The position numbers and the translations under genes are program-made. From Stella humosa (lineage in GTDB: Bacteria > Pseudomonadota > Alphaproteobacteria > ATCC43930 > Allostellaceae), in the NCBI RefSeq assembly GCF_006738645.1, contig NZ_AP019700.1, positions 4,198,001 to 4,262,000 of the forward strand: a stretch of DNA of 64,000 nucleotides, read 5' to 3'. The notes under the pieces were generated by a model. It did no database searches and was not told the origin of the DNA. It worked only from the letters and a program-made list of their open reading frames with translations. This document shows positions 1 to 64,000 of this stretch, in pieces. Each line of letters opens with the position of its first letter. Position 1 is the first letter of the stretch.

Positions 1-160
1 CGCCGGTCAGGCCGGACAAGTCGAGCGTCGTCGCGGCCTGCATCGGCCGGCCCAGGCCGCGCTTGGTGCCGGCACCCACCAGTTCCAGCGGCGCGCCGTC
101 GGCCAGCGCGCCCGCAACCATCTCCGCCAGGCGGGCGGGGTCGTCGGGGGTGAGGATCAT
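1..160 (-). CDS. glcE: Glycolate oxidase subunit GlcE, N-terminal part (cut by window edge)
   Basis: Only the first 53 codons are in the window. They read as the start of an FAD-binding subunit: the stretch LVGAGTKRGLGRP is the phosphate-binding part of the FAD_binding_4 (PCMH) fold, followed by a LDLSGLTG segment typical of GlcE. The ATG at 160 overlaps the stop of glcD in a TGATG junction, so the two are translationally coupled. In the family, GlcE works with GlcD and the iron-sulfur subunit GlcF to oxidise glycolate to glyoxylate at the inner membrane. glcF is expected just outside the window but is not seen. Confidence 0.85.
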   Translation of the reverse strand, partial: MILTPDDPARLAEMVAGALADGAPLELVGAGTKRGLGRPMQAATTLDLSGLTG

Positions 161-1644
161 CAGAAGCGCGGCAGGTCGGGAAAGGGCAGCTTGCCGCCCG
201 AGACATGCAGGCGGCCCAGCTCGGCACAGCGATGCAGCGTCGGGAAGACCTTGCCGGGGTTCAGCAGGCCGTCCGGGTCGAAGGCGCATTTCAGGCGCTG
301 CTGATGGGCCAAATCGGACTCGTTGAACATCGTGCCCATCAGGTCGCGCTTCTCCACCCCCACCCCGTGCTCGCCGGTCAGCACGCCGCCGACCTCGACG
401 CACAGGCGCAGGATGTCGGACCCGAAGGCCTCCGCCCGCTCCAGCTCGCCCGGCTTGTTGGCGTCGTAGAGGATGAGCGGGTGCAGGTTGCCGTCGCCCG
501 CATGGAAGACGTTGGCGACGCGCAGGCCATGCACGGCCTCCATCTCGCGCATGCGCGACAGCACGAGCGGCAGGCGGTGGCGCGGGATGGTGCCGTCCAT
601 GCAGTAATAGTCGGGGCTGATGCGGCCGACGGCAGGAAAGGCCGCCTTGCGCCCGGCCCAGAAGATCAGCCGCTCGGCCTCGGTCTCGCTGATGCGCAGC
701 GTGACGGAGCCCTGGTCGCGGGCGATGGCGGCCACGCGCTCGATCAGGTGGTCGACCTCGGCCTTGGGCCCGTCCAGCTCGACGATCAGCAGCGCCTCGA
801 CGTCGCGGGGATATCCCGCATGGACGAAATCCTCGGCCGCATGGATGGCCGGGCGGTCCATCATCTCCATCCCGCCCGGGATGATGCCGGCGGCGATGAT
901 GGCGGCGACGCAGCCGCCGGCCGATTCGCTGGTGGGGAAACCGATCAATACCGCGCGCGCTGTCGCCGGCTTGGGCAGGATGCGCACCGTCACCTCGGTG
1001 ACGACGCCCAGCAGCCCTTCCGAGCCGATGACGATACCGAGCAGGTCGTAGCCTTCCGAATCGAGATGGCGGCCGCCCAGGCGGATCACCTCGCCGTCGA
1101 TGGTGACGATCTCGACGCCCAGCACGTTGTTGGTGGTCAGCCCGTATTTCAGGGAATGCACGCCGCCCGAATTCTCGGCCACGTTGCCGCCGATGGTGCA
1201 GGCGATCTGGCTCGACGGGTCGGGCGCGTAATAGAAGCCCAGATGGGCCACGGCCTGGGAGATGCCGAGGTTGGTCACGCCCGGCTGGACGACGGCGCAG
1301 CGATTGTCGGCGTCGATCGACAGCACGCGGTTGAAGCGGGCCATGCCGAGCAGCACCCCGTCGGCCAACGGCAGCGCGCCGCCCGACAGCGACGTGCCGG
1401 CGCCGCGCGGCACCACGCGCACCTGGTTGGCGCCGCACCAGCGCATGACTTCGGCCACCTGCGCCGTCGTCTCCGGCAGGACGACGACCAGCGGTAGCTG
1501 GCGATAGGCGGTGAGCCCGTCCGACTCGTAGACGCGCATGCCCTCGGCACGATCGATGACCCCGCCGGGCACGATCGCCCGCAGGGCCGCTACGATCTCG
1601 TCCCGCCGCGCCATGGTGGCACGGTCGGGCTCGGGCATCAGCAT
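160..1644 (-). CDS. glcD: Glycolate oxidase subunit GlcD (FAD-linked oxidase)
   Basis: A 494-residue FAD-linked oxidase, the usual GlcD length. The PCMH-type FAD domain is in the first half: PRGAGTSLSGGALPL near residue 100 is the FAD pyrophosphate loop, and IGGNVAENSGGVHSLKYG near residue 155 is strongly GlcD-like. The C-terminal FAD-oxidase domain contains NVFHAGDGNLHPLI and ends with the LTGEHGVGVEKR segment. The ATG at 1644 is chosen because a strong GGGGAGGGG ribosome site lies just upstream. Family knowledge: it oxidises glycolate or D-lactate-type 2-hydroxy acids and passes electrons to the respiratory chain. It is first in a glcDE operon, with the next start overlapping its stop. Confidence 0.93.
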   Translation of the reverse strand: MLMPEPDRATMARRDEIVAALRAIVPGGVIDRAEGMRVYESDGLTAYRQLPLVVVLPETTAQVAEVMRWCGANQVRVVPRGAGTSLSGGALPLADGVLLGMARFNRVLSIDADNRCAVVQPGVTNLGISQAVAHLGFYYAPDPSSQIACTIGGNVAENSGGVHSLKYGLTTNNVLGVEIVTIDGEVIRLGGRHLDSEGYDLLGIVIGSEGLLGVVTEVTVRILPKPATARAVLIGFPTSESAGGCVAAIIAAGIIPGGMEMMDRPAIHAAEDFVHAGYPRDVEALLIVELDGPKAEVDHLIERVAAIARDQGSVTLRISETEAERLIFWAGRKAAFPAVGRISPDYYCMDGTIPRHRLPLVLSRMREMEAVHGLRVANVFHAGDGNLHPLILYDANKPGELERAEAFGSDILRLCVEVGGVLTGEHGVGVEKRDLMGTMFNESDLAHQQRLKCAFDPDGLLNPGKVFPTLHRCAELGRLHVSGGKLPFPDLPRF

Positions 1645-1791
1645 GGACGACCCCTCCCCTGGACGCTGGCCTGCGGCCGTCCCGTTTCGGGGGCTGGCCG
1701 CTGCCGCCTAATATATCACAGGCGGCAGGGTAGCGGCTGGGCGGGCGGGGTCAAGCGCGGGCGGCGCCACACCGTCGCCCGCGGCCGGGCT

Positions 1792-1917
1792 TCAGCCCTG
1801 GCGGGCCTTGAAGCGCGGGTTGGTCTTGTTGATGACGTAGACGCGACCCTTGCGCCGCACGACGCGGCAATTCTTGTCGCGCTTCTTCATCGACTTCAGA
1901 GAGTTGACGACCTTCAT
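1792..1917 (-). CDS. rpmJ: 50S ribosomal protein L36
   Basis: A 41-codon gene starting [20 protein letters not shown] and ending [12 protein letters not shown], which is the alphaproteobacterial L36 signature. It is very short and rich in Lys and Arg. It has a single Cys and lacks the CxxC...C...H zinc ribbon of classical L36, so it is the zinc-independent form, which is normal for this class. It sits alone, divergent from the IalB-like gene; the 168-bp gap at 1918-2085 should hold both promoters. Confidence 0.95.
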
Positions 1918-2085
1918 CGCAAAATCCTCGAAGCCCGCGCCGGAGGGCGGGCGGAAAAAGAGCGCGGACCATAGTGACGCCCCCCACCCAAGTCAACGAC
2001 CCGAAGACCGCATTTCGGGTGATTTCATTGGCCAACTGCGGTGCGGGGCGGTGGCGAAGCGCCCATTTAGCGACTAGATAGCGGT

Positions 2086-2643
2086 ATGTCGAATCTCCTG
2101 ACCCGAACGGCCATGCGACCCATTCGCCCAATGGCAGCCGCCGCCGCCCTGCTCGCCCTTGCCGGCATCGCCGCCCCGGCCACCGCCCAGCAGCGCGGCC
2201 AGCAGCCGCCGGCCGCTGCACCGGCCGCCCCCCAAACCTTCGGAAGCTGGCTGCGCGGCTGCGAGCGCTCCGGCCGGACCGAGATCTGTTCGCTCCGCCA
2301 GCTCGTGGCGCCGACCGACAGCCCGCGCAACCCGATCCTGGCCGTCGCCATCGGCCGGCTGACGTCGGACCGCAAGATGGCGATGGTCTTCAAGCTGCCC
2401 GTCAGCATCAATCGCGAAGCGGGCATCGGCTTCCGCATCGACGAGAGCCCGGTCATCTCGATTCCCGTCCAGGGCTGCGACGCTGGCGCCTGCACCGCCG
2501 CCATGACGCTGGACGACGAGATGCAGAAGCGCCTGCGCGGCGGTACCAAGTCCGTCGTGATGTTCCGTTCGCCCCAGGGGGCAGCCGCGGTCCTGCCGCT
2601 GTCGCTCCAGGGCCTGACGCGCGGCCTGGCCTCGCTGAAATGA
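2086..2643 (+). CDS. Invasion-associated locus B (IalB) family protein
   Basis: A 185-residue secreted protein. Residues 1-35 form a signal peptide ending near PATAQQ, followed by a Gln/Pro/Ala linker. The body begins FGSWLRGCERSGRTEICSLRQ and contains paired cysteines, including VQGCDAGACTA, matching the IalB family layout of a periplasmic disulfide-stabilised domain. The family is named for a Bartonella invasion locus, but in free-living alphaproteobacteria its members are common and of unknown role, so no virulence function is implied. It overlaps the next gene by ATGA, so the two are co-translated. Confidence 0.8.
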   Translation: MSNLLTRTAMRPIRPMAAAAALLALAGIAAPATAQQRGQQPPAAAPAAPQTFGSWLRGCERSGRTEICSLRQLVAPTDSPRNPILAVAIGRLTSDRKMAMVFKLPVSINREAGIGFRIDESPVISIPVQGCDAGACTAAMTLDDEMQKRLRGGTKSVVMFRSPQGAAAVLPLSLQGLTRGLASLK

Positions 2644-4582
2644 CCGTGGCGGCCCGCCTGGGCGGGCTGGCGGCGGCGGTCCTGATGGCGCTTGCGCTGC
2701 CGGCGGCCGGCCAGTCCACGCCCGCCGCCGACGCGCTGACCCGCCTGCTGGGCCCCCTGGCGCCCCAGGGCGTGATCGGCAGGGCGGGCGACTGGGAAAT
2801 GGCGATCGTCGACGACGCCTATGTGCTGGCCAATCGCTCGTCGCCCTACGGTGCCCGATTCGTTTCGATCGCCGCCCCGGCCGGCCCGCTGGCGCTGGCG
2901 GCCGAGGTGCGCAGCGAGCCCGGCAACGCGGCGGCCGACGCACTCGTCGGCGCCGGCCTGCTGTTCGACGTGCAGGGTGCCGGCGCGGCGCGGCGCTTTT
3001 CCATGGTCCTGGTCGAGCGCACGGGCGAGATCGGCCTGTTCCGCGGCGACCAGAGCGGGCTGAACAAGGTCGAGACGCGCAAGCTGCCCGGCGCCACCGG
3101 CTTCATCCGCCTGGCCGTGGCCGAGGAGGCGGGCAAGCTGGCGATCACCGCCAACGGCATCCGCGTCGCCACCGCGCCGCTGGCGCCCACCGCCGGAACG
3201 CGGGCGGGGCTCGTTGCCGTCGGCCCCGGGCGTTTTGCCTTTCGCGCCGTTCGGGTGGGCCTCGACCCGGCGACCGTTGCGGCAACGCCCCAGCGGTTCG
3301 GCCGCGTCGAGGCCCGCCTGCCGGCCGACTGGAACGCCACCCTGTCCGACGTCGGCGCCTGGACGGCCCGGGGGCCGGGCGATGCGCGCGTCGTCTGGTG
3401 GCCGCTCCACCGCACGGGCGCCATGTCCGACGCCGACCGGGCGGAGCTGCTGGACCAGGCGATCGCCGCCCACGCGACTGGACTCGCGGCTGGACCGGCG
3501 GAGCAGCGCGCCGGCGGGCTGTCGAGGCCGCTGCTGCGCGATGGACGGCCCGTCGGCCGCGCTTGGCTCAGCGCGGTGCCGGCCGGCGACGGCGCCTCGG
3601 CCGCCCTCTTCGCGTTAGCAACCGATATGCCCGGTGATGGCCGGTCGATCGCCGGCCTGCTGGCCTCGATCCGCCTGGAGGGTGCCCCGCCCCGCCCCGG
3701 CCGGCCGCACCCCGCACCTATCGCTGGGCCGATCCCGCGGGCGGCTTCGCGGCAGAGGTGCCGCAAGGCTGGACGGTGACGGGCGGCACCCAGCCGGGCC
3801 GCGACGGCACGCCCGCCTGGGTCGTGAACCTGGCCGCCCCCGACGGCGCCACCCGCGTCTTCCTGAGCGACCCCGACCTGCCGCTGTTCCTGCTGCCGAC
3901 CGAGAAGCTGAAGACGGCCGGCATCCAGGAGGGGGCAAGTTTCCGCAATTCGGACGGCACGCCCGTGCTGGTCGCGCGCCTGATGCCGGGCCTGGGCTTT
4001 GCCGAGGTGCACGGGATGCGCCTGCTGGCCGGCCGCTGCACCGACGAGCCCAAGGCCGAGTATCGCCGCCGCCGGCTCGACCTGGCGCCGATCCTGGCAC
4101 TGGCCATGATGCCGACCCCGCCGCGCGGCGACCTCGAGCCGGGCGAGGTGGCACTCTCCTGCAACGGCAAGGACGGCCCGGTCGCTGCCTATGTCCTGGC
4201 CGCCACCGATGGGGCACCCGGCGACCGCGGCCAGCAGGCCTGGTCGGCACCGGTCGTCCTGGGGTTCGTGGCCCCGCGCGACGGCGTGGCCGCCGCCCTG
4301 GGCACGCTGGGTCGCCTGACCGCCAGCATCGCGCCGACATCGACGGCGCTGCTCGGCCGGGCCGAGGACCAGGGTGTGCGCTCCGAGGCGGCCGGCAAGG
4401 TGTCGGCCGCGATCAGCACAAGCTGGTGGTCGACCCACGGCCCGCGCGGCGGCGAGCCGCAGCCGGCCGCCCGCCTGTCGGGCGACCCGGCCCGCCCGGT
4501 GCTGGGCGACCGTAGCCAGCGCTGGTTTGCCGCCGGGCCGGTCGGGGGCGAGATCGACTGGCGGGCGGCGCTCGCCCCTTGA
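2640..4582 (+). pseudogene. Secreted two-domain protein of unknown function, interrupted by a frameshift near 3680-3710
   Basis: Two open frames together read as one secreted protein of about 647 residues. The first (2640-3779) starts with a signal peptide ending PAAGQS and carries a domain with RVEARLPADWNATL near its middle. It then runs into a junk tail rich in Pro and Arg. In the frame one base back, the sequence continues as RTYRWADPAGGFAAEVPQGW and on to 4582. The C-terminal domain (WTVTGG, then FRNSDGTPVLVARLMPGLGFAEVHG) resembles a recurrent 'P-GW' secreted domain and echoes the layout of the N-terminal domain. The shift lies in a run of CCCC/CGCC blocks and fits one missing base. It may be a sequencing slip, a recent mutation or slippage-prone expression. 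No function is assigned. Confidence 0.6.
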
Positions 4583-4665
4583 TCGTCGCCCGGGCGTGAC
4601 CCGAGCGGGTTGGCGTCCCAGCCTGTTCAGCGACCGGTGACGGCAAACCCCAAGCCGGCATGAGC

Positions 4666-4701
4666 CAAAGAAAAGCCCCGCCCGTCTGGGACGGGCGGGG
4701 C
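4666..4701 (-). terminator. Rho-independent terminator of rne
   Basis: A perfect 12-bp GC-rich stem (4675-4686 pairing with 4690-4701) with a three-base TGG loop. On the minus strand it is followed by TTTTCTTT. It lies about 35 bp beyond the rne stop and after the end of the convergent gene at 4582. Confidence 0.9.
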
Positions 4702-4734
4702 CATCTGTAGAAGCCGAGCGGCCGGGTCGGCCGG

Positions 4735-7700
4735 TCAGCGCGTCTCCACCAGGCGCTGCCACCAGCCCTTGCGGGCCGGGCGGGACGGCTCGTCGGCGGC
4801 CGGGGCCGCCGATACCGGCTCCGGCGCAACTGCCGCCTCGACCACCGCTGCCTCGACCACGGGCTGTGCGGCGACTGGCGGTTCCGCAGCGGCTGCGGCC
4901 TTCGGCTCGACGGGGGCCGGCTCCGGGGCAGCCGCCGGCGCCGGCTCGCTCACGGCTGCCGCCTCCGCGGCTACCGGTTCGGCCACCGCAGGCTCGGACG
5001 CCACAGGCTGGGCCATCGGCGCCTCGGGCATTGCGGCCTCGGACACGGCCACCGTTTCCGGCTCGGCCGCCACGGGCGGGTCGACGATCACGACCGGCTC
5101 GGCCGGGCCGCCGACCGGGGTGCTGTCGGTGGCCGGGGCCTCGGCGGCGGGCGCCGCCGGGGGCTGCGGCTCGGGCAGCGGCAGCGGCAGGTTCAACCGC
5201 CAGGGATCCTCGGCCGGGACGGCCGGGGCCTGCGTCGCCGGCCGGGTCGCGGCCTGCTCGCGGTTGATCTCGATCGCCTCGAACAGGGCCTCGACCGCAT
5301 CGCGGGTATTCAGCGGCGGCCGGATGACCGGCCGGGCCAACAACTCGGACTGGCGCGGCTCAGACTGGCGCGGTTCGGGCTGACGCGGCTCTGGCTGACG
5401 CGATTCGGGGGGACGGGCATCCGGCTGGCGAACTTCGGGGGCAGCGGCCGCCTCGGTCGCTGCCGACGCCTCGGCACCGGCCTCGGCCGTCGCGGCCTCG
5501 CCCTCGCCGCCCGCCTCGTCCTCGCGCCGGGTCCGCCGGCGACCGCCACGGCGGCCACGACGGCGGCGGCGGCGTGCCTGCTGCTCCTCGTCATCGCCGG
5601 CCGCCTCGGCACCGGGCTCGCCGCCCTCTTCCTCGTCGTCGCCGTCCTCGGCCTGGGCCGCTTCGCCTTCGGCCGGCGGTGCGTCGCCGGCCCCCGGGGC
5701 TTCGCCGGCCACAACGGTCTCCGCCTGGCCATCGCCTTCGGCCTGCCCGTCACCCTCGCCACGGTCCTCGGACTGGGCGCGCTCTTCACCCGGCCGCTCA
5801 TCGCCCTGCCGTTCGTCGCCCTGCCGTTCATCGCCCGGGCGCTCGTCACGGCGACGGCGGCGGCGGCGGCGGCGGCGGCCACCATCGTCGTCCTCGCCGC
5901 CGGCCTCGCCCGCGGCACTCTCGCCCGCATCGGCGGCGGCGTTCTCGGCCGCGGCCTCCTCGGCCTCCTCCTCGTCGGCTGCTTCCTCGTCGGCGATGTC
6001 GAGGTCGTCATCCTCCGGCACGACCGGCAGGGGTGCCGGCAACGGCGGCGCCTCGCTGGCGGAGCGGACGCGCAGCTTCTCCAGCCGGTAGTCGGGCGGG
6101 ATCAGCTCGTCGTCGCGGTCGATGATGACGTCGAAGGCATAGCGGCGCTCGATGTCGGACAGGGTCGCGCGCTTCTGGTTCAGGATGTAGAGCGCGACCG
6201 ACGTCGGCACGATCACGCGGATCTCGGCGCTGCGGCGGCGCAGCCCCTCCTCCTCGATGGCGCGCAGGACGTGCAGCGCGGTCGATTCGGTGGAACGGAT
6301 ATGGCCGGTGCCGCCGCAATGCGGGCAGGGCTGGGTCGAGGTCTCGAAGATGCTGGGGCGCAGGCGCTGGCGCGACAGCTCGAGCAGGCCGAACGGGCTG
6401 ATGCGACCGATCTGGATGCGGGCGCGATCGACCTTCATCGCCTCCTTCAGGCGGCGTTCGACGGCGTGCTGGTTGCGCCCCTCCTCCATGTCGATGAAGT
6501 CGATGACGATCAGCCCGGCCAGGTCGCGCAGGCGCAATTGGCGCGCGATCTCGTCGGCGGCCTCGAGGTTGGTGCGGTAGGCCGTCTCCTCGATGTTGCG
6601 CTCGCGGGTCGAGCGGCCGGAGTTGACGTCGATCGCGACCAGGGCCTCGGTCGGGTTGATGACGATGTAGCCGCCGGACTTCAGCTGCACGACCGGGCTG
6701 TGGATCGCGTCGATCTGCTGGTCGATCTGGAAGCGGTTGAACAGCGGCACGCCCGGATCGCGATACGGCTGCACGCGCTTGGCGTGGCTCGGCATCAGCA
6801 TCCGCATGAAATCCTTGGCCTCGCGATAGGCGTCCTCGCCCTCGACCAGGATCTCGTCGATGTCGCGCGAATAGAGGTCGCGGATCGCGCGCTTGATCAG
6901 CTTGCCTTCCTCGTACACCAGCGCCGGTGCCGTGGACTGCATCGTCAGCTCGCGGATCTCGTCCCACAGGCGCAGCAGGTATTCGAGGTCGCGCTTGATC
7001 TCGGCCCGCGTGCGCTCGCTGCCGGCGGTGCGCACGATGACCGACATGCCCTCCGGCAGCTGCATCTCCTCGATCAGGGACTTCAGGCGGCGGCGGTCGA
7101 CGGGATTGACGATCTTGCGCGAGACACCACCGCCGCTACGGCCGGCGTTCGGCATCAGTACGCAATAGCGGCCGGCCAGCGACAGGTAGGTCGTCAGCGC
7201 CGCGCCCTTGTTGCCGCGCTCTTCCTTCGTCACCTGCACCAGCAGGATCTGCCGGCGCTTCACCACTTCCTGGATCTTGTACTGGCGGGTGTTGCGCTGC
7301 CGGCGGCGGCGCACGTCTTCCAGCTCGTCACCACCCAGCGTCTCGATCGCCTCGGCCGCCTCGACCCGCTCGGACTCCTCTTCGGCCGTCTGCGGCGGGG
7401 CGGGCTCCAGCGGCTCGAACGCGGTCGCCCCATCCTGGAGCGTGCCGTCCTGGTGCGCGCCATCTTCGGCCGCGGACGACTCGTCACTCGCGGCAGATGC
7501 CTCGTCGTGGTCGTGCCCGGCTTCCGGGATCGGTGCCGCTTCCGCAGCGGGCGCTTCCTCGGGGTCGGTGTCGGCCGCCTGGATCACGGCTGCGGGCTGC
7601 GCCTCGACCGGCGCCTGCTCGGTGGACTCGGCCGCGAACGGCTCGGACCGCAGGCTGGGGACGAACAGCCCCTCGGCGGTCGGCATGGCCGGCGTCGGCC

Positions 7701-8241
7701 GGGCATCGCCGCCGTCGCCTTCGGCGGCCTCAGGCGCCGCGGCCTCCGGCTGGTAGCCGGCGGACAGGCGATGGTCCCACGCCGGGGCATCGCTCTCATG
7801 CGACTCGCCACCGGCCGCTTCCTCGCGGTGCTCGGCGCGCGACTCGTCGCCATCCTGGCTCTGGGCCTCGCGGCCGCCGCCGTCGCGACCGCCGCGGCGC
7901 GGGCGCCGCTGCCGCCGCCGGGGCTCGGCCTCGAACTCATCGTCGTCGTCATCGTCGGCGGCATGCTCGGCGAGCAGCGCCTCACGATCGGCGACGGGGA
8001 TCCGATAATAGTCGGGATGAATCTCGCTGAAGGCCAGGAAACCGTGCCGGTTGCCGCCATACTCGACGAAGGCAGCCTGCAGCGACGGTTCTACCCGGGT
8101 GACCTTGGCGAGATAGATGTTCCCCTTGACCTGCTTCTTGGTGGACGTCTCGAAATCGAACTCTTCCAGACGGCTACCGGAAAGGATGACCACCCGTGTT
8201 TCTTCGGGATGGGTGGCATCGATCAACATGCGCTTGGCCAT
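4735..8241 (-). CDS. rne: Ribonuclease E/G
   Basis: A 1168-residue endoribonuclease, the core of RNA decay and rRNA processing. The N-terminal S1 RNA-binding domain contains YLAKVTRVEPSLQAAFVEYG. It is interrupted by an acidic, Ala/Glu-rich insert of about 200 residues, a known alphaproteobacterial variation. The catalytic part carries the metal-binding aspartates in AIDVNSGRSTRERNIEET and VIDFIDMEE. The Zn-link CPHCGGTGHIRS lets subunits pair. The C-terminal third is disordered, alternating acidic runs with Arg-rich blocks (RRRRRRRRR, RRGRRGGRRR) that usually bind RNA and degradosome partners. The ATG at 8241 (MAKRMLIDATHPEETRV) matches family starts; a 32-residue extension to 8337 is rejected. 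A strong terminator follows the gene. Confidence 0.97.
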   Translation of the reverse strand: MAKRMLIDATHPEETRVVILSGSRLEEFDFETSTKKQVKGNIYLAKVTRVEPSLQAAFVEYGGNRHGFLAFSEIHPDYYRIPVADREALLAEHAADDDDDDEFEAEPRRRQRRPRRGGRDGGGREAQSQDGDESRAEHREEAAGGESHESDAPAWDHRLSAGYQPEAAAPEAAEGDGGDARPTPAMPTAEGLFVPSLRSEPFAAESTEQAPVEAQPAAVIQAADTDPEEAPAAEAAPIPEAGHDHDEASAASDESSAAEDGAHQDGTLQDGATAFEPLEPAPPQTAEEESERVEAAEAIETLGGDELEDVRRRRQRNTRQYKIQEVVKRRQILLVQVTKEERGNKGAALTTYLSLAGRYCVLMPNAGRSGGGVSRKIVNPVDRRRLKSLIEEMQLPEGMSVIVRTAGSERTRAEIKRDLEYLLRLWDEIRELTMQSTAPALVYEEGKLIKRAIRDLYSRDIDEILVEGEDAYREAKDFMRMLMPSHAKRVQPYRDPGVPLFNRFQIDQQIDAIHSPVVQLKSGGYIVINPTEALVAIDVNSGRSTRERNIEETAYRTNLEAADEIARQLRLRDLAGLIVIDFIDMEEGRNQHAVERRLKEAMKVDRARIQIGRISPFGLLELSRQRLRPSIFETSTQPCPHCGGTGHIRSTESTALHVLRAIEEEGLRRRSAEIRVIVPTSVALYILNQKRATLSDIERRYAFDVIIDRDDELIPPDYRLEKLRVRSASEAPPLPAPLPVVPEDDDLDIADEEAADEEEAEEAAAENAAADAGESAAGEAGGEDDDGGRRRRRRRRRRDERPGDERQGDERQGDERPGEERAQSEDRGEGDGQAEGDGQAETVVAGEAPGAGDAPPAEGEAAQAEDGDDEEEGGEPGAEAAGDDEEQQARRRRRRGRRGGRRRTRREDEAGGEGEAATAEAGAEASAATEAAAAPEVRQPDARPPESRQPEPRQPEPRQSEPRQSELLARPVIRPPLNTRDAVEALFEAIEINREQAATRPATQAPAVPAEDPWRLNLPLPLPEPQPPAAPAAEAPATDSTPVGGPAEPVVIVDPPVAAEPETVAVSEAAMPEAPMAQPVASEPAVAEPVAAEAAAVSEPAPAAAPEPAPVEPKAAAAAEPPVAAQPVVEAAVVEAAVAPEPVSAAPAADEPSRPARKGWWQRLVETR
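5345..5404 (-). repeat. Four tandem 15-bp units inside rne
   Basis: Four consecutive 15-bp units at 5345, 5360, 5375 and 5390 encode a Pro-Arg-Gln-(Pro/Ser)-Glu pentapeptide repeat in the disordered C-terminal region of RNase E. Unit number is likely to vary between strains. Confidence 0.85.
5797..5841 (-). repeat. Three tandem 15-bp units inside rne
   Basis: Units at 5797, 5812 and 5827 encode a Gly-Asp-Glu-Arg-(Gln/Pro) pentapeptide repeat just after the Arg-rich block of the RNase E tail. It extends partially on both sides with decayed copies. Confidence 0.8.
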
Positions 8242-8770
8242 ACGGCGTGAACTCCGCGCAGCGCCGCGCCCGACCCGCGCGAATGACGGGCCGGAGGGCG
8301 CCGAGATTGACGAAGCTGTGGCTGCCGGGGGCCGCAACGCCGAACGACTTGCTGTGGCAGGCCATGGCGGGGCTCCCTGTCTCCTAGCAGCCCGGTCGAA
8401 CGCGTCGGCCGGCAGCTTCTTGGTTTCGGACGGTCATCGCAGCGATCCTCGGTCCGCAGGGCGGTCGCCGTCCGGCCACGGGCCTGGGGCGGTTCGCCGC
8501 CGCACGGACGCCGCGTCGGGGCGATCCCGGCGAGCGGCGGACTGCGACTTTTTCGCAACAGTAGAATACAGCCGTGCCGGAAGATTCACAACCGGTCATT
8601 CGATGGGGCTATAGAGCGCGCCCTGCGGGGAACGCGCCGTCGATCTGCCGCATTGTCGACGCAGACTCTCGAACCAAGTTCTTGGCTCTCGAACCAATTT
8701 CCTGGTTCGGCCGTCTTAGAACCCGTCGCGCCGACCAACCCTGCCCGATTAGCCGAGTAGCCGACTGACC
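8242..8770. other. 529-bp intergenic region between rne and mrcA
   Basis: This gap separates divergently transcribed rne and mrcA and should contain both promoters and a long rne leader. Many alphaproteobacteria carry an N-acetylmuramoyl-L-alanine amidase gene between these two; none is readable here. What I can see is a 20-bp tandem repeat at 8666-8705 on the mrcA side and, on the minus strand, a ribosome-site-preceded ATG at 8365 opening a 63-codon frame that overlaps the rne start out of frame. Neither promoter can be fixed with confidence. Confidence 0.6.
8666..8708 (+). repeat. Tandem 20-bp repeat with inverted arms upstream of mrcA
   Basis: Two head-to-tail 20-bp units (8666-8685 and 8686-8705) agree at 18 of 20 positions; both start CTCTCGAACCAA. 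Each has dyad symmetry: CCAAG/CTTGG in the first, GAACCA/TGGTTC (8691-8696 with 8703-8708) in the second. The pair ends 62 bp before the mrcA start and could be an operator or leader structure. Confidence 0.6.
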
Positions 8771-11275
8771 ATGCTCCGGATTGCCCGCCTGTTCCTGTTC
8801 CTGATGCTGGCCCTGGGCGTCGTTGCCGCAGGTGCGGGCTACTTCGTCTTTCAGCACTACACCCGCGACCTTCCCGACTATCAGCAGCTTGCGGCATATG
8901 ACCCGCCGATGGTCACCCGGGTGCAGGCCGGCGACGGCCGGATGCTGGCGGAATTCGCGATCGAGAACCGGGTGTTCGTGCCGATCGGCGCCATCCCCAA
9001 GCGCGTCATCCAGGCCTTCCTGTCGGCCGAGGACAAGAATTTCTATACCCATCCCGGCATCGACCTGCAGGGGATCATCCGCGCCGCCGTGCAGAATGCG
9101 CTGGCGCTGGGCAGCAACAAGCGGCCGATCGGCGCATCGACCATCACCCAGCAGGTGGCCAAGAATTTCCTGCTCACCAACGAAGTTTCGTTCGAGCGCA
9201 AGATCAAGGAGGCCGTCCTGGCCTACCGGATCGAGCAGTCGTTCAGCAAGGAACGCATCCTCGAGTTGTACCTGAACGAGATCTATCTCGGCTACAATTC
9301 CTATGGCGTGGCGGCGGCTGCCCTCAACTACTTCAACCGGCCGCTGGACGAGCTGACGGTGGCGGAGGCCGCCTATCTGGCAGCCCTGCCCAAGGCGCCC
9401 AACAACTACCATCCCCTGCGCCGGCCGGAGGCCGCCAAGGGCCGCCGCGACTATGTCATCGAGCGCATGGCCGAGGACGGCGTCATCACCCGCGAGGAGG
9501 CGACGGCTGCCATCGCCAGCCCAATCGAGATCCGCTCGCGCACCGAGGCCGAGGCCGTGCGCGCCGACGTCTTCGCCGAGGAGGTCCGCCGTGACCTGAT
9601 GCGGCAGTTCGGCGAGAAGGCGGTCTATCGCGGCGGCCTCAGCGTCCGCGCGACCCTCGACCCCGTGATGCAGACCCATGCAGAGGCGGCATTCCGCGAT
9701 GGGCTGGTCGCTTATGACCGGCGCCATGGCTGGCGCGGCCCGATCACGAAGATCACCGTTCCGCCCGACACCAAGGGCGACCCGTGGAAGACCGCGCTGG
9801 CCGCCGTGCCGCATCCGCCGGGCCTGGCGCCCTGGTCGCTGGCGGTAGTCCTGCAGGTATCGCCGGGCGAAGCGCGCATCGGCTTGGCCGACGGCACCCG
9901 CGGCCGCATCCCGGTCGACGAGGTACGCTGGGCGCGGCCATCCCTCGACGACCAGAAGCTGGGGCCGGCCATTCGCGGCATGCAGGACGTGGTGGCGGTG
10001 GGTGACGTCGTCGCCGTCGAACGCGCCGCCGCCGCCCCGGCGGCCCCCGCCCGGCGCGGCCGCAACCAGGCCGCCCCCGAGGCGCCCGCCGTCGAGACCG
10101 ATCGCTTCACCCTGCGCCAGATGCCCAATGTCTCGGGCGGGCTGGTGGCACTCGACCCGCACACCGGCCGGGTGCTGGCAATGGTGGGCGGCTTCAGCTT
10201 CGAGGGCTCGCAGTTCAACCGCGCGACCCAGGCCCAGCGCCAGCCGGGCTCGGCCTTCAAGCCCTTCGTCTACATGGCGGCCCTGGAATCGGGGATGCCG
10301 CCCAACACCATCATCCCCGACAGCCCCTTCGTCTTCGAGCCCGGCCCCGGCCAGGAGCTGTGGCGGCCCGGCAATGCCGACGGCCGCTTCCTGGGCCCGG
10401 TGCCGATGCGCGTCGGCATCGAGCGCTCGCGCAACCTGATGACCGTGCGCCTGGCCGAGCAGATCGGCATGAAGAAGGTGGCCGACGTCGCCAAGCGCTT
10501 CGGCGTCTTCGACGAGATGAACACCTCGCTCGCCACCTCGCTCGGCGCCGGCGAGACGACGCTGCTGCGCATGGCGACCGCCTACGCCATGATCGTCAAC
10601 GGCGGGCGCAAGGTGACGCCGACCCTGATCGACCGCGTGCAGGATCGCGAGGGTCGGACCATCTTCCGCCACGACAGCCGGGCCTGCGAGGGCTGCACGA
10701 CGGCCGCCTGGAAAGACGGCCTGGCCATGCCCGTGCTGAAGGATTCCCGCCCGCAGGTCATCGACCCGCAGACCGCCTACCAGATGGTGTCGATGCTGGA
10801 AGGCGTCGTTTTGCGCGGCACCGCCGGCCGGCTGGCCGCCCTGCGGCGGCCCATCGCCGGCAAGACCGGCACCACCAACGACGCCTTCGATGCCTGGTTC
10901 GTTGGGTTCTCGCCGGATCTCGTGGTCGCGACCTATGTCGGCTTCGACCGGCCGCGCACGCTGGGGCCGGGCGAGCAGGGCGGATCGGCGGCGGCACCGA
11001 TCTTCCAGAATTTCATGGAGCGCGCGTTGAAGGGCGTGCCGGCGGTGCCCTTCCGCGTGCCGCCGGGGCTGCGGCTGGTGCGGGTCGACCGCGCGACCGG
11101 CGCGCTGGCGGGGCCGGGCGATTCCAACAGCCTCATGGAGGCCTTCAAGCCCGGCACCGAGCCCACGGTCGACGGCCCCGCCTATATCTCGGGCGTGGGC
11201 AATGCGCTCGACGCCGGCGGCATGCCCGGCATGCGCCCGATCGCGCCGGTGTCCGCTCCGAGTGGCATCTATTGA
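8771..11275 (+). CDS. mrcA: Penicillin-binding protein 1A
   Basis: An 834-residue bifunctional class A PBP that polymerises and crosslinks peptidoglycan. Residues 1-27 are a single membrane anchor. The glycosyltransferase domain follows, with its catalytic Glu in LSAEDKNFYTHPGID at about residue 87. An OB-like insertion precedes the transpeptidase domain, which shows the SxxK motif in QPGSAFKPF (Ser near 494), the SRN motif in IERSRNLM and the KTG motif in AGKTGTTNDAFDAW. Length and order match PBP1A. It is transcribed away from rne and is followed by prfB on the same strand, a conserved alphaproteobacterial pairing. Confidence 0.96.
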   Translation: MLRIARLFLFLMLALGVVAAGAGYFVFQHYTRDLPDYQQLAAYDPPMVTRVQAGDGRMLAEFAIENRVFVPIGAIPKRVIQAFLSAEDKNFYTHPGIDLQGIIRAAVQNALALGSNKRPIGASTITQQVAKNFLLTNEVSFERKIKEAVLAYRIEQSFSKERILELYLNEIYLGYNSYGVAAAALNYFNRPLDELTVAEAAYLAALPKAPNNYHPLRRPEAAKGRRDYVIERMAEDGVITREEATAAIASPIEIRSRTEAEAVRADVFAEEVRRDLMRQFGEKAVYRGGLSVRATLDPVMQTHAEAAFRDGLVAYDRRHGWRGPITKITVPPDTKGDPWKTALAAVPHPPGLAPWSLAVVLQVSPGEARIGLADGTRGRIPVDEVRWARPSLDDQKLGPAIRGMQDVVAVGDVVAVERAAAAPAAPARRGRNQAAPEAPAVETDRFTLRQMPNVSGGLVALDPHTGRVLAMVGGFSFEGSQFNRATQAQRQPGSAFKPFVYMAALESGMPPNTIIPDSPFVFEPGPGQELWRPGNADGRFLGPVPMRVGIERSRNLMTVRLAEQIGMKKVADVAKRFGVFDEMNTSLATSLGAGETTLLRMATAYAMIVNGGRKVTPTLIDRVQDREGRTIFRHDSRACEGCTTAAWKDGLAMPVLKDSRPQVIDPQTAYQMVSMLEGVVLRGTAGRLAALRRPIAGKTGTTNDAFDAWFVGFSPDLVVATYVGFDRPRTLGPGEQGGSAAAPIFQNFMERALKGVPAVPFRVPPGLRLVRVDRATGALAGPGDSNSLMEAFKPGTEPTVDGPAYISGVGNALDAGGMPGMRPIAPVSAPSGIY

Positions 11276-11302
11276 GCGCGCCCGCTATATAGGCGCCGCA
11301 CC

Positions 11303-11349
11303 GCCGGGCCACGCCCGGCACCGATCACGAGGCCGGGCAATGCCCGGCC
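11303..11349 (+). promoter_or_regulatory. Two related GC hairpins in the mrcA-prfB spacer
   Basis: Hairpin 1 is GCCGGGC (11303-11309), loop CAC, GCCCGGC (11313-11319). Hairpin 2 is GGCCGGGC (11331-11338), loop AAT, GCCCGGCC (11342-11349). The arms are interchangeable, so the first arm of one can pair with the second arm of the other. There is no U-run, so this is not a classical terminator. It lies 22 bp before the prfB start. Confidence 0.5.
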
Positions 11350-11370
11350 CGCAGACCGAGGAACCAGCGC

Positions 11371-12487
11371 ATGCGCGCGGAACTGCAAGCAGATGTCGAG
11401 GCGATCCGTGGATCGCTCGGCCTGCTGAGGAGGCATCTTTGACTGGGATCAGGCCCTCCGGCGTTTGGCCGAGCTCGATTCCCTCGTCGAAAACCCCGAC
11501 CTCTGGAACGATTCGGAGCGCGCCCAGACGCTGATGCGCGAGCGCACGCAGTTGCAGGCTGCGGTCGCAAGCTGCCGGGAGATCGAGAGCGGCCTGGACG
11601 ATGCCGTCACCCTGATCGAACTGGGCGAGGCCGAGGGCGACGCCGATACGGTGACCGAGGGCGAGACGGCGCTCCGCAACCTGAAGGCGCGCGCGGCCAA
11701 GGCCGAGCTGGCGACCCTGTTGAGTGGCGAGGCCGACCAGCGCGACGCCTACATGGAAGTCCATGCCGGCGCCGGCGGCACCGAGTCGCAGGACTGGGCG
11801 CAGATGCTGCTGCGCATGTACGTGCGCTGGGCCGAGCAGCACGGCTACAAGGTCGAGTGGATGGAGGAAAGCGACGGCGAGCAGGCCGGCATCAAGTCCG
11901 CCACCGTCCGCATCGAGGGTCCCAACGCCTATGGCTGGCTGAAGACGGAGAGCGGGGTCCATCGCCTGGTCCGCATCTCGCCCTTCGACAGCGCGGCCCG
12001 GCGCCATACCAGCTTCGCGTCGGCCTGGGTCTTCCCGGTCGTCGACGACCGGATCGACATCCAGATCGACGACAAGGACCTCAAGATCGACACCTACCGG
12101 GCGTCGGGCGCGGGCGGCCAGCACGTCAACAAGACGGAAAGCGCCATCCGCATCACCCATGTGCCCAGCGGCATCATCGTCGCCTGCCAGGTCGACCGGT
12201 CGCAGCACCGCAACCGCGCCATGGCGATGGACATGCTGAAGGCGCGCCTCTACGAGGCCGAGTTGCAGAAGCGGGAAGCTGCGGCCGACGCCGAGAACGC
12301 GCTGAAGACCGACATCGGCTGGGGCCACCAGATCCGCTCGTATGTGTTGCAGCCCTACCAGATGGTGAAGGACCTGCGCACGTCGGTGGAAACGTCCAAC
12401 GTCGATGCCGTCCTGAACGGCGACATCGACGCCTTCCTGGAAGCTTCGCTGGCCTCGCGGGTCGGCGTGCCGCGCGACGGCGGATAG
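11371..12487 (+). CDS. prfB: Peptide chain release factor 2 (programmed +1 frameshift)
   Basis: RF2 ends translation at UGA and UAA. The first frame runs 23 codons from ATG 11371 to TGA at 11440-11442. A +1 shift at CTTTGAC then continues as [19 protein letters not shown] to 12487, giving about 371 residues, the normal RF2 length. Just before the slip site is the Shine-Dalgarno-like GAGGAGG, the classic stimulator. The stop-recognition SPF tripeptide is in [15 protein letters not shown] and the catalytic GGQ in [12 protein letters not shown]. The internal TGA is a conserved autoregulatory device: low RF2 favours the shift. Confidence 0.97.
11426..11443 (+). promoter_or_regulatory. prfB +1 frameshift signal
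   Basis: The Shine-Dalgarno-like GAGGAGG is followed by the slippery CTT (11437-11439) and TGA (11440-11442), with C next. Reading resumes at GAC 11441-11443. The spacing and TGAC context match the well-known RF2 recoding site. Confidence 0.95.
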
Positions 12488-12500
12488 AAGCCGGTTCTCG

Positions 12501-15500
12501 TCAGGGCGGCGGCTTCACGCCGTCCTGACGGAAGTCCGGCGCCACGCCGCCGCCGCTGCTGCTGCGCGGGTCGCCTGCTTCCAGGAACGGGAACAGCTTG
12601 CGCAGGATGCCGGGCGCCAGCGCGCTCAGCGGGTTGACCGAGATGCCGGGATCGTCGAACGGCCCGGCCATGCGGAAATTGGCGGCGAACACGCCCTCGT
12701 CCTTGCCGCCCGCCAGCAGGGTGCCGAGGATCGGGATGTTGCCCAGCAGGTTGTTCAGCGTATAGGCCGGCACCAGCGTGCCCTCGATATCGAGGGTGGA
12801 GGCATTGGTGTCGACCACGCCCTCGAACGTGCCGCCGATCGCCCCGCCATAGGCGCGCCCCTGGCGCAGGGTCAGCACGCCGCCTTTCAGCACATAGTCG
12901 AAGCGCAGGTCGGCAAAGGGCAGCCCGTCGCCCTGCAGCAGGCTGGCCATCGAACTCAGCGACAGCACGCTGAACAGCTTGGCCGCCGCCGGCGCCTTGA
13001 CCAGGCGATAGTCGGCGCCGCGGACCGTGCCCGTGACGGTCTGCGCCAGCCCGGTGCCGGCGATGACCCCCTCGACCCGCAGCGTGCCGCCGCGAAAGGT
13101 GTTCCGCCCGGCGAAGGCCGACAGGATCGTGCCGAAATCGTCGGTCTCGGCCACCAGCCGGTCGCGCCCGTCGCCCAGCGGCGTGATCGCCGCCGCGATC
13201 GCCCCGCCCCGCGCCAGCCGGCCATTCAGTTGCCCGCGCTTGCGGCCGGCGGCGTCGATGTCGATGGCGCCCGCGACCCCGGTCAAGTCCCGCCCCTCGC
13301 CCAGCAGCACGCGGTCGAAACGGCCGGTGACGTGGAGCGGCTTGCGCGCGCCGCCAGCCGCGGATGCGCCATCGGCTTCGAGCAGGGGCACGGCATCCAG
13401 CACGGGGCCGCGCATATCGGCCGCATAGCCCTGCCCCCGCGGCCGCACGCGGCCCGCGAGCCGGGTGCGGCCCAGGATCCCTTGCTGGACGTCGAGCACC
13501 CAGTCCGGCCCGGTATAGTCGATGGCGCCGTCGAAGCTAAGGCCGGGGGCTTCCAGATGCAGCTTACGGATATGCTGCAGGTCGCCGGCCACGAAGTCGA
13601 ACGCCAGCTCCGCCTGGGCCGCCACGCCCGGGGGCTTCGACCAGCCGGCCTCGGCGATGGTCAGCGTGGCCGGCTTCAGGTCGGCCTTCAGCAGCAGTTC
13701 GCTGCGGCGCTGAAGCCGGCTCCGATAGAGCAGGTCGACGTCGGCCGGACCGCGCAGCCAGGGGGGATAGTCGTAGCCGAAGCGCTGGCGCGCGGCCTCG
13801 TCCATCCGGCCCTTCAGCGTGTACTCGCTGCCGATGGGCGCGTTGGCGGCGAAGATCTCGCGCCCGGTGATGGTGACCGGGACGCCCAGCAGCATGCCGG
13901 TGCCCGATGCCTCGAGCTTGTCCTTGTCGACCTCGAAGGCGAGTTCGGCGTCGGTCAGCCGCCAGTCGCGGACGCCGGCCGGCAGCGCCCCCTTCTTCAC
14001 CTGGGCGGTGATCTTGAGGCGAACATCGTCCATGCGCAGCGATTCGATCGCCGGAAACGCAAAGGACATGCGCACGGTGGAATCGCCCGACACGTCGGCC
14101 GGGCGCAGCCCGAAGCGGGCGAGGAAACCCAGCCGCGGCCGGTCGATCACCTCCAGTGCCTCGCGCGCCGGGCCGGCGGTGCCCGCCTCGATCAGGATCT
14201 GCTGCTCGCGCTTCTGGAAATCGACGACGCGCACGGTGGTGCGGTCGACGCGCGTCTGCCGCAGCAGGGTGCCACCCGCCACATCCAGCACAAGCTGCTG
14301 ATCGTCGAAGCGGGCGACGCCATGCACCTGCCGCACCGACGGCAGGCCCGGCATGTAGGTGACGGTCAGCCCCTCGTAGGAGAAGACGCCGTCCAGCTTG
14401 TCCACGCGCGCCTCGCCGCCGCCGGCCGGCAGGGTCGCCGCCACCCGGATCTGGGCATCGCGCACGCGCCCGTCGGCGATGTTGGCGACGACCCAGCGGC
14501 GGCCGCCCGGCACCAGCGACTGCGGCCAGAGCTGCCACAGGGTGGGCGTCGGCAGGTCGACGATGGCGGTCTCCATCGCGACCCGGATCGCGGGCTGCCG
14601 CCCCTCGCGCAGACGGGCGAATATGTCCGCGCCGATGCCCTCGACCTGGCCGCTGACGGCGATGCTGGGGCCGCCGAGGTCGAGAAAGAGATCATCCACC
14701 AGGATCCGGCCGCCCGCCACATCCCAGCGCAGGCCGGCGGTCCCGGCGGAAACGGCGACGGCGCCGCCCGGCAGGGCCGGATGGCTGATCCAGCCGCCAT
14801 CCGCGCGGAGCGCGAAGGTGGCGGCGCGAACCATGGGGCTGCCGACATCGGCACGATCGGGAAATGCGACCTCCAGCGTCGCCTCCCCCTTCACCGGCAG
14901 GCCCAGCGCGGCAAGCTGCGCCAGCTCCGGCGCCAGCGCCGCCAGCTCACGCGGGTCGGGCACGTCGAAGGCCAGCTTCATCTCGGTCCGGCCGCCATCC
15001 AGGCGATGGACGAAGGTACCGTCGAGCCGCTGCCGCCGGGCCCCCAGGTCGATCTCGATCGACAGCGTGCCGTCCAGGCCGCGATCGCCGCGGCGGAAGA
15101 CGAAGTCGCCATCCGGCAGACGCCAGGTGCGCCCCAGCTTGCGGTCGTCGACCACGATCACGGCGTCGCGCACCGACAGGCGGCGCAACTGGCCGAGCGG
15201 CCCCTGGCGGTGCGGCGGCGCCATCAACTCGCGCAGCAAGCCGTCGACGACGGACGGATCTCCCGGCCGGTCGTCATCACCGGCGATGTCGAGCCGGACG
15301 CTGCCGTCCGCATCGCGCAGCAGGTGCAGGCGGGGCTCCACCAGCTCAACCCGGGTCGGTGCGACCACGCCTTGCAGCAGGCTTTCCAGGCTGATCGAAA
15401 GGGCGACGGCCGGCACGCTCGCCACGACCTGCCCCTCGGTGCCGCGGGCGACGACCCCCTCCGCGCGCAACTCCGGGTTGCCGCTCCAGCCTTGCCAGAC

Positions 15501-15692
15501 GATGACCGTGCGCGCGATCTCCACTTGCTGGCCGGCCGGGTCCGACAGCGCCTCCTCCAGGTAGGGGGTCAGGAACTCTACCTCGATCGGCCCGGCGGAC
15601 AGGCGCCATGCGACCAGCGCCACCGCGATCGCGGCGCCGGCCAGCAATGCCCCGCAGAGTTCGAAGACCAAGCGTGCCGAACGGCGAACCAA
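12501..15692 (-). CDS. AsmA-like/DUF3971 (YhdP-type) envelope protein
   Basis: A 1063-residue protein with one N-terminal membrane segment (residues 8-30, LVFELCGALLAGAAIAVALVAW) and a very long periplasmic part of beta-rich repeats. This is the layout of the AsmA/YhdP superfamily of inner-membrane-anchored bridges linked to lipid transport to the outer membrane. The C-terminal AsmA_2-like segment shows LDIEGTLVPAYTLNNLLGNIPILGTLLAGG, a family hallmark near residues 980-1010. The start codon is TTG at 15692, giving VRRSARLVF after it. It is divergent from glnE with a 121-bp gap. Lipid transport is family inference, not shown here. Confidence 0.8.
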   Translation of the reverse strand: MVRRSARLVFELCGALLAGAAIAVALVAWRLSAGPIEVEFLTPYLEEALSDPAGQQVEIARTVIVWQGWSGNPELRAEGVVARGTEGQVVASVPAVALSISLESLLQGVVAPTRVELVEPRLHLLRDADGSVRLDIAGDDDRPGDPSVVDGLLRELMAPPHRQGPLGQLRRLSVRDAVIVVDDRKLGRTWRLPDGDFVFRRGDRGLDGTLSIEIDLGARRQRLDGTFVHRLDGGRTEMKLAFDVPDPRELAALAPELAQLAALGLPVKGEATLEVAFPDRADVGSPMVRAATFALRADGGWISHPALPGGAVAVSAGTAGLRWDVAGGRILVDDLFLDLGGPSIAVSGQVEGIGADIFARLREGRQPAIRVAMETAIVDLPTPTLWQLWPQSLVPGGRRWVVANIADGRVRDAQIRVAATLPAGGGEARVDKLDGVFSYEGLTVTYMPGLPSVRQVHGVARFDDQQLVLDVAGGTLLRQTRVDRTTVRVVDFQKREQQILIEAGTAGPAREALEVIDRPRLGFLARFGLRPADVSGDSTVRMSFAFPAIESLRMDDVRLKITAQVKKGALPAGVRDWRLTDAELAFEVDKDKLEASGTGMLLGVPVTITGREIFAANAPIGSEYTLKGRMDEAARQRFGYDYPPWLRGPADVDLLYRSRLQRRSELLLKADLKPATLTIAEAGWSKPPGVAAQAELAFDFVAGDLQHIRKLHLEAPGLSFDGAIDYTGPDWVLDVQQGILGRTRLAGRVRPRGQGYAADMRGPVLDAVPLLEADGASAAGGARKPLHVTGRFDRVLLGEGRDLTGVAGAIDIDAAGRKRGQLNGRLARGGAIAAAITPLGDGRDRLVAETDDFGTILSAFAGRNTFRGGTLRVEGVIAGTGLAQTVTGTVRGADYRLVKAPAAAKLFSVLSLSSMASLLQGDGLPFADLRFDYVLKGGVLTLRQGRAYGGAIGGTFEGVVDTNASTLDIEGTLVPAYTLNNLLGNIPILGTLLAGGKDEGVFAANFRMAGPFDDPGISVNPLSALAPGILRKLFPFLEAGDPRSSSGGGVAPDFRQDGVKPPP

Positions 15693-15813
15693 ACCCGAAC
15701 CACCTCCCGAGACCAGCCGGCCCTGTGCTGCCGGCCCTCAACAGCCACACGGCTCCAATCCGGCAAGCGTCCCGGCCTTCATATGGGCCGAGCCTTGATA
15801 TAGGCTGGCACCG

Positions 15814-18798
15814 ATGCCGCTCCACGCCACCCTGAACGACCCGACGCGCCTTCCCGCTCCCGGAAACCCCGAACAGGCCGCCATCGGTCTGGAACATTGG
15901 CTGGAACGCGCCGCCGACGGCGGCGATCCCGGGCTGGCCGAATTTGCCCGTGCCATCATCCAGGATAGCACGGGGAAAGCCCTGCTGACGGCGGTTTTCG
16001 GCGGCAGCCCCTATCTGGGCGAGTGCCTTCTGGCCGAGATCGGCTTCGCTCGCCTGCTGCTGGAGGACGGGCCGGAAGCGGCGCTCGAGCTGACGCGGCG
16101 CGAGGTGGCGGCGCTGGACAGCGGCCGCGACGAGGAGGCGCTGCGCCGCGGCCTGCGCATCGGCCGGCGCCGCACCGCGCTGGCCGTGGCGTTGGCCGAC
16201 ATCACCGGCCTGTGGCAACTGGACGCGGTCACCGGGGCCATCACCGCCTTCGCCGAGACGGCCGTGACGCTGGCCGTGCGGCACCTGCTGCGCGAGGCCG
16301 CTGCCGCCGGTCACCTGGAACTGCCCTTCCCGGACGAGCCCGACCGCGACTGCGGCTATTTCATCCTGGGCATGGGCAAGCTCGGCGCGCGCGAGCTCAA
16401 CTATTCCAGCGACATCGACCTCATCGTCCTCTTCGACGAGAACCGGGTGCGCTATGTCGGGCGCGAGGATGCCACGCGCTGCTTCGTGCGCATCACCCGC
16501 AAGCTGGTGCGCCTGCTGGAGGAACGCACGCCCGACGGCTATGTCGCGCGCACCGACCTGCGCCTGCGGCCCGACCCATCCTCGACGCCGATGGCGGTGT
16601 CAGTGCGGGCGGCCGAATCCTACTACGAGAGCATGGGCCAGAACTGGGAGCGCGCGGCCATGATCAAGGCCCGGCCGATCGCCGGCGACGTGGCGGCCGG
16701 GCAGCAGTTCCTGCACTTCCTGGTGCCGTTCCTGTGGCGCCGGCATCTCGACTTCGCCGCCGTGCAGGACATCCATTCGATCAAGCGGCAGATCAACGCC
16801 CATCGCGGCGGCGCCACCATCGCGGTCGCCGGCCACAACATGAAGCTGGGCCGCGGCGGCATCCGCGAGATCGAGTTCTTCGCCCAGACCCAGCAGCTCA
16901 TCTGGGGCGGGCGCGACCCGTCGCTCCGGGCGCCGCGCACGATGGACGCGCTGGATGCCCTGGAGCGCGCGGGACGCCTGGACGCGGACGGCAATGCCGA
17001 ACTGCACGCGGCCTATGACTTCCTCCGTCGGGTCGAGCATCGCCTGCAGATGGTGGCCGACCGCCAGACCCACAGCCTGCCGACCGACGATATCGAGCTG
17101 GAGCGCTTCAGCCGTTTCCTCGGCTATCCCGACCGTGCCGCCTTCGAGGTCGACCTGCTCGGCCATCTGGGCCGGGTCGAGCGGCGCTACGCCGCCCTCT
17201 TCGAGAGCGCGCCGTCGCTGGCGGCCGGGCTCGGCAGCCTCGTCTTCACCGGCCCGGAGCCGGAGCCGGACACGCTGGAAACCCTGCGCAAGATGGGGTT
17301 CCGCGACCCGGCCAGCCTGTGGCAGGTGGTCAGCAACTGGCATCGCGGCCGCTATCGTTCGCTGCGCAGCCAGCGCGCCCGCGAACTGCTGACCGAATTG
17401 AAGCCGCAACTGCTGGCGGCGCTCGCCAAGGCGAGCGAGCCCGACGCCACCTTCATGCGCTTTGACGCCTTCCTGGCGGCATTGCCGGCCGGCGTGCAGA
17501 TCTTCTCGCTGTTCCAGGCCAATCCCTGGCTGCTGGATTTCGTGGCCCAGGTGATGGGCGGGGCACCGCGCCTGGCCGAGCACCTGAACCGCCACCCGGT
17601 GCGGCTCGACGCCGTCCTGGTGGGGGACTTCATGGGGCCCCTGCCCGATGCCGGGGCGCTGGCGGCGGGGCTGGCCGCCACGCTGACGCAGGCGCGGGAC
17701 TTCGGCGACGCGCTCGATCTCGGCCGGCGCTGGACACACGACCAGCAGTTCCGCCTGGGCGTGCAGTTGCTGCGCCATTCCCTGGACGGCGACCGGGCCG
17801 GGGCCGGCTATTCCGCCATCGCCGAGACGGCGGTGGCCGGCCTGCTGCCGCTGGTGGAGACGGAGTTCGCCCAGCTGCACGGGCGGATCGCGGGCGGCGG
17901 CATGGTGGTGCTGGCGCTGGGCAAGCTGGGCGGCGGCGAGATGACGGTCGGATCCGACCTCGACCTCGTCACCCTCTACGAGGTGCCACCGACGGCCGAG
18001 GCGTCGGACGGCGCCAAGCCGCTGCCGATCTCGACCTACTACATCCGCCTGAACGCGCGGCTGGTGAACGCCATCACCGCCCCCACGGGCGAGGGCAAGC
18101 TCTACGACGTCGACATGCGGCTGCGGCCGTCCGGCAACAAGGGGCCGATCGCCGCCAGCATCGAAGGCTTCGCCCACTATCACCGCACCGAGGCCTGGAC
18201 CTGGGAGCACATGGCGCTGACCCGCGCCCGGCCGATCGCGGGCGATGCCGGGGTGGCGGCCCGCATCATGGCGGCGGTCTGCGACATCCTGGTGCAGCCG
18301 CGCGACCCCGACCGACTGCTGGCCGACGTCGCCTCGATGCGCGCCCGCCTGCTGAAGGAGAAGCGCGCGGCCGACGGCTGGGACGTGAAGCAGCGCCGCG
18401 GCGGGCTGGTCGACTGCGAGTTCATCGCCCAGTACCTGCAGCTCCGCCACGCCGCCCTGCATCCCCAGGTGCTGAGCACCAACACGACCGAGGCGCTGTT
18501 CCGCCTGGCGGCCGCCGGCTGCCTGGACGCGGCCGCCGCCGCCGACCTCGACCAGGCGATGCGGCTGTGGCGTCGGGTGCAAAGCTTCCAGCGCCTGACG
18601 CTCGGCGAGGCCACCAACATGGCCGGGACCGGCGAAAGCCATTGCGCCGCCCTGGCGCGCTCGGCCGGCATGGCCGATTTCCCAACGCTGGAGGCGGAGA
18701 TGGATCGCCTGGCCGCCCTGGCGCACGGCCATTTCGTCCGGCTGGTCGAGGAGCCGGCCAGCCGCCTCTCCATCGCCACACCCGCGGAGGTCAAATGA
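15814..18798 (+). CDS. glnE: Bifunctional glutamine synthetase adenylyltransferase/adenylyl-removing enzyme
   Basis: A 994-residue GlnE that adenylylates and deadenylylates glutamine synthetase in response to PII, setting nitrogen assimilation. It shows the two expected nucleotidyltransferase domains: ILGMGKLGARELNYSSDIDL near residue 190 (adenylyl-removing half) and LALGKLGGGEMTVGSDLDL near residue 700 (adenylyltransferase half). Each carries the G-S-D-x-D metal-binding pattern, and each is followed by an R-P-x-A/I-G-D helix segment. Length fits the family. Its stop overlaps the bcp start by ATGA. Confidence 0.97.
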   Translation: MPLHATLNDPTRLPAPGNPEQAAIGLEHWLERAADGGDPGLAEFARAIIQDSTGKALLTAVFGGSPYLGECLLAEIGFARLLLEDGPEAALELTRREVAALDSGRDEEALRRGLRIGRRRTALAVALADITGLWQLDAVTGAITAFAETAVTLAVRHLLREAAAAGHLELPFPDEPDRDCGYFILGMGKLGARELNYSSDIDLIVLFDENRVRYVGREDATRCFVRITRKLVRLLEERTPDGYVARTDLRLRPDPSSTPMAVSVRAAESYYESMGQNWERAAMIKARPIAGDVAAGQQFLHFLVPFLWRRHLDFAAVQDIHSIKRQINAHRGGATIAVAGHNMKLGRGGIREIEFFAQTQQLIWGGRDPSLRAPRTMDALDALERAGRLDADGNAELHAAYDFLRRVEHRLQMVADRQTHSLPTDDIELERFSRFLGYPDRAAFEVDLLGHLGRVERRYAALFESAPSLAAGLGSLVFTGPEPEPDTLETLRKMGFRDPASLWQVVSNWHRGRYRSLRSQRARELLTELKPQLLAALAKASEPDATFMRFDAFLAALPAGVQIFSLFQANPWLLDFVAQVMGGAPRLAEHLNRHPVRLDAVLVGDFMGPLPDAGALAAGLAATLTQARDFGDALDLGRRWTHDQQFRLGVQLLRHSLDGDRAGAGYSAIAETAVAGLLPLVETEFAQLHGRIAGGGMVVLALGKLGGGEMTVGSDLDLVTLYEVPPTAEASDGAKPLPISTYYIRLNARLVNAITAPTGEGKLYDVDMRLRPSGNKGPIAASIEGFAHYHRTEAWTWEHMALTRARPIAGDAGVAARIMAAVCDILVQPRDPDRLLADVASMRARLLKEKRAADGWDVKQRRGGLVDCEFIAQYLQLRHAALHPQVLSTNTTEALFRLAAAGCLDAAAAADLDQAMRLWRRVQSFQRLTLGEATNMAGTGESHCAALARSAGMADFPTLEAEMDRLAALAHGHFVRLVEEPASRLSIATPAEVK

Positions 18799-19259
18799 GC
18801 ATAGATATCGGCAAGGCCGCGCCCGCCTTCACCATGCCCACCGACGGCGGCGGCAAGGTCAGCCTGGCTGCCCTCAAGGGCAAGCCCGTGGTCCTCTATT
18901 TCTACCCCAAGGACGACACCTCGGGCTGCACCAAGGAGGCCTGCGGCTTCCGCGACGCCATGCCCGACTTCTCGAAGATCGACGCCGCCATCATCGGCGT
19001 ATCGAAGGACAGCGTCGCCAGCCACGACAAGTTCAAGGCCAAGTACCAGCTTCCCTTCACCCTGGCGTCCGACACCGACACCGGCGTCTGCGAGAGATAC
19101 GGCGTCTGGGTCGAGAAGAGCATGTATGGCCGCAAATACATGGGCATCGAGCGCACGACCTTCCTGATCGACGGCAAGGGCATCGTCCGCGGGGTCTGGA
19201 ACAAGGTGAAGGTCCAGGGCCACGTCGAGGAAGTGCTGGCGGCCCTGCAAGGGCTGTAG
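18795..19259 (+). CDS. bcp: Thioredoxin-dependent peroxiredoxin (Bcp/PrxQ)
   Basis: A 154-residue peroxiredoxin that reduces hydroperoxides using thioredoxin. The active site is YPKDDTSGCTKEACGFRD with peroxidatic Cys45 and resolving Cys50, the five-residue spacing of the PrxQ/Bcp subgroup. The remainder (ISKD-like GVSKDSVASHDKF, RTTFLIDGKG) matches the thioredoxin fold. The ATG at 18795 lies inside the glnE stop, so expression is coupled; glnE-bcp adjacency is common in this class. Confidence 0.96.
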   Translation: MSIDIGKAAPAFTMPTDGGGKVSLAALKGKPVVLYFYPKDDTSGCTKEACGFRDAMPDFSKIDAAIIGVSKDSVASHDKFKAKYQLPFTLASDTDTGVCERYGVWVEKSMYGRKYMGIERTTFLIDGKGIVRGVWNKVKVQGHVEEVLAALQGL

Positions 19260-19373
19260 GCAGCGCGGGCGGCGCGCCCGATTCGCCGCCCGCCACCGCC
19301 TTCGACGACAGGCCGCGACCGGCCGGATCCGCGGCCGCCTCGCATTCGCGTGCGCGGCACTTGACCCGGCGAT

Positions 19374-19399
19374 GGTGATGAATTATCGATTTCGTCACC
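19374..19399 (+). promoter_or_regulatory. Palindrome abutting the TetR start: likely autoregulatory operator
   Basis: A 26-bp dyad: GGTGATGAA (19374-19382) faces TTCGTCACC (19391-19399), with 8 of 9 outer pairs matched and an AT-rich core. It ends one base before the TetR start codon. A TTGACC box at 19361 with TATCGA 17 bp later would put the palindrome over the -10, as expected for TetR repression. Confidence 0.6.
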
Positions 19400-20023
19400 T
19401 TGCAGCGCACAAACACGCCGACACAAACCCGCTCGCCGCGCCATCAGGTGCGCGGCCGCATCATTGCCAAGGCGGACGAACTGTTTCGTGCCCGTGGCTA
19501 TGCCAAGACCACGATTGCCAACATCGCTCAAGAATTGGGCATGTCCACCTCGAACATCTACAAGTTCTTTTCCTCCAAGAATGCCGTCGTCGAAGCCACG
19601 GTCGAACTGAATATCGACACGCTCCGTGCCGAAGTGATGATGGCAGCACAGGAACGCGGCACGCATCTGGACCGCATCGAGAATATCGTCCTTTCGATCA
19701 TCGCCCATCATCGCATCCGGTTCGAGAACGAGGCCAATCTCTACGAGCTGATCCTGATTGCGAACGAGGAAAAATGGGGCTGCATCCGCCGCTGGAAGAT
19801 TCTCCTGCGCGACATAGTTACTGAACTGGTCGAGGGCGGCATGCGCGCCGGGGAATTCAAGGAAGGCAATGCGGCGGCAACGGCGGAACTGGTCCTGGAT
19901 TCCCTGACGGTGTTCCTCCACCCGCTGCTGCATTCGGACTGCGCCGCCGGGGAGATGGAGCGCCGGGCGCGGACCCACCTGCGATTCCTGGGGCGGGCCA
20001 TGCAGCATGCGACCCTGAATTAG
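19400..20023 (+). CDS. TetR family transcriptional regulator of the efflux operon
   Basis: A 207-residue regulator starting at TTG 19400. The TetR_N helix-turn-helix spans about residues 20-66 (IIAKADELFRARGYAKTTIANIAQELGMSTSN... continuing IYKFF), a strong match. The C-terminal ligand/dimer domain contains LYELILIANEEKWGCIRRWK, similar to the YbjK/AcrR C-domain type. It lies 124 bp upstream of an RND efflux operon on the same strand, and a palindrome touches its own start codon. The inference is that it represses itself and the pump. The TTG start is the only one that keeps the full HTH; GTG 19448 is an alternative. Confidence 0.85.
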   Translation: MQRTNTPTQTRSPRHQVRGRIIAKADELFRARGYAKTTIANIAQELGMSTSNIYKFFSSKNAVVEATVELNIDTLRAEVMMAAQERGTHLDRIENIVLSIIAHHRIRFENEANLYELILIANEEKWGCIRRWKILLRDIVTELVEGGMRAGEFKEGNAAATAELVLDSLTVFLHPLLHSDCAAGEMERRARTHLRFLGRAMQHATLN

Positions 20024-20043
20024 TCGACATTTCTTCATAAACA

Positions 20044-20066
20044 TCACCGCCAACCATGGACGGTGA
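20044..20066 (+). promoter_or_regulatory. Inverted repeat upstream of the efflux operon
   Basis: TCACCG (20044-20049) and CGGTGA (20061-20066) form a 6-bp dyad with an 11-base centre, 82 bp before the MFP start. The GGTGA half-site is shared with the palindrome at the TetR start, though in the opposite arrangement, so it is a possible second TetR site. Confidence 0.35.
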
Positions 20067-20147
20067 CGCGCGCGGGCCCCGCATCCTGCGCCCGTGCGCC
20101 ACCAGAACGACCATGGTCTCGGTTCTTTCGACGGGGACGTCACAGTC

Positions 20148-21329
20148 ATGAATTTCCGGGCAATCTCCGTTTCGCTGGCCGGCCTGCTGGTGCTGGCCGC
20201 CTGCGACCAGGCCCCCAAGAAGCAGGCAGCCCCGCCCCCGCCGCCCCCGGCCGAGGTGGGCGTGGTGACGCTGGCGCCGCAGAAGGTGGAGATCATCACC
20301 GAGCTGCCCGGCCGCACCGCGCCCTTCCGCGCGGCCGAGGTGCGCCCCCAGGTGAACGGCATCATCCTGAAGCGCCTGTTCGAGGAGGGCAGCCTAGTCG
20401 AGGCCGGCCAGCAACTCTACCAGATCGACCCGGCCAGCTATCAGGTGGCACTCCAGAGCGCGCAGGCGACCCTGTCGCGGGCGACTGCGCAGTCGACCGC
20501 CTCGCGCCTGCTGGCGCAGCGCTACAAGCCGCTGACCGAGGCCAAGGCCGTCAGCCGGCAGGACTATGACAATGCGGTCGCCTCGGCCCAGCAGGCCGCT
20601 GCCGACGTGGCGTCGGCCCGGGCGCAGATCGAGGCCGCGACCATCTCGCTGCAATATACCAAGGTGCTGGCGCCCATCACGGGCCGCGTCGGCCGGTCGG
20701 CGGTGACCGAGGGCGCACTGGTCACGGCCAACCAGACGGCCGCACTCGCCACCGTCCAGCAGCTCGACCCGATCTATGTCGACGTGACGCAGTCGACGGC
20801 CGACCTGCTGCGCCTGCGCCGGCAGATGGAGAGCGGCCAGCTCGAGACGGACGGGGCGGGCCAGGCCCCGGCACGGCTGGTGCTGGAGGACGGCTCGCAG
20901 TACCCCCTGCCGGGCAAGCTGCTCTTCTCGGAGGTGACGGTCAGCCCCGGCACGGGCTCGGTGACGCTGCGGGCGGAGTTCCCCAACCCCAAGGGCTTCC
21001 TGCTGCCCGGCATGTTCGTGCATGCCCGCCTCCAGGCGGGCGCCGTCTCCGATGCCCTGCTGATCCCCCAGCGCGGCGTGTCGCGCGACCAGCGCGGCCA
21101 GCCCATCGCCCTGCTGGTGGGCAAGGACAACAAGGTCGAGCAGCGCACCCTGACGGTCGACCGCGCGATCGGCGACCAGTGGCTGGTGACGGGCGGCGTT
21201 GCCGCCGGCGACCGCGTCATCGTCGAGGGCGTGCAGAAGGTGCGGCCGGGTGCCGAGGTGCGCGTCGTCGCGGCCAAGCCGGTGCCGGCTGCCGGCCAGA
21301 CTGCCGCCAAGCCCGCTGCCGCGAAGTAG
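20148..21329 (+). CDS. RND efflux periplasmic adaptor lipoprotein (AcrA/MexA type)
   Basis: A 393-residue membrane fusion protein linking the inner-membrane pump to the outer-membrane channel. The start at 20148 is chosen because it gives a lipoprotein signal, [19 protein letters not shown], with lipobox LAAC (Cys19), followed by a Pro-rich linker. Domains in order: biotinyl-lipoyl half ([20 protein letters not shown]), alpha-helical hairpin (about residues 95-155), second lipoyl half ([19 protein letters not shown]) and beta-barrel (ITPQ-like [10 protein letters not shown]). It is first gene of the MFP-RND-OMF operon. Confidence 0.93.
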
Positions 21330-21351
21330 AACAGAGCCGGAAGGAGCCGTC

Positions 21352-24300
21352 ATGGCCCGATTCTTCATCGACCGGCCCGTCTTCGCCTGGGTCATCGCCA
21401 TCACCATGATGCTGGCGGGCGCGCTCGCCATCATCACCCTGCCGGTCGCCCAGTACCCGAACATCGCGGCACCGCAGATCAGCATCGCCGTCACCTATCC
21501 GGGTGCCTCCGCGCGCACGGTGCAGGACACGGTGGTGCAGGTCATCGAGCAGCGAATGAACGGCATCGACGGGCTGCAATACATGGCCTCGTCCAGCAGC
21601 TCCGACGGCAGCGTCGAGCTGACGCTCACCTTCCAGCAGGGCACCAACGCCGACGTGGCCCAGGTGCAGGTGCAGAACAAGCTCCAGCTCGCCACGCCGC
21701 TGCTGCCGCAGGAGGTCCAGCAGCAGGGCATCCGGGTGACCAAGGCCACCCGCAACTTCCTGCTGATCGTCGGCTTCGTGTCGAAGGACGGCAGCCTGAA
21801 GAACTACGACATCGCCAACTTCCTGGCCTCCACCGTCCAGGATCCGATCAGCCGCACCGCCGGCGTCGGCGATTTCCAGCTCTTCGGCTCGCAATACGCC
21901 ATGCGCATCTGGCTCGACCCGTCCCGGCTGAACAACTACAGCCTGACGGCGCTGGATGTGCTGACGGCGATCCGCGCGCAGAACGTCCAGGTGTCTTCCG
22001 GCCAACTGGGCGGCGCGCCCTCCACGCCCGGCCAGCAGTTGAACGCCACCATCATCGGCTCGACCCGGTTGCAGACGGCCGAGCAGTTCGACGCCATCGT
22101 GCTGCGCGTGAACCCCGATGGCTCGCAGGTCCGCCTGCGCGACGTCGCCCGCAGCGAGCTGGGGGCCGAGAGCTATTCCTTCGACACGCGCTACACCGGC
22201 AACCCGGCGGCCGGGCTGGCGATCAAGCTGGCGACCGGCGCCAACGCGCTCGACACCGTCAAGAACGTGCAGAAGACCATCGAGGACCTGCGGCCGTTCT
22301 TCCCGCCGGGCATCGAGGTCATCTACCCGATCGACCAGACGCCCTTCATCAAGCTGTCGATCGAGGAGGTGCTGAAGACCCTGGCCGAGGCGATCGTGCT
22401 GGTCTTCCTCGTCATGTACCTCTTCCTGCAGAATTTCCGCGCCACGCTGATCCCGACGATCGCGGTGCCCGTCGTGCTGCTCGGCACCTTCGCGGTGCTG
22501 TCGGCCTTCGGCTACTCGATCAACACGCTGACCATGTTCGCGGTCGTGCTGGCGATCGGCCTGCTGGTGGACGACGCCATCGTCGTGGTCGAGAACGTCG
22601 AGCGCGTGATGTCCGAGGAAGGGCTGTCGCCGCGCGAGGCGACGCGAAAATCCATGGGCCAGATCCAGGGCGCGCTGGTCGGCATCGCCATGGTGCTGTC
22701 GGCGGTGTTCGTGCCCATGGCCTTCTTCGGCGGGTCGACCGGCGTCATTTACCGCCAGTTCTCGATCACCATCATCTCGGCCATGGTGCTGTCGGTGGCG
22801 GTCGCGATGATCCTGACGCCGGCCTTGTGCGCCACCATGCTGAAGCCGGTGCAGAAGGGCCATCACCACGCCAAGCGCGGCTTCTTCGGCTGGTTCAACC
22901 GCAGCTTCGACCGCGGCAACCGCGGCTACCAGGCGTCCGTCGGCTACATCATGCGGCGCACGGTGCGGTTCTTCCTGGTCTATGCCCTGCTGGTGGCGGG
23001 CGTCGTCGTCCTTTATGGCCGCGTCCCCTCCTCGTTCCTGCCGGCCGAGGACATCGGCCAGATGTTCGTGCAGGTGCAGACGCCGCCCGGCGCCACCATG
23101 GAGCGCACCCAGGCCGTCGTCGACGAGGTCGTCAACTACCTCAACAACGACGAGAAGGCGGTCGTCGAGGGCACCTTCTCGGTGGTGGGCTTCAGCTTTG
23201 CCGGCCGCGGCCAGAACGGCGCCATCATCTTCGCCCGCCTGCGCGACTGGAGCCTCCGGCCGACGCCGGACCTGCGCGTGCAGGCACTGGCCCAGCGCAC
23301 GATGGCGCGCATGTCCCAGGTGAAGGACGCGATCATCTTCGCCATCGCCCCGCCGCCGGTGCCGGAGCTCGGCAATGCGACGGGCTTCGACTTCCAGCTC
23401 CAGGACCGGGCCGGCCTCGGCTACGAGCAGATGCTGGCCGCGCGCAACCAGCTTCTGGGGGCAGCCCGCCAGCGGCCGGAACTGGTCGGCGTCCGCCCCA
23501 ACGGCATTGAGGACGCCCCGCAGTTCCAGCTCGTCATCGACCGCGAGCGGGTGGCCGCACTGGGCCTTTCCATCGCCGACGTGAACAACACCATGTCGGC
23601 GGTGTGGGGGTCGGCCTATGTGAACGACTTCATCGACCGTGGCCGCGTGAAGCGCGTCTACCTCCAGGGCGACGCGCCGGCCCGCATGATGCCGGACGAC
23701 CTCAACAAGTGGTACGTCCGCAACGCCAACGGCCAGATGGTGCCCTTCTCGGCCTTCGGGTCGGCGCAATGGACATCCGGGCCGCAGAAGCTGGAGCGCT
23801 ACAACGGCGTGCCCTCCTTCAACATCCAGGGCAATGCCGCCCCCGGCCGCAGCTCGGGCGAGGCGATGGCGGTGATGGAGGAACTGGCGCGCCAGCTACC
23901 GGCCGGCATCGGCTTCGAATGGACCAACCTGTCCTTCGAGGAGAAGGCGTCGGGCGCCCAGGCGCCGGCCCTCTTCGCCATCTCGCTGATCGTCGTCTTC
24001 CTGTCGCTGGCCGCCCTCTACGAAAGCTGGTCGGTACCGTTCGCGGTCATGCTGGGCGTGCCGCTCGGCATCCTGGGGGCGGTCGGTGCGGCCGTGCTGT
24101 TCAAGCTGTCGAACGACGTCTATTTCCAGGTCGGCCTGCTGACCACCATCGGCCTGTCGGCCAAGAACGCCATCCTGATCGTGGAGTTCGCCAAGGAGGC
24201 CTATGATCGCGGCGTGCCCGCGGCGGAGGCCGCCCTCCAGGCCGCGGGCCAGCGCCTGCGCCCGATCCTGATGACGTCGCTCGCCTTCATCCTGGGCGTG

Positions 24301-24510
24301 ACGCCGCTCGCCATCTCCAACGGGGCGGGCTCGGGCGCGCAGAACGCCATCGGCATCGGCGTCATCGGCGGCATGCTGACGGCGACCTTCATCGCCATCT
24401 TCCTGGTGCCGATGTTCTTCGTCGCCATGATGAAGCTGTTCCGGGTGAAGCCGGCGATCCATCGCAACCCGCCCGAGAAGGCGCCCGAACTCGCGTTCAG
24501 TGGGGATTGA
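21352..24510 (+). CDS. RND multidrug efflux permease (AcrB/MexB, HAE1 type)
   Basis: A 1052-residue proton-driven inner-membrane pump. It starts [17 protein letters not shown] after a GGAAGGAG ribosome site, with the first transmembrane helix at residues 10-30. The proton-relay Asp pair is in [18 protein letters not shown] near residue 405. The two large periplasmic loops and 12 predicted membrane segments are present, and the second half carries [14 protein letters not shown] near residue 940. Length is standard for HAE1 pumps that export hydrophobic and amphiphilic drugs and solvents. A 154-bp upstream extension of the frame is not coding. Confidence 0.96.
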
Positions 24511-24512
24511 TC

Positions 24513-26021
24513 ATGCCGAAGTCCCTCCTGTCCCTGGCCGCGCTGGGCGCCGTCCTGGCCGGCTGCTCGCTGGCGCCGGCCTATGAACGGCCGGCCGCTC
24601 CCGTCGCCTCGTTCTGGCCCTTCGGCTCCGGCCAGGAGAAGCCGTCGGCCGACGCGGCGGCGGCGCGGCTGCCGCCCGCGGCCGACATCGGCTGGCGCGG
24701 CTTCTTCCAGGACCCGCGCCTGCAAGGGCTGATCGCAGCCGCACTCGCCAACAACCGCGACCTGCGCATCGCCGCCCTCAATGTCGAGGCGGCGCGCGCG
24801 CAGTACCAGATCGAGAGTGCGGACCTGCTGCCCAGCGTCAACGGCACCGCGGGTGCGACGATGCAGCGGACGCCGGGCGCCCTGTCGCCGGCCGGTCGGT
24901 CGACGACGAGCCAGACCTACAGCGTCGGCCTCGGCCTCACCGCCTACGAGGTCGACCTGTTCGGGCGCATCCGCAGCCTGCGCGACACGGCGCTGGAGAC
25001 CTATTTCTCGCTCGACCAGACGCGCACGGCCGCCCAGATCTCGCTCGTCTCGCAGGTCGCCAACGCCTACCTGACCTTGCTGGCCGATGCCCAGCTCCTG
25101 CGGCTCACGCGCGAGACGCTGGCCAGCCAGCGCGAATCCTACGAGCTGACGCGCGCCAGCTACGACCGCGGCGTCGCGACAGAGCTAGACCTGCGCCAGG
25201 TCGAGACCCTGATGCGCACGGCCGAGACCAACATCTCGATCTACAACCGCCGCCTCGCCACCGACCGCAACCAGCTCGAGTTCCTGACCGGCCAGCCCTT
25301 GCCGGAGGATTTCGTCGCCAGCCTCGGCGACGGCGAGGCGCTCGACCGTCAGGGCATGCTGGCCGACCTGCCCGCAGGATTGCCATCCGACCTGCTGGAG
25401 CGGCGGCCCGACATCCGCTCGGCCGAGTACGACCTGCGCGCGGCCAACGCCAACATCGGCGCGGCGCGCGCCGCCTTCTTCCCGCGCATCACGTTGACGG
25501 CCGGCATCGGCACCGCCAGCACCAGCCTCGACGGCCTCTTCCGCGCCGGCTCGTCGACCTGGAACTTCCTGCCGTCGATCTCGGTGCCGATCTTCGACGC
25601 CGGGGCCAACCAGGCCGGCCTCGACCTCGCCCGCGTGCGCCGGAACATCCAGGTGGCCCAGTACGAGAAGGCGATCCAGAACGCCTTCGGCGAGGTCGCC
25701 GACGCGCTGGCCATCCGCGCCACCTACGACACCCAGATCCGCTCGCAGGAAGCACTCGTGGCCGCCAACGAGCAGAGCTTCCGCCTGGCCGACATGCGCT
25801 ATCGCAGCGGCATCGACAGCTACCTCGCCACGCTGGTCAACCAGCGCGCCCTCTACCAGTCGCAGCAGGAGCTGATCCTGATGCGACTGGCGCGCCTCTC
25901 CAACCTCGTCATCCTCTACAAGGTGCTGGGTGGTGGCTGGACGGCCGAGACGATGGCGGGGCCGGCCCCGGTCCCCCCGGCGCCGCCGACCATGGTGGAC
26001 GGGGTGCTCAACCGCCGGTGA
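24513..26021 (+). CDS. Outer-membrane efflux channel lipoprotein (OprM/NodT family)
   Basis: A 502-residue TolC-like channel that completes the tripartite pump. The N-terminus MPKSLLSLAALGAVLAGCSL carries a lipobox (LAGC). The two OEP repeats occupy about residues 60-270 and 290-470, seen as paired long helices with ERRPDIRSAEYDLRAANANIG, a family hallmark. ATG 24513 gives this signal; an in-frame TTG at 24507 overlapping the pump stop is an alternative. It is the third gene of the operon. Confidence 0.93.
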   Translation: MPKSLLSLAALGAVLAGCSLAPAYERPAAPVASFWPFGSGQEKPSADAAAARLPPAADIGWRGFFQDPRLQGLIAAALANNRDLRIAALNVEAARAQYQIESADLLPSVNGTAGATMQRTPGALSPAGRSTTSQTYSVGLGLTAYEVDLFGRIRSLRDTALETYFSLDQTRTAAQISLVSQVANAYLTLLADAQLLRLTRETLASQRESYELTRASYDRGVATELDLRQVETLMRTAETNISIYNRRLATDRNQLEFLTGQPLPEDFVASLGDGEALDRQGMLADLPAGLPSDLLERRPDIRSAEYDLRAANANIGAARAAFFPRITLTAGIGTASTSLDGLFRAGSSTWNFLPSISVPIFDAGANQAGLDLARVRRNIQVAQYEKAIQNAFGEVADALAIRATYDTQIRSQEALVAANEQSFRLADMRYRSGIDSYLATLVNQRALYQSQQELILMRLARLSNLVILYKVLGGGWTAETMAGPAPVPPAPPTMVDGVLNRR

Positions 26022-26052
26022 CGGTGCGGACCGCGGACACGGGAGCGCAGGC

Positions 26053-26679
26053 ATGATCCTGATCGGCCAGTATGATTCGCCCTTCGTCCGGCGCGTCGGC
26101 ATCGCGCTCACCCTCTACGGCATGCCGTTCGAGCACCGGCCCTGGTCGGTGTTCGGCGATGCCGAGAAGATCCGCCCCTACAACCCGCTGCTGCGGGTGC
26201 CGACGATGGTGCTGGAGGATGGCTCGGTCCTGATCGAGAGCCATGGCATCCTCGATTACCTGGACGGGCTCCAGCCATCGGGCCGGGCGATGTTCCCCGC
26301 CGCCGGACCGGCGCGTCGGCAGGCGCTGGCCGTGGCCGCGCTGGCGACCGGTGCTGCCGACAAGGCCGTCAGCCTCTTCTACGAGCTGCGCCTGCACCAG
26401 CAGGCATCCGCGGCCTGGGTCGACCGCTGCCGCACCCAGGTCGCGGGCGCGCTGGCCGTGCTGGAGACGGACCGCGCGGCCCGCCCGGGCGACTACTGGG
26501 CGGGCGGGCGCATTGGCCATGCCGACGTCGCGGTCGCCGTCGCCCTGCGCTTCATCACCGAGGCGCATCCCGGCCTGATCGCGATGGCGGACTTCCCGGC
26601 GCTGGCCGGCCACGCCGCGCGGATGGAGGCGCTGCCGGCGTTCCAGACGATCCGGCAGCCCTTCGTTCCGCCCGCCTGA
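26053..26679 (+). CDS. Glutathione S-transferase family protein
   Basis: A 208-residue two-domain GST. The N-terminal thioredoxin-like domain reads MILIGQYDSPFVRRVGIALT (Ser in YDSPF is the likely glutathione-activating residue) and has the cis-Pro loop NPLLRVPTMVLEDG and the gamma-glutamyl-binding ESHGILDYLD. The helical C-domain contains GRIGHADVAVAVALRF, the N-capping box region. The ATG 26053 start matches the family. It sits 31 bp after the channel gene, so it may ride on the efflux operon transcript. The physiological substrate is unknown. Confidence 0.9.
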   Translation: MILIGQYDSPFVRRVGIALTLYGMPFEHRPWSVFGDAEKIRPYNPLLRVPTMVLEDGSVLIESHGILDYLDGLQPSGRAMFPAAGPARRQALAVAALATGAADKAVSLFYELRLHQQASAAWVDRCRTQVAGALAVLETDRAARPGDYWAGGRIGHADVAVAVALRFITEAHPGLIAMADFPALAGHAARMEALPAFQTIRQPFVPPA

Positions 26680-26687
26680 GCGACGCC

Positions 26688-28325
26688 TCAGTAGGCCCCG
26701 GCCCAGCCGTCGCGCCGCGGGTCCGAGGCCGCCATGCGCACGCCGTTGTCGAGCAGGCGGATCGCCTCGACGCTGCACGGCCCCTCATAGTCGCCGACCA
26801 CCTCGACCTTGTGGCCGCGGGCGCGCAGGCCCGCGATCGCGGCCTCGCCCAGGCCGCGCTCGACCGTCAGGCGGTCGGCGCCGGTGTGGGGATAGTTCGC
26901 CTCCTGGCCGAGCTGGACGCTGGTCCAGCGCGGGGCTTCCAGCGCCTGCTGCGGGTCCAGGCCGAAGTCGATCATGCCGACCACAGCCTGCAGGTTCACC
27001 TGCACCTGGTTGTCGGCGCCGGGGGTGCCGAGCACGCCCCATAGCTTGCCGTCCTTCACGATGACGGGGGCGTTCATGGTGTGGCGCACGCGCCGGCCGG
27101 GTGTCAGCAGGTTGGCGTGGCCGGCATCGAGGTGCCAGTAGCAGAGGCGGTTGTTCATCAGGATGCCGGTGTCGCCCGCCGTCACGCCCGAGCCGAAGGC
27201 CGAGTTGATGCTCTGGATGGCCGAGACGGCATTGCCCGCCCCGTCGACGATGCAGAAATAGGTAGTGTTGCCGTCCGCCCGCTCGCCCGCCACCGGCAGG
27301 TCGGCGGCGCGGCCGGCGTCGATCCCGGCCGAGAGGCTGGCGGCATAGTCGGCCGACAGCAGGCGGTCCAGCGGGATGGCGCGGTGGCGCGGGTCGGCGC
27401 CATGGCGTTCGCGGTCGACGAAGGCGCGCTTCTTGGCCTCCACCATCAGATGGACCAGCTCTGCCGTGCCCCAGCCCAGCGCCTCCAGGTCGTGCCCCTC
27501 GATGATCTTCAGCATCTGGAGCATGGTGAAGCCGGTGGAGTTGGGCGGCGTCTGCCGCACCTCGTAGCCGCGATAGGTGATGGAGATCGCCTCCACCTCC
27601 TCCGCCCGGCAGGCGGCGAGATCGGCCGCATCCATCAGCCCGCCCGCCTCGGCGACGCCGGCGGCGATGCGCGCGGCCAGGCCGCCGCGATAGAAGTCGT
27701 CCGCGCCTGCGCGGGCCAGCGTCTCCAGCGTGGCCGCCAGGTCCGGCTGGCACACCAGCGCGCCCAGGGCCGGCGCATCGCCGTCGGCGCCCAGGAACAC
27801 GGCAGCGCTGCGCCGGTCGGGCCCGGTGCGGCGGCGGTTCTCGCGTGCGAAATGGCGATAGGCGTGGGTGGCGGCAAAGCCGTCGCGCGCGGCCGACACG
27901 GCCGGCCCGAACAGCGCCCCCCATTCCTTGCTGCCGGCCGCCGCATGCATCATCGCCAGCCCCGCGACCGACCCCGGCACCGACAGCGACAGGGCGCCGA
28001 ATTCGGGGATGCCGCCGGCCAGCCCGCGATAATGCCCGGCCGTGGCCGCCGCCGGTGCGGCCCCCGTGCCGTTGAAGACCCGCGACCGCCCGGTGCGGCC
28101 GTCGAACAGGTGATAGAAGCCGTCGCCGCCGATGCCCGACATGTGCGGCTCGACCACCCCCAGCGTCAGCGCCGTCGCCAGTGCGGCGTCCACCGCATTG
28201 CCACCGGCGCGCAGCACGTCCAGCCCCGCCTGGGTCGCCACCGGATGGTTGCTGGCGACCGCGCCGTTGCGGCCCATGATCAACGGGCGGTGGCTGCGGA
28301 TGAAGGGCGGCTGGTTGGTCGTCAT
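26688..28325 (-). CDS. Gamma-glutamyltransferase family protein
   Basis: A 545-residue Ntn-hydrolase that in the family self-cleaves to large and small subunits. N-terminal motifs SNHPVATQAGLDVLRAGGNAVDAA and EPHMSGIGGDGF are diagnostic. The predicted cleavage Thr begins the small subunit at GNTTYFCIVDGAGNAVSAIQS; the donor-pocket residues appear in FGSGVTAGDTGILMNN. No signal peptide is seen, so it may be cytoplasmic, unlike classical periplasmic GGT; such members often act on gamma-glutamyl or amide substrates other than glutathione. The ATG 28325 start is set by the conserved N-terminus. It is convergent with the GST gene, 8 bp apart. Confidence 0.9.
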   Translation of the reverse strand: MTTNQPPFIRSHRPLIMGRNGAVASNHPVATQAGLDVLRAGGNAVDAALATALTLGVVEPHMSGIGGDGFYHLFDGRTGRSRVFNGTGAAPAAATAGHYRGLAGGIPEFGALSLSVPGSVAGLAMMHAAAGSKEWGALFGPAVSAARDGFAATHAYRHFARENRRRTGPDRRSAAVFLGADGDAPALGALVCQPDLAATLETLARAGADDFYRGGLAARIAAGVAEAGGLMDAADLAACRAEEVEAISITYRGYEVRQTPPNSTGFTMLQMLKIIEGHDLEALGWGTAELVHLMVEAKKRAFVDRERHGADPRHRAIPLDRLLSADYAASLSAGIDAGRAADLPVAGERADGNTTYFCIVDGAGNAVSAIQSINSAFGSGVTAGDTGILMNNRLCYWHLDAGHANLLTPGRRVRHTMNAPVIVKDGKLWGVLGTPGADNQVQVNLQAVVGMIDFGLDPQQALEAPRWTSVQLGQEANYPHTGADRLTVERGLGEAAIAGLRARGHKVEVVGDYEGPCSVEAIRLLDNGVRMAASDPRRDGWAGAY

Positions 28326-28414
28326 CGCGGTATGCTCCGGGAAGTCCTGGGGCCGCCAAGTTGCGTCCATCGCGCCCCCGAGGGCAAGCGCATCCGGGCT
28401 ATGCTGGCCGGCCG

Positions 28415-28852
28415 ATGAGCCTGCTCGCCGCCTGTTCCAGCCTGTTCCTGGCCGCCTTCCTGGCCGCCACCATCCTGCCCCTGCCGTCCGAGGCGGGATT
28501 GGCGGCACTGCTGGCCGCCGGCATCGGCCCGCCCGCCCTGCTGGTCGTGGTGGCAACCGCCGGCAACGTCCTGGGATCGGTCGTCAACTGGCTGCTCGGC
28601 CGGCTGGCCGCCCGGTTCCGCGACCGCCCCTGGTTCCCGGTCGACGCGCGGCGCATGCAGCGCGCCGAGGCCTGGTTCCGCCGCTGGGGCGTGTGGACGC
28701 TGCTGCTGGCCTGGGTCCCGGTCATCGGCGACCCGCTGACGCTGGTGGCGGGCATGCTGGGCGTACGCTGGTGGGCGTTCCTGATCCTGGTGACGATCGG
28801 CAAGGCTAGCCGCTATGTCGCGGTGGTGGTGGGGATGGCGGCTTGGGGGTAG
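28415..28852 (+). CDS. YqaA/DedA-like (VTT domain) small membrane protein
   Basis: A 145-residue membrane protein with four hydrophobic segments. It has PLPSEAGLAALLAAG near the N-terminus and GNVLGSVVNWLLGR, then LLLAWVPVIGDPLTLVAGMLGV. The G-x-x-x-G rich pattern and the P-x-x-G-D-P-L-T element match the YqaA branch of the VTT/SNARE-associated family, whose larger relatives include phospholipid scramblases. The ATG at 28415 is the first start giving a clean N-terminal hydrophobic helix. It is divergent from the gamma-glutamyltransferase gene, 89 bp apart. The function is unproven. Confidence 0.8.
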   Translation: MSLLAACSSLFLAAFLAATILPLPSEAGLAALLAAGIGPPALLVVVATAGNVLGSVVNWLLGRLAARFRDRPWFPVDARRMQRAEAWFRRWGVWTLLLAWVPVIGDPLTLVAGMLGVRWWAFLILVTIGKASRYVAVVVGMAAWG

Positions 28853-29202
28853 TGCCTTGAAGGCCCGCTGAAGCCCCGTGCCTCTCGATCCGCACAAACG
28901 CGCTGTCTCAAGAAATATTCGAGAACAAGGGGTAAAGAACAATCAGCGCGGCGCGTCCCGTCGAATGGGACCGCCGATCAGACATCGGAGTCAAGCTGGC
29001 AGCGGAAGAGGAAACAACCGACATTTCTCGACCTGCGTCGTCGTATAGCTCGGCAGGGCCGTTGAACCAATCGCCTCTGTTATCGCTGACGCAACACTCC
29101 TTTGGGTGCTCCTCACGCGTTTTAACCGTACTTAACTCGCCAGACGCTCGCCCCGGCCGGAGCATGTTGGCCATGTTCTCCAGGAAGCACAGGAGCCATG
29201 GC
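28853..29202. other. 350-bp non-coding, AT-richer gap at the left edge of the accessory cassette
   Basis: The base composition is visibly less GC-rich than the flanks, with ATATTCGAG, GGTAAAGAAC and TTTTAACCGTACTTAAC stretches. No coding frame looks real. It precedes the SMP-30 gene and contains a candidate regulator site at 29108-29137 and an AGGAG ribosome site just before 29203. It may mark a recombination or transfer boundary. Confidence 0.5.
29108..29137 (-). promoter_or_regulatory. Candidate triple 10-bp repeat operator (weaker copy) upstream of the SMP-30 gene
   Basis: Read on the minus strand, three consecutive 10-bp units begin AGTTAA, GGTTAA and CGTGAG, so an NGT recurs every 10 bp. 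This copies the pattern of the clearer sites at 32469 and 36790. It ends 65 bp upstream of the SMP-30 start and has the same orientation relative to its gene as the others. Confidence 0.4.
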
Positions 29203-30315
29203 ATGAGGATCTCAGGAAAATTCGCCACCGGCGCCGCGGGCGTCGGCCTCGCCGGTTTGGTCGCCTACCTCTGCTTCTGGCCCGTCCCGGCCGAACCCAG
29301 GTCCTGGTCAGCCCCGACACCGCCTGGCTATACCGGCGCCCACGCGCCCAACGCAGGCTTGGCCGGCCTGCGCGACATCGCCATCGGGAACGAGTTTGGC
29401 CCGGAGCACATCGCGATCGGACCGGACGGCAAGCTGTACACCGCGATGACCAGTGGCGGCCTGTTGCGCATGGATGCCGACGGCGGCAATCAGGAAGTCT
29501 TCGCCAGCACCGGCGGACGCGTCCTCGGCTTCGCCTTCGATGCCCAGGGCCGGATGATCGCGGCCGACGCCATGAAAGGGCTGCTCGTCATCGACGCCGA
29601 TCGGCGCGTGGGCGTGCTGGCCAACCGCGTCAGCGCGGGCGATCCCATCCGCTATGCCAACTCCGTCGTCGTGGCACCGGACGGAACGATCTACTTCACC
29701 GACGCCTCGACGCGTTTTGCGCCCGCGGAATGGGGCGGCACCTACGAAGCCAGCGTGCTCGACATCCTGGAGCAGTCGGCGAGCGGGCGCGTGCTCGCCT
29801 TCGATCCCGCGGCGGCCAGCACCCGCGTCGTCGCCCATGGCCTGTCATTCGCCAACGGGATCGCCCTGTCGTCGGACGGGCGAACGCTATTCGTGGCCGA
29901 GACCGGCCGCTACCGCATATGGAAGATCGACACCGCTGCGCGCGCCGTCGACGTGCATGGCGGGTCGCCCCAGGCGAGGGTGCTGCTCGACAACCTGCCG
30001 GGCTACCCCGACAATCTGATGCGGGGCCGCGAGGGCCGCATCTGGGTCGGGCTGTTCCGGCCGCGCAATCCGGCCGCCGACGGGCTGGCCGAACGGCCGT
30101 TCCTGCGGAAGATATTGCTGCGCCTGCCGCGGTCCCTGTTGCCGCTGGGAAAGCCGTACGGGCATGTCTTCGCCATCGACGAGGAGGGCCGCGTGGTCGC
30201 TGACCTGCAGGACCCGAGCGGCGCCTATCCCGAGACGACCGGTGCCACCGAGACGGCCGATCGCCTCTACATCCATAGCCTGCACGCACGCACGATCGGG
30301 TGGGCACCGCGATGA
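29203..30315 (+). CDS. SMP-30/strictosidine-synthase-like beta-propeller protein
   Basis: A 370-residue protein starting MRISGKFATGAAGVGLAGLV, whose first 30 residues form a signal peptide or membrane anchor. The rest is a six-bladed propeller: EHIAIGPDGKLYTAM, YANSVVVAPDGTIYFTDAS, SFANGIALSSDGRTLFVAET and GYPDNLMRGREGRIWVGLF are the blade motifs of the strictosidine synthase-like/APMAP group (LPGYPDN is typical). In the family these are lactonases, hydrolases or lipid-related proteins. The ATG 29203 with AGGAG upstream is preferred over upstream in-frame starts. It is convergent with the MFS gene. Confidence 0.8.
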   Translation: MRISGKFATGAAGVGLAGLVAYLCFWPVPAEPRSWSAPTPPGYTGAHAPNAGLAGLRDIAIGNEFGPEHIAIGPDGKLYTAMTSGGLLRMDADGGNQEVFASTGGRVLGFAFDAQGRMIAADAMKGLLVIDADRRVGVLANRVSAGDPIRYANSVVVAPDGTIYFTDASTRFAPAEWGGTYEASVLDILEQSASGRVLAFDPAAASTRVVAHGLSFANGIALSSDGRTLFVAETGRYRIWKIDTAARAVDVHGGSPQARVLLDNLPGYPDNLMRGREGRIWVGLFRPRNPAADGLAERPFLRKILLRLPRSLLPLGKPYGHVFAIDEEGRVVADLQDPSGAYPETTGATETADRLYIHSLHARTIGWAPR

Positions 30316-30346
30316 CGCCTGGCGCGGCCCGCCGGCGCCATCCGCC

Positions 30347-31576
30347 TCAGGCCGGTGCCAAGCGCGGCGTTCGTGGCATCGTCAGCGCGAAGACCACCAG
30401 CCCGAGCAGCGTCGCGGCGAAGCCCGCCCAGACTGCGGAGAGCAGCCCGAACCCGGCGCCGATCACCAGCCCGCCTGCCCAGGCGCCGATGGCGTTGGCG
30501 ACATTGAGGGCGGCGAGGTTCATCGCTCCCATCAGCGTCGGCGCCTCCGGCGCAAAGCGCGTGAGACGCACCTGAATGGTCGGGATGGCGATCATCGTCG
30601 TGGCGCCCACACCGAGGAGTGCCGGCATCAGCACCCAGGTATTCGACCCGCCGAGCGCGAGCACTGCCAGCAGGACCAGCGCGCTGGCGAAGCCGAGGAC
30701 CAGACCGCGCGACGGGTGGGCATCCGCGAGCCGCCCGCCGACGAGGTTGCCGGCCGTCATGCCGATGCCGAACAGGGCGAGTGCCACGGGAATCCAGCTC
30801 GGGCTCAGCGCCGCCGCATCGGTGACGAAGGGGCCTATGAAGGTATAGACCGCGAAGATGCTGGCGATGCCCAGTGCCGCGACCAGCATCATGGCCCACA
30901 CCTCCGGCTTGCGCAGCGCGCTCAGCTCCTGGACGACAGGGCCGCCCTTCAGCGCATCCGAGCGAGGCACCCAAGCCCAGAGCGCCAGGAACGAGAGCAC
31001 CCCCACCCCGGCGACGGTGAGGTAGGTGTTCCGCCAGCCGACGTTCTGGCCAAGGTAGGTCGCCAGCGGCGAGCCGACGATCGTCGCCACCGTCAGGCCG
31101 GTCATCACCAGCGCGAAGGCCTTGCCGCCGCGGCCGGGCCCGACGATGTAGGAGGCGACGACGGCACCTGCGCCGAAGTAGGCGCCCTGCGGCATACCGC
31201 TGACGAAGCGCGCGAGCGCGAACATCCCGAGATTCGTCGCGACTGCCGAGAGCAGGTTGCCAACGATGAAAAGGCCCATCAGGCCGAGCAGCAGCGTGCG
31301 GCGGTTCAATCGCGCCGCCGCCAGGGTCACCAGCGGAGCACCGACGACGACGCCGAATGCATAGGCCGTGATGGCGTTCGTGGCGACCGGAATACTGAGG
31401 CCCAGGCTGGCCGAGAAGAGCTGGATGATCCCCATGCTCGCGAACTCGGAGGTGCCGATACAGAAGCTGCCGAACGCCAGCGCGAAGAGCGTCAGGCCCC
31501 GCGCGCGTTGCTGCGCCACGTTTGAGCAGTGCACCTTCACCGCGGTGCACTGCGCCTCATAACCCTTGGTCAGCAT
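30347..31576 (-). CDS. MFS transporter (DHA1/AraJ-like exporter)
   Basis: A 409-residue protein with 12 predicted membrane helices. It starts ALAFGSFCIGTSEFASMGI, the helix-1 pattern (GTxEF) of the sugar-efflux/AraJ branch of DHA1 exporters, and has the loop 2-3 motif region AAARLNRRTLLLGLMGLF and helix 5 motif C-like GSPLATYLGQNVGWRNTY. These usually expel small metabolites or drugs. It lies 45 bp downstream of the hydrolase gene on the same strand, so the two likely form an operon. Confidence 0.88.
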   Translation of the reverse strand: MLTKGYEAQCTAVKVHCSNVAQQRARGLTLFALAFGSFCIGTSEFASMGIIQLFSASLGLSIPVATNAITAYAFGVVVGAPLVTLAAARLNRRTLLLGLMGLFIVGNLLSAVATNLGMFALARFVSGMPQGAYFGAGAVVASYIVGPGRGGKAFALVMTGLTVATIVGSPLATYLGQNVGWRNTYLTVAGVGVLSFLALWAWVPRSDALKGGPVVQELSALRKPEVWAMMLVAALGIASIFAVYTFIGPFVTDAAALSPSWIPVALALFGIGMTAGNLVGGRLADAHPSRGLVLGFASALVLLAVLALGGSNTWVLMPALLGVGATTMIAIPTIQVRLTRFAPEAPTLMGAMNLAALNVANAIGAWAGGLVIGAGFGLLSAVWAGFAATLLGLVVFALTMPRTPRLAPA

Positions 31577-31621
31577 GGGAGCTCCGTCTCTGGCGGATCG
31601 GCAGGCTTTCGGCAGCCGCTT

Positions 31622-32386
31622 TCAGCGCGGCGCGCCGCGTGCCGCGCGGTCGATGGCACCGGCCACCGCCTCCGGCTGCGACATGTAGATCGCGTGGCTG
31701 CCGCGCACCTCGGTCACCGTGGCGTTCGCGCGCGCCGCCCACTGGCGCTGTGCCGCCGGTGGAATGATGCGGTCCTCGGTCGCCACGACGTAGGCCGTCG
31801 GCCGGAAGCGCCAGGCCGCATGGTTGACCGGCGCTGCGAAGGTGGCGGCCGCGACGGGCACTTGCGCATCAGCGAGGAAAGCGCCGCGCTCGGCCGGGAG
31901 ATCGTGGGCGAAGGCTTGCGGGAAGATCGCCGGATCGAAGAACAGGTTGCCGTCGCTGGACGGCTGCACAGGCGGCTGCGATCCGTTGCCGATCAAGCCG
32001 AGGACTGAGTCGCCGGCATCCGGCATGAAGGCCGCGACGAAGACCAGGCCGGCCACCTTGTCGTCGCTGCCGGCTTCGGTGATGACCACGCCGCCATAGG
32101 AATGGCCGACGAGCAGCGCCGGCCCGTTCTGCCGCGCCAGAACGCGCCGCGTTGCAGCGACGTCGTCCGCGAGCGAACTCAGCGGGTTCTGCACGATGCT
32201 GACGGCATAGCCGCGCGCCCGCAGCAGGCGATGGACGTCCTGCCAACCCGAGCCGTCGGCCCAGGCGCCATGCACGAGAACGACGTTGCGCACCGCCGAC
32301 CGCTCCTGCGCTTCGCCCGAATCCGTTCCAGCGAGCAAGAGTGCGGCCGCGGCGGCCACGATCCGAATGGGTTTGCCGATGGACAT
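31622..32386 (-). CDS. Secreted alpha/beta hydrolase
   Basis: A 254-residue protein with a signal peptide (residues 1-27, ending SGEAQE). The fold is clear: oxyanion segment VLVHGAWADGSGW near residue 36, nucleophile elbow LLVGHSYGGVV with Ser near 94, acid in VATEDRIIPP and catalytic His in GSHAIYMSQPE near the end. It belongs to the family of small periplasmic esterase-like hydrolases often annotated as salicylate-esterase or EstC-like. The substrate is unknown. It is first gene of a two-gene unit with the MFS exporter, and a triple GGT repeat lies 82 bp upstream. Confidence 0.85.
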   Translation of the reverse strand: MSIGKPIRIVAAAAALLLAGTDSGEAQERSAVRNVVLVHGAWADGSGWQDVHRLLRARGYAVSIVQNPLSSLADDVAATRRVLARQNGPALLVGHSYGGVVITEAGSDDKVAGLVFVAAFMPDAGDSVLGLIGNGSQPPVQPSSDGNLFFDPAIFPQAFAHDLPAERGAFLADAQVPVAAATFAAPVNHAAWRFRPTAYVVATEDRIIPPAAQRQWAARANATVTEVRGSHAIYMSQPEAVAGAIDRAARGAPR

Positions 32387-32468
32387 TTCACTCTCCTGTT
32401 CGATCGCCCTGATCTCAGTGGCCGTGCCTACTGCATTGAAACGATACGTGTTTGGCCGATGGGCACGC

Positions 32469-32498
32469 GGTTAATTGCGGTAAAGGGCGGTGGGTTGC
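32469..32498 (+). promoter_or_regulatory. Triple 10-bp direct repeat, likely operator upstream of the hydrolase-MFS unit
   Basis: GGT recurs at exactly 32469, 32479 and 32489; the units begin GGTTAA, GGTAAA and GGTGGG. The same arrangement occurs at 36790-36819 beside the winged-helix regulator gene. Head-to-tail repeats of about one DNA turn are the usual binding mode of OmpR-type winged helices. Confidence 0.6.
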
Positions 32499-32518
32499 AG
32501 GCAACGCCGCGACCCGCT

Positions 32519-33670
32519 TCACCGCACGCTCAGGCCGTGGGGATGCTCGGGGTTGGGCGTATGCGTCAGCCGTTCGCCAGCCGGTGCCGCGACGTTTCCA
32601 TCGATGCCGTAGATCGCGATGTGCAGGCCCCAATACCCCGTCCCGAAGACGATGAGCGCTGCTGCGAGCCCTGCTGGAACACCGGCCAACCGGCGCTTGA
32701 CCGCCGGCAGGAAGTGCACCTGGCGGGTATGATCCGCGGCGATGGCGACGATGATCGCCATGATCAGTGCATGACCGATCAGGTCGACCCGCCCGAAGGG
32801 ATAGACCGCCGCGTTGAAGATGATGAACAGGGCGATGGCCGCCAGCCGGCGCACCAGCGGCGTCCAAATCAGGCCGAAACCCATCGTGAACTCGGCGACG
32901 CCCGCCATCGGAATGAACATGTCGCGCGGCAAGCCGAGCGTGAGGAACGGCTTCTCGTCCACCAGCGGATAGAACCAGTCCGGGTAGGCGACCTTTTCCA
33001 GGCTCGACCACATGAGGGCGATCGCCACGCCCCAGCGCAGCACCTCGAAGCGATGCTTGCGCCAGTTCGTATCGGCGCACGCCTCCAGCACCAGGTAGGC
33101 GCTGACGCCGACGCCGAGCGCCAGGTAGTCGAGCAGATGGAAGACGTCGTAGTCGCGCAGCGCCAGCAGCCACAGGCCGACGAGGCCGAGCGCGGCCAGG
33201 GGCTGCGTCCTGCGCGAGAAGACCAGCCCGGCGATCAGGAGCTGTATCCACGACACCCATTCGGCGGGGGTCTTGAGATCCGGCGTCAGATAGACACCGC
33301 CGACCGCGAAGATCGCCACGAAGAAGGCGGCGACGACCGCGCGCACGAAGTCGTCGAGGCGAAGCCAGAGCGGGTCGGTGATGCGGTCCATGGCGCGCAG
33401 GATCGCCTCCCCCGCTCGCGATTCCTCGACCACCCGGGTTGCCAGGAAGGACACGAGTACCAGCGCGATGCCGCTCCAGAACCAGGCATCGGCGAGCGTG
33501 GCCCCGATCGGCTGCGGCGGCGCGCCGACGATGTAGGGAGCGAACCATTTCACGTGCGCCTGCGCCGGCACCGAAGCCGCCAGGAATGCCAACGCGGCCA
33601 GGCCTGGTCGGCGGGCGACGAAACGAAGCTGAGCGGGAGCGCCCAGCGTCGTCCTTCTTGGGGCCCTCAT
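32519..33670 (-). CDS. DoxX-like membrane protein with N-terminal HVKWF segment
   Basis: A 383-residue integral membrane protein. The signal peptide ends at AQA, followed by HVKWFAPYIVGAPPQPIG at the mature N-terminus, then about nine hydrophobic segments. The central part (WGVAIALMWSSLEKVAYPDWFYPL, then AGVAEFTMGFGLIWTP) resembles DoxX/quinone-associated membrane proteins. The exposed His at the mature start and the DoxX-like bundle suggest a redox or metal role, but this is inference. The ATG at 33670 overlaps the stop of the 2TM gene (ATGA), so it is co-translated with it and with the fusion oxidoreductase. Confidence 0.65.
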   Translation of the reverse strand: MRAPRRTTLGAPAQLRFVARRPGLAALAFLAASVPAQAHVKWFAPYIVGAPPQPIGATLADAWFWSGIALVLVSFLATRVVEESRAGEAILRAMDRITDPLWLRLDDFVRAVVAAFFVAIFAVGGVYLTPDLKTPAEWVSWIQLLIAGLVFSRRTQPLAALGLVGLWLLALRDYDVFHLLDYLALGVGVSAYLVLEACADTNWRKHRFEVLRWGVAIALMWSSLEKVAYPDWFYPLVDEKPFLTLGLPRDMFIPMAGVAEFTMGFGLIWTPLVRRLAAIALFIIFNAAVYPFGRVDLIGHALIMAIIVAIAADHTRQVHFLPAVKRRLAGVPAGLAAALIVFGTGYWGLHIAIYGIDGNVAAPAGERLTHTPNPEHPHGLSVR

Positions 33671-33879
33671 CTGCTTTCCGAGTTCTTGATGCCGGGCCCG
33701 AGGACGAACCACCAATGAGACAGGAGACCGACGGCCCACCCCAACAGAACCCAAAGCACCCAGTAGGGCGGCCCTTTGAATATGTTGATGACGACGAGCA
33801 GCAGCATGACGGCGGTGAACGAGAACGCGTGGATGTTAAAGCCGATCTGCTTTTGCCGATGACTTGAGCGCTTCATCAT
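33667..33879 (-). CDS. Small 2TM-domain protein
   Basis: A 70-residue protein starting MMKRSSHRQKQIGFNIHAFS. Two hydrophobic helices (about residues 20-36 and 41-60) are separated by a short KGPPYWVLW turn; GWAVGLLSHWWFV matches the 2TM domain (GW...GL..H). Its function in the family is unknown. It is locked between its neighbours by 4-bp ATGA overlaps on both sides, which argues for a stoichiometric partner of the fusion enzyme or the DoxX-like protein. Confidence 0.75.
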   Translation of the reverse strand: MMKRSSHRQKQIGFNIHAFSFTAVMLLLVVINIFKGPPYWVLWVLLGWAVGLLSHWWFVLGPGIKNSESR

Positions 33880-36560
33880 GGTCTCCGGGCGGTACGGGAG
33901 GGCGATGCGTCGGGGGAGCGCTGGTCGGCGTCATCGGGTGCGCCCGGTGCTGCGATCTGCAGGTCGCCTTTCGGCAGCGTCTGGCAGGCGAGCACGTGGC
34001 CGGCCGCGATCTCCTCAGCAGAGAACAGAGCCTGCCCGTCCGTCACGAACGGGCCCGAAAGCACGCGGGCACGGCAGCGGCCGCACGCGCCTTCGCCACA
34101 GGATTGGCCGAACGGCACATGCGCCGCGTTGGCTGCAGCCAGGATCGTCTGCCCTGGCCGGCAGGCGAAATCGGCACCGCCGCGCAGCCTGATGCGAAAG
34201 TCGTCAATGCCAGCCGCGGCCGCGGCGAGCGCGATCACCTGTGCGGTCTCGATCCGCGTCGTCCTGCTCCGGCTCGAGACGAAGGCCTCTGTATGGATCG
34301 CGTCGCGTGGAACGCCGAGCTCGGTCAGCGCACCGATCGTCGCCTGCATCATCGCCGCCGGCCCGCACAGATGCACCCGCACGACGTCCCGGACATGCGG
34401 CCGCAACGCCTCGCGATCGATCCGCGCCCGGGGGCCTTGCCACGCGGCTTCAGGTGCGGTGACGAAGATCGCCGCGTCGAGGCCGGGCAGCCGCTTGGCG
34501 AAGGCCCCGATCTCTTCCGCGAACAGGATCTCGGCCTCGGATCGGAACGACGCCAAGAGCGTGATCCGGCCCCGATGGCCCGCATGCGCCGCCGCTGCCA
34601 GCATACTGACGATCGGCGTGATGCCGACCCCGCCGGCGATGAGCAGAAGGTGGCCGGACCCGAGATCGCGCTGCAGGTCCAGGGTGAAGTCACCCAGCGG
34701 CGCGTTCAGCCGCAAGGCCTCTCCGGCCGCAAGCTCCCGGTGCAGGAATGTCGAGCCGAGCCCATGCTCTTCCCGCTTCACGGTGATTTCGAAGAAGTGG
34801 CGTTCGCCGGGCGCGCTCGATATCGAGTAGGCGCGCTCGACCATGTCGCCCGCGATCGGCAGCTCCAGCTTAACGTACTGGCCGGCGCGGAACCGGAAGG
34901 GCAGTTCGCCACCCCGCAGCGGCTCGAAGCGTATCCGCCTGGCAGACGGCGTCAGGGGTTCGACCTGCGAGACCCGCATGTGGCCCCGCCATGGCGCCGA
35001 TGGATCGGCCGGCGCCGGGGGCGAGCGGATCGCCCGCCACATCCGTCCCGCCTGCCGCCAGCTCAAGGCCGCGTTCGCGGCCATGATGCCGCCCCAGGGA
35101 GCCGCCTCGATGCCCGGCCCCCACGCGTCCTGCCCGGACAGATAGAGCCCCTTGACGTCCGTGCGACATCGCGCGATCGGCGAGCGCAGACGCGCGGCGC
35201 TAGTCGCGAGGCCGTAGAACGCACCGTCGACGCTGTTCTGGTAGGTCATGAACGACAGCGGCGTTGCCAACTCGGCGAAGGCGACGCCAGCCCGGAAGCC
35301 CGGCCACTGCCGATCGAGCCGGTCGATCAGCCGCGTCGTAACCTGCGCCTTCAACGCGCTGTAATCTTCCGGCCGCGCGCCCTGCTCGGTCCCCAGCCAC
35401 GGCCGGAAAATCGCCGGATCGACGAACTGCATCACCTCGACGGTGTGCCAGCGGGCAGACGGGTTGTTCATCGAGCTGAACGAAACAAAGAGGATGCCCT
35501 CGCCCAGCGGCCGCGAGATGCCCTGATCGTCGTCGATATCCGGCATGAACCAGTGATTCGCGCCGTCGAGGCCGAGGCGTGCCGGGGATCGGTCGAGCCC
35601 GACGAACAGGAGTATGGTGGCAACCTCCTTGGGCAGCTTGGCCAACTCCCGTTCCCACGACGCGCCATGGTCAGGCCCGAGCAGGGAGGCCGTGTTGCGG
35701 GCGCCGACCGCGGAGACGATGCATGGCGCCGACACCCTGTAGCGGCTGCCCGTCGCGCGGTCCTCGACGCCGACGCCCGTGGCTCGGCCCGCCTCGACGG
35801 TGATCTCGTGGACCCGCTGGCGCGGGCGCACGACGACGCCGAACCGCTCCAGCCCGTCGAGGATGGCGCGGCCCAGTGCCTTCGGACCGCCGACCGGATG
35901 CGTCGCCCCGCCCATGAACGCCTGCAGGGCGATCATGGCGTGCCCGCCGAAGCTGCTCGTCGCGGGCGGCGGTCCGAAAAGCCCCCAGCGGGCCGAGACG
36001 ATCGCCCGCAGCGCCGGATCGCGGAAGTGGCGCGCGGCAACGTCGGCGATGGTGCGGAACGTATCCGGATAGAGCAGTTCGATCACCGGCAACCCGGCGG
36101 CCCGAATGGCCGGCGCGGCCGATGAAACGAGGTTGCGCGCCGTCAACCCGCGCGCGGCCTTGCGCGCAGCGGCGAAGAAGCGATCGACGGCATCGGCCTC
36201 ATGCGGAAACCGGGCCTTCAGACGAGCGCGGAACGCCGCCTCGGACGCGGGGACGGCGAACTCGAAACCAGGGAAGTGAAGGACGTCGAAGTCGTCCGGC
36301 AGGCGATGGAACTGTACTCGCCCGTCCGTCAGGTAGTTCAGGATCGGGCCTGGTCCCGCCGTCAGGTAGTGCACTCCGGTGCCGAAATGGTAGCGGCCTT
36401 CCCGGGTGAACTCATGCGTCATGCCGCCCGGCGTGTAGTGCTGCTCGAGCATCAGGACGCGCTTGCCGCCGAACTCGGCCAGCAGTCGCGCGGCGGTCAT
36501 CCCGCCCATCCCGGAACCGATGACGACGACATCCACGCGCTCGTCCGGGATCAACGCCAT
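33876..36560 (-). CDS. Fusion: CrtI/retinol-saturase-like flavoenzyme + ferredoxin-reductase domain + 2Fe-2S ferredoxin domain
   Basis: An 894-residue three-module protein. Module 1 (about 1-515) is a phytoene-desaturase/retinol-saturase/carotenoid-isomerase-like enzyme: VIGSGMGGMTAARLLAEFGG near residue 12, EQHYTPGGMTHEF, FGTGVHYL, SSFGGHAMI and the C-terminal FAD contact LYLSGQDAWGPGIEAAPWGG. Module 2 (about 527-757) is a ferredoxin-NADP reductase domain: FAD motif RAYSISSAP, NAD(P) loop GGVGITPIVSML, then HLCGPAAMM. Module 3 (about 780-870) is a plant-type 2Fe-2S ferredoxin with CGEGACGRC plus a later Cys in LACQT, all four ligands present. The start at 36560 has GGGGA upstream; an extension to 36587 lacks one. 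Inference: NAD(P)H electrons feed the saturase in cis. Confidence 0.85.
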   Translation of the reverse strand: MALIPDERVDVVVIGSGMGGMTAARLLAEFGGKRVLMLEQHYTPGGMTHEFTREGRYHFGTGVHYLTAGPGPILNYLTDGRVQFHRLPDDFDVLHFPGFEFAVPASEAAFRARLKARFPHEADAVDRFFAAARKAARGLTARNLVSSAAPAIRAAGLPVIELLYPDTFRTIADVAARHFRDPALRAIVSARWGLFGPPPATSSFGGHAMIALQAFMGGATHPVGGPKALGRAILDGLERFGVVVRPRQRVHEITVEAGRATGVGVEDRATGSRYRVSAPCIVSAVGARNTASLLGPDHGASWERELAKLPKEVATILLFVGLDRSPARLGLDGANHWFMPDIDDDQGISRPLGEGILFVSFSSMNNPSARWHTVEVMQFVDPAIFRPWLGTEQGARPEDYSALKAQVTTRLIDRLDRQWPGFRAGVAFAELATPLSFMTYQNSVDGAFYGLATSAARLRSPIARCRTDVKGLYLSGQDAWGPGIEAAPWGGIMAANAALSWRQAGRMWRAIRSPPAPADPSAPWRGHMRVSQVEPLTPSARRIRFEPLRGGELPFRFRAGQYVKLELPIAGDMVERAYSISSAPGERHFFEITVKREEHGLGSTFLHRELAAGEALRLNAPLGDFTLDLQRDLGSGHLLLIAGGVGITPIVSMLAAAAHAGHRGRITLLASFRSEAEILFAEEIGAFAKRLPGLDAAIFVTAPEAAWQGPRARIDREALRPHVRDVVRVHLCGPAAMMQATIGALTELGVPRDAIHTEAFVSSRSRTTRIETAQVIALAAAAAGIDDFRIRLRGGADFACRPGQTILAAANAAHVPFGQSCGEGACGRCRARVLSGPFVTDGQALFSAEEIAAGHVLACQTLPKGDLQIAAPGAPDDADQRSPDASPSRTARRP

Positions 36561-36775
36561 CGTCCCCGGAAGCCCGCGATGGCACATGCTTTTGCGATCG
36601 GTTCGCCGTCAGGCGCTGTCCCGTTCGTCAGGACGCCCGCAGGCCGGCAGTCCAGCGCGACGGGTAAGAACAGGAGGGTTTTCATTTCGCGTGCCCTGTT
36701 TCGCCGCAACCCTCGCGAACGATGACAGTCGGCCATTCGCCCACGTTCGCGCCGTCGGGACAATTATCGCCGAGG

Positions 36776-36819
36776 CCTGCCATGGCAGGGGTAAAAGCCG
36801 GTAAAACGCGGTAGGATAT
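36776..36819 (+). promoter_or_regulatory. Palindrome plus triple 10-bp repeat in the divergent fusion/regulator promoter
   Basis: A perfect 14-bp palindrome CCTGCCATGGCAGG (36776-36789) directly abuts three direct repeats with GGT at 36790, 36800 and 36810; units begin GGTAAA, GGTAAA and GGTAGG. It lies 80 bp before the regulator start and 229 bp from the fusion start, in the 339-bp divergent gap 36561-36899. No other element is confidently readable in that gap. Confidence 0.6.
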
Positions 36820-36899
36820 TGCCCGTCCGAACCGGCGCCGGTCCCCTCGATCAGCCTCTTCGCGACCTCCTGGGATGTCTCGAGACCATCGGAGAAGGC

Positions 36900-39857
36900 A
36901 TGGAGTCGAGGTCGAGAGGCGTCGAGGACAGGGCCTATCGCTTCGGTGAATACCGGCTGCTTCCAGCCCGGCAGCTGCTGCTGCACGGCGACGACCCGGT
37001 CCGGATCGGCAGTCGTGCCTTCGATCTGCTGCGACTGCTGGTGGAACGACAGGGCGAGCTGTTGAGCAAGGCGGAACTGATCCGCTTCGCCTGGCCCGAC
37101 ACCTTCGTTCACGGCGACAATCTCAAGGTCAACATCGCCGCGTTGCGGCGCGCCCTGGCGCAGGCGGGAACCGATGTGCCCTTTATTGCGACGATCCCCG
37201 GCCGGGGCTACCGCTTCGTCGCGACGGTGCAGGTGGAAGGTGCCACCACCCCCGACGACGCCCCGGCTCGGTTTCCAGCCCCGGGCGATGGCCTGCCGGG
37301 GCCGTCCAGCGTGATCGGGCGTGAGGACGATATTGCCCAGATCGCCGATGCGCTGGATGGGCGCCGCTTCCTCACGATCGTCGGCCCGGCCGGGGTGGGC
37401 AAGACCACCACGGCCGTCGCCGCGGCGCGGCGGGCGGCCGAGTGCTACCCGGACGGCATCTGCTTCATCGACCTTGCCGCGATCGGCGATCCCCAGCTCG
37501 TCGCGGCAGCGGTCGCCTGCGGGATCGGCCTGGGCGACAATCCGAAGGACATCCTGGTCGGCATCGTCAATGCCTTGCGCGGCCGCCGCAAGCTGCTGAT
37601 CTTCGACAATTGCGAGCATGTGCTGACGGCAGCATCGGTGGTGGCCGAGCATATCCGCGCGGCAGTTCCCGACATCGCCATCCTCGCCACCAGCCGGGAA
37701 CCCCTCAGGACCCGGAACGAGACTCTCCATCGCCTGCCGCCGCTGCCCTGCCCGGCCAAGGACGACGGCATCGATCGCGAGCGGGCCATGACGTTTCCGG
37801 CCGTAGCACTCTTCGCCGCGCGCGCGGGCGAGGCGGCCGGCTTCCGGATGAGCGATGCCGACGCGCCCGTCGTCGCCAGCATCTGCCGGCGCCTCGATGG
37901 CATCCCGCTCGCGATCGAGCTGGCGGCGCCACGCCTGCTTTCCTGCGACGCGGCCACCCTCCTGGGTCTCCTTGAGCGCAACTTCGAACTGCTCAGCTAC
38001 GGTCCGCCGCATGCCCCCATCCGCCAGCAGACGCTGCTGGCCACCCTGGACTGGAGCTATCGCCTGCTGTCGGACGATGAGGCCGCAATGCTGCGGCTTC
38101 TGGCCGTGTTTGCCGGCACCTTCACGCTGGAGGATGCCGTCGGCGTCGGCCGGCACCTCGAGCATTCGCCCGACGCGGTTGCCGGCTGGATCGAGGGCCT
38201 CGCCGGCAAGTCGCTGCTGTCGTCAGGCTTCGCCGAAGGCGGCTTGCAATACCGCCTGCTCGATGCGACCCGCAGCTATGCGGCAGAGCGCCTGCGTGGC
38301 GCGCGCGAGCATCGCCATGCCAGCGCGGCCCACGCGGCCTGGTTGCTCGGCCTGTTCGAGCAGGCCGAGGTCGAATGGCAGTGGCGCATCCGCGAGGAAT
38401 GGACCGCCGCCTATGGTCGCCGCGCCAACGACCTGCGCAAGGCGATCGACTGGGCTTTCGGCGAGGATGGCGATGCGCGGCTGGGCATCGGGCTCACCGC
38501 CGCCGCCATACCACTGTGGGACGAGCTGTCCTCGGTCGAGGAGAGCGGGCGGCATGTCCGCCGCACCCTGCGGTCGCCAGCCCTTGCAGAATGCGCCCCC
38601 GCCCTGCAGATGCGGCTGGCGACCGCACATGCCTGGAGCCTGACCTATACCGAGCGCTTCGACCCGGAGGCCGAGGCGGCCTGGCAGGAAAGCCTGCGGC
38701 TGGCCGAGCTGACCGGCGACGCGGACTATCGCCTGCGGGCGCTGTGGGGGCTGGCAATACTACAGTGCTATTGCGGCCGGCATCGCCAGGCGCTGGCCAG
38801 CCTCCGGCAATTCGAGGCCCTCGCGGAGCGGGAGGACGACCGGTCCGCAGCACCGGCCGGCGAACGGCTTCGGGTGATCACCGAGTTCTACCTGGGCGAT
38901 GTTCGCGGCGCGCACGAGGAACTGAAGCGGCTCGTGCGACGCCACGACACGCATGCCCGGCGATCGCGCGTCGCGCGCTTCCAGATCGATTCCTATGTCG
39001 GGATCAAGACGTCGCTCAGCCTGGCCGAATGGGTGTGCGGCCTTCCCGAGCAGGCGGTCGTGACGGCGCAGGCGGCGCTCGATGCCGCCACGACCATCGG
39101 GCATGTGGTCTCGCAATCGAACGTCCTGGTGCTGGCGGTGCTGCCGATCGACCTCTGGACGGGGCGGATCGCCGCGGCGGAGCGCCATCTGACCGCCTTG
39201 GCCGCCAATCTCGACCAGCCGGACATCGCCCTCTGGGGACCGGCTGCCCGCTTCTTCGAGGGCATGATCCGGCACGAACGCGGCGATGCCGGGGGGCTCG
39301 ACCAGGTGCGGACCGTGCTCGCCGAACTGGCCGCCGCCAACCTCCTGGTGCGATTGCCGAACTGCTTCGCCATGCTGGCGGCGGCGGCATTGCAGCACGA
39401 CCGGATGGATATCGCGCGGGAGAGCATCGCCGCCGCCCTCGACCATCTCGAGCGCCAGGAGGAGTTCTGGTGCCAGCCGGAGGTGCTGCGCGTGCGCGGC
39501 CTCGTGCAATGGCGCGACGGCGATACGGAGGAAGCGGAACGGACCCTGCTGCGCGCCGCGCAGTTGGCGGGCGAATCCGGCGCGTACTCTTTCGAGTTGC
39601 GGGCCGCGCTGAGCCTGGCCGAATGCTGGACCGCCGGCGGCCGCCCCGCCGCCGCCCTGGCCCTGCTGGACCCGATCTGCCGTCGCTTCGACGAGGCCGG
39701 CGAGAGCAGGGATATCGTCCAGGCCCGCCAATTGCTGGCGCGGCTCCACATGCCGGCCGGTCAGGCGCGAACCCCAGCGGCCTCACGCGGTCGGGACGAA
39801 ATCAGCGAAGCGCGCCGCCCGCGCCGCCGACGCGGGCATCCCACCCCAGCTTCTTGA
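36900..39857 (+). CDS. Winged-helix/NB-ARC ATPase transcriptional regulator
   Basis: A 985-residue one-component regulator. The N-terminal OmpR/PhoB-type winged helix (about 12-95) has FDLLRLLVERQGELLSKAEL and the wing PFIATIPGRGYRFVA. An NB-ARC-type ATPase follows, with Walker A GPAGVGKTTTAVAAA near residue 170, Walker B KLLIFDNCEHV and sensor TSREPLRT. The C-terminal half (about 500-960) is helical and repeat-like, resembling TPR/ATPase-associated sensing domains. Family knowledge: such proteins switch on after ligand and ATP binding. ATG 36900 is chosen for the GGAGAAGG ribosome site; upstream in-frame codons are unlikely. It is divergent from the fusion gene and flanks a GGT triple repeat. 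Confidence 0.88.
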   Translation: MESRSRGVEDRAYRFGEYRLLPARQLLLHGDDPVRIGSRAFDLLRLLVERQGELLSKAELIRFAWPDTFVHGDNLKVNIAALRRALAQAGTDVPFIATIPGRGYRFVATVQVEGATTPDDAPARFPAPGDGLPGPSSVIGREDDIAQIADALDGRRFLTIVGPAGVGKTTTAVAAARRAAECYPDGICFIDLAAIGDPQLVAAAVACGIGLGDNPKDILVGIVNALRGRRKLLIFDNCEHVLTAASVVAEHIRAAVPDIAILATSREPLRTRNETLHRLPPLPCPAKDDGIDRERAMTFPAVALFAARAGEAAGFRMSDADAPVVASICRRLDGIPLAIELAAPRLLSCDAATLLGLLERNFELLSYGPPHAPIRQQTLLATLDWSYRLLSDDEAAMLRLLAVFAGTFTLEDAVGVGRHLEHSPDAVAGWIEGLAGKSLLSSGFAEGGLQYRLLDATRSYAAERLRGAREHRHASAAHAAWLLGLFEQAEVEWQWRIREEWTAAYGRRANDLRKAIDWAFGEDGDARLGIGLTAAAIPLWDELSSVEESGRHVRRTLRSPALAECAPALQMRLATAHAWSLTYTERFDPEAEAAWQESLRLAELTGDADYRLRALWGLAILQCYCGRHRQALASLRQFEALAEREDDRSAAPAGERLRVITEFYLGDVRGAHEELKRLVRRHDTHARRSRVARFQIDSYVGIKTSLSLAEWVCGLPEQAVVTAQAALDAATTIGHVVSQSNVLVLAVLPIDLWTGRIAAAERHLTALAANLDQPDIALWGPAARFFEGMIRHERGDAGGLDQVRTVLAELAAANLLVRLPNCFAMLAAAALQHDRMDIARESIAAALDHLERQEEFWCQPEVLRVRGLVQWRDGDTEEAERTLLRAAQLAGESGAYSFELRAALSLAECWTAGGRPAAALALLDPICRRFDEAGESRDIVQARQLLARLHMPAGQARTPAASRGRDEISEARRPRRRRGHPTPAS

Positions 39858-40091
39858 CCTGCTGCGCCACGGCCTCCAGGTCAGCCTGGTTCGCCCCGTC
39901 GCGAGCGAGGATTGGCATGGCGGCGTGACCGACCTGCACCGAACGGGCAGGGTCGTGGGCGTCGACCACGGCTGGAACCTCACCCACGGCATAGCCGCGG
40001 CCCGAACGCAGCCGCATTTCCGGTCGACCGGGGGTCGGCCGCGGGCGCATGATCGCACGATCGATCGGACCGACATCAACAGCCGGCTGCC

Positions 40092-41384
40092 ATGACCCGC
40101 TCCAAAGTCCACGAGTTCAACGCCCCGTCCGGCTGGAACGCGCTGTTGCCGCCGCGCCGGCCGACCGAGCCGATCCGCGGCAAGCACCGCGTCAAGTACG
40201 CGGTCGTCGGCGCCGGCTACACCGGAACCGCCGCGGCCCGCCGGTTGCACGAGCTCGATCCCGCAGGCGACATCATGCTGGTCGATGCCGGCACGGTCGG
40301 CGAGGGCTCGTCGGGCCGCAACTCCGGCTTCACCCGGCCGCTCGAGTTCCCGATGGAGCTGACGCGGGCGAACGCCGGCAAGGTCGCCAAGATCAAGCCC
40401 TTCTACGAGGAAGGCTTCTACTGGCTGAAGGACATCGTCGAGCGCCACGGCATCGACTGCGGGCTGGTGCGCGCCGGCGTCATCCGGGGTGCGGCGACCG
40501 ACCTGGGCGAGAGCCGCATCCGCACGGCGAGCGCGGTAATGGACGAGCTCGGTTACGAGCACCGGATCGTCCCACGGGAGGAGCTGAACGACCGCGTCGC
40601 CACCGCCTACTACCGCTGCGGCCTCCTAGTCACGGACTCCTACCTGCTGCAGCCGGCGGCCTTGATCCGCGGCCTCGTCGACAACCTGCCCAGGGAGATC
40701 GCGGTGCACGAGGGGTCGACCGTGCGCCGGATGTCGCGGCCGGGAAAGTGGGTGCTGGAGCTGGACGGCGCCACGATCGAGGCCGACCAGGTGGTCCTGG
40801 CGACCAATGCCTACGTCAAGCATTTCGGCTATCTCGTCGACCGGACGGTGGCGACCTACACCTACGCCGCGATCACCGAGGCGATGGCGCCGGAGGATGC
40901 GGCGCGGACCGGCTCCATGACCCATTGGGGCATCCTGCCGCCGCACAAGATGGGGACCACCTGCCGCCGGGTGAGCGAGAACCGGCTGATGGTGCGCAGC
41001 CTCGCCTCCTACGAGGGCGAGCTGCGGCCCGACGTGGTGAAGGCGGGCCTGACCGACATCTTCCGCGCCCGCTGGCCGCATCTGGCCCATGTGAAGCTGG
41101 AGCATGTCTGGGGCGGCGCCACCGCCTTCACGATGAACGGCTCGCCCTGGTGGGGGAAGTTCGACGAGGGGCTCTTCTCGGCCGGCGGCTGCAACGGCGC
41201 CGGCATCACCAAGGGCACGCTGCTGGGCAAGCGCCTGGCCGAACTGATGACGGGCCATGGCGACCATTCCGGCCTGGCCGACGCGTTCGGCGAGCCAAGT
41301 TGGCTGGCGCCGGAGCCGTTCCGGCGTATCGGCTACCACGTCATCGCGCGCAAGGAGCGCAAGCTGGCCGGGGCGGAGCGGTAG
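40092..41384 (+). CDS. DAO-family FAD-dependent oxidoreductase (gamma-glutamylputrescine-oxidase-like)
   Basis: A 430-residue flavoprotein. After a 35-residue lead, the FAD-binding dinucleotide motif is YAVVGAGYTGTAAARRLHEL. The GEGSSGRNSGFTRP segment is the DAO/PuuB-type active-site loop, and the C-terminal FAD contact is GGCNGAGITKGTLLGKRLAEL. Members deaminate amines or secondary amino acids using oxygen. The substrate is not predictable; it is alone, 348 bp from the next gene. The 234-bp gap before it (39858-40091) holds no gene I trust. Confidence 0.82.
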   Translation: MTRSKVHEFNAPSGWNALLPPRRPTEPIRGKHRVKYAVVGAGYTGTAAARRLHELDPAGDIMLVDAGTVGEGSSGRNSGFTRPLEFPMELTRANAGKVAKIKPFYEEGFYWLKDIVERHGIDCGLVRAGVIRGAATDLGESRIRTASAVMDELGYEHRIVPREELNDRVATAYYRCGLLVTDSYLLQPAALIRGLVDNLPREIAVHEGSTVRRMSRPGKWVLELDGATIEADQVVLATNAYVKHFGYLVDRTVATYTYAAITEAMAPEDAARTGSMTHWGILPPHKMGTTCRRVSENRLMVRSLASYEGELRPDVVKAGLTDIFRARWPHLAHVKLEHVWGGATAFTMNGSPWWGKFDEGLFSAGGCNGAGITKGTLLGKRLAELMTGHGDHSGLADAFGEPSWLAPEPFRRIGYHVIARKERKLAGAER

Positions 41385-41732
41385 GCGGCTTCCCCTTTGC
41401 TTTGACCTGAGCGGCGACTCCGACCGAGCCGGTCCTTTGGCCGCGACCGCAGACGATCTACTGCCGGTCCCGGCGGTTCGTTCGTTTCCGCTGCTTGTCC
41501 GATGATCTCGGATTCGAGGTCGTGGAGAGGACTGCATTCTCCGGCCGTCCGTAGACCGCAGATCCCGTGTACCTGGACCCCGCCCCGACTGAACGTGCAG
41601 TGCGACAACCCGCCCCTCTCAACGATCTCGATCTGGTCGGCCGCGATGATCGAGGAAAAGCAGTGTGCGATCGTGTTGGCCGTGCGGTCAGCGCAGCCGC
41701 GCTGACCGCTCTGGGAACGGCCGGATCTGAGG
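41385..41732. other. 348-bp intergenic region with a hairpin
   Basis: The gap lies between the end of the DAO-like gene and the convergent end of the SDR gene. No reading frame looks real. The only clear structure is a perfect 10-bp stem CGGTCAGCGC / GCGCTGACCG at 41685-41694 and 41699-41708 with an AGCC loop, 25 bp beyond the SDR stop. It has no T-run and may still help end SDR transcription. Confidence 0.5.
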
Positions 41733-42515
41733 CTATGGCTGGGGAGCGACCGGAACGGTGTAGTTGAGACCGCCGCGGCCGCCATCGACATACACGGTCT
41801 GACCGGTCATGTAGCCGGCATCCTCGCCCGCAAGAAAGAACGCCACGCCGGCAACATCGGCGCCGGTGCCGAACCTGCCGAGCGGCGTTCGCGACAGGAT
41901 GCGGTCGCGACTGACCGGGTCGGACAAGAGGCTCTCCCGATTGAGTTCGGTCACGATAGTGCCTGGGCCGATCGCGTTGACGCGGATCTTGTGGGGGGCA
42001 AGGCTGAGCGACATCGCCCGCGTCAGCGACGAGATGCCACCCTTGGATGCCGCATATGGCGAAATGGTCGGCATCGTCATGATGACGCTGGTGGACGACA
42101 TGTTGACGATGGCACCGCCGCCGCCACGCTCCACCATGTGCCGCGCCACGCGCTGGCCGCAGAGGAAGACCGACTTGAGATTGGTCTGGATGACGGCATC
42201 GAAATCCTCCTCCGGCAGGTCGAGGAAATCGTAGCGGCGCATGATGCCTGCATTGTTGATCAGGACGTCGATCCGGCCGAAGCGTTCCAGCACGGCGTCG
42301 ATCGTCGCGTCGACCTGCTCCTTGATGCCGACGTCGCAGCGGAAGAACGCGGCCTCCGCCTTCGCACCGATCTCGGCGGCCGTGCGCTTGCCCGCCTCGT
42401 CTTCGATGTCGAGGATCGCCACCTTGGCGCCCTCGGCCGCGAACCGCTCCGCGCAGGCGCGGCCGATGCCGCGTGCCGCGCCCGTGACCACCACCGTCTT
42501 GCCAGCCATACCCAT
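41733..42515 (-). CDS. Short-chain dehydrogenase/reductase (SDR)
   Basis: A 260-residue classical SDR. The NAD(P) loop is TGAARGIGRACAERF near residue 11; DVGIKE marks the adenine contact, with Asp in ILDIED favouring NAD+. NNAGIM, then the catalytic Ser in MSSTSVIM and Tyr/Lys in YAASKGGI, complete the triad; PGTI and YVDGG are present. The ATG 42515 (MGMAGK) start is preferred over the longer frame. It oxidises an alcohol or hydroxy acid intermediate of the island. Its promoter shares the palindrome at 42573 with the divergent GntR gene. Confidence 0.92.
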   Translation of the reverse strand: MGMAGKTVVVTGAARGIGRACAERFAAEGAKVAILDIEDEAGKRTAAEIGAKAEAAFFRCDVGIKEQVDATIDAVLERFGRIDVLINNAGIMRRYDFLDLPEEDFDAVIQTNLKSVFLCGQRVARHMVERGGGGAIVNMSSTSVIMTMPTISPYAASKGGISSLTRAMSLSLAPHKIRVNAIGPGTIVTELNRESLLSDPVSRDRILSRTPLGRFGTGADVAGVAFFLAGEDAGYMTGQTVYVDGGRGGLNYTVPVAPQP

Positions 42516-42572
42516 GTCCACCAACCCTCGTCTCGAAGGCCGCCACCGGCCCATTTGCTGGCCGATAATATA

Positions 42573-42586
42573 GGATACTAGTTTAC
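42573..42586. promoter_or_regulatory. Operator candidate A (SDR / GntR divergent promoter)
   Basis: GGATACTAGTTTAC matches the proposed GTATACTAGTATAC consensus at 12 of 14 positions. It is 58 bp before the SDR start and 101 bp before the GntR start, in a locally AT-rich patch. Confidence 0.55.
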
Positions 42587-42686
42587 CTTGCTACTAGGGA
42601 TCGGTAGCGGGGGTGGTTATGGACCGGCCAGTCGCCTATATTCGAGGCGGTGGGAATGGGAGTCTGCGCCAGTGTCGCTTGGAGCC

Positions 42687-43460
42687 ATGAAGTTCGAGAC
42701 GTTGAAGCCGGTGAAGGCAGCCCAGTTGATCGCCCAGCGCGTGCGCGACGCCGTGCTGTCGGGCGAGCTTGCGGTGGGCGACCGGCTGCCGACCGAGAAG
42801 GAACTGATCAAGCAGCTAGGATACAGCCGGGCGGTGGTCCGCGAGGGCCTGCGGCTGCTGGAATCGGATGGGCTGATCCATCTCCAGGCCGGGCGCAATG
42901 GCGGCGCCGTCATCAGCAGCCCGAACACCGAGCGGCTCGTCTCCAGCCTGAACACCATCCTGCGCCTGCAAAGCACGACCGTGGCCGAGGTGCACGAAGC
43001 CCAGCGGCTGATCGAGCCCCTGGTAATCCAGCTCGCCTGCGACCGCGCGACGGTCGAGGACATCGCCGCCGTCCGCCGCACCATCGAGCTGATCGAGGAG
43101 AATCCGGGCGACAAGGACCTGGTGCTGGAGCAAAGCAACCGCTTCCACACGCTGCTGGGCGAGGCCGCCCACAACAACGTCATGGCCATCATCACCACGC
43201 TGATGCGCGAGGTCGTGATCCAGATGGCCTATAGCGGCGATGCGGCCGAGGCGCTGACCATCGCGCGCATCCACCGCCGGATCCTCGACGCCGTCGAGGC
43301 GCGCGACGTCAAGGCCGCGACCCGCCGCGCCCTGCGCCATCTCGATGCCACGGAATGCGTGATGACGACGCGCGAGCCGGCGGTGGCCGACGCGACCGTG
43401 GTGCCGCTCGGCCGGCGCAAGGCCGCCAGTACCGCGCGGGTGGCAGTGGCCAAGGACTGA
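42687..43460 (+). CDS. GntR family (FadR/FCD subfamily) transcriptional regulator
   Basis: A 257-residue regulator starting MKFETLKPVKAAQLIAQRVR after a GGAG box. The winged helix (about 10-75) shows GDRLPTEKELIKQLGYSRAVVREGLRLL, a near-perfect GntR/FadR match. The FCD domain (about 95-225) keeps metal-binding positions: the His in NRFHTLLGEAAHN and the His in RIHRRILDAVEARD. FCD regulators sense organic-acid or keto-acid ligands and usually bind short AT-rich palindromes. Palindromes of one type lie upstream of five transcription units in this window, so it probably controls the catabolic island and itself. Confidence 0.92.
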   Translation: MKFETLKPVKAAQLIAQRVRDAVLSGELAVGDRLPTEKELIKQLGYSRAVVREGLRLLESDGLIHLQAGRNGGAVISSPNTERLVSSLNTILRLQSTTVAEVHEAQRLIEPLVIQLACDRATVEDIAAVRRTIELIEENPGDKDLVLEQSNRFHTLLGEAAHNNVMAIITTLMREVVIQMAYSGDAAEALTIARIHRRILDAVEARDVKAATRRALRHLDATECVMTTREPAVADATVVPLGRRKAASTARVAVAKD

Positions 43461-43497
43461 ACGCCGCCGCGCCACGGGACCACTGGCGCATCAATAG

Positions 43498-43511
43498 GTA
43501 TACCAGTATAC
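43498..43511. promoter_or_regulatory. Operator candidate B (aminotransferase promoter)
   Basis: GTATACCAGTATAC matches the proposed palindrome at 13 of 14 positions and is the best copy in the window. It lies 62 bp upstream of the aminotransferase start and just after the GntR gene. Confidence 0.65.
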
Positions 43512-43572
43512 GCTGATGCTGCCTTCTGCCCGGGTGGGGTGGACGAGCGATCGACGCATACCGGAGGATGCC

Positions 43573-44514
43573 ATGGCGGCCAGTGCGGATTTCGTGTGGA
43601 AGGATGGACGGATCGTGCCGTGGGCCGAGGCCACGGTGCATGTCTCGGCCGAGACGGTGCTGCGCGGCGCCAACGTGTTCGAGGGCATGCGCGCCTACTG
43701 GAGCGAGGCCGAGAAGGAACTCTACATCTTCAAGAACAAGGAGCACCTGCGCCGCCTGCGCCAGTCCTGCAAGATCATGCGGATGACGGTGCCCTACAGC
43801 GACGACGAGTTCACCCAGGCCTTCATCGACCTGTTGCGCGCCAACAAGTTCACCGCCGGCGTCCACTTCCGCCCCGTGGTCTATTTCGGCGAGGGCGAAT
43901 CCTATGCCTGGAAGCCCGAGGACATCCACAACGGCGCCTTCGTCATCGCCTATTCGCGGCCGCACGCGCCCTCGATCAAGAACGGCATCAAGAGCTGCGT
44001 CAGCACCTGGCGGCGCAACTCCGACAATGCCTCGCCGTCGCGGGTGAAGGCGGCCGCCAACTACCACAATTCCCGCCTGGCCCAGGTCGAGGCGAAGATG
44101 AACGGCTTCGGCCCGCCGATCATGCTGAACGACCGCGGCGAGGTGGCCGAGAGCCCCGGCGCCTGCTTCATGATGGTGCGCGACGGCGTCGTCATCACGC
44201 CGCCGGTCAGCGCCGACATCCTGGAGAGCATCACGCGCCAGACCCTGATCGACCTCTATCGCGAGGAGCTGGGCGTCACCGTCATCGAGCGCGACATCGA
44301 CCGCACCGAGCTCTACATCGCCGACGAGACCTTCTTCTGCGGCAGCGGCGCCGAGGTCCAGCCGATCACCGCCGTCGACCACTACGACGTCGGCGACGGC
44401 AAGGTCGGCCCCCTCACCCGCCGGATCCAGGACCTCTATTTCGACATCGCCGCCGGCAAGGTCGACAAGTTCCGCCACTGGCTCACGCCGGTATACGGCA
44501 ACAGCCGCCCCTGA
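43573..44514 (+). CDS. Class IV aminotransferase (IlvE/D-amino-acid transaminase-like)
   Basis: A 313-residue PLP enzyme of fold type IV. Recognisable parts are SAETVLRGANVFEGMRAYW near residue 25 (substrate and PLP cap), FRPVVYFGEGESYAW, the Schiff-base Lys in SRVKAAANYHNSRLA (near residue 158), LNDRGEVAESPGACFMMVR and ITPPVSADILESITR. It resembles branched-chain transaminases but lies in a catabolic island rather than near ilv genes, so it may convert an island-specific amino acid to its keto acid. ATG 43573 has GGAGG upstream. Operator B precedes it. Confidence 0.85.
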   Translation: MAASADFVWKDGRIVPWAEATVHVSAETVLRGANVFEGMRAYWSEAEKELYIFKNKEHLRRLRQSCKIMRMTVPYSDDEFTQAFIDLLRANKFTAGVHFRPVVYFGEGESYAWKPEDIHNGAFVIAYSRPHAPSIKNGIKSCVSTWRRNSDNASPSRVKAAANYHNSRLAQVEAKMNGFGPPIMLNDRGEVAESPGACFMMVRDGVVITPPVSADILESITRQTLIDLYREELGVTVIERDIDRTELYIADETFFCGSGAEVQPITAVDHYDVGDGKVGPLTRRIQDLYFDIAAGKVDKFRHWLTPVYGNSRP

Positions 44515-44528
44515 GGGCGGCCCGGCCA

Positions 44529-44553
44529 CCTCCCCGCCCGGCGGACGGGGAGG
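44529..44553. terminator. Hairpin between convergent genes
   Basis: CCTCCCCG (44529-44536) pairs with CGGGGAGG (44546-44553) around a nine-base loop, between the converging aminotransferase and TPP-enzyme genes. It lacks a T-run in either direction, so a bidirectional terminator is only suggested. Confidence 0.4.
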
Positions 44554-44563
44554 GGGGCCTGCA

Positions 44564-46174
44564 TTACAGTTCGCGCAGGGCGTTGAACTGCGCGACGTAG
44601 CCGGACGCGTCGATGCGGGCGGCGATCACGGTGGTGCGACCGGTCTTCAAGGCCGCCTGCAACGCATCGCCCAGCGCATGCTCGGTGTCGACCACGACGC
44701 CGTCGGCGCCGAAGCCTTGGGCCAGCTTCTCCCAGTCCATGCCGCCCATCTTCACGCCATAGGTCGGCAGGCCCTTGATCTCCTGCTTCACGCGGATCAG
44801 CCCGATCTCCTCGTCGTCGAGGACGACGACGATGATCGGCAGCGCCTCGCGCACCGAGGTCTGCAACTCGGCCACCGCCATCATGAAGCCGCCGTCACCC
44901 GTGAAGGCCACCACCGGCCGGTCCGGATGGGCCAGCCGGGCGGCCAGCGCGCCCGGAATGGCAAAGCCCATCGAGCCCAGGCCGTTGGAGGTGAGGAACT
45001 CGCGCGGGCCGTAGGACTGCCACTTCTGCACCACCAGCAGCCGGCTGGCGCCGGCATCGCAAGTAGCGATCGTGTCGCGCGGCAGGACGGCGCGGGCGAC
45101 CTCCATCGCGCGCTGCGGCGACAGGCCGGTGGCCGGCGTGTCGAGCGCCGCCACCACCTCCTCGCGGAAGGTGCGCGCCGCCTTCTCGCCCCAGCCGCTG
45201 CCCTCGGGCGCCCACTGTGCCAGGCCCGCCAGGATCGACTTCAGGTCGCCCACCACCTCGGGCGCCGCCGGCACCACGGCATCGAGGTTGGGCGTCCCGG
45301 CCAGCGACATCACCGGCAGCGAATAGGGCCAGGGCTTGGGCTGCAGTTCGATGGCGTCCAGCCCGACCGTGACGATCAGGTCGGATTCCAGGATCAGCTT
45401 GCGCTCGATCAGCCCGCCGATGATGCAGCCCGCGCGCAGCGGGTGATCCTCGGGGATGGCGCCCTTGCACTTCGACGTGGTCAGGACCGGCGCGCCCAGC
45501 CGCTCGGCTAGCGCCACCAATTCGGCCGAAGCCCGGCTCCAGTAGACGCCGAGCCCGACCAGAAGGATCGGCTTGCGCGCCTTCGCCAGCACCGCCAGCG
45601 GCTCCTTCAGCGCGTCCCGATCGGGGATCATCGGCACGATCTGCGGCAGCAGCGGGCCCTCGCTCGTGGCCTCCCCGGCTTCGCGCGTGGTCTCGCTCTG
45701 CGGCATGTCGAATTGCACCGGCCCCGGCGGCAGGGCGCAGGCGGTGCGCACCGCGCGGCGCAGTTGCTGGCGGACGGTCTTGGCATTGATCGACGTCGAC
45801 CATTTCGTCACCGGGGCATAGAGCGCCCGCTGGTCCAGCCGCTGCCGCAGGCCGATCTCGTAGGTCGGCGCCGAATACTGGTCGGTGATGGTGATGAGGG
45901 GGCAGCGGTCCATCCAGGCATGGGCGACGCCGTTCACCATGTTGGCCGCACCTGGCCCGCGCGTCGACAGGCAGACGCCGGGCGAGCCGGTGATCTCGCC
46001 CCAGGTGGCGGCCAGCATGGCGCCGGCCGTTTCCTGCTTCATCAGGATGAAGCGCATGCCGCGCTCGCGCGCGGCCTGCATCAGTTCCACCGATTCGCCG
46101 CCGGGGTGCCCGACGATGAACGGCGTCCCCATCTCCTCGAACGCCTGGGCCAGGACCTCAACGGTGGTCGGCAT
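44564..46174 (-). CDS. Thiamine-pyrophosphate enzyme (acetolactate-synthase-like, substrate unknown)
   Basis: A 536-residue TPP enzyme with the usual three domains: N-terminal PYR domain with catalytic Glu48 in LMKQETAGAMLAATWGE, central domain, and C-terminal PP domain with the TPP-Mg motif GDGGFMMAVAELQTSV. The position normally occupied by Asn-Asn reads Asp-Asp in VVVLDDEEIGLIRVKQ, an unusual variation in the metal/diphosphate motif. It is short for a true AHAS and has no small subunit gene nearby. Its start overlaps the end of hydantoinase A by 17 bp, so it belongs to that operon. It likely decarboxylates or condenses a keto acid. Confidence 0.85.
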   Translation of the reverse strand: MPTTVEVLAQAFEEMGTPFIVGHPGGESVELMQAARERGMRFILMKQETAGAMLAATWGEITGSPGVCLSTRGPGAANMVNGVAHAWMDRCPLITITDQYSAPTYEIGLRQRLDQRALYAPVTKWSTSINAKTVRQQLRRAVRTACALPPGPVQFDMPQSETTREAGEATSEGPLLPQIVPMIPDRDALKEPLAVLAKARKPILLVGLGVYWSRASAELVALAERLGAPVLTTSKCKGAIPEDHPLRAGCIIGGLIERKLILESDLIVTVGLDAIELQPKPWPYSLPVMSLAGTPNLDAVVPAAPEVVGDLKSILAGLAQWAPEGSGWGEKAARTFREEVVAALDTPATGLSPQRAMEVARAVLPRDTIATCDAGASRLLVVQKWQSYGPREFLTSNGLGSMGFAIPGALAARLAHPDRPVVAFTGDGGFMMAVAELQTSVREALPIIVVVLDDEEIGLIRVKQEIKGLPTYGVKMGGMDWEKLAQGFGADGVVVDTEHALGDALQAALKTGRTTVIAARIDASGYVAQFNALREL

Positions 46175-48284
46175 GTTCTTCCTCCCGCGATTCCACCGCT
46201 TGGGCGGGTGGATCTATGTCGATGATGAGATTGAGATAGCGGTCGACGGAGACGCGCGCGTCAGGGCCGACGACCACGGTCGACTCGCGCTCCTCGATCA
46301 CCGCGGGCCCGCGCAACTCGGCCCCTTCCAGCAGCGCATAGCGGCTGTAGACGGGGCAGGCGACGAAGCCGGTCTCGGGGAAATAGACGTCGCGCATGCC
46401 CTTGAGGGCATCGCCCTTCTCGGTATGGGCGCCGGCGAAGTTCAGGCGGATGTCGGGCACCGGCCCGGACGCGCTGAGCCGCCAGGTCAGGGCCTCGATC
46501 GGCACCTCGGTGATGCGCCGGTCGAAAAGACGCTCGTAGGTCGTGAAGAACTGGTCCTGGAGGGCGGCCAGCGAGTCCGGGCCGAGACGGCCCTCCGGCA
46601 TCGGCACGCTGATCTCGAATCCCTGGCCGACATAGCGCATGTCGGCATGGCGACGGATCTCGACCTGGGTGACGCCGGCATCGGCCAGCAGGCGGCGCCC
46701 CTCCTCCTCCATCTCGTCGAACAGGCGGTTGAGGTGATCCCAGTCGATGCCATCCAGCCGCGAGACGTAGCTGCGCACGAAGTCGATGGCGGACGGCGCC
46801 ACCAGGAAGCCCAAGGCCGACATCACGCCCGCCCCCAGCGGGCAGATGATGCGGCGCAGCTTCAGCAGCTTGGCCAGGCCATAGGCATGCACCGGGCCCG
46901 CCCCGCCGAAGGCGATCATCGCGTAGCGCCGCGGGTCGCGCCCCTTCTCGGCGATGTACATGCGGGTGGCGGCCGCCATGTTCTCGTTGACGATGCTGTG
47001 GATGCCGGCAGCGGCCTGGGTGACCGACAGGCCGAGGGGGCGCGCGACACGCTCGGCCAGGGCCGAGCGCACGCCCTCCAGGTCGAGCGCCATCTCGCCG
47101 CCCAGGAAATATTCCGGCGACAGGTAGCCCAGCAGCAGGTCGGCATCGGTCACCGCCGGCTCGGTGCCGCCGCGGCTGTAGCAGACGGGTCCCGGCTGGG
47201 AGCCGGCACTCTCCGGCCCCACCTTCAGGAGGCCCATCTGATCGACGCGGGCCAGCGAGCCGCCACCGGCGCCGATCTCGATCAGGTCGATGACCGGCAC
47301 CTTCAGCGGCAGGCCGGAGCCCTTGCGGAAGCGGCGCACGCGGGCCGCCTCGAACTCGTGCGCATGCTCGGGCCGGCCCTCGTCGATCAGACACATCTTG
47401 GCCGTGGTGCCGCCCATGTCGAACGAGATCAGATGGTCCTCGCCGATCAGCCGGCTATAGAACGAGGCGCCCATGGCGCCGGCCGCGGGGCCGGATTCGA
47501 TCAGGCGGATGGGGAACTGCTGGGCCGCCCGGATGGTGGTGATGCCGCCGCCCGACAGCATCACGTAGAGGGTGCCGGTCAGCCCCATCTCGCGCAGCCG
47601 GCTTTCCAGCCGCGCCAGGTAGTCGCGCATCAACGGCAGGACGTAGGCGTTGGCGACCGTGGTGCTGCCGCGCTCGAACTCGCGGATCTCGGGCGCCACC
47701 TCCGAGGAGATGCAGACCGGCAGGTCGGGGGCCAGTTCCAGCAGCACGGCCTTGGCGATCTTCTCGTGGGCATCGTTGCGATAGCCATGCAGGAAGCACA
47801 CGGCGATCGCCTCGACCCCTTCCTTCAGCAGGGCCTCGCCCGCCGCCCGCACGTCGGCCGGGTCGAGCGGGCGCAGCACCTGGCCCGCGGCGTCCATGCG
47901 CTCGTCGACTTCCAGGCGCAGGTAGCGGGGCGCCAGCGGCTCCGGCCGCTCCAGGAACAGATCGTAGAGGTCGTAGCGGATCTCGCTGCCCATCTCGATC
48001 GAATCGCGGAAGCCGCGGGTCGTGATCAGCCCGACTCTGGCCCCCTTGCGCTCGATGACGGTGTTCGTCACCAGCGTCGTCCCGTGGACGATGCTGTCCA
48101 CCGCGCTGATCGGCGTGCCGGCCTCGCCCAGCAGGCGCTCGGTGCCGTCGATGATGGCGATGCTGGGATCACCCGGCGTGGTCAGGCGCTTGCCCGTGAA
48201 GATCTGGCCGCGCGCCTCGTCCACCATGACGAAGTCGGTGAAGGTGCCACCGACATCGACGCCGATCCGCGTGCTCTGGTCCAC
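46158..48284 (-). CDS. hyuA: Hydantoinase/oxoprolinase subunit A
   Basis: A 708-residue HyuA of the ATP-dependent hydantoinase/5-oxoprolinase/acetone-carboxylase superfamily. It starts RIGVDVGGTFTDFVMVDE (ASKHA phosphate loop), then VHGTTLVTNTVIERKGARVGLITT and the second phosphate motif SFDMGGTTAKMCLIDEG, followed by the hydantoinase A C-domain. It pairs with subunit B to open cyclic amides using ATP. The start GTG 48284 has GAGAGG upstream; an earlier GTG at 48326 overlapping the hyuB stop is possible. Gene order on the minus strand is hyuB, hyuA, TPP enzyme. Confidence 0.88.
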   Translation of the reverse strand: MDQSTRIGVDVGGTFTDFVMVDEARGQIFTGKRLTTPGDPSIAIIDGTERLLGEAGTPISAVDSIVHGTTLVTNTVIERKGARVGLITTRGFRDSIEMGSEIRYDLYDLFLERPEPLAPRYLRLEVDERMDAAGQVLRPLDPADVRAAGEALLKEGVEAIAVCFLHGYRNDAHEKIAKAVLLELAPDLPVCISSEVAPEIREFERGSTTVANAYVLPLMRDYLARLESRLREMGLTGTLYVMLSGGGITTIRAAQQFPIRLIESGPAAGAMGASFYSRLIGEDHLISFDMGGTTAKMCLIDEGRPEHAHEFEAARVRRFRKGSGLPLKVPVIDLIEIGAGGGSLARVDQMGLLKVGPESAGSQPGPVCYSRGGTEPAVTDADLLLGYLSPEYFLGGEMALDLEGVRSALAERVARPLGLSVTQAAAGIHSIVNENMAAATRMYIAEKGRDPRRYAMIAFGGAGPVHAYGLAKLLKLRRIICPLGAGVMSALGFLVAPSAIDFVRSYVSRLDGIDWDHLNRLFDEMEEEGRRLLADAGVTQVEIRRHADMRYVGQGFEISVPMPEGRLGPDSLAALQDQFFTTYERLFDRRITEVPIEALTWRLSASGPVPDIRLNFAGAHTEKGDALKGMRDVYFPETGFVACPVYSRYALLEGAELRGPAVIEERESTVVVGPDARVSVDRYLNLIIDIDPPAQAVESREEEHADHR

Positions 48285-48322
48285 TCTGCCCTCTCCCCCG
48301 GCGTTCCGTCCGCTCGGCCCCG

Positions 48323-49981
48323 TCACTGCTCGACCCCGTAGTCCCGTGCCGCCGCCTCGGCGGACACGTAGCCGTCGCGCACGTCGCGGGCGACGGCCGC
48401 CGGGTCGCGCGCGCCCGGGTCGCCATACCCGCCGCCGCCGCTGAAGCGCATCGACAGCCGGTCGCCCGGCACCAGCATGCTGCGGGACTTGGGATGGGGC
48501 TTGGTGCCGTCAGCCAGCGTCACCGAAACGAGCGCCCCCTCCTTGCCGCCCAGCAGGCCGCGCGGGGCGTACTTCTGGCGATCGGACAAGAGCGACAGGC
48601 GCACCGGCTCGGGCGAGCGCACCTCCACCTCGACATCCTGGCCGAGCCCGCCGCGGAAGGTGCCCGGCCCGCCCGAATCCGTCCGGAATTCCTTCTTCCA
48701 GACGATCAGGGGCGAGATGCTCTCGAAGGCCTCGATGCTGCCGGCGCCGGCATTGGTGGGGAAGGCCGTCGTCGCCAGCCCGTCCTTCACGGCAGACGCG
48801 CCCATGCCGCCGCTGGCGAAGAGGATCTGCGAGAAGCGGTTGCCCTGGTGGTCGACGCCGCCATAGACCGAGCGCAGGGTGGGCGCGCTGCCGGACTCCG
48901 CCGTCACCTTCTCCGGCACCGCCTGCGCCAGCGCGCCATAGATGGCGCCGGCCAGGAGGTGGCCGGTCAACTGGCGCGCGTTGCAGGGCGCCGGATACCG
49001 CGGGTTCAGGATCGAGCCCAGCGGCGCGTCGACCGTGACAGAGCGGTACGACCCCTCGTTGCGCGGCGTCATCGGGTCGAGCGCGCATTTGATGGGATAG
49101 ACCGAGTAGGCGTAGGTGTAGTTCATCACGGAGTTCAGCCCGCGGCCGATCTGCTTGGACGTGCCGGCATAGTCGATATGCAGGTCCGACCCCTTCACGG
49201 TGATCGTGCATTCGATGTGCGTCTCATCGGCATCGAAGCCGTCGGCGTCGACGCTGGAATGGTAGACCCCGTCCGGCACCGCCTCGATGGCCCGGCGCAT
49301 GGCGATCTCCGCCCGGTCCTGCAACGCGCGCGACAGCGAGGTGAGGTCGACCATCCCCGCATCGTCCAGGAACTCGGCCAGGCGTCGGGCGCAGACGCGG
49401 TTGGAGGTCACCTGCGCCTGGAGATCGCCCATCACCTGGTCGGGGACGCGTACGTTGCCGAGGATCATCTCGGTCAGCTCGGCATTCTGCCGGCCCTCGG
49501 AATAGAACTTCAGGGGCGGGATGCGCAGCCCCTCCTCGAACAGTTCGCGCGCGTCGCAGCCCCAGGGCGCCCCGCCGATATCCGGCAGGTGGGCGATCGA
49601 GCCCGAGAAGCCGACCAGCCGGCCGCGATGGAAGATGGGGGCCGCCATCGTCACGTCCGGCAGGTGGCCGGTCGCCATCCACGGGTCGTTGGTCATGACG
49701 ATGTCGCCGGGGCGCCACTGGTCCTTGGGATAGCGTGCCAGGAAGTGCTTCAGCGTCCGCGGCAGGATGCCGACGAAGGACGGGATGCCGGCCGTGTTCT
49801 CGGACAGGGAGTCGCCGTTGGCGTCCATCAGGGCGGTGGCGAAGTCGTTCGATTCGCGCACGATCGTCGAGAAGGAGGTGCGCAGCAGGGCGGCGGCCGA
49901 TTCGTCGGCGATGGAGATCAGCCGGCTCCAGAATATCTCGAGCGAGACCGGGTCGAATTCGGTGCGCGATGTATCGGGCAT
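48323..49981 (-). CDS. hyuB: Hydantoinase/oxoprolinase subunit B
   Basis: A 552-residue HyuB. N-terminal FDPVSLEIFWSRLISIADE, RESNDFATALMDANG, GDIVMTNDPWMATGHLPDV, HIDYAGTSKQIGRGLNSV and the Gly-rich end FSGGGGYGDPGARDP are all family hallmarks. It is the catalytic partner of HyuA. ATG 49981 is preferred (GGGAGG box) over an upstream in-frame start at 50023. The promoter region contains operator candidate C at 50053-50066, 72 bp upstream. Confidence 0.9.
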   Translation of the reverse strand: MPDTSRTEFDPVSLEIFWSRLISIADESAAALLRTSFSTIVRESNDFATALMDANGDSLSENTAGIPSFVGILPRTLKHFLARYPKDQWRPGDIVMTNDPWMATGHLPDVTMAAPIFHRGRLVGFSGSIAHLPDIGGAPWGCDARELFEEGLRIPPLKFYSEGRQNAELTEMILGNVRVPDQVMGDLQAQVTSNRVCARRLAEFLDDAGMVDLTSLSRALQDRAEIAMRRAIEAVPDGVYHSSVDADGFDADETHIECTITVKGSDLHIDYAGTSKQIGRGLNSVMNYTYAYSVYPIKCALDPMTPRNEGSYRSVTVDAPLGSILNPRYPAPCNARQLTGHLLAGAIYGALAQAVPEKVTAESGSAPTLRSVYGGVDHQGNRFSQILFASGGMGASAVKDGLATTAFPTNAGAGSIEAFESISPLIVWKKEFRTDSGGPGTFRGGLGQDVEVEVRSPEPVRLSLLSDRQKYAPRGLLGGKEGALVSVTLADGTKPHPKSRSMLVPGDRLSMRFSGGGGYGDPGARDPAAVARDVRDGYVSAEAAARDYGVEQ

Positions 49982-50052
49982 TGTGGCCTCCCAACTCTTG
50001 GCCTCAAGGACGGCGGCGGCCACGAGGCGCCTCCGGTCGTGCGATTTAATCG

Positions 50053-50066
50053 GTATACTATATTAC
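50053..50066. promoter_or_regulatory. Operator candidate C (hyuB promoter)
   Basis: GTATACTATATTAC agrees with the palindrome at 11 of 14 positions, with a perfect left half. It lies in the 86-bp gap between hyuB and the end of the D-2-hydroxyacid dehydrogenase gene. Confidence 0.5.
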
Positions 50067-50067
50067 T

Positions 50068-51054
50068 TTATGAGCGAGCAAGCGGAGGAATGAAGGCCGC
50101 GTCGGCGGCCGGCAGGCCGCGCCCGGCGAGGTAGTCCGCCGCATTGGCCGCCGCACGGCGCAGGACGGCCTCGAAATTGTCGACCGTCGCCCCGGCCAGG
50201 TGCGGCGTGACCACCGTGCGCTCGTGCGTCAGCAACGGGCTGCCGACCGGCGGCTCGGCCGCAAACGTGTCCAGCGCGGCCGCGAACAGGTGCCCGTCGA
50301 CCAGGGCCGCATGGAGTGCGGCCTCGTCGACCAGGCCGCCCCGCGCGCAATTGACCAGGATGGCGCCGGGCTTCATGCGGGCGATCCGGTCGGCGCCGAT
50401 CAGCCCCCTGGTCTCGGGCAGCAGCGGCAGGTGGAGCGAGACCACGTCGGCCCATTCCAGCAGCGGGTCCAGATCGAGCCGCGTGACGGACAGCCCCGCC
50501 GCCACCCCGGCCGGGGCCGCGACCGGGTCGAAATAGGCCAGATGCACACCGAAGGAACCGAGCAGCGTCGCCACCGCGCGGCCGATCGCGCCGAACCCGA
50601 CGATGCCGACATTCTTGCCGTGCAGGTGCCGGTTGATGCCGCGCGCCTCCTCCTTGTCCCAGGCGCCGGCGCGGGTGCGCCGGTCGATCAGCGGCAGCCG
50701 GCGCATCGCCGCCAGCATCATCATCACGGCATGCTCGGCGACGGGTATCGCGTTGCCGCCCGCCAGCCGCGCGATGGCGATGCCGCGCCGCTCGCACACC
50801 GCCCGGTCGATCTTGTCGATGCCGGCACCCAGCTTCTGGATCAGCCGCAGGCGCGGCGCCGCCGCCAGCAGCTCGGCATCCACCGGCGCGCCGACGACGA
50901 AGGCGACCTCGGCATCGGCCAGTGCGGCCGCGCGATCGGCCGGGGCCGCACTGGCCGCCAGGCGGATGGTCCAGTCGGCGGGCAGCACCCGCGTGACCGC
51001 GGCCGCGATGGCCGGATGGAATTGGTCGATCAGGCCGACGCTGATGCCCGCCAT
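50068..51054 (-). CDS. D-2-hydroxyacid dehydrogenase (NAD-dependent)
   Basis: A 328-residue member of the D-isomer 2-hydroxyacid dehydrogenase family. The NAD-binding motif is GKNVGIVGFGAIGRAVATLL near residue 145. Catalytic residues are Arg in ILVNCARGGLVDEAAL, Glu in the TFAAEPP region and His in VVTPHLAGATVDNFEA. It reduces a 2-keto acid, or oxidises the D-hydroxy acid, in the island. ATG 51054 has GGAAGG upstream. Operator candidate D lies between it and the divergent TTT-binding-protein gene. It may share a transcript with hyuB, 86 bp downstream. Confidence 0.93.
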   Translation of the reverse strand: MAGISVGLIDQFHPAIAAAVTRVLPADWTIRLAASAAPADRAAALADAEVAFVVGAPVDAELLAAAPRLRLIQKLGAGIDKIDRAVCERRGIAIARLAGGNAIPVAEHAVMMMLAAMRRLPLIDRRTRAGAWDKEEARGINRHLHGKNVGIVGFGAIGRAVATLLGSFGVHLAYFDPVAAPAGVAAGLSVTRLDLDPLLEWADVVSLHLPLLPETRGLIGADRIARMKPGAILVNCARGGLVDEAALHAALVDGHLFAAALDTFAAEPPVGSPLLTHERTVVTPHLAGATVDNFEAVLRRAAANAADYLAGRGLPAADAAFIPPLARS

Positions 51055-51166
51055 TGCTGTCTTCCCCCCTTCCGCGGACGCCGAGCGCGCCCGCGGGCAT
51101 TTTCCACCCCGCACCTGCCGCCACGCCAGAAAGACCGTTGACGACCATGGTACGGACAGAAATATA

Positions 51167-51180
51167 GTACACTAGTTGCC
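51167..51180. promoter_or_regulatory. Operator candidate D (dehydrogenase / TTT-binding-protein promoter)
   Basis: GTACACTAGTTGCC agrees with the palindrome at 10 of 14 positions. It also shares AATATAG at the same offset upstream with site A. It sits in the 214-bp divergent gap at 51055-51268. Confidence 0.45.
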
Positions 51181-51268
51181 GTGTAGCTCAACGCTGCGAT
51201 CGGCCGGGGAAAGAGAAGCCCGCCGCAGGGCCGCGATCCCGACGCTTCCTCGAACAGGAGAGGTCCCG

Positions 51269-52222
51269 ATGTACCGCCTTGCCGCCCTATTCCTCTGTAG
51301 CCTGGCCCTCGCCCTGCCAGCGCGGGCCGATACCTTTCCCAGCCGGCCGGTCACGCTCGTGGTGCCGTTCAGTGCCGGTGCGGCCAGCGACCTGTTCGCC
51401 CGCATCTTCACCAAGGAACTGAAGGACCGGCTGGGCCAGCCGATCGTCATCGACAACAAACCGGGCGCCAACGGCGGCGTCGCGGCCGAGTTCGTGAAGC
51501 GCGCCAAGCCCGACGGCTACACGATCCTGATGGGCACGACCGGGACCGCGTCGAACGTCTGGCTGTTCCGCCAGCAGCGGGTGGACCCGACCAAGGACTT
51601 CGAGCCGGTCACGCGCCTGGGCTCGATCAACTGGGTGATCGCGGTGCATTCCAGCTCGCCGCACAAGACGCTGGCGAGCCTCGTCGATGCAGCCAAGGCG
51701 CAGCCCGGGCAGTTGAGCATCGGCCATGGCAGCGCCGGCGGCCTGATCGCCAGCCACACGCTGCTGAAGGCGTTCGGCATCGACATGATCTCGGTCCCCT
51801 ATCGCAGTTCGCCCCAGGCGACGACCGACCTGATCGGCGGGCGGCTGGCGGCCATGGCGTCGGACTTCGCCTCCGGCGCCGGCTACTTCGCCGCCGGCGA
51901 CATGCGGCCACTGGCGATCAGCGGCAAGGACCGCTCTAGCCTCTATCCCGACGTGCCCTCGATGGACGAGTCGGGCGTGAAGGGCTTCGACCTGGTCGGC
52001 TGGTTCGCCGCCTTCGTGCCGGCCGGCACGCCCAAGCCGATCATCGACACGCTCAATGCCAAGCTGGTCGAGACGATGGCCGCGCCATCGGTCCGCCCGC
52101 AGGTCGACAAGCTGGGCATCGAGATCGTGACCGGCACGCCCGCCGCACTGACCGAGCATCTGAACCGCGAGATCGCCAAGTGGGAGGTCTTTGTGCGCGA
52201 CGCCGGCCTGCAGCCGGAGTAA
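51269..52222 (+). CDS. Tripartite tricarboxylate transporter (TTT/Bug) substrate-binding protein
   Basis: A 317-residue periplasmic binding protein. The signal peptide ends ALPARADTFPSRPVT. Family motifs are TLVVPFSAGAASDLFARIF, VIDNKPGANGGVAAEFVK, PDGYTILMGTTGT, GHGSAGGLIASHTLLKAFGIDM (ligand-domain switch) and FVPAGTPKPIIDTLNA. Such Bug proteins bind carboxylates for TctAB permeases, but no tctA or tctB is in the window, so it may be an orphan receptor. ATG 51269 starts the signal peptide. Confidence 0.9.
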   Translation: MYRLAALFLCSLALALPARADTFPSRPVTLVVPFSAGAASDLFARIFTKELKDRLGQPIVIDNKPGANGGVAAEFVKRAKPDGYTILMGTTGTASNVWLFRQQRVDPTKDFEPVTRLGSINWVIAVHSSSPHKTLASLVDAAKAQPGQLSIGHGSAGGLIASHTLLKAFGIDMISVPYRSSPQATTDLIGGRLAAMASDFASGAGYFAAGDMRPLAISGKDRSSLYPDVPSMDESGVKGFDLVGWFAAFVPAGTPKPIIDTLNAKLVETMAAPSVRPQVDKLGIEIVTGTPAALTEHLNREIAKWEVFVRDAGLQPE

Positions 52223-52228
52223 CGCCTG

Positions 52229-53026
52229 ATGCCCACGCAGATCCCCTACTTCCAGGTCGATTCCTTTGCCGACCGGCCGTTCGCGGGTAATCCGGCCGGG
52301 GTCTGCGTGCTGCCGGCCTGGCCCGACGCCGCACTCATGCAGGCGATCGCGGACGAGAACGCGGTGTCGGCCACCGCCTTCCTCGTCCGCGAGGGCGACG
52401 GCTACGGCCTGCGCTGGTTCACCCCACGGGTCGAGGAAGAGATGTGCGGCCACGGCACGCTGGCGGCGGCCTGGGTGGTGCTGGAACGGCTGGAGCCCGG
52501 CCGCGCCGAAGTCAGCTTCGCCACCCGCGCCGGCCGGCTGACGGTGGCCAGGGACGGTGGCCGCTACATCCTCGACCTGCCGGCCCGCGCGATCGTCCCC
52601 TGCGCGGCGCCGGCCGGCCTGGCCGATGCCATCGGCATTGCGGCGAAGGAGGTGCTGCGCGGCGCCTCCTACATCGCCGTCCTCGAGGACCCCGCCGCGA
52701 TTGCCGACCTGCGGCCCGACCTTGCCCGTGTCGCGGCACTCGACCTGCCCGGCGTCATCGTCACCGCGCCCGGCGACGGCCGCGACTGCGACATCGCCTC
52801 GCGCTACTTCGCACCGGCCAAGGGTATCCCGGAAGACCCGGTCACGGGCTCGCTGCATGCCCAGGTCGTGCCCTTCTGGTCGCGCCGCCTCGGCCGCCCG
52901 CGCCTAGTCGCCCGCCAGCTTTCCCGGCGCGGCGGCACCATCCTGTGCGAGGACCGCGGCGACCGCGTGCGGTTGTCCGCCAGCGTCGCCCCGTTCCTGT
53001 CCGGCACGATCGAGCTGCCGGACTAG
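52229..53026 (+). CDS. PhzF-like isomerase-family protein lacking the catalytic Glu
   Basis: A 265-residue PhzF/DAP-epimerase-fold protein. N-terminal YFQVDSFADRPFAGNPAGVC and MCGHGTLAAAWV are diagnostic, and the second-domain motif EDPVTGSLHAQVVPFW is intact. In PhzF the acid-base Glu lies in a (N)xxSETAF motif; here the sequence is NAVSATAF, so Ala replaces Glu. It may be inactive, use another residue or serve another chemistry. It starts 6 bp after the TTT-binding-protein gene, so both form one operon. Its stop abuts the stop of the convergent Ldh-like gene with no spacer. Confidence 0.88.
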   Translation: MPTQIPYFQVDSFADRPFAGNPAGVCVLPAWPDAALMQAIADENAVSATAFLVREGDGYGLRWFTPRVEEEMCGHGTLAAAWVVLERLEPGRAEVSFATRAGRLTVARDGGRYILDLPARAIVPCAAPAGLADAIGIAAKEVLRGASYIAVLEDPAAIADLRPDLARVAALDLPGVIVTAPGDGRDCDIASRYFAPAKGIPEDPVTGSLHAQVVPFWSRRLGRPRLVARQLSRRGGTILCEDRGDRVRLSASVAPFLSGTIELPD

Positions 53027-54034
53027 CTACCCGGCCAGGAGGCGCTGGACCGTCTCGTAGGTCTCGGCCGGGATCGACACGCCCTCGGCGATCGAGCGGC
53101 TGCGGCGGGCATAGCGGGCGTCGCCCGGCAGCCGCGACACGCCCGCCGCGGCGAACCCCTCGAACAGGCCCGCGATGCGGCTGCCCACGTCGGTGCCGCC
53201 GGCGCGCGCCGGGTCGATGAGGATCACGCACTCGCCGGCATTGGAGGTCTGGGCGCCGGGGAACGCAGCCGACCCGTCCTCGAAGCCGAAGCGGCCGCCG
53301 GTGACGGCCGCCGCCAGAATCTCCACCATGAAGGCGATGCCCGATCCCTTGTGGCCGCCGAACGGCAGCATGGCGCCGCCGTCGAGCACCGCCCGGGGGT
53401 CGTTCGTCGCCTGCCCCGCCGCATCCAGGCCCACGCCGTCCGGCAGGTCGTGCCCGTCCCTGGCGGCCAGCAGGACCTCGCCCTGGGCGATCACGCTGGA
53501 TGCCTGGTCCCAGACCAGCGGCGGCGCGCCGTCGCGCGGGCAGGCGAAGGCCATGGGGTTGGTGCCGAGGAACTTCCTGGTCGCCCCCCATGGCGCCACC
53601 CGGCTGCGCGCGTTGACGCAGGCAAGGGCCACGAACCCCGCCTCGGCAAACGGTTCGACATCCGGCCACAAGGCGGCGAAATGGTGCGAGTTGCGGATCG
53701 CCATGGCGGCGATGCCCTGCGACCGCGCCTTGGCGATCAGCAGAGGAGATCCGGCCGCCAGGGCCGGCTGGGCGAAGCCGTTGGCGGCATCGACCGCGAC
53801 CACGCCGGGGGCAACCTCGGTCACCACGGGCCGTGCGTTGCCGTCGATCCAGCCGCTCTTCAGGGTGGCCACATAGCCCGGCAGGCGGAACAGGCCATGG
53901 CTCCGGCTGCCGTCGCGCTCGGCCGCGGCGACCACGCCCGCCACGCAGCGCGCGCTGTCGCGGGCCAACCCGTGCCGGACCAGCACCTCGGCCACCAGGT
54001 CGGTCAGTTCGGCCACGGTCAGAACGATGCTCAT
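53027..54034 (-). CDS. Ldh-family (malate/L-lactate/imine) NAD(P)H oxidoreductase
   Basis: A 335-residue member of the YlbC/Ldh family, which includes malate and ureidoglycolate dehydrogenases and delta1-piperideine-2-carboxylate reductases. Conserved parts are RDGSRSHGLFRLPGYVATL, AIRNSHHFAALW, LGTNPMAFACPR and FGGHKGSGIAFMVEILA. It lies just downstream of a DAO-type gene and an amino acid importer on the same strand. The inference is an imine or keto-acid reductase acting after oxidative deamination. The exact substrate is open. Confidence 0.87.
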   Translation of the reverse strand: MSIVLTVAELTDLVAEVLVRHGLARDSARCVAGVVAAAERDGSRSHGLFRLPGYVATLKSGWIDGNARPVVTEVAPGVVAVDAANGFAQPALAAGSPLLIAKARSQGIAAMAIRNSHHFAALWPDVEPFAEAGFVALACVNARSRVAPWGATRKFLGTNPMAFACPRDGAPPLVWDQASSVIAQGEVLLAARDGHDLPDGVGLDAAGQATNDPRAVLDGGAMLPFGGHKGSGIAFMVEILAAAVTGGRFGFEDGSAAFPGAQTSNAGECVILIDPARAGGTDVGSRIAGLFEGFAAAGVSRLPGDARYARRSRSIAEGVSIPAETYETVQRLLAG

Positions 54035-54080
54035 GGGTGGTCTCCCGGCGGGGATGGAGGTCGGGGGCGAAGGTGGCGCG

Positions 54081-55427
54081 TCAGCGCCCCTGGCGAAGGT
54101 AGGGGCGCCCCAGCTCGATACCGTCGACGACCCGGTAGAAGTTCATCAGGCTGCCGACAAGCGGGCGGGTGAAGGGGCGGACGGCAATCGGCTGCAAGGG
54201 CGTGACCGGTATCGCCAGGTCCTGCTCGGGCCGACCCAGCAGGCGGCCGGCGACCTCGCGGCCCAGCAGCGTGCCGAAGGCGATGCCGCGCCCGCTGAGG
54301 CCCAGGGCCGCCCACATGCCGGGCGCCAGCGCGTGGATGTGCGGGTACTGGTCGGCACTCATGCCGACCCAGCCGGCCACCTCCTCCTCCCACGCGAGTT
54401 CCGACAGGAACGGGAAGAGGTCGGTCACCCGGCGCGAGGCCTTGTCGCGGAACGCGCGCGAATCGTTGCGGAACGCCGGCCCGTCGGAACTGAGATGAAG
54501 CCGGCCGTCGGGGCGCATGCGGATGCCGGAATAGAGCCGCCGCGTGTCCGTCAGCGACTGCCGGCCCGGCAGCACCGCGCCGCGCAGGTTCTGGCTCAGC
54601 GGCGCGCTGACCAGGTGATAGGCGCGCAGGGGAACCAGCGAGCCGGCCAGGCCCGGCCACAGACCGTCGGTATAGGCGTCGGTGGCCAGGACCACTTGGT
54701 CTGCATCGACGGCGCCGCCGGCCGTCTCGACCGTCCAGCCGCCTTCGCGACGGGTCAGCGCCGTGGCCCGGCTGCCCTCGTGCAGGCGCGCGCCCGCCGC
54801 CACCGCCGCCGCGGCCAGCCCGCGGCAGTAGGCCAGCGGATTGACGGTGCCGCCCCGGCGATCCAGCAGCACGGAGGGGTAGTAGCGCGTCCCCGTCAGC
54901 CGCTCGGCCGCGTCGCGATCGAGGATCTCGACCGGGGCGCCGCGGGCCTGCCAGAAGCGGGCGCGCGCCTCCAGGGCGCTGGCGTTGCCCGGCGTGTGGC
55001 CGGCGAACAGCAGGCCGGTGCGCACCGTCTCGCATTCGATGCCGTGCTTCTGGATCAGGCCGTACACCAGGTCCGGACCACCGGCGACGAGGTCGATGAT
55101 GCGTTCCCCGCGCTCGGGCCCGAAATGGGCCAGGATGTGGTCCTGGCCATGCTTGGCATAGGGCACGACCTGGCCGAAGGCGCGACCCGACCCGCCGGCG
55201 CCGACCTCCTTGGCCTCCAGCACGACCACCCGCGCCCCGGCCTCGGCCAGGTGCAGGGCGGTCGACAGGCCGGTGAAGCCACCGCCGATCACGGCGACGT
55301 CGGCTTGCACGCGCCCGTCGAGCGGCGATGCGGCCAGCGGCGACCGCGACGTCTGCCGGTAGGTGTCTGCCAGCGGCTGCGGATCGTCGAGCGGCGAGTG
55401 CATGCCGATCGGCCTCAACGCCTTCAT
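54081..55427 (-). CDS. DAO-family FAD-dependent amino acid/amine oxidoreductase
   Basis: A 448-residue flavoprotein. The FAD loop is VAVIGGGFTGLSTALHLAEAG near residue 45 with VLEAKEVGAGGSGRAFGQVV after it. The C-terminal contact is GLSGRGIAFGTLLGREVAGRLL. It resembles PuuB/amino-acid oxidases and differs clearly from the gene at 40092. It is 48 bp downstream of aapM and 46 bp upstream of the Ldh-like gene, which puts uptake, oxidation and reduction on one transcript. ATG 55427 is taken; an internal start at 55403 is less likely. Confidence 0.88.
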   Translation of the reverse strand: MKALRPIGMHSPLDDPQPLADTYRQTSRSPLAASPLDGRVQADVAVIGGGFTGLSTALHLAEAGARVVVLEAKEVGAGGSGRAFGQVVPYAKHGQDHILAHFGPERGERIIDLVAGGPDLVYGLIQKHGIECETVRTGLLFAGHTPGNASALEARARFWQARGAPVEILDRDAAERLTGTRYYPSVLLDRRGGTVNPLAYCRGLAAAAVAAGARLHEGSRATALTRREGGWTVETAGGAVDADQVVLATDAYTDGLWPGLAGSLVPLRAYHLVSAPLSQNLRGAVLPGRQSLTDTRRLYSGIRMRPDGRLHLSSDGPAFRNDSRAFRDKASRRVTDLFPFLSELAWEEEVAGWVGMSADQYPHIHALAPGMWAALGLSGRGIAFGTLLGREVAGRLLGRPEQDLAIPVTPLQPIAVRPFTRPLVGSLMNFYRVVDGIELGRPYLRQGR

Positions 55428-55475
55428 CGCGTATCCTTTCGCATCCCGTCTATAGGACCTGCCCCCAACGCCCTG

Positions 55476-56603
55476 TCAGTAGCGACGGCCGCGGGCAAGG
55501 CGCAGCTCGATGAACCGGCTGTAGCGCGACATCGCCCAGCAGCCGAGGAAATAGATCCCGGCCACGAAGAGATAGCCCTCCGTATAAAAGGCGATCCAGG
55601 GCGGGTCGGCGATGGCGGTGGTGGTGGCGTTCAGGATGTCGAACAGGCCGATGATGATGACCAGGGTCGAATTCTTGAAGACCGAGATCAGCTGGTTCAT
55701 CAGCCCCGGAATGACGATGCGCAACGCCTGCGGCAGGATGATCTTGCGCGTCGTCAACCAGTAGGGGAGCCCCAGCGACGCCGCCGCCTCGTACTGGCCG
55801 GCAGGGATCGCCTGCAGGCCGCCGCGGATCACTTCGGCGAAGTAGCAGCCGGCGAAGATGCCCATCGCAATCAGCACCCGCGCCAGCTTGTCGATGTCCC
55901 AGCCGGGCGGCAGGAACAGGGGAAACACGACGGCCGCGCAGAACAGCACGGTCACCAGCGGCACGCCGCGGATCAGTTCGATCAGTCCGACCGAGACGGA
56001 GCGGATGACCGGCAGCCGCGAGCGCCGCCCGAGCGCCAGCAGGACGCCGGCCGGCAGCCCGATGAGGACGGTGGAGCTGAAGACGATGATGGTGAGCGAC
56101 AAGCCGCCCCAGAGCCGGGTCTCGACCGGCGTCAGCCCGAAGACGCCGCCCAGCATCAGCACCAGGAAGGCCGCGACGGCGAAGGTCCATAGCGGCAGCA
56201 GCACCATGCGGTGCCAGGCGCGCGGCCAGCAGGTGATGGCGACGGCGGCCGTGTAGATGCCGGTGGCCGCCAACGGCCGCCAGTGCTCGTCGTAGGGATA
56301 GAGCCCGAACAGCATCAGCCGGTGCTTTTCGACCACGACCGCCCAGCAGGCACCCGCCGCCGCGCGACAGACGGTCGGGTCCGAGGTCCACCACACGGCA
56401 TCGATCACCGCCCAGCGGAAGAGCCGCGGCAGGGCCAGCAGGATGACCGCAGCCACGACCAGCGTCAGGAGCGTGTTGCCGATGCTGCTGAAGAGGTTCT
56501 CCCGCATCCAGCGCACGGCGCCGATGCGCTGGAGCGGCGGCCGCTCGGCCGGGCTAGGCCTTGCGGGCCGCGCAGCGACCAGGGCGTCGGCGCCGTCCGT
56601 CAT
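55476..56603 (-). CDS. aapM: General L-amino acid ABC transporter permease (AapM type)
   Basis: A 375-residue inner-membrane permease. The C-terminal HisMQ-type domain includes LWGGLSLTIIVFSSTVLIGLPAGVLLALG and the ATPase-contact EAAxxxG loop in QYEAAASLGLPYWLTTRKI, then LPQALRIVIPGLMNQLISVFKNSTL. The long N-terminal part with extra membrane segments is typical of AapM. The ATG overlaps the aapQ stop (ATGA). The expected ATPase gene aapP does not follow; a DAO gene takes its place. Confidence 0.9.
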   Translation of the reverse strand: MTDGADALVAARPARPSPAERPPLQRIGAVRWMRENLFSSIGNTLLTLVVAAVILLALPRLFRWAVIDAVWWTSDPTVCRAAAGACWAVVVEKHRLMLFGLYPYDEHWRPLAATGIYTAAVAITCWPRAWHRMVLLPLWTFAVAAFLVLMLGGVFGLTPVETRLWGGLSLTIIVFSSTVLIGLPAGVLLALGRRSRLPVIRSVSVGLIELIRGVPLVTVLFCAAVVFPLFLPPGWDIDKLARVLIAMGIFAGCYFAEVIRGGLQAIPAGQYEAAASLGLPYWLTTRKIILPQALRIVIPGLMNQLISVFKNSTLVIIIGLFDILNATTTAIADPPWIAFYTEGYLFVAGIYFLGCWAMSRYSRFIELRLARGRRY

Positions 56604-57772
56604 CGCCGGAACCGGACGCGGCTGTTGTACCAGTTCATCAGCAGCGAGATGGACAGGCTGATCGTCAGGTAGACGGCCATCATGATGAGGATGCCCTCGA
56701 CCGCCTGGCCGGTCTGGTTGAGCGCGGTGTTGGAGACGCTGACCAGGTCGGGATAGCCGATCCAGACGGCGAGCGAGCTGTCCTTCACCAGGTTGAGGTA
56801 CTGGCTGGTCAGCGGCGGGATGATGACCCGCAGCGACTGCGGCAGCACGACCAGGCCCAGCACCAGCCCCTCGCGCAGGCCCAGCGCGCGCGCCGCCTCG
56901 CGCTGGCCCGCGGCCACCGCCTGGATGCCCGAGCGGACGATCTCGCCGATGAAGGCGCCGACATAGGCGACGAGGCCGATCAGCAACGCCACGAATTCCG
57001 GGCTGTGGGTCGTGCCACCGCGGAAGTTGAAGGCGCGCAACGTCGGCATGTCGAGCGCGAAGGGCGCGCCCGCCGCCAGCCATAACGCCGACGGGGGTCC
57101 CAGGATCAGCAGCAGCATCGGCAGGACCGTCGGCGGCCGGCGGCCGGTGCGTTCCTGCCGCCGCCGTGCCCAGCCCCGCCAGGCGAGCCCCCCGGCGATC
57201 CCGATCGCCAGCGCCGCCAGCATCCAGCCATGGATCGGGTCGGCCGCGGGCACCGGGTGGACCAGCCCGCGATTGGAGAGAAAGACGCCCTCGATCGGGT
57301 TGTGGGCCTGGCGCGGCGGCGGCAGTTGCCGGATCACCGCGTACCAGAAGACGATCTGCAGCAGCAGCGGCGTGTTGCGGAACAGCTCCACATAGGCGGC
57401 GCTGACCCGTGCCACCAGCCAGTTGGGCGAGACCCGGGCGATGCCGATGACGATGCCCAGGATGGTCGCCAGCACGATGCCCACGGCGGAGACGTAGAGA
57501 GTGTTGAGGATCCCGACGACGAAGGTGCGGGCATAGGTCGAGCGGGCGGAGTGGGCGATGAAGGACTCGCCCACCTCGTACCCGGCTTCATGGGAGAGGA
57601 ACGCGAAGCCCGATACGATGCCCTGCCGCGCCATGTTCTGCATGGCGTTCGACACGAGGAGATAGAGGACGCCGGCGATCAGCGCTGCCGTCGCCAACTG
57701 ATAGACGGCGTCCCGGACCCGGGCATTGCTGAACGACAGCACGCCCCCTGCCCGCACCTTGCCCTCGGCCAT
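56600..57772 (-). CDS. aapQ: General L-amino acid ABC transporter permease (AapQ type)
   Basis: A 390-residue permease, partner of AapM. It has ARTFVVGILNTLYVSAVGIVLATILGIVIG, VELFRNTPLLLQIVFWYAV (a typical polar amino acid permease motif) and the EAA loop QREAARALGLREGLVLGLVVLPQSLRVIIPPL. The central insert with PRQAHNPIEGVFLSNRGL is Aap-specific. It starts 33 bp after aapJ and overlaps aapM. Confidence 0.92.
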   Translation of the reverse strand: MAEGKVRAGGVLSFSNARVRDAVYQLATAALIAGVLYLLVSNAMQNMARQGIVSGFAFLSHEAGYEVGESFIAHSARSTYARTFVVGILNTLYVSAVGIVLATILGIVIGIARVSPNWLVARVSAAYVELFRNTPLLLQIVFWYAVIRQLPPPRQAHNPIEGVFLSNRGLVHPVPAADPIHGWMLAALAIGIAGGLAWRGWARRRQERTGRRPPTVLPMLLLILGPPSALWLAAGAPFALDMPTLRAFNFRGGTTHSPEFVALLIGLVAYVGAFIGEIVRSGIQAVAAGQREAARALGLREGLVLGLVVLPQSLRVIIPPLTSQYLNLVKDSSLAVWIGYPDLVSVSNTALNQTGQAVEGILIMMAVYLTISLSISLLMNWYNSRVRFRR

Positions 57773-57805
57773 GGTCGGCGATTGCCCGTCGTGGCCCTTC
57801 CGTCC

Positions 57806-58837
57806 CTACTGGAAGGGCGGCGAGTACAGCACACCGCCGTCGCGCCACAGCTTGTTCAGGCCGCGATCGAGCTTCAGCGGCGAGTCCTTGCCGACATTCT
57901 TTTCCCAGATTTCCTCGTAGTTCCCGACCTTCTTGATGATCTGGTAGACGAAGTCCTTTGGTACGCCCAGCTTCTCGCCCAGGTCGGCGGTGACGCCCAG
58001 CAGGCGCTGCACCTCGGGGTCCGAGCTCTTCAGCGACTGGTCGACGTTCTTCGAGGTGATGCCCTTCTCCTCGGCCTCGAAAGTCGCGAAGACCGACCAG
58101 GTGACGATGTCCTTCCATTGCGGGTCGCCCTGCCGGAAGGCGATCGCCAGCGGCTCCTTCAGCAGCACGTCCGGCAGGATGATGTGGTCCTCGGGCTTGG
58201 CCGCCTGGTAGGCGCGGATGGTGGCGAGACCCGGCAGGAAGTTCGAGACGACGTCGCACCGGTTGGCGAGATAGGCGTCGTTCAGCTCCTTCAGATTCTC
58301 GATCACGACCGGCTGGTACTTGATCTTGTTCTGCTGCCAGAAGTCCGCGACGTTGCGCTCGATCGAGCTGCCGGGCGGCACGCAGACCGATGCCCCGTCC
58401 AGCTCCTTGCCGGACTTCACGCCCAGGCTCTTGTGCACCATCAACGCGGTGTGCGCGTACATGGTGACCGGCGAGAAATCGAAGCCCAGGGCCGCGTCGC
58501 GCGTCAGGTTGACGGTGGTCGAGCGCGACAGCACGTCGATCTCGCCCGACTGCAGCGACGGGAAGCGCTGCACGGTCGTCAGCGGGATGAACTTCACCTT
58601 GGTCGGGTCGCCGAACACGGCGGCCGCAACCACGCGGCAGAAGTCGACGTCGAAGCCGCGCCACTCGCCCTTGGCGTCGGGCGCGGAAATGCCCGGCCGA
58701 TTGCCGTCCGCCCCGCAGGACAGATGCCCGCGCTGCTTGACCGCCGCCAGGGTCGGGCCGTCGGCTGCACTTGCCGCCGCGCCTGCGACGAGGCTCGCGC
58801 CGATGGTGAGGATGCCCGCGATAGTGGCCCGTTTCAT
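57806..58837 (-). CDS. aapJ: Amino acid ABC transporter substrate-binding protein (AapJ type)
   Basis: A 343-residue periplasmic receptor of the SBP_bac_3 family. The signal peptide ends AAASAADGPTLAAV. Family features are GHLSCGADGNRPGISAPDAKGEWRGFDVDFCRVVAAAVFGD, the ligand Arg in SRSTTVNLTRDAALGFDFSPV and ASVCVPPGSSIERNVADFW. In the family it delivers polar amino acids to AapQM. ATG 58837 opens the operon aapJ-aapQ-aapM-DAO-Ldh. Operator candidate E lies 34 bp upstream. Confidence 0.93.
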   Translation of the reverse strand: MKRATIAGILTIGASLVAGAAASAADGPTLAAVKQRGHLSCGADGNRPGISAPDAKGEWRGFDVDFCRVVAAAVFGDPTKVKFIPLTTVQRFPSLQSGEIDVLSRSTTVNLTRDAALGFDFSPVTMYAHTALMVHKSLGVKSGKELDGASVCVPPGSSIERNVADFWQQNKIKYQPVVIENLKELNDAYLANRCDVVSNFLPGLATIRAYQAAKPEDHIILPDVLLKEPLAIAFRQGDPQWKDIVTWSVFATFEAEEKGITSKNVDQSLKSSDPEVQRLLGVTADLGEKLGVPKDFVYQIIKKVGNYEEIWEKNVGKDSPLKLDRGLNKLWRDGGVLYSPPFQ

Positions 58838-58870
58838 GCCGTTCTCCCTGCCCAGAAGCACCGTTAATAC

Positions 58871-58884
58871 TGATACTAGTTTCC
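58871..58884. promoter_or_regulatory. Operator candidate E (aapJ / aldolase divergent promoter)
   Basis: TGATACTAGTTTCC agrees with the palindrome at 10 of 14 positions. Its GATACTAGTTT core (58872-58882) is identical to that of site A at 42574-42584, 16 kb away. It serves both the aap operon and the divergent aldolase operon. Confidence 0.5.
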
Positions 58885-58953
58885 CTTCGTCATTGTCCAC
58901 ACCGGTTTTGCGTGTTAGTGATCCGAGCCGGAGAAACGAGGTCGGAGGCTGCC

Positions 58954-59715
58954 ATGGCGACCCTTGCACAGGCCACGCGGGCCGAGATGAGCGACCAGGA
59001 ATGGCAGGCGCGCTGCGACCTGGCGGCGCTCTACCGGATCGTCGACCAGCTCGGCATGACCTACCTGATCTACACCCACCTGACCGCGCGGGTGCCGGGC
59101 GAACCGGGTGCATTCCTGATCAATCGCTTTGGCGACATGTTCGACGAGGTGACCGCGTCGAGCCTGGTGAAACTCGACCTGGAAGGCCGCGTGCTGGCCG
59201 GGTCGGCCGAGTTCAACAAGGCGGGCTTCGCGATCCACAGCGCCGTCTACAAGGCCCGTCCCGACGTGCAATGCATATTGCATACCCACACCGTCGCCGG
59301 CACCGCCGTGTCCTGCCTGAAGGGCGGCCTGCGGCCGATCTCGCAGGACGCGCTCGAGATCCATGACGAGGTGGCGTACCACGAGTATGGCGTGCCCGGC
59401 CCGGTCGAGGAGTGCGAGGCGCTGGGCCGGAGCTGTGCTGGGGCCGAGTGCATCATCCTGAAGAACCACGGGCTGATGACCCTGGGCCGGACCATACAGG
59501 CGGCCTTCATCCGCATGTACTACCTGGAGCGCGCCTGCCAGGTGCAGGTGGCCGCCGCCGGGGCGAACGACGAGACGGTCGACATGACGCCCGGCGTGCG
59601 CGCCGAGCTCGCCGCCAAGCTGTCGGCCCTGCGCGCGTCCGGCCGCTACGGCGTCCGCGAATGGGAGACGCTGCTGCGGCAGCTCGACCGCCGCGGCAGC
59701 GACCATCGCCGCTAG
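58954..59715 (+). CDS. Class II aldolase/adducin family protein
   Basis: A 253-residue zinc-dependent aldolase-like protein. Ligand histidines are in CILHTHTVAGTAV (HxH) and ILKNHGLMTLG; the acid is in SAEFNKAGFAIHSAVY. The N-terminal THLTARVPGEPGAFLINRFGDMFDEVTASSLV matches the family. Members cleave or decarboxylate hydroxy-keto compounds such as fuculose phosphate or 3-oxo-tetronate phosphate. Substrate unknown. ATG 58954 has a GGAGG box. It starts the plus-strand operon with an Ldh-like gene and the flavoprotein. Confidence 0.9.
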   Translation: MATLAQATRAEMSDQEWQARCDLAALYRIVDQLGMTYLIYTHLTARVPGEPGAFLINRFGDMFDEVTASSLVKLDLEGRVLAGSAEFNKAGFAIHSAVYKARPDVQCILHTHTVAGTAVSCLKGGLRPISQDALEIHDEVAYHEYGVPGPVEECEALGRSCAGAECIILKNHGLMTLGRTIQAAFIRMYYLERACQVQVAAAGANDETVDMTPGVRAELAAKLSALRASGRYGVREWETLLRQLDRRGSDHRR

Positions 59716-59730
59716 GGGAACGAGGCGCCC

Positions 59731-60798
59731 ATGCCGGCCATCGCCGCCCTGCCGCTGCGCCGTGTCGTAGCAGCCATCTTCACCGCCGCCGGGTGCGACC
59801 CGGACGAGGCCGGGACGATCGCCCGCTGCCTGGTCGAGGCCAACCTCGCCGGGCATGATTCGCACGGCGTCGCCCGCGTCCAGCGCTACATCCGGGCGCT
59901 TTCGGCCGGCATGATCGAGCGCAACCGCCATGCGACCGTGGCGCTCGACAGCGGGTCGCTGGTCGTGCTGGAGGGCCATCGCGGCTTCGGCCAGGTGATC
60001 GGCGCCGAGGCGATGGCGATCGCGGTCGCCCGCGCCAAGGCGAACGGCACCGCCATCGTCGCCATCCGCCGGTCCTATCATCTGGGCCGGATCGGCGAAT
60101 GGGCGGAGATCTGCGCGGCGGCCGGCTGCGCCTCGATCCATTTCGTCAACGTCATCGGCGACGGCTACTGCGTGGCGCCCTTCGGCGGGGCCGAGCGGCG
60201 GCTGTCGACCAATCCGTTCGCCGCCGGCATGCCGGTCGCGGGCGGCGACCCGATCATCCTCGACATGGCGACCAGCAGCCTGGCCGAGGGCAAGGTGCTG
60301 GTCGCCCGCAACAAGGGCGTGCCCCTGCCTCCCGGCACCATCATCGACGCCGAGGCCCGCCCGAGCTGCGACCCCAACGCCCTCTACGGCCCGCCGCCCG
60401 GCGCGCTGCTGCCGTTCGGCGCCCACAAGGGCTATGGGCTGGCGGTGTTCTGCGATCTGCTGGCCGGCGTGCTGACCGGCGGCGGCTGCAACGAGCCCGG
60501 CAACGACGCCGCCCCCGGCGTCCTCAACAACATGCTGTCGATCGTGCTCGACGTGGAGCGCTTCCGCGACGGCGATGGCGCCGCACGCGAGGTCGAGGCG
60601 TTCGCCGACTGGCTGCGGTCGTCGCGGCCGATGGAGGGCCATGCCGACGTGCAGGTGCCGGGCGATCCCGAGCGCCGCACCCGCCTCGCCCGCAAGGCGG
60701 GGGGAATCCCGCTCGATCCCACGACCTGGCAGACCATCATCGAGGCCGGGGCAGCCGTCGGCCTGTCGGATGCGGAGATCGGGCGCCTGGCAGCCTGA
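59731..60798 (+). CDS. Ldh-family (malate/L-lactate type) oxidoreductase
   Basis: A 355-residue paralogue, by fold, of the gene at 53027 but quite different in sequence. Conserved are AGHDSHGVARVQRYI, AIRRSYHLGRIGEW, LSTNPFAAGMP, SLAEGKVLVARNKG and FGAHKGYGLAVFCDLLAG. It probably oxidises a 2-hydroxy acid such as malate or a tartronate-like compound with NAD(P). It begins 15 bp after the aldolase gene. Confidence 0.88.
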   Translation: MPAIAALPLRRVVAAIFTAAGCDPDEAGTIARCLVEANLAGHDSHGVARVQRYIRALSAGMIERNRHATVALDSGSLVVLEGHRGFGQVIGAEAMAIAVARAKANGTAIVAIRRSYHLGRIGEWAEICAAAGCASIHFVNVIGDGYCVAPFGGAERRLSTNPFAAGMPVAGGDPIILDMATSSLAEGKVLVARNKGVPLPPGTIIDAEARPSCDPNALYGPPPGALLPFGAHKGYGLAVFCDLLAGVLTGGGCNEPGNDAAPGVLNNMLSIVLDVERFRDGDGAAREVEAFADWLRSSRPMEGHADVQVPGDPERRTRLARKAGGIPLDPTTWQTIIEAGAAVGLSDAEIGRLAA

Positions 60799-60884
60799 GC
60801 GATCAGCCGGCCGCCGCGGCCGGAAGCGAAGGTGAAGCTGGCCGGATGCGCGGACAGTCGCCGGCCGGGGCAATGGAGGAGCAG

Positions 60885-62369
60885 GTGACGACTGAGTGGG
60901 ACGTGATCGTGGTGGGCGGCGGCAATGCCGCCTTCTGCGCGGCGCTGGCGGCGCAGGAGAACGGCGCCCGCGTGCTGGTGCTGGAAGCAGCACCAGAGGC
61001 CGAGTCGGGCGGCAACACCCGCTTCACGGCGGGCGCCATGCGGGTCGCCTACAACGGCGTCGAGGACCTGTCGGTGCTGATGCCCGACCTGACGGAGGCC
61101 GAGAAGGCCAACACCGACTTCGGCACCTATACCGAGGACCAGTTCTTCGACGACATGGGCCGCGTCACCCAGTACCGCACCAACCCCGACCTCTGCGAGC
61201 TGCTGGTCCGCGGCAGCTTCCCCGCCCTGCAATGGATGCGCGAGAAGGGCGTGCGCTTCGCCCCGATCTATGGCCGGCAGGCATTCAAGGTCGACGGTCG
61301 GTTCAAGTTCTGGGGCGGCCTCACGGTCGAGGCGTGGGGCGGCGGGCCGGGGCTGGTGGAGGCGCTGACCGCGTCGGCCACCACCCGCGGCGTCGAGATC
61401 CTCTATAATGCCCGCGTCACCGCCCTGCTGCAGGACGACCGCGGCGTCCATGGCGTCACCATCCGCCGCGACGGCCGGTCGGAGACCCTGTCGGCGCGCG
61501 CGGTCGTGCTGGCGTCGGGCGGGTTCGAGGCCAACTCCGAATGGCGCACGCGCTATCTGGGCCCCGGCTGGGACCTGGCCAAGGTGCGCGGCTCGCGCTT
61601 CAACATGGGCGACGGCATCCGCATGGCGCTGGAGATCGGGGCCATGCCGACCGGCAACTGGTCGGGCTGCCATGCCGTCGGCTGGGAGCGCAACGCGCCC
61701 GAGTTCGGCGACCTGGCGGTGGGCGACGCCTTCCAGAAGCACTCCTACCCTTTCGGCATCATGGTCAACGCCACCGGCCGCCGCTTCGTCGACGAGGGTG
61801 CCGACTTCCGCAACTATACCTATGCCAAGTACGGCCGCGTGATCCTGGAGCAGCCGGGGCAGTTCGCCTGGCAGATCTTCGACCGCAAGGTGCTGCACCT
61901 GTTGCGTGACGAGTATCGCATCAAGCAGGTGACGAAGGTCAGCGCCGACACGCTGGAAGGCCTGGTGGCCAAGCTGGACGACGTGAACCACGCCGCCGCC
62001 CTGGCCGAGATCCACGCCTACAACGCCGCGATCGACGCCAGCGTCCCCTTCAATCCCAACGTGAAGGATGCGCGGCGCACGCACGGGCTGGCCGTCGACA
62101 AGACCAACTGGGCCAACCGGATCGACGAGCCGCCGTTCGAGGCCTATGCCGTCACCTGCGGCATCACCTTCACCTTCGGCGGCTTGAAGATCGACACCGA
62201 CGGCCGTGTCCTGTCGGTGACGGGCGAGCCGATCGGCGGGCTCTTCGCCGCGGGCGAGCTGGTGGGCGGGCTCTTCTACTTCAACTACCCGGGCGGCACC
62301 GGCCTCACCTCGGGCGCGGTGTTCGGGCGCATCGCCGGCGCCAGCGCGGCCCGGATGGGCCGCAACTGA
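60885..62369 (+). CDS. FAD-dependent tricarballylate-dehydrogenase-like flavoprotein (TcuA type)
   Basis: A 494-residue flavoprotein of the FAD_binding_2 (fumarate-reductase/succinate-dehydrogenase) family. It starts MTTEWDVIVVGGGNAAFCAA; GGNTRFTAGAMRVAYNGVEDL and MREKGVRFAPIYGRQAF are TcuA hallmarks, and the C-terminal FAD contact is GLFAAGELVGGLFYFNYPGGTG. The start is GTG 60885, chosen because GGAGGAG sits directly in front; ATGs at 60846 and 60873 lack such a site. In the family TcuA converts tricarballylate to cis-aconitate; here the substrate could be another dicarboxylate. No tcuB or tcuC follows. Confidence 0.85.
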   Translation: MTTEWDVIVVGGGNAAFCAALAAQENGARVLVLEAAPEAESGGNTRFTAGAMRVAYNGVEDLSVLMPDLTEAEKANTDFGTYTEDQFFDDMGRVTQYRTNPDLCELLVRGSFPALQWMREKGVRFAPIYGRQAFKVDGRFKFWGGLTVEAWGGGPGLVEALTASATTRGVEILYNARVTALLQDDRGVHGVTIRRDGRSETLSARAVVLASGGFEANSEWRTRYLGPGWDLAKVRGSRFNMGDGIRMALEIGAMPTGNWSGCHAVGWERNAPEFGDLAVGDAFQKHSYPFGIMVNATGRRFVDEGADFRNYTYAKYGRVILEQPGQFAWQIFDRKVLHLLRDEYRIKQVTKVSADTLEGLVAKLDDVNHAAALAEIHAYNAAIDASVPFNPNVKDARRTHGLAVDKTNWANRIDEPPFEAYAVTCGITFTFGGLKIDTDGRVLSVTGEPIGGLFAAGELVGGLFYFNYPGGTGLTSGAVFGRIAGASAARMGRN

Positions 62370-62373
62370 GAGC

Positions 62374-62416
62374 GGCCTGGCCGGCGGCGGGACATGGCCC
62401 CGTCGCCGGCCAGGCC
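62374..62416. terminator. Long hairpin between convergent genes
   Basis: GGCCTGGCCGGCG (62374-62386) pairs perfectly with CGCCGGCCAGGCC (62404-62416), a 13-bp stem with a 17-base loop, sitting between the flavoprotein stop and the stop of the convergent TPP gene. There is no U-run; a bidirectional terminator or mRNA-end barrier is likely. Confidence 0.6.
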
Positions 62417-62422
62417 ATGCGT

Positions 62423-63043
62423 TCACCCGGCGGGGGGCAATGCCGCCCGGAAGCGATCGCGGCAGGCCGCAAGGTCGAAATTGCGACGATAGGCCGGCGG
62501 GTCGGTCGGCTTCACCCGCAGCAGCACGAAGGCGGCGCTGTTGCCCGCGCGCAGCAGGCGGGCGCCATCGGCGATCTGGTCCTCGCGCTCCACCATGCGG
62601 GTCGCCCGGATGCCCGATCCCGACGCCACCTTCTCGAGGTCGACACCCAGGCTGGTATGGCTCTTCTGGTAGCCGGTCTCCCCATAGTGGCCGTTGTCGA
62701 CGCAGAGGATGGAGAGGTTGGGCGGGTCCATGGCCGCAATCGTCGCCAGCGAGCCCAGATTCATCAGCAGCTCGCCGTCACCGGTCGCGACCAGCACCTG
62801 GCGGTCGGGCCGCGCCAGCGCCAGGCCGAGCCCGATCATGCAGGCCCCGCCCATGCAGCCCGCCATGGTGTAGAGGTGATCGCCGTCCTTCGTCAGGGCG
62901 GCCAGGTCGCGGGCCGTGCCGGCCAGGCCGGTCACGATCAGGAAATCCTCGTGGCGGCCGACGAGGGCCGGGATGGCGTCGCGGCGATCGAGAATGGCAT
63001 CGGTCGCGAAGGCAGAGGCGGCGGACCGCTCCAACGTGGTCAT
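62423..63043 (-). CDS. TPP-dependent 2-oxoacid decarboxylase, PP-domain subunit (sulfopyruvate-decarboxylase-beta-like)
   Basis: A 206-residue stand-alone TPP-binding half-enzyme. The TPP-Mg motif is GDGELLMNLGSLATIAAM with the paired Asn in LCVDNGHYGETGYQ, and GLGLALARPDRQVLVATG lies before it. It matches the beta subunit of sulfopyruvate or phosphonopyruvate-type decarboxylases. The ATG at 63043 is 14 bp after the stop of the alpha-like gene. The reaction would release CO2 and leave an aldehyde, which fits the aldehyde dehydrogenase gene upstream in the operon. Confidence 0.87.
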   Translation of the reverse strand: MTTLERSAASAFATDAILDRRDAIPALVGRHEDFLIVTGLAGTARDLAALTKDGDHLYTMAGCMGGACMIGLGLALARPDRQVLVATGDGELLMNLGSLATIAAMDPPNLSILCVDNGHYGETGYQKSHTSLGVDLEKVASGSGIRATRMVEREDQIADGARLLRAGNSAAFVLLRVKPTDPPAYRRNFDLAACRDRFRAALPPAG

Positions 63044-63057
63044 GGGATATCCCCCTC

Positions 63058-63588
63058 CTAGAATGCCTTGGCACCGAGCAGCTTCTGCGTCAGCAGGACC
63101 GCCACCGACTGCCCGCCCTGGAACGCCATGGTGGCCGCGGCCTCGACGGTCGGCACCACCTCGTCCGCCCGCTCGACGCGCAGGACGATGACGCCCATCG
63201 CCTCCAGCACCGGCCGGACGGCCTGGCCCATCGGGAACTGCCAGGGATTGCCCTCGCCGAACTCCCCGCGCATGCTGACCAGCGTCAGCAGCGGGAAGCG
63301 GCCGCCGCGCATCAGCGACAGCATGTTGACGCAGTTGCCGACGCCGCTGCTCTGCATCAGCAGCACGCCGCGCGCGCCGCCAAGATCGGCGCCCGCCATC
63401 TGCGCCACGCCCTCCTCCTCGGTGGTCAGCGGCACGGACCGGACCTCCGGGTCGGCCAGCGAACGATCGATCAGGCGGCGGTGCCCGGCGTCGGGCACAT
63501 AGGCGAACTGCGTCACGCGATGCCGGCGCAGCAGGGCGTAGAGCTCGTCCTGCCAGCTCGAACCGGGCGTGCCGGGTGCATTGCTCAT
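63058..63588 (-). CDS. TPP-dependent 2-oxoacid decarboxylase, PYR-domain subunit (sulfopyruvate-decarboxylase-alpha-like)
   Basis: A 176-residue protein with the PYR-type half: VTQFAYVPDAGHRRLIDRSL, then the catalytic Glu in VPLTTEEEGVAQMAGADLGG, and VLLMQSSGVGNCVNMLSL, followed by LVSMRGEFGEGNPWQFPMGQ. This is the layout of ComD/sulfopyruvate decarboxylase alpha. It needs the downstream half as partner. A GAGGG ribosome box precedes it. It follows the aldehyde dehydrogenase gene by 12 bp. Confidence 0.87.
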   Translation of the reverse strand: MSNAPGTPGSSWQDELYALLRRHRVTQFAYVPDAGHRRLIDRSLADPEVRSVPLTTEEEGVAQMAGADLGGARGVLLMQSSGVGNCVNMLSLMRGGRFPLLTLVSMRGEFGEGNPWQFPMGQAVRPVLEAMGVIVLRVERADEVVPTVEAAATMAFQGGQSVAVLLTQKLLGAKAF

Positions 63589-63600
63589 CGTATCCCCTCC

Positions 63601-64000
63601 CTATGCCGTCTTGTGCGACACGTTCTTGGCGACGGTATAGCAGGCCAGCCCCTCGGTCCCGCCCTCTCGGCCATAGCCGCTGTCCTTGACCCCGCCGAAC
63701 GGCGTCTCGGCCACGGATGCCACGAAGTGGTTGATCGACAGGTTGCCGCATTCGACCCGGTCCGCCAGGATCGCGGCCGTCTCCGCCGAGCGCGTGAAGG
63801 CATAGGCTGCCAGGCCGAACGGCAGGCTGTTGGCCCGGCCGATCGCCTCGTCCAGGCTGCCGACGCGGGCGACGAGCGCCAGCGGGCCGAACGGCTCCTG
63901 CTGCATGGCGATCGCGTCGTCCGGGACGTCGGCCAGCACGGTCGGCGGAAAATAGTAGCCGCGGTTGCCGATCCGGCTGCCGCCGGAGAGGACGCGGGCC
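63601..64000 (-). CDS. Aldehyde dehydrogenase, C-terminal part (cut by window edge)
   Basis: The last 132 codons of an NAD(P)-dependent aldehyde dehydrogenase. Recognisable are YYFPPTVLADVPDDAIAMQQEPFGPL (the Glu-Pro-Phe-Gly-Pro motif), NSLPFGLAAYAFTRS and ETPFGGVKDSGYGREGG, close to succinate-semialdehyde dehydrogenases. The catalytic Cys region lies outside the window. It is first in view of an operon with the split decarboxylase, so it probably oxidises the aldehyde that enzyme makes. Confidence 0.9.
   Translation of the reverse strand, partial: ARVLSGGSRIGNRGYYFPPTVLADVPDDAIAMQQEPFGPLALVARVGSLDEAIGRANSLPFGLAAYAFTRSAETAAILADRVECGNLSINHFVASVAETPFGGVKDSGYGREGGTEGLACYTVAKNVSHKTA

Follow-up and report, generated by a model that had tools for sequence, protein, structure and literature searches.

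Why should an FAD domain of the CrtI/CRTISO superfamily be joined, in a single chain, to a ferredoxin reductase and a ferredoxin, and what reaction might such a protein carry out? The question is raised by a gene of Stella humosa located in a 64,000-nucleotide window (the whole stretch of DNA analyzed; contig NZ_AP019700.1, positions 4,198,001 to 4,262,000). The initial annotation had placed the gene at 33876–36560 and assigned it 894 residues without naming a strand. These coordinates are right and the strand is minus, with the ATG at 36560, the stop at 33878–33876, and zero internal stops; an alternative in-frame ATG at 36587 would give a protein of 903 aa. The features of the gene and its neighbors are:

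33876–36560, minus strand: whole fusion gene, one open frame of 894 codons plus stop; a relative from another phylum aligns over residues 7–869
35052–36539, minus strand: FAD domain of the CrtI/CRTISO superfamily, residues 8–503 (NAD_binding_8; TIGR02730 the best model, under its cut-off; fold 4rep)
34992–35051, minus strand: linker, residues 504–523, alignable with the Actinosynnema protein
34275–34991, minus strand: FNR-type reductase with FAD and NAD(P) subdomains, residues 524–762 (FAD_binding_6, NAD_binding_1; fold 4eh1_A)
33969–34175, minus strand: predicted plant-type [2Fe-2S] ferredoxin domain, residues 796–864 (Fer2; Cys 821/826/829/859; low confidence in the structural model)
32519–33754, minus strand: probable membrane protein, next downstream, 121 bases from the fusion gene (weak MauE match under cut-off)
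36819–39857, plus strand: regulator-like gene (Trans_reg_C, AAA, and TPR by Pfam), divergent neighbor and possible regulator

The domain search that had been proposed for this protein recovered NAD_binding_8 (residues 13–70), FAD_binding_6 (528–625), NAD_binding_1 (640–741), and Fer2 (796–864), all above cut-off, but the list of ten Pfam families lacks Amino_oxidase (PF01593), also proposed. The cofactor motifs are intact, as had been claimed, and comprise GSGMGG at residue 15, RAYS at 576, GGVGITP at 643, CGPAAM at 732, and ferredoxin cysteines in the pattern C821-x4-C826-x2-C829-x29-C859. The central part is an FNR-type reductase, with scores of 46.4 bits for FAD_binding_6 and 59.1 bits for NAD_binding_1, an RxYS motif (RAYS), and the NAD loop GGVGITP. 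Its predicted fold matches 4eh1_A with a Z of 28.8 over residues 524–762, and the fold matches over about residues 519–765 are flavohaemoglobin- and BenC-type reductases. The plant-type [2Fe-2S] ferredoxin domain is predicted from sequence (Fer2, 49.3 bits against a cut-off of 21). The predicted structure of the fusion has a mean pLDDT of 84.9 and a pTM of 0.79, with low values in the ferredoxin part; the prediction used 62 sequences, few of them covering the FNR and two covering the ferredoxin.

The best curated models for the C-terminal half are Hcr (PRK10684, 166.6 bits) and PaaE (TIGR02160, 163 bits), both of which combine an FNR with a C-terminal [2Fe-2S] domain as the fusion does. Unlike the fusion, Hcr and PaaE are stand-alone proteins in E. 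coli, and the fusion falls under both of their cut-offs (383 and 420.8 bits, respectively). The initial annotation had described the three parts as families that are normally separate, but FNR and a C-terminal ferredoxin already form a single protein in Hcr and PaaE, where single models span both. The unusual joint is the one between FNR–ferredoxin and the FAD domain.

The N-terminal half belongs to the CrtI/CRTISO FAD superfamily, whose enzymes act on carotenoids, as indicated by GSGMGG (a GxGxxG motif near the N terminus) and by the family fold. Its predicted structure matches the gamma-carotene desaturase 4rep over residues 8–503 (Z 35.0, rmsd 3.1, 460 residues, 18% identity), and a profile of FAD-domain relatives matches 4rep with an E value of 5.8e-40. 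Indeed, the closest solved folds, which also include the CrtI phytoene desaturase 4dgk as well as 5mog, are desaturases. The best curated sequence model, in turn, is the CRTISO (CrtH) equivalog TIGR02730, but the score of 140.4 bits (142.5 in the genome search) is far under the cut-off of 586.9, whereas CRTISO proteins from three cyanobacterial genomes exceed it at 931–951 bits. Judged by their length of 506–519 aa, these cyanobacterial ORFs, unlike the fusion, have no extra domains. The crtI_fam model TIGR02734 gives 81.2 bits against a cut-off of 238.1, and the FAD family of the fusion is separate from the CRTISO clade (SH-aLRT 98, quick tree). The earlier description of the protein as CrtI/retinol-saturase-like thus stands at the superfamily level and does not extend to membership in CRTISO or crtI_fam. 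Retinol saturase (RetSat) is kin to this superfamily, and we know of no RetSat with a fused FNR–ferredoxin chain. A different fusion is encoded by a Richelia sp. MAG, in which a CRTISO-like FAD domain and a carboxylesterase domain (COesterase, 579–1058) share one 1072-aa frame (L062:305–3523).

A survey for proteins of the same architecture, as the initial annotation had advised, yielded a second case in another phylum. This came from scanning species genomes with aligned FAD-domain relatives as the query; 589 stretches were seen, 427 were confirmed, and the best 80 were kept. The Actinosynnema pretiosum protein (849 aa) is identical in 438 of 872 columns to residues 7–869 of the window protein, linker included. 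The full fusion is rare among the genomes searched: it is present in one of the four genomes of the family (which represent a single genus), one of 43 in the order (best 21 candidates per genome scored), and one of 390 in the family of Actinosynnema (best 2 candidates per genome scored). No further full fusion was found among 398 phylum and 385 class genomes, which are overlapping samples with the best 2 candidates per genome scored; the other matches there are FAD-domain proteins and one FNR–ferredoxin protein with a different N terminus. In the S. humosa genome, searched as one contig of 5.83 Mb, the FAD domain of the query matched no second protein, and five further matches fell in the FNR or ferredoxin parts. 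Because only the best 2 to 40 candidates per genome were scored, depending on the sample, the absences in the genome samples are soft, and since the species scan kept the best 80 of its confirmed stretches, more fusions may exist. That the two hosts are so distant suggests horizontal spread. Among plasmids, none of the 537 records with a match covers 80% of the query, and the matches in eight phage records all lie inside residues 524–865, that is, in the FNR and ferredoxin only. A search of viral contigs that is sensitive to close relatives only found no relatives, with two stretches matching the pattern only. A plasmid match beginning at residue 464 (H7) and a class match beginning at residue 491 (L024) were rejected as FNR–ferredoxin ORFs without the FAD domain.

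Five of the 80 loci contain a second kind of fusion, in which a related FAD domain, 29–33% identical to the window protein across the part that aligns, is likewise followed by an FNR but lacks the ferredoxin. The hosts are Actinomyces timonensis (L063), one Propionibacteriaceae MAG (L068 and L133), and two Spirochaetes MAGs (L107 and L110). By Pfam, two of the five proteins have both FNR subdomains and the other three have one each; the L107 ORF, from a MAG, as called begins 150 bases inside the match and is without the N-terminal motif. The second kind is well kept in the Actinomyces family, where it occurs in 29 of 213 genomes (best 5 candidates per genome scored), with 25 of these matches near whole length in one piece and 4 not continuous. 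Separately, two second-kind fusions lie in tandem at G1348:C42:30494–35248, 52% and 51% identical to the A. timonensis protein.

The reductases of the two kinds differ. Those of the second kind score best against BenC/MmoC models, those of the window and Actinosynnema proteins against Hcr and PaaE. In the FNR tree (22 rows, including two long rows from the S. humosa genome, L003 and L005), each kind of fusion forms one group (99/99), with the second kind in another part of the tree from the window protein, and a tree constrained to unite both kinds is worse by 30.9 log units (p-AU 0.00176), such that a single clade is rejected. The FAD-domain trees also give full support to each kind, but there both kinds as one clade are compatible with the data (p-AU 0.409, tested on 39 of the 97 tree rows). 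When CRTISO was added in a quick tree, the first kind split before the rest and the second deeper (SH-aLRT 87 and 88). These results fit either two fusion events or a single one followed by replacement of the FNR; we favor two.

Collectively, these findings lead us to propose that the protein is a self-sufficient flavoenzyme. NADH or NADPH would donate a hydride to the FNR-bound FAD, from which electrons would pass singly to the [2Fe-2S] cluster and on to the flavin (FAD) of the CrtI/CRTISO-like domain. The reduced catalytic FAD would then pass a hydride on to a hydrophobic substrate held in the N-terminal domain, at a C=C bond that would thereby be saturated. In the second kind, which has no cluster in cis, electrons would go from the FNR FAD to the catalytic FAD. 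On balance, we regard the complete scheme, from NAD(P)H to C=C saturation, as somewhat probable, while the inward direction of electron supply, taken alone, is likely. The latter is suggested by the finding that reductases of two classes are joined to related FAD domains, which is what one would expect of a common need for electrons. The in-cis chain from NAD(P)H to ferredoxin that the initial annotation had proposed is supported both by the domain anatomy and by the presence of these two FNR classes in different phyla, and the existence of related fusions whose electron supply differs suggests that such enzymes run on electrons from NAD(P)H. The self-sufficient scheme is further supported by cofactor motifs that are intact in each of the three parts, by the resemblance of the FNR and ferredoxin to Hcr and PaaE, which are both reductases, and by the retention of the second kind in the Actinomyces family. 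It is supported as well by the best match of the FAD domain to the CRTISO model, given that CRTISO needs reduced FAD, as described in PMC3382138. Several findings weigh on the other side: the FAD-domain tree is compatible with a single origin of both kinds, the ferredoxin is modeled at low confidence, reduced FAD would serve an isomerase equally, and no other searched genome of the genus or order has the gene.

A comparable arrangement is found in the self-sufficient P450 CYP116B (6kbh, 6laa); both structures matched the C-terminal half of the fusion. CYP116B carries a catalytic domain, a reductase, and a ferredoxin in one chain and works in the manner proposed here for the fusion, but its catalytic domain is a haem P450 and its electron-transfer module is of the phthalate-dioxygenase-reductase type. 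The fusion is not a CYP116B protein, as no P450 family is among the ten Pfam families listed for it and its N-terminal half has the CrtI fold.

The chain might instead merely keep the FAD reduced in a redox-neutral isomerase, with a double bond being turned or moved rather than saturated. We consider this unlikely. Among curated models, that of CRTISO fits the FAD domain best, and, in PMC3382138, CRTISO is described as requiring reduced FAD for its non-redox isomerization and CrtI with reduced FAD as isomerizing too. However, the FAD domain scores far too low for the CRTISO cut-off and branches outside the CRTISO clade, and a dedicated stoichiometric chain exceeds, in our judgment, what catalytic reduction needs, stoichiometric electron supply being better suited to saturation than to isomerization.

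Less probable still is a reverse flow, in which the FAD domain would desaturate its substrate and NAD(P)+ or some other acceptor would receive the electrons through the chain. CrtI and the 4rep enzyme, which share the FAD-domain fold with the fusion, are indeed desaturases, as are the closest solved folds generally. But in the related reductases Hcr, PaaE, and BenC, electrons run from NAD(P)H outward. Moreover, CrtI passes its electrons to oxygen or quinones, according to PMC3382138, which also presents CrtI residues R148 and D149 as proposed catalytic groups. In a profile alignment, these two residues are opposite small, non-acidic consensus residues of the fusion's FAD family, and the apparent lack of the proposed CrtI base in the consensus provides a weak hint against desaturase chemistry.

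Saturation of a hydrophobic compound leaves the nature of the substrate to be considered. That it is a home-made carotenoid, with the fusion acting as a carotenoid-pathway enzyme, is very unlikely. The observation in the initial annotation that the window lacks crtB holds, as all four genes of the squalene/phytoene-synthase (SQS_PSY) family in the S. humosa genome lie outside it. These genes, and the SQS_PSY matches found when five other genomes with a fusion were searched, three of which have one, would fit a carotenoid pathway, but no S. humosa protein passes the crtI_fam cut-off and no SQS_PSY match was found in the remaining two of the five, those of A. timonensis (G783) and a Spirochaetes MAG (G786, perhaps incomplete). 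For at least part of the fusions, a home-made carotenoid is therefore unlikely. The SQS_PSY pair that lies in a row at 3.42 Mb, with an adjoining flavoprotein match, appears to resemble hopanoid HpnCDE. Apart from it, a divergent SQS_PSY-family pair is located at 1.63 Mb (G000:C1:1629774–1631464, L042).

Finally, a sequencing or assembly error that merged two genes, which the initial annotation had raised as a concern and which would fit the lack of the fusion in three other genomes of the genus, has a negligible probability and is ruled out in practice by the full-length A. pretiosum relative, 50% identical and aligned through the linker, and by codon-position GC that is continuous over the junction. 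Third-position GC is high there (0.83–0.93 in codon blocks 451–480, 481–510, and 511–540) and a single codon-position pattern is kept throughout; of the other two forward frames at the junction, one has stops and one is open over the stretch printed.

The fusion is thus a real, rare combination of known families, and the second kind supports the electron-supply idea. We found no report of the architecture among the papers listed in the literature searches, which leaves uncontradicted the earlier statement that no characterized protein has this order. More tentatively, the fusions may represent a natural class of C=C saturases, self-sufficient and driven by NAD(P)H, that use the CrtI/CRTISO scaffold, arose at least two times via different FNR classes, and act on a non-carotenoid, hydrophobic, unsaturated compound. 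If such a saturase class exists, its architecture shows how RetSat-like enzymes can be fed electrons. For retinol-saturase-like flavoproteins the donor is left open, as "NADH/NADPH- or FADH-dependent", in passages of PMC7439486 and PMC5577314. A built-in donor chain makes the electron-donor question testable in one purified polypeptide, and NAD(P)H use would provide a simple assay for substrates of a widespread, uncharacterized bacterial FAD family. The fusion is also a candidate for use as a one-component biocatalyst that reduces C=C bonds in hydrophobic compounds.

Comparison with three congeners places the fusion gene in an accessory stretch, because the congeners match its flanks well, at 71–82% and 76–97%, and the stretch itself poorly. 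Over about 28.8–40.0 kb of the window, the matches are short and of low identity, the longest covering ~700 bases at 66%, and none lies inside the fusion gene (best 40 candidates per genome scored). The stretch, 28843–40010, is bounded at 40011 by a stretch of a DAO-family gene whose identity in the three congeners is 97%, 85%, and 76%, and is possibly an insertion. The probable membrane protein gene at 32519–33754 was not counted as an operon partner: its homologues on plasmids, 65–73% identical among the best 8 of 22 records, include two in regions with DUF305, NnrS, Rrf2, or copper-related genes and without an annotated fusion gene.

Clustering of the ORFs from the 80 loci and part of the window revealed no shared pathway, the clusters being mostly near-copies from related genera. 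Stand-alone FAD-domain relatives had no FNR gene nearby in the loci examined, and the electron chain is therefore not general to the FAD family, a point against the self-sufficient scheme. In one locus (L028:6688–9287), an FAD-domain relative and a 2-hydroxyacid dehydrogenase gene share a strand and overlap or abut, and a gene for a Rieske oxygenase lies close by. FAD-domain relatives adjoin PadR genes in eight loci and TetR genes in six (14 of 80, several being related Pseudomonas; assignments by Pfam on one representative of each), with gaps of 3–391 bases and one of 554 that we put down to a wrongly called start. This adjacency, together with the divergent Trans_reg_C/AAA/TPR gene beside the fusion, hints at small-molecule induction. 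In addition, FNR–ferredoxin modules of the same broad class as that of the window protein are joined to PNPOx_N on a Streptomyces plasmid (L144:340–2538) and to MOSC_N on a Methylobacterium plasmid (L145:664–2499), such that the module seems to be reused as an in-cis reductase on other domains.
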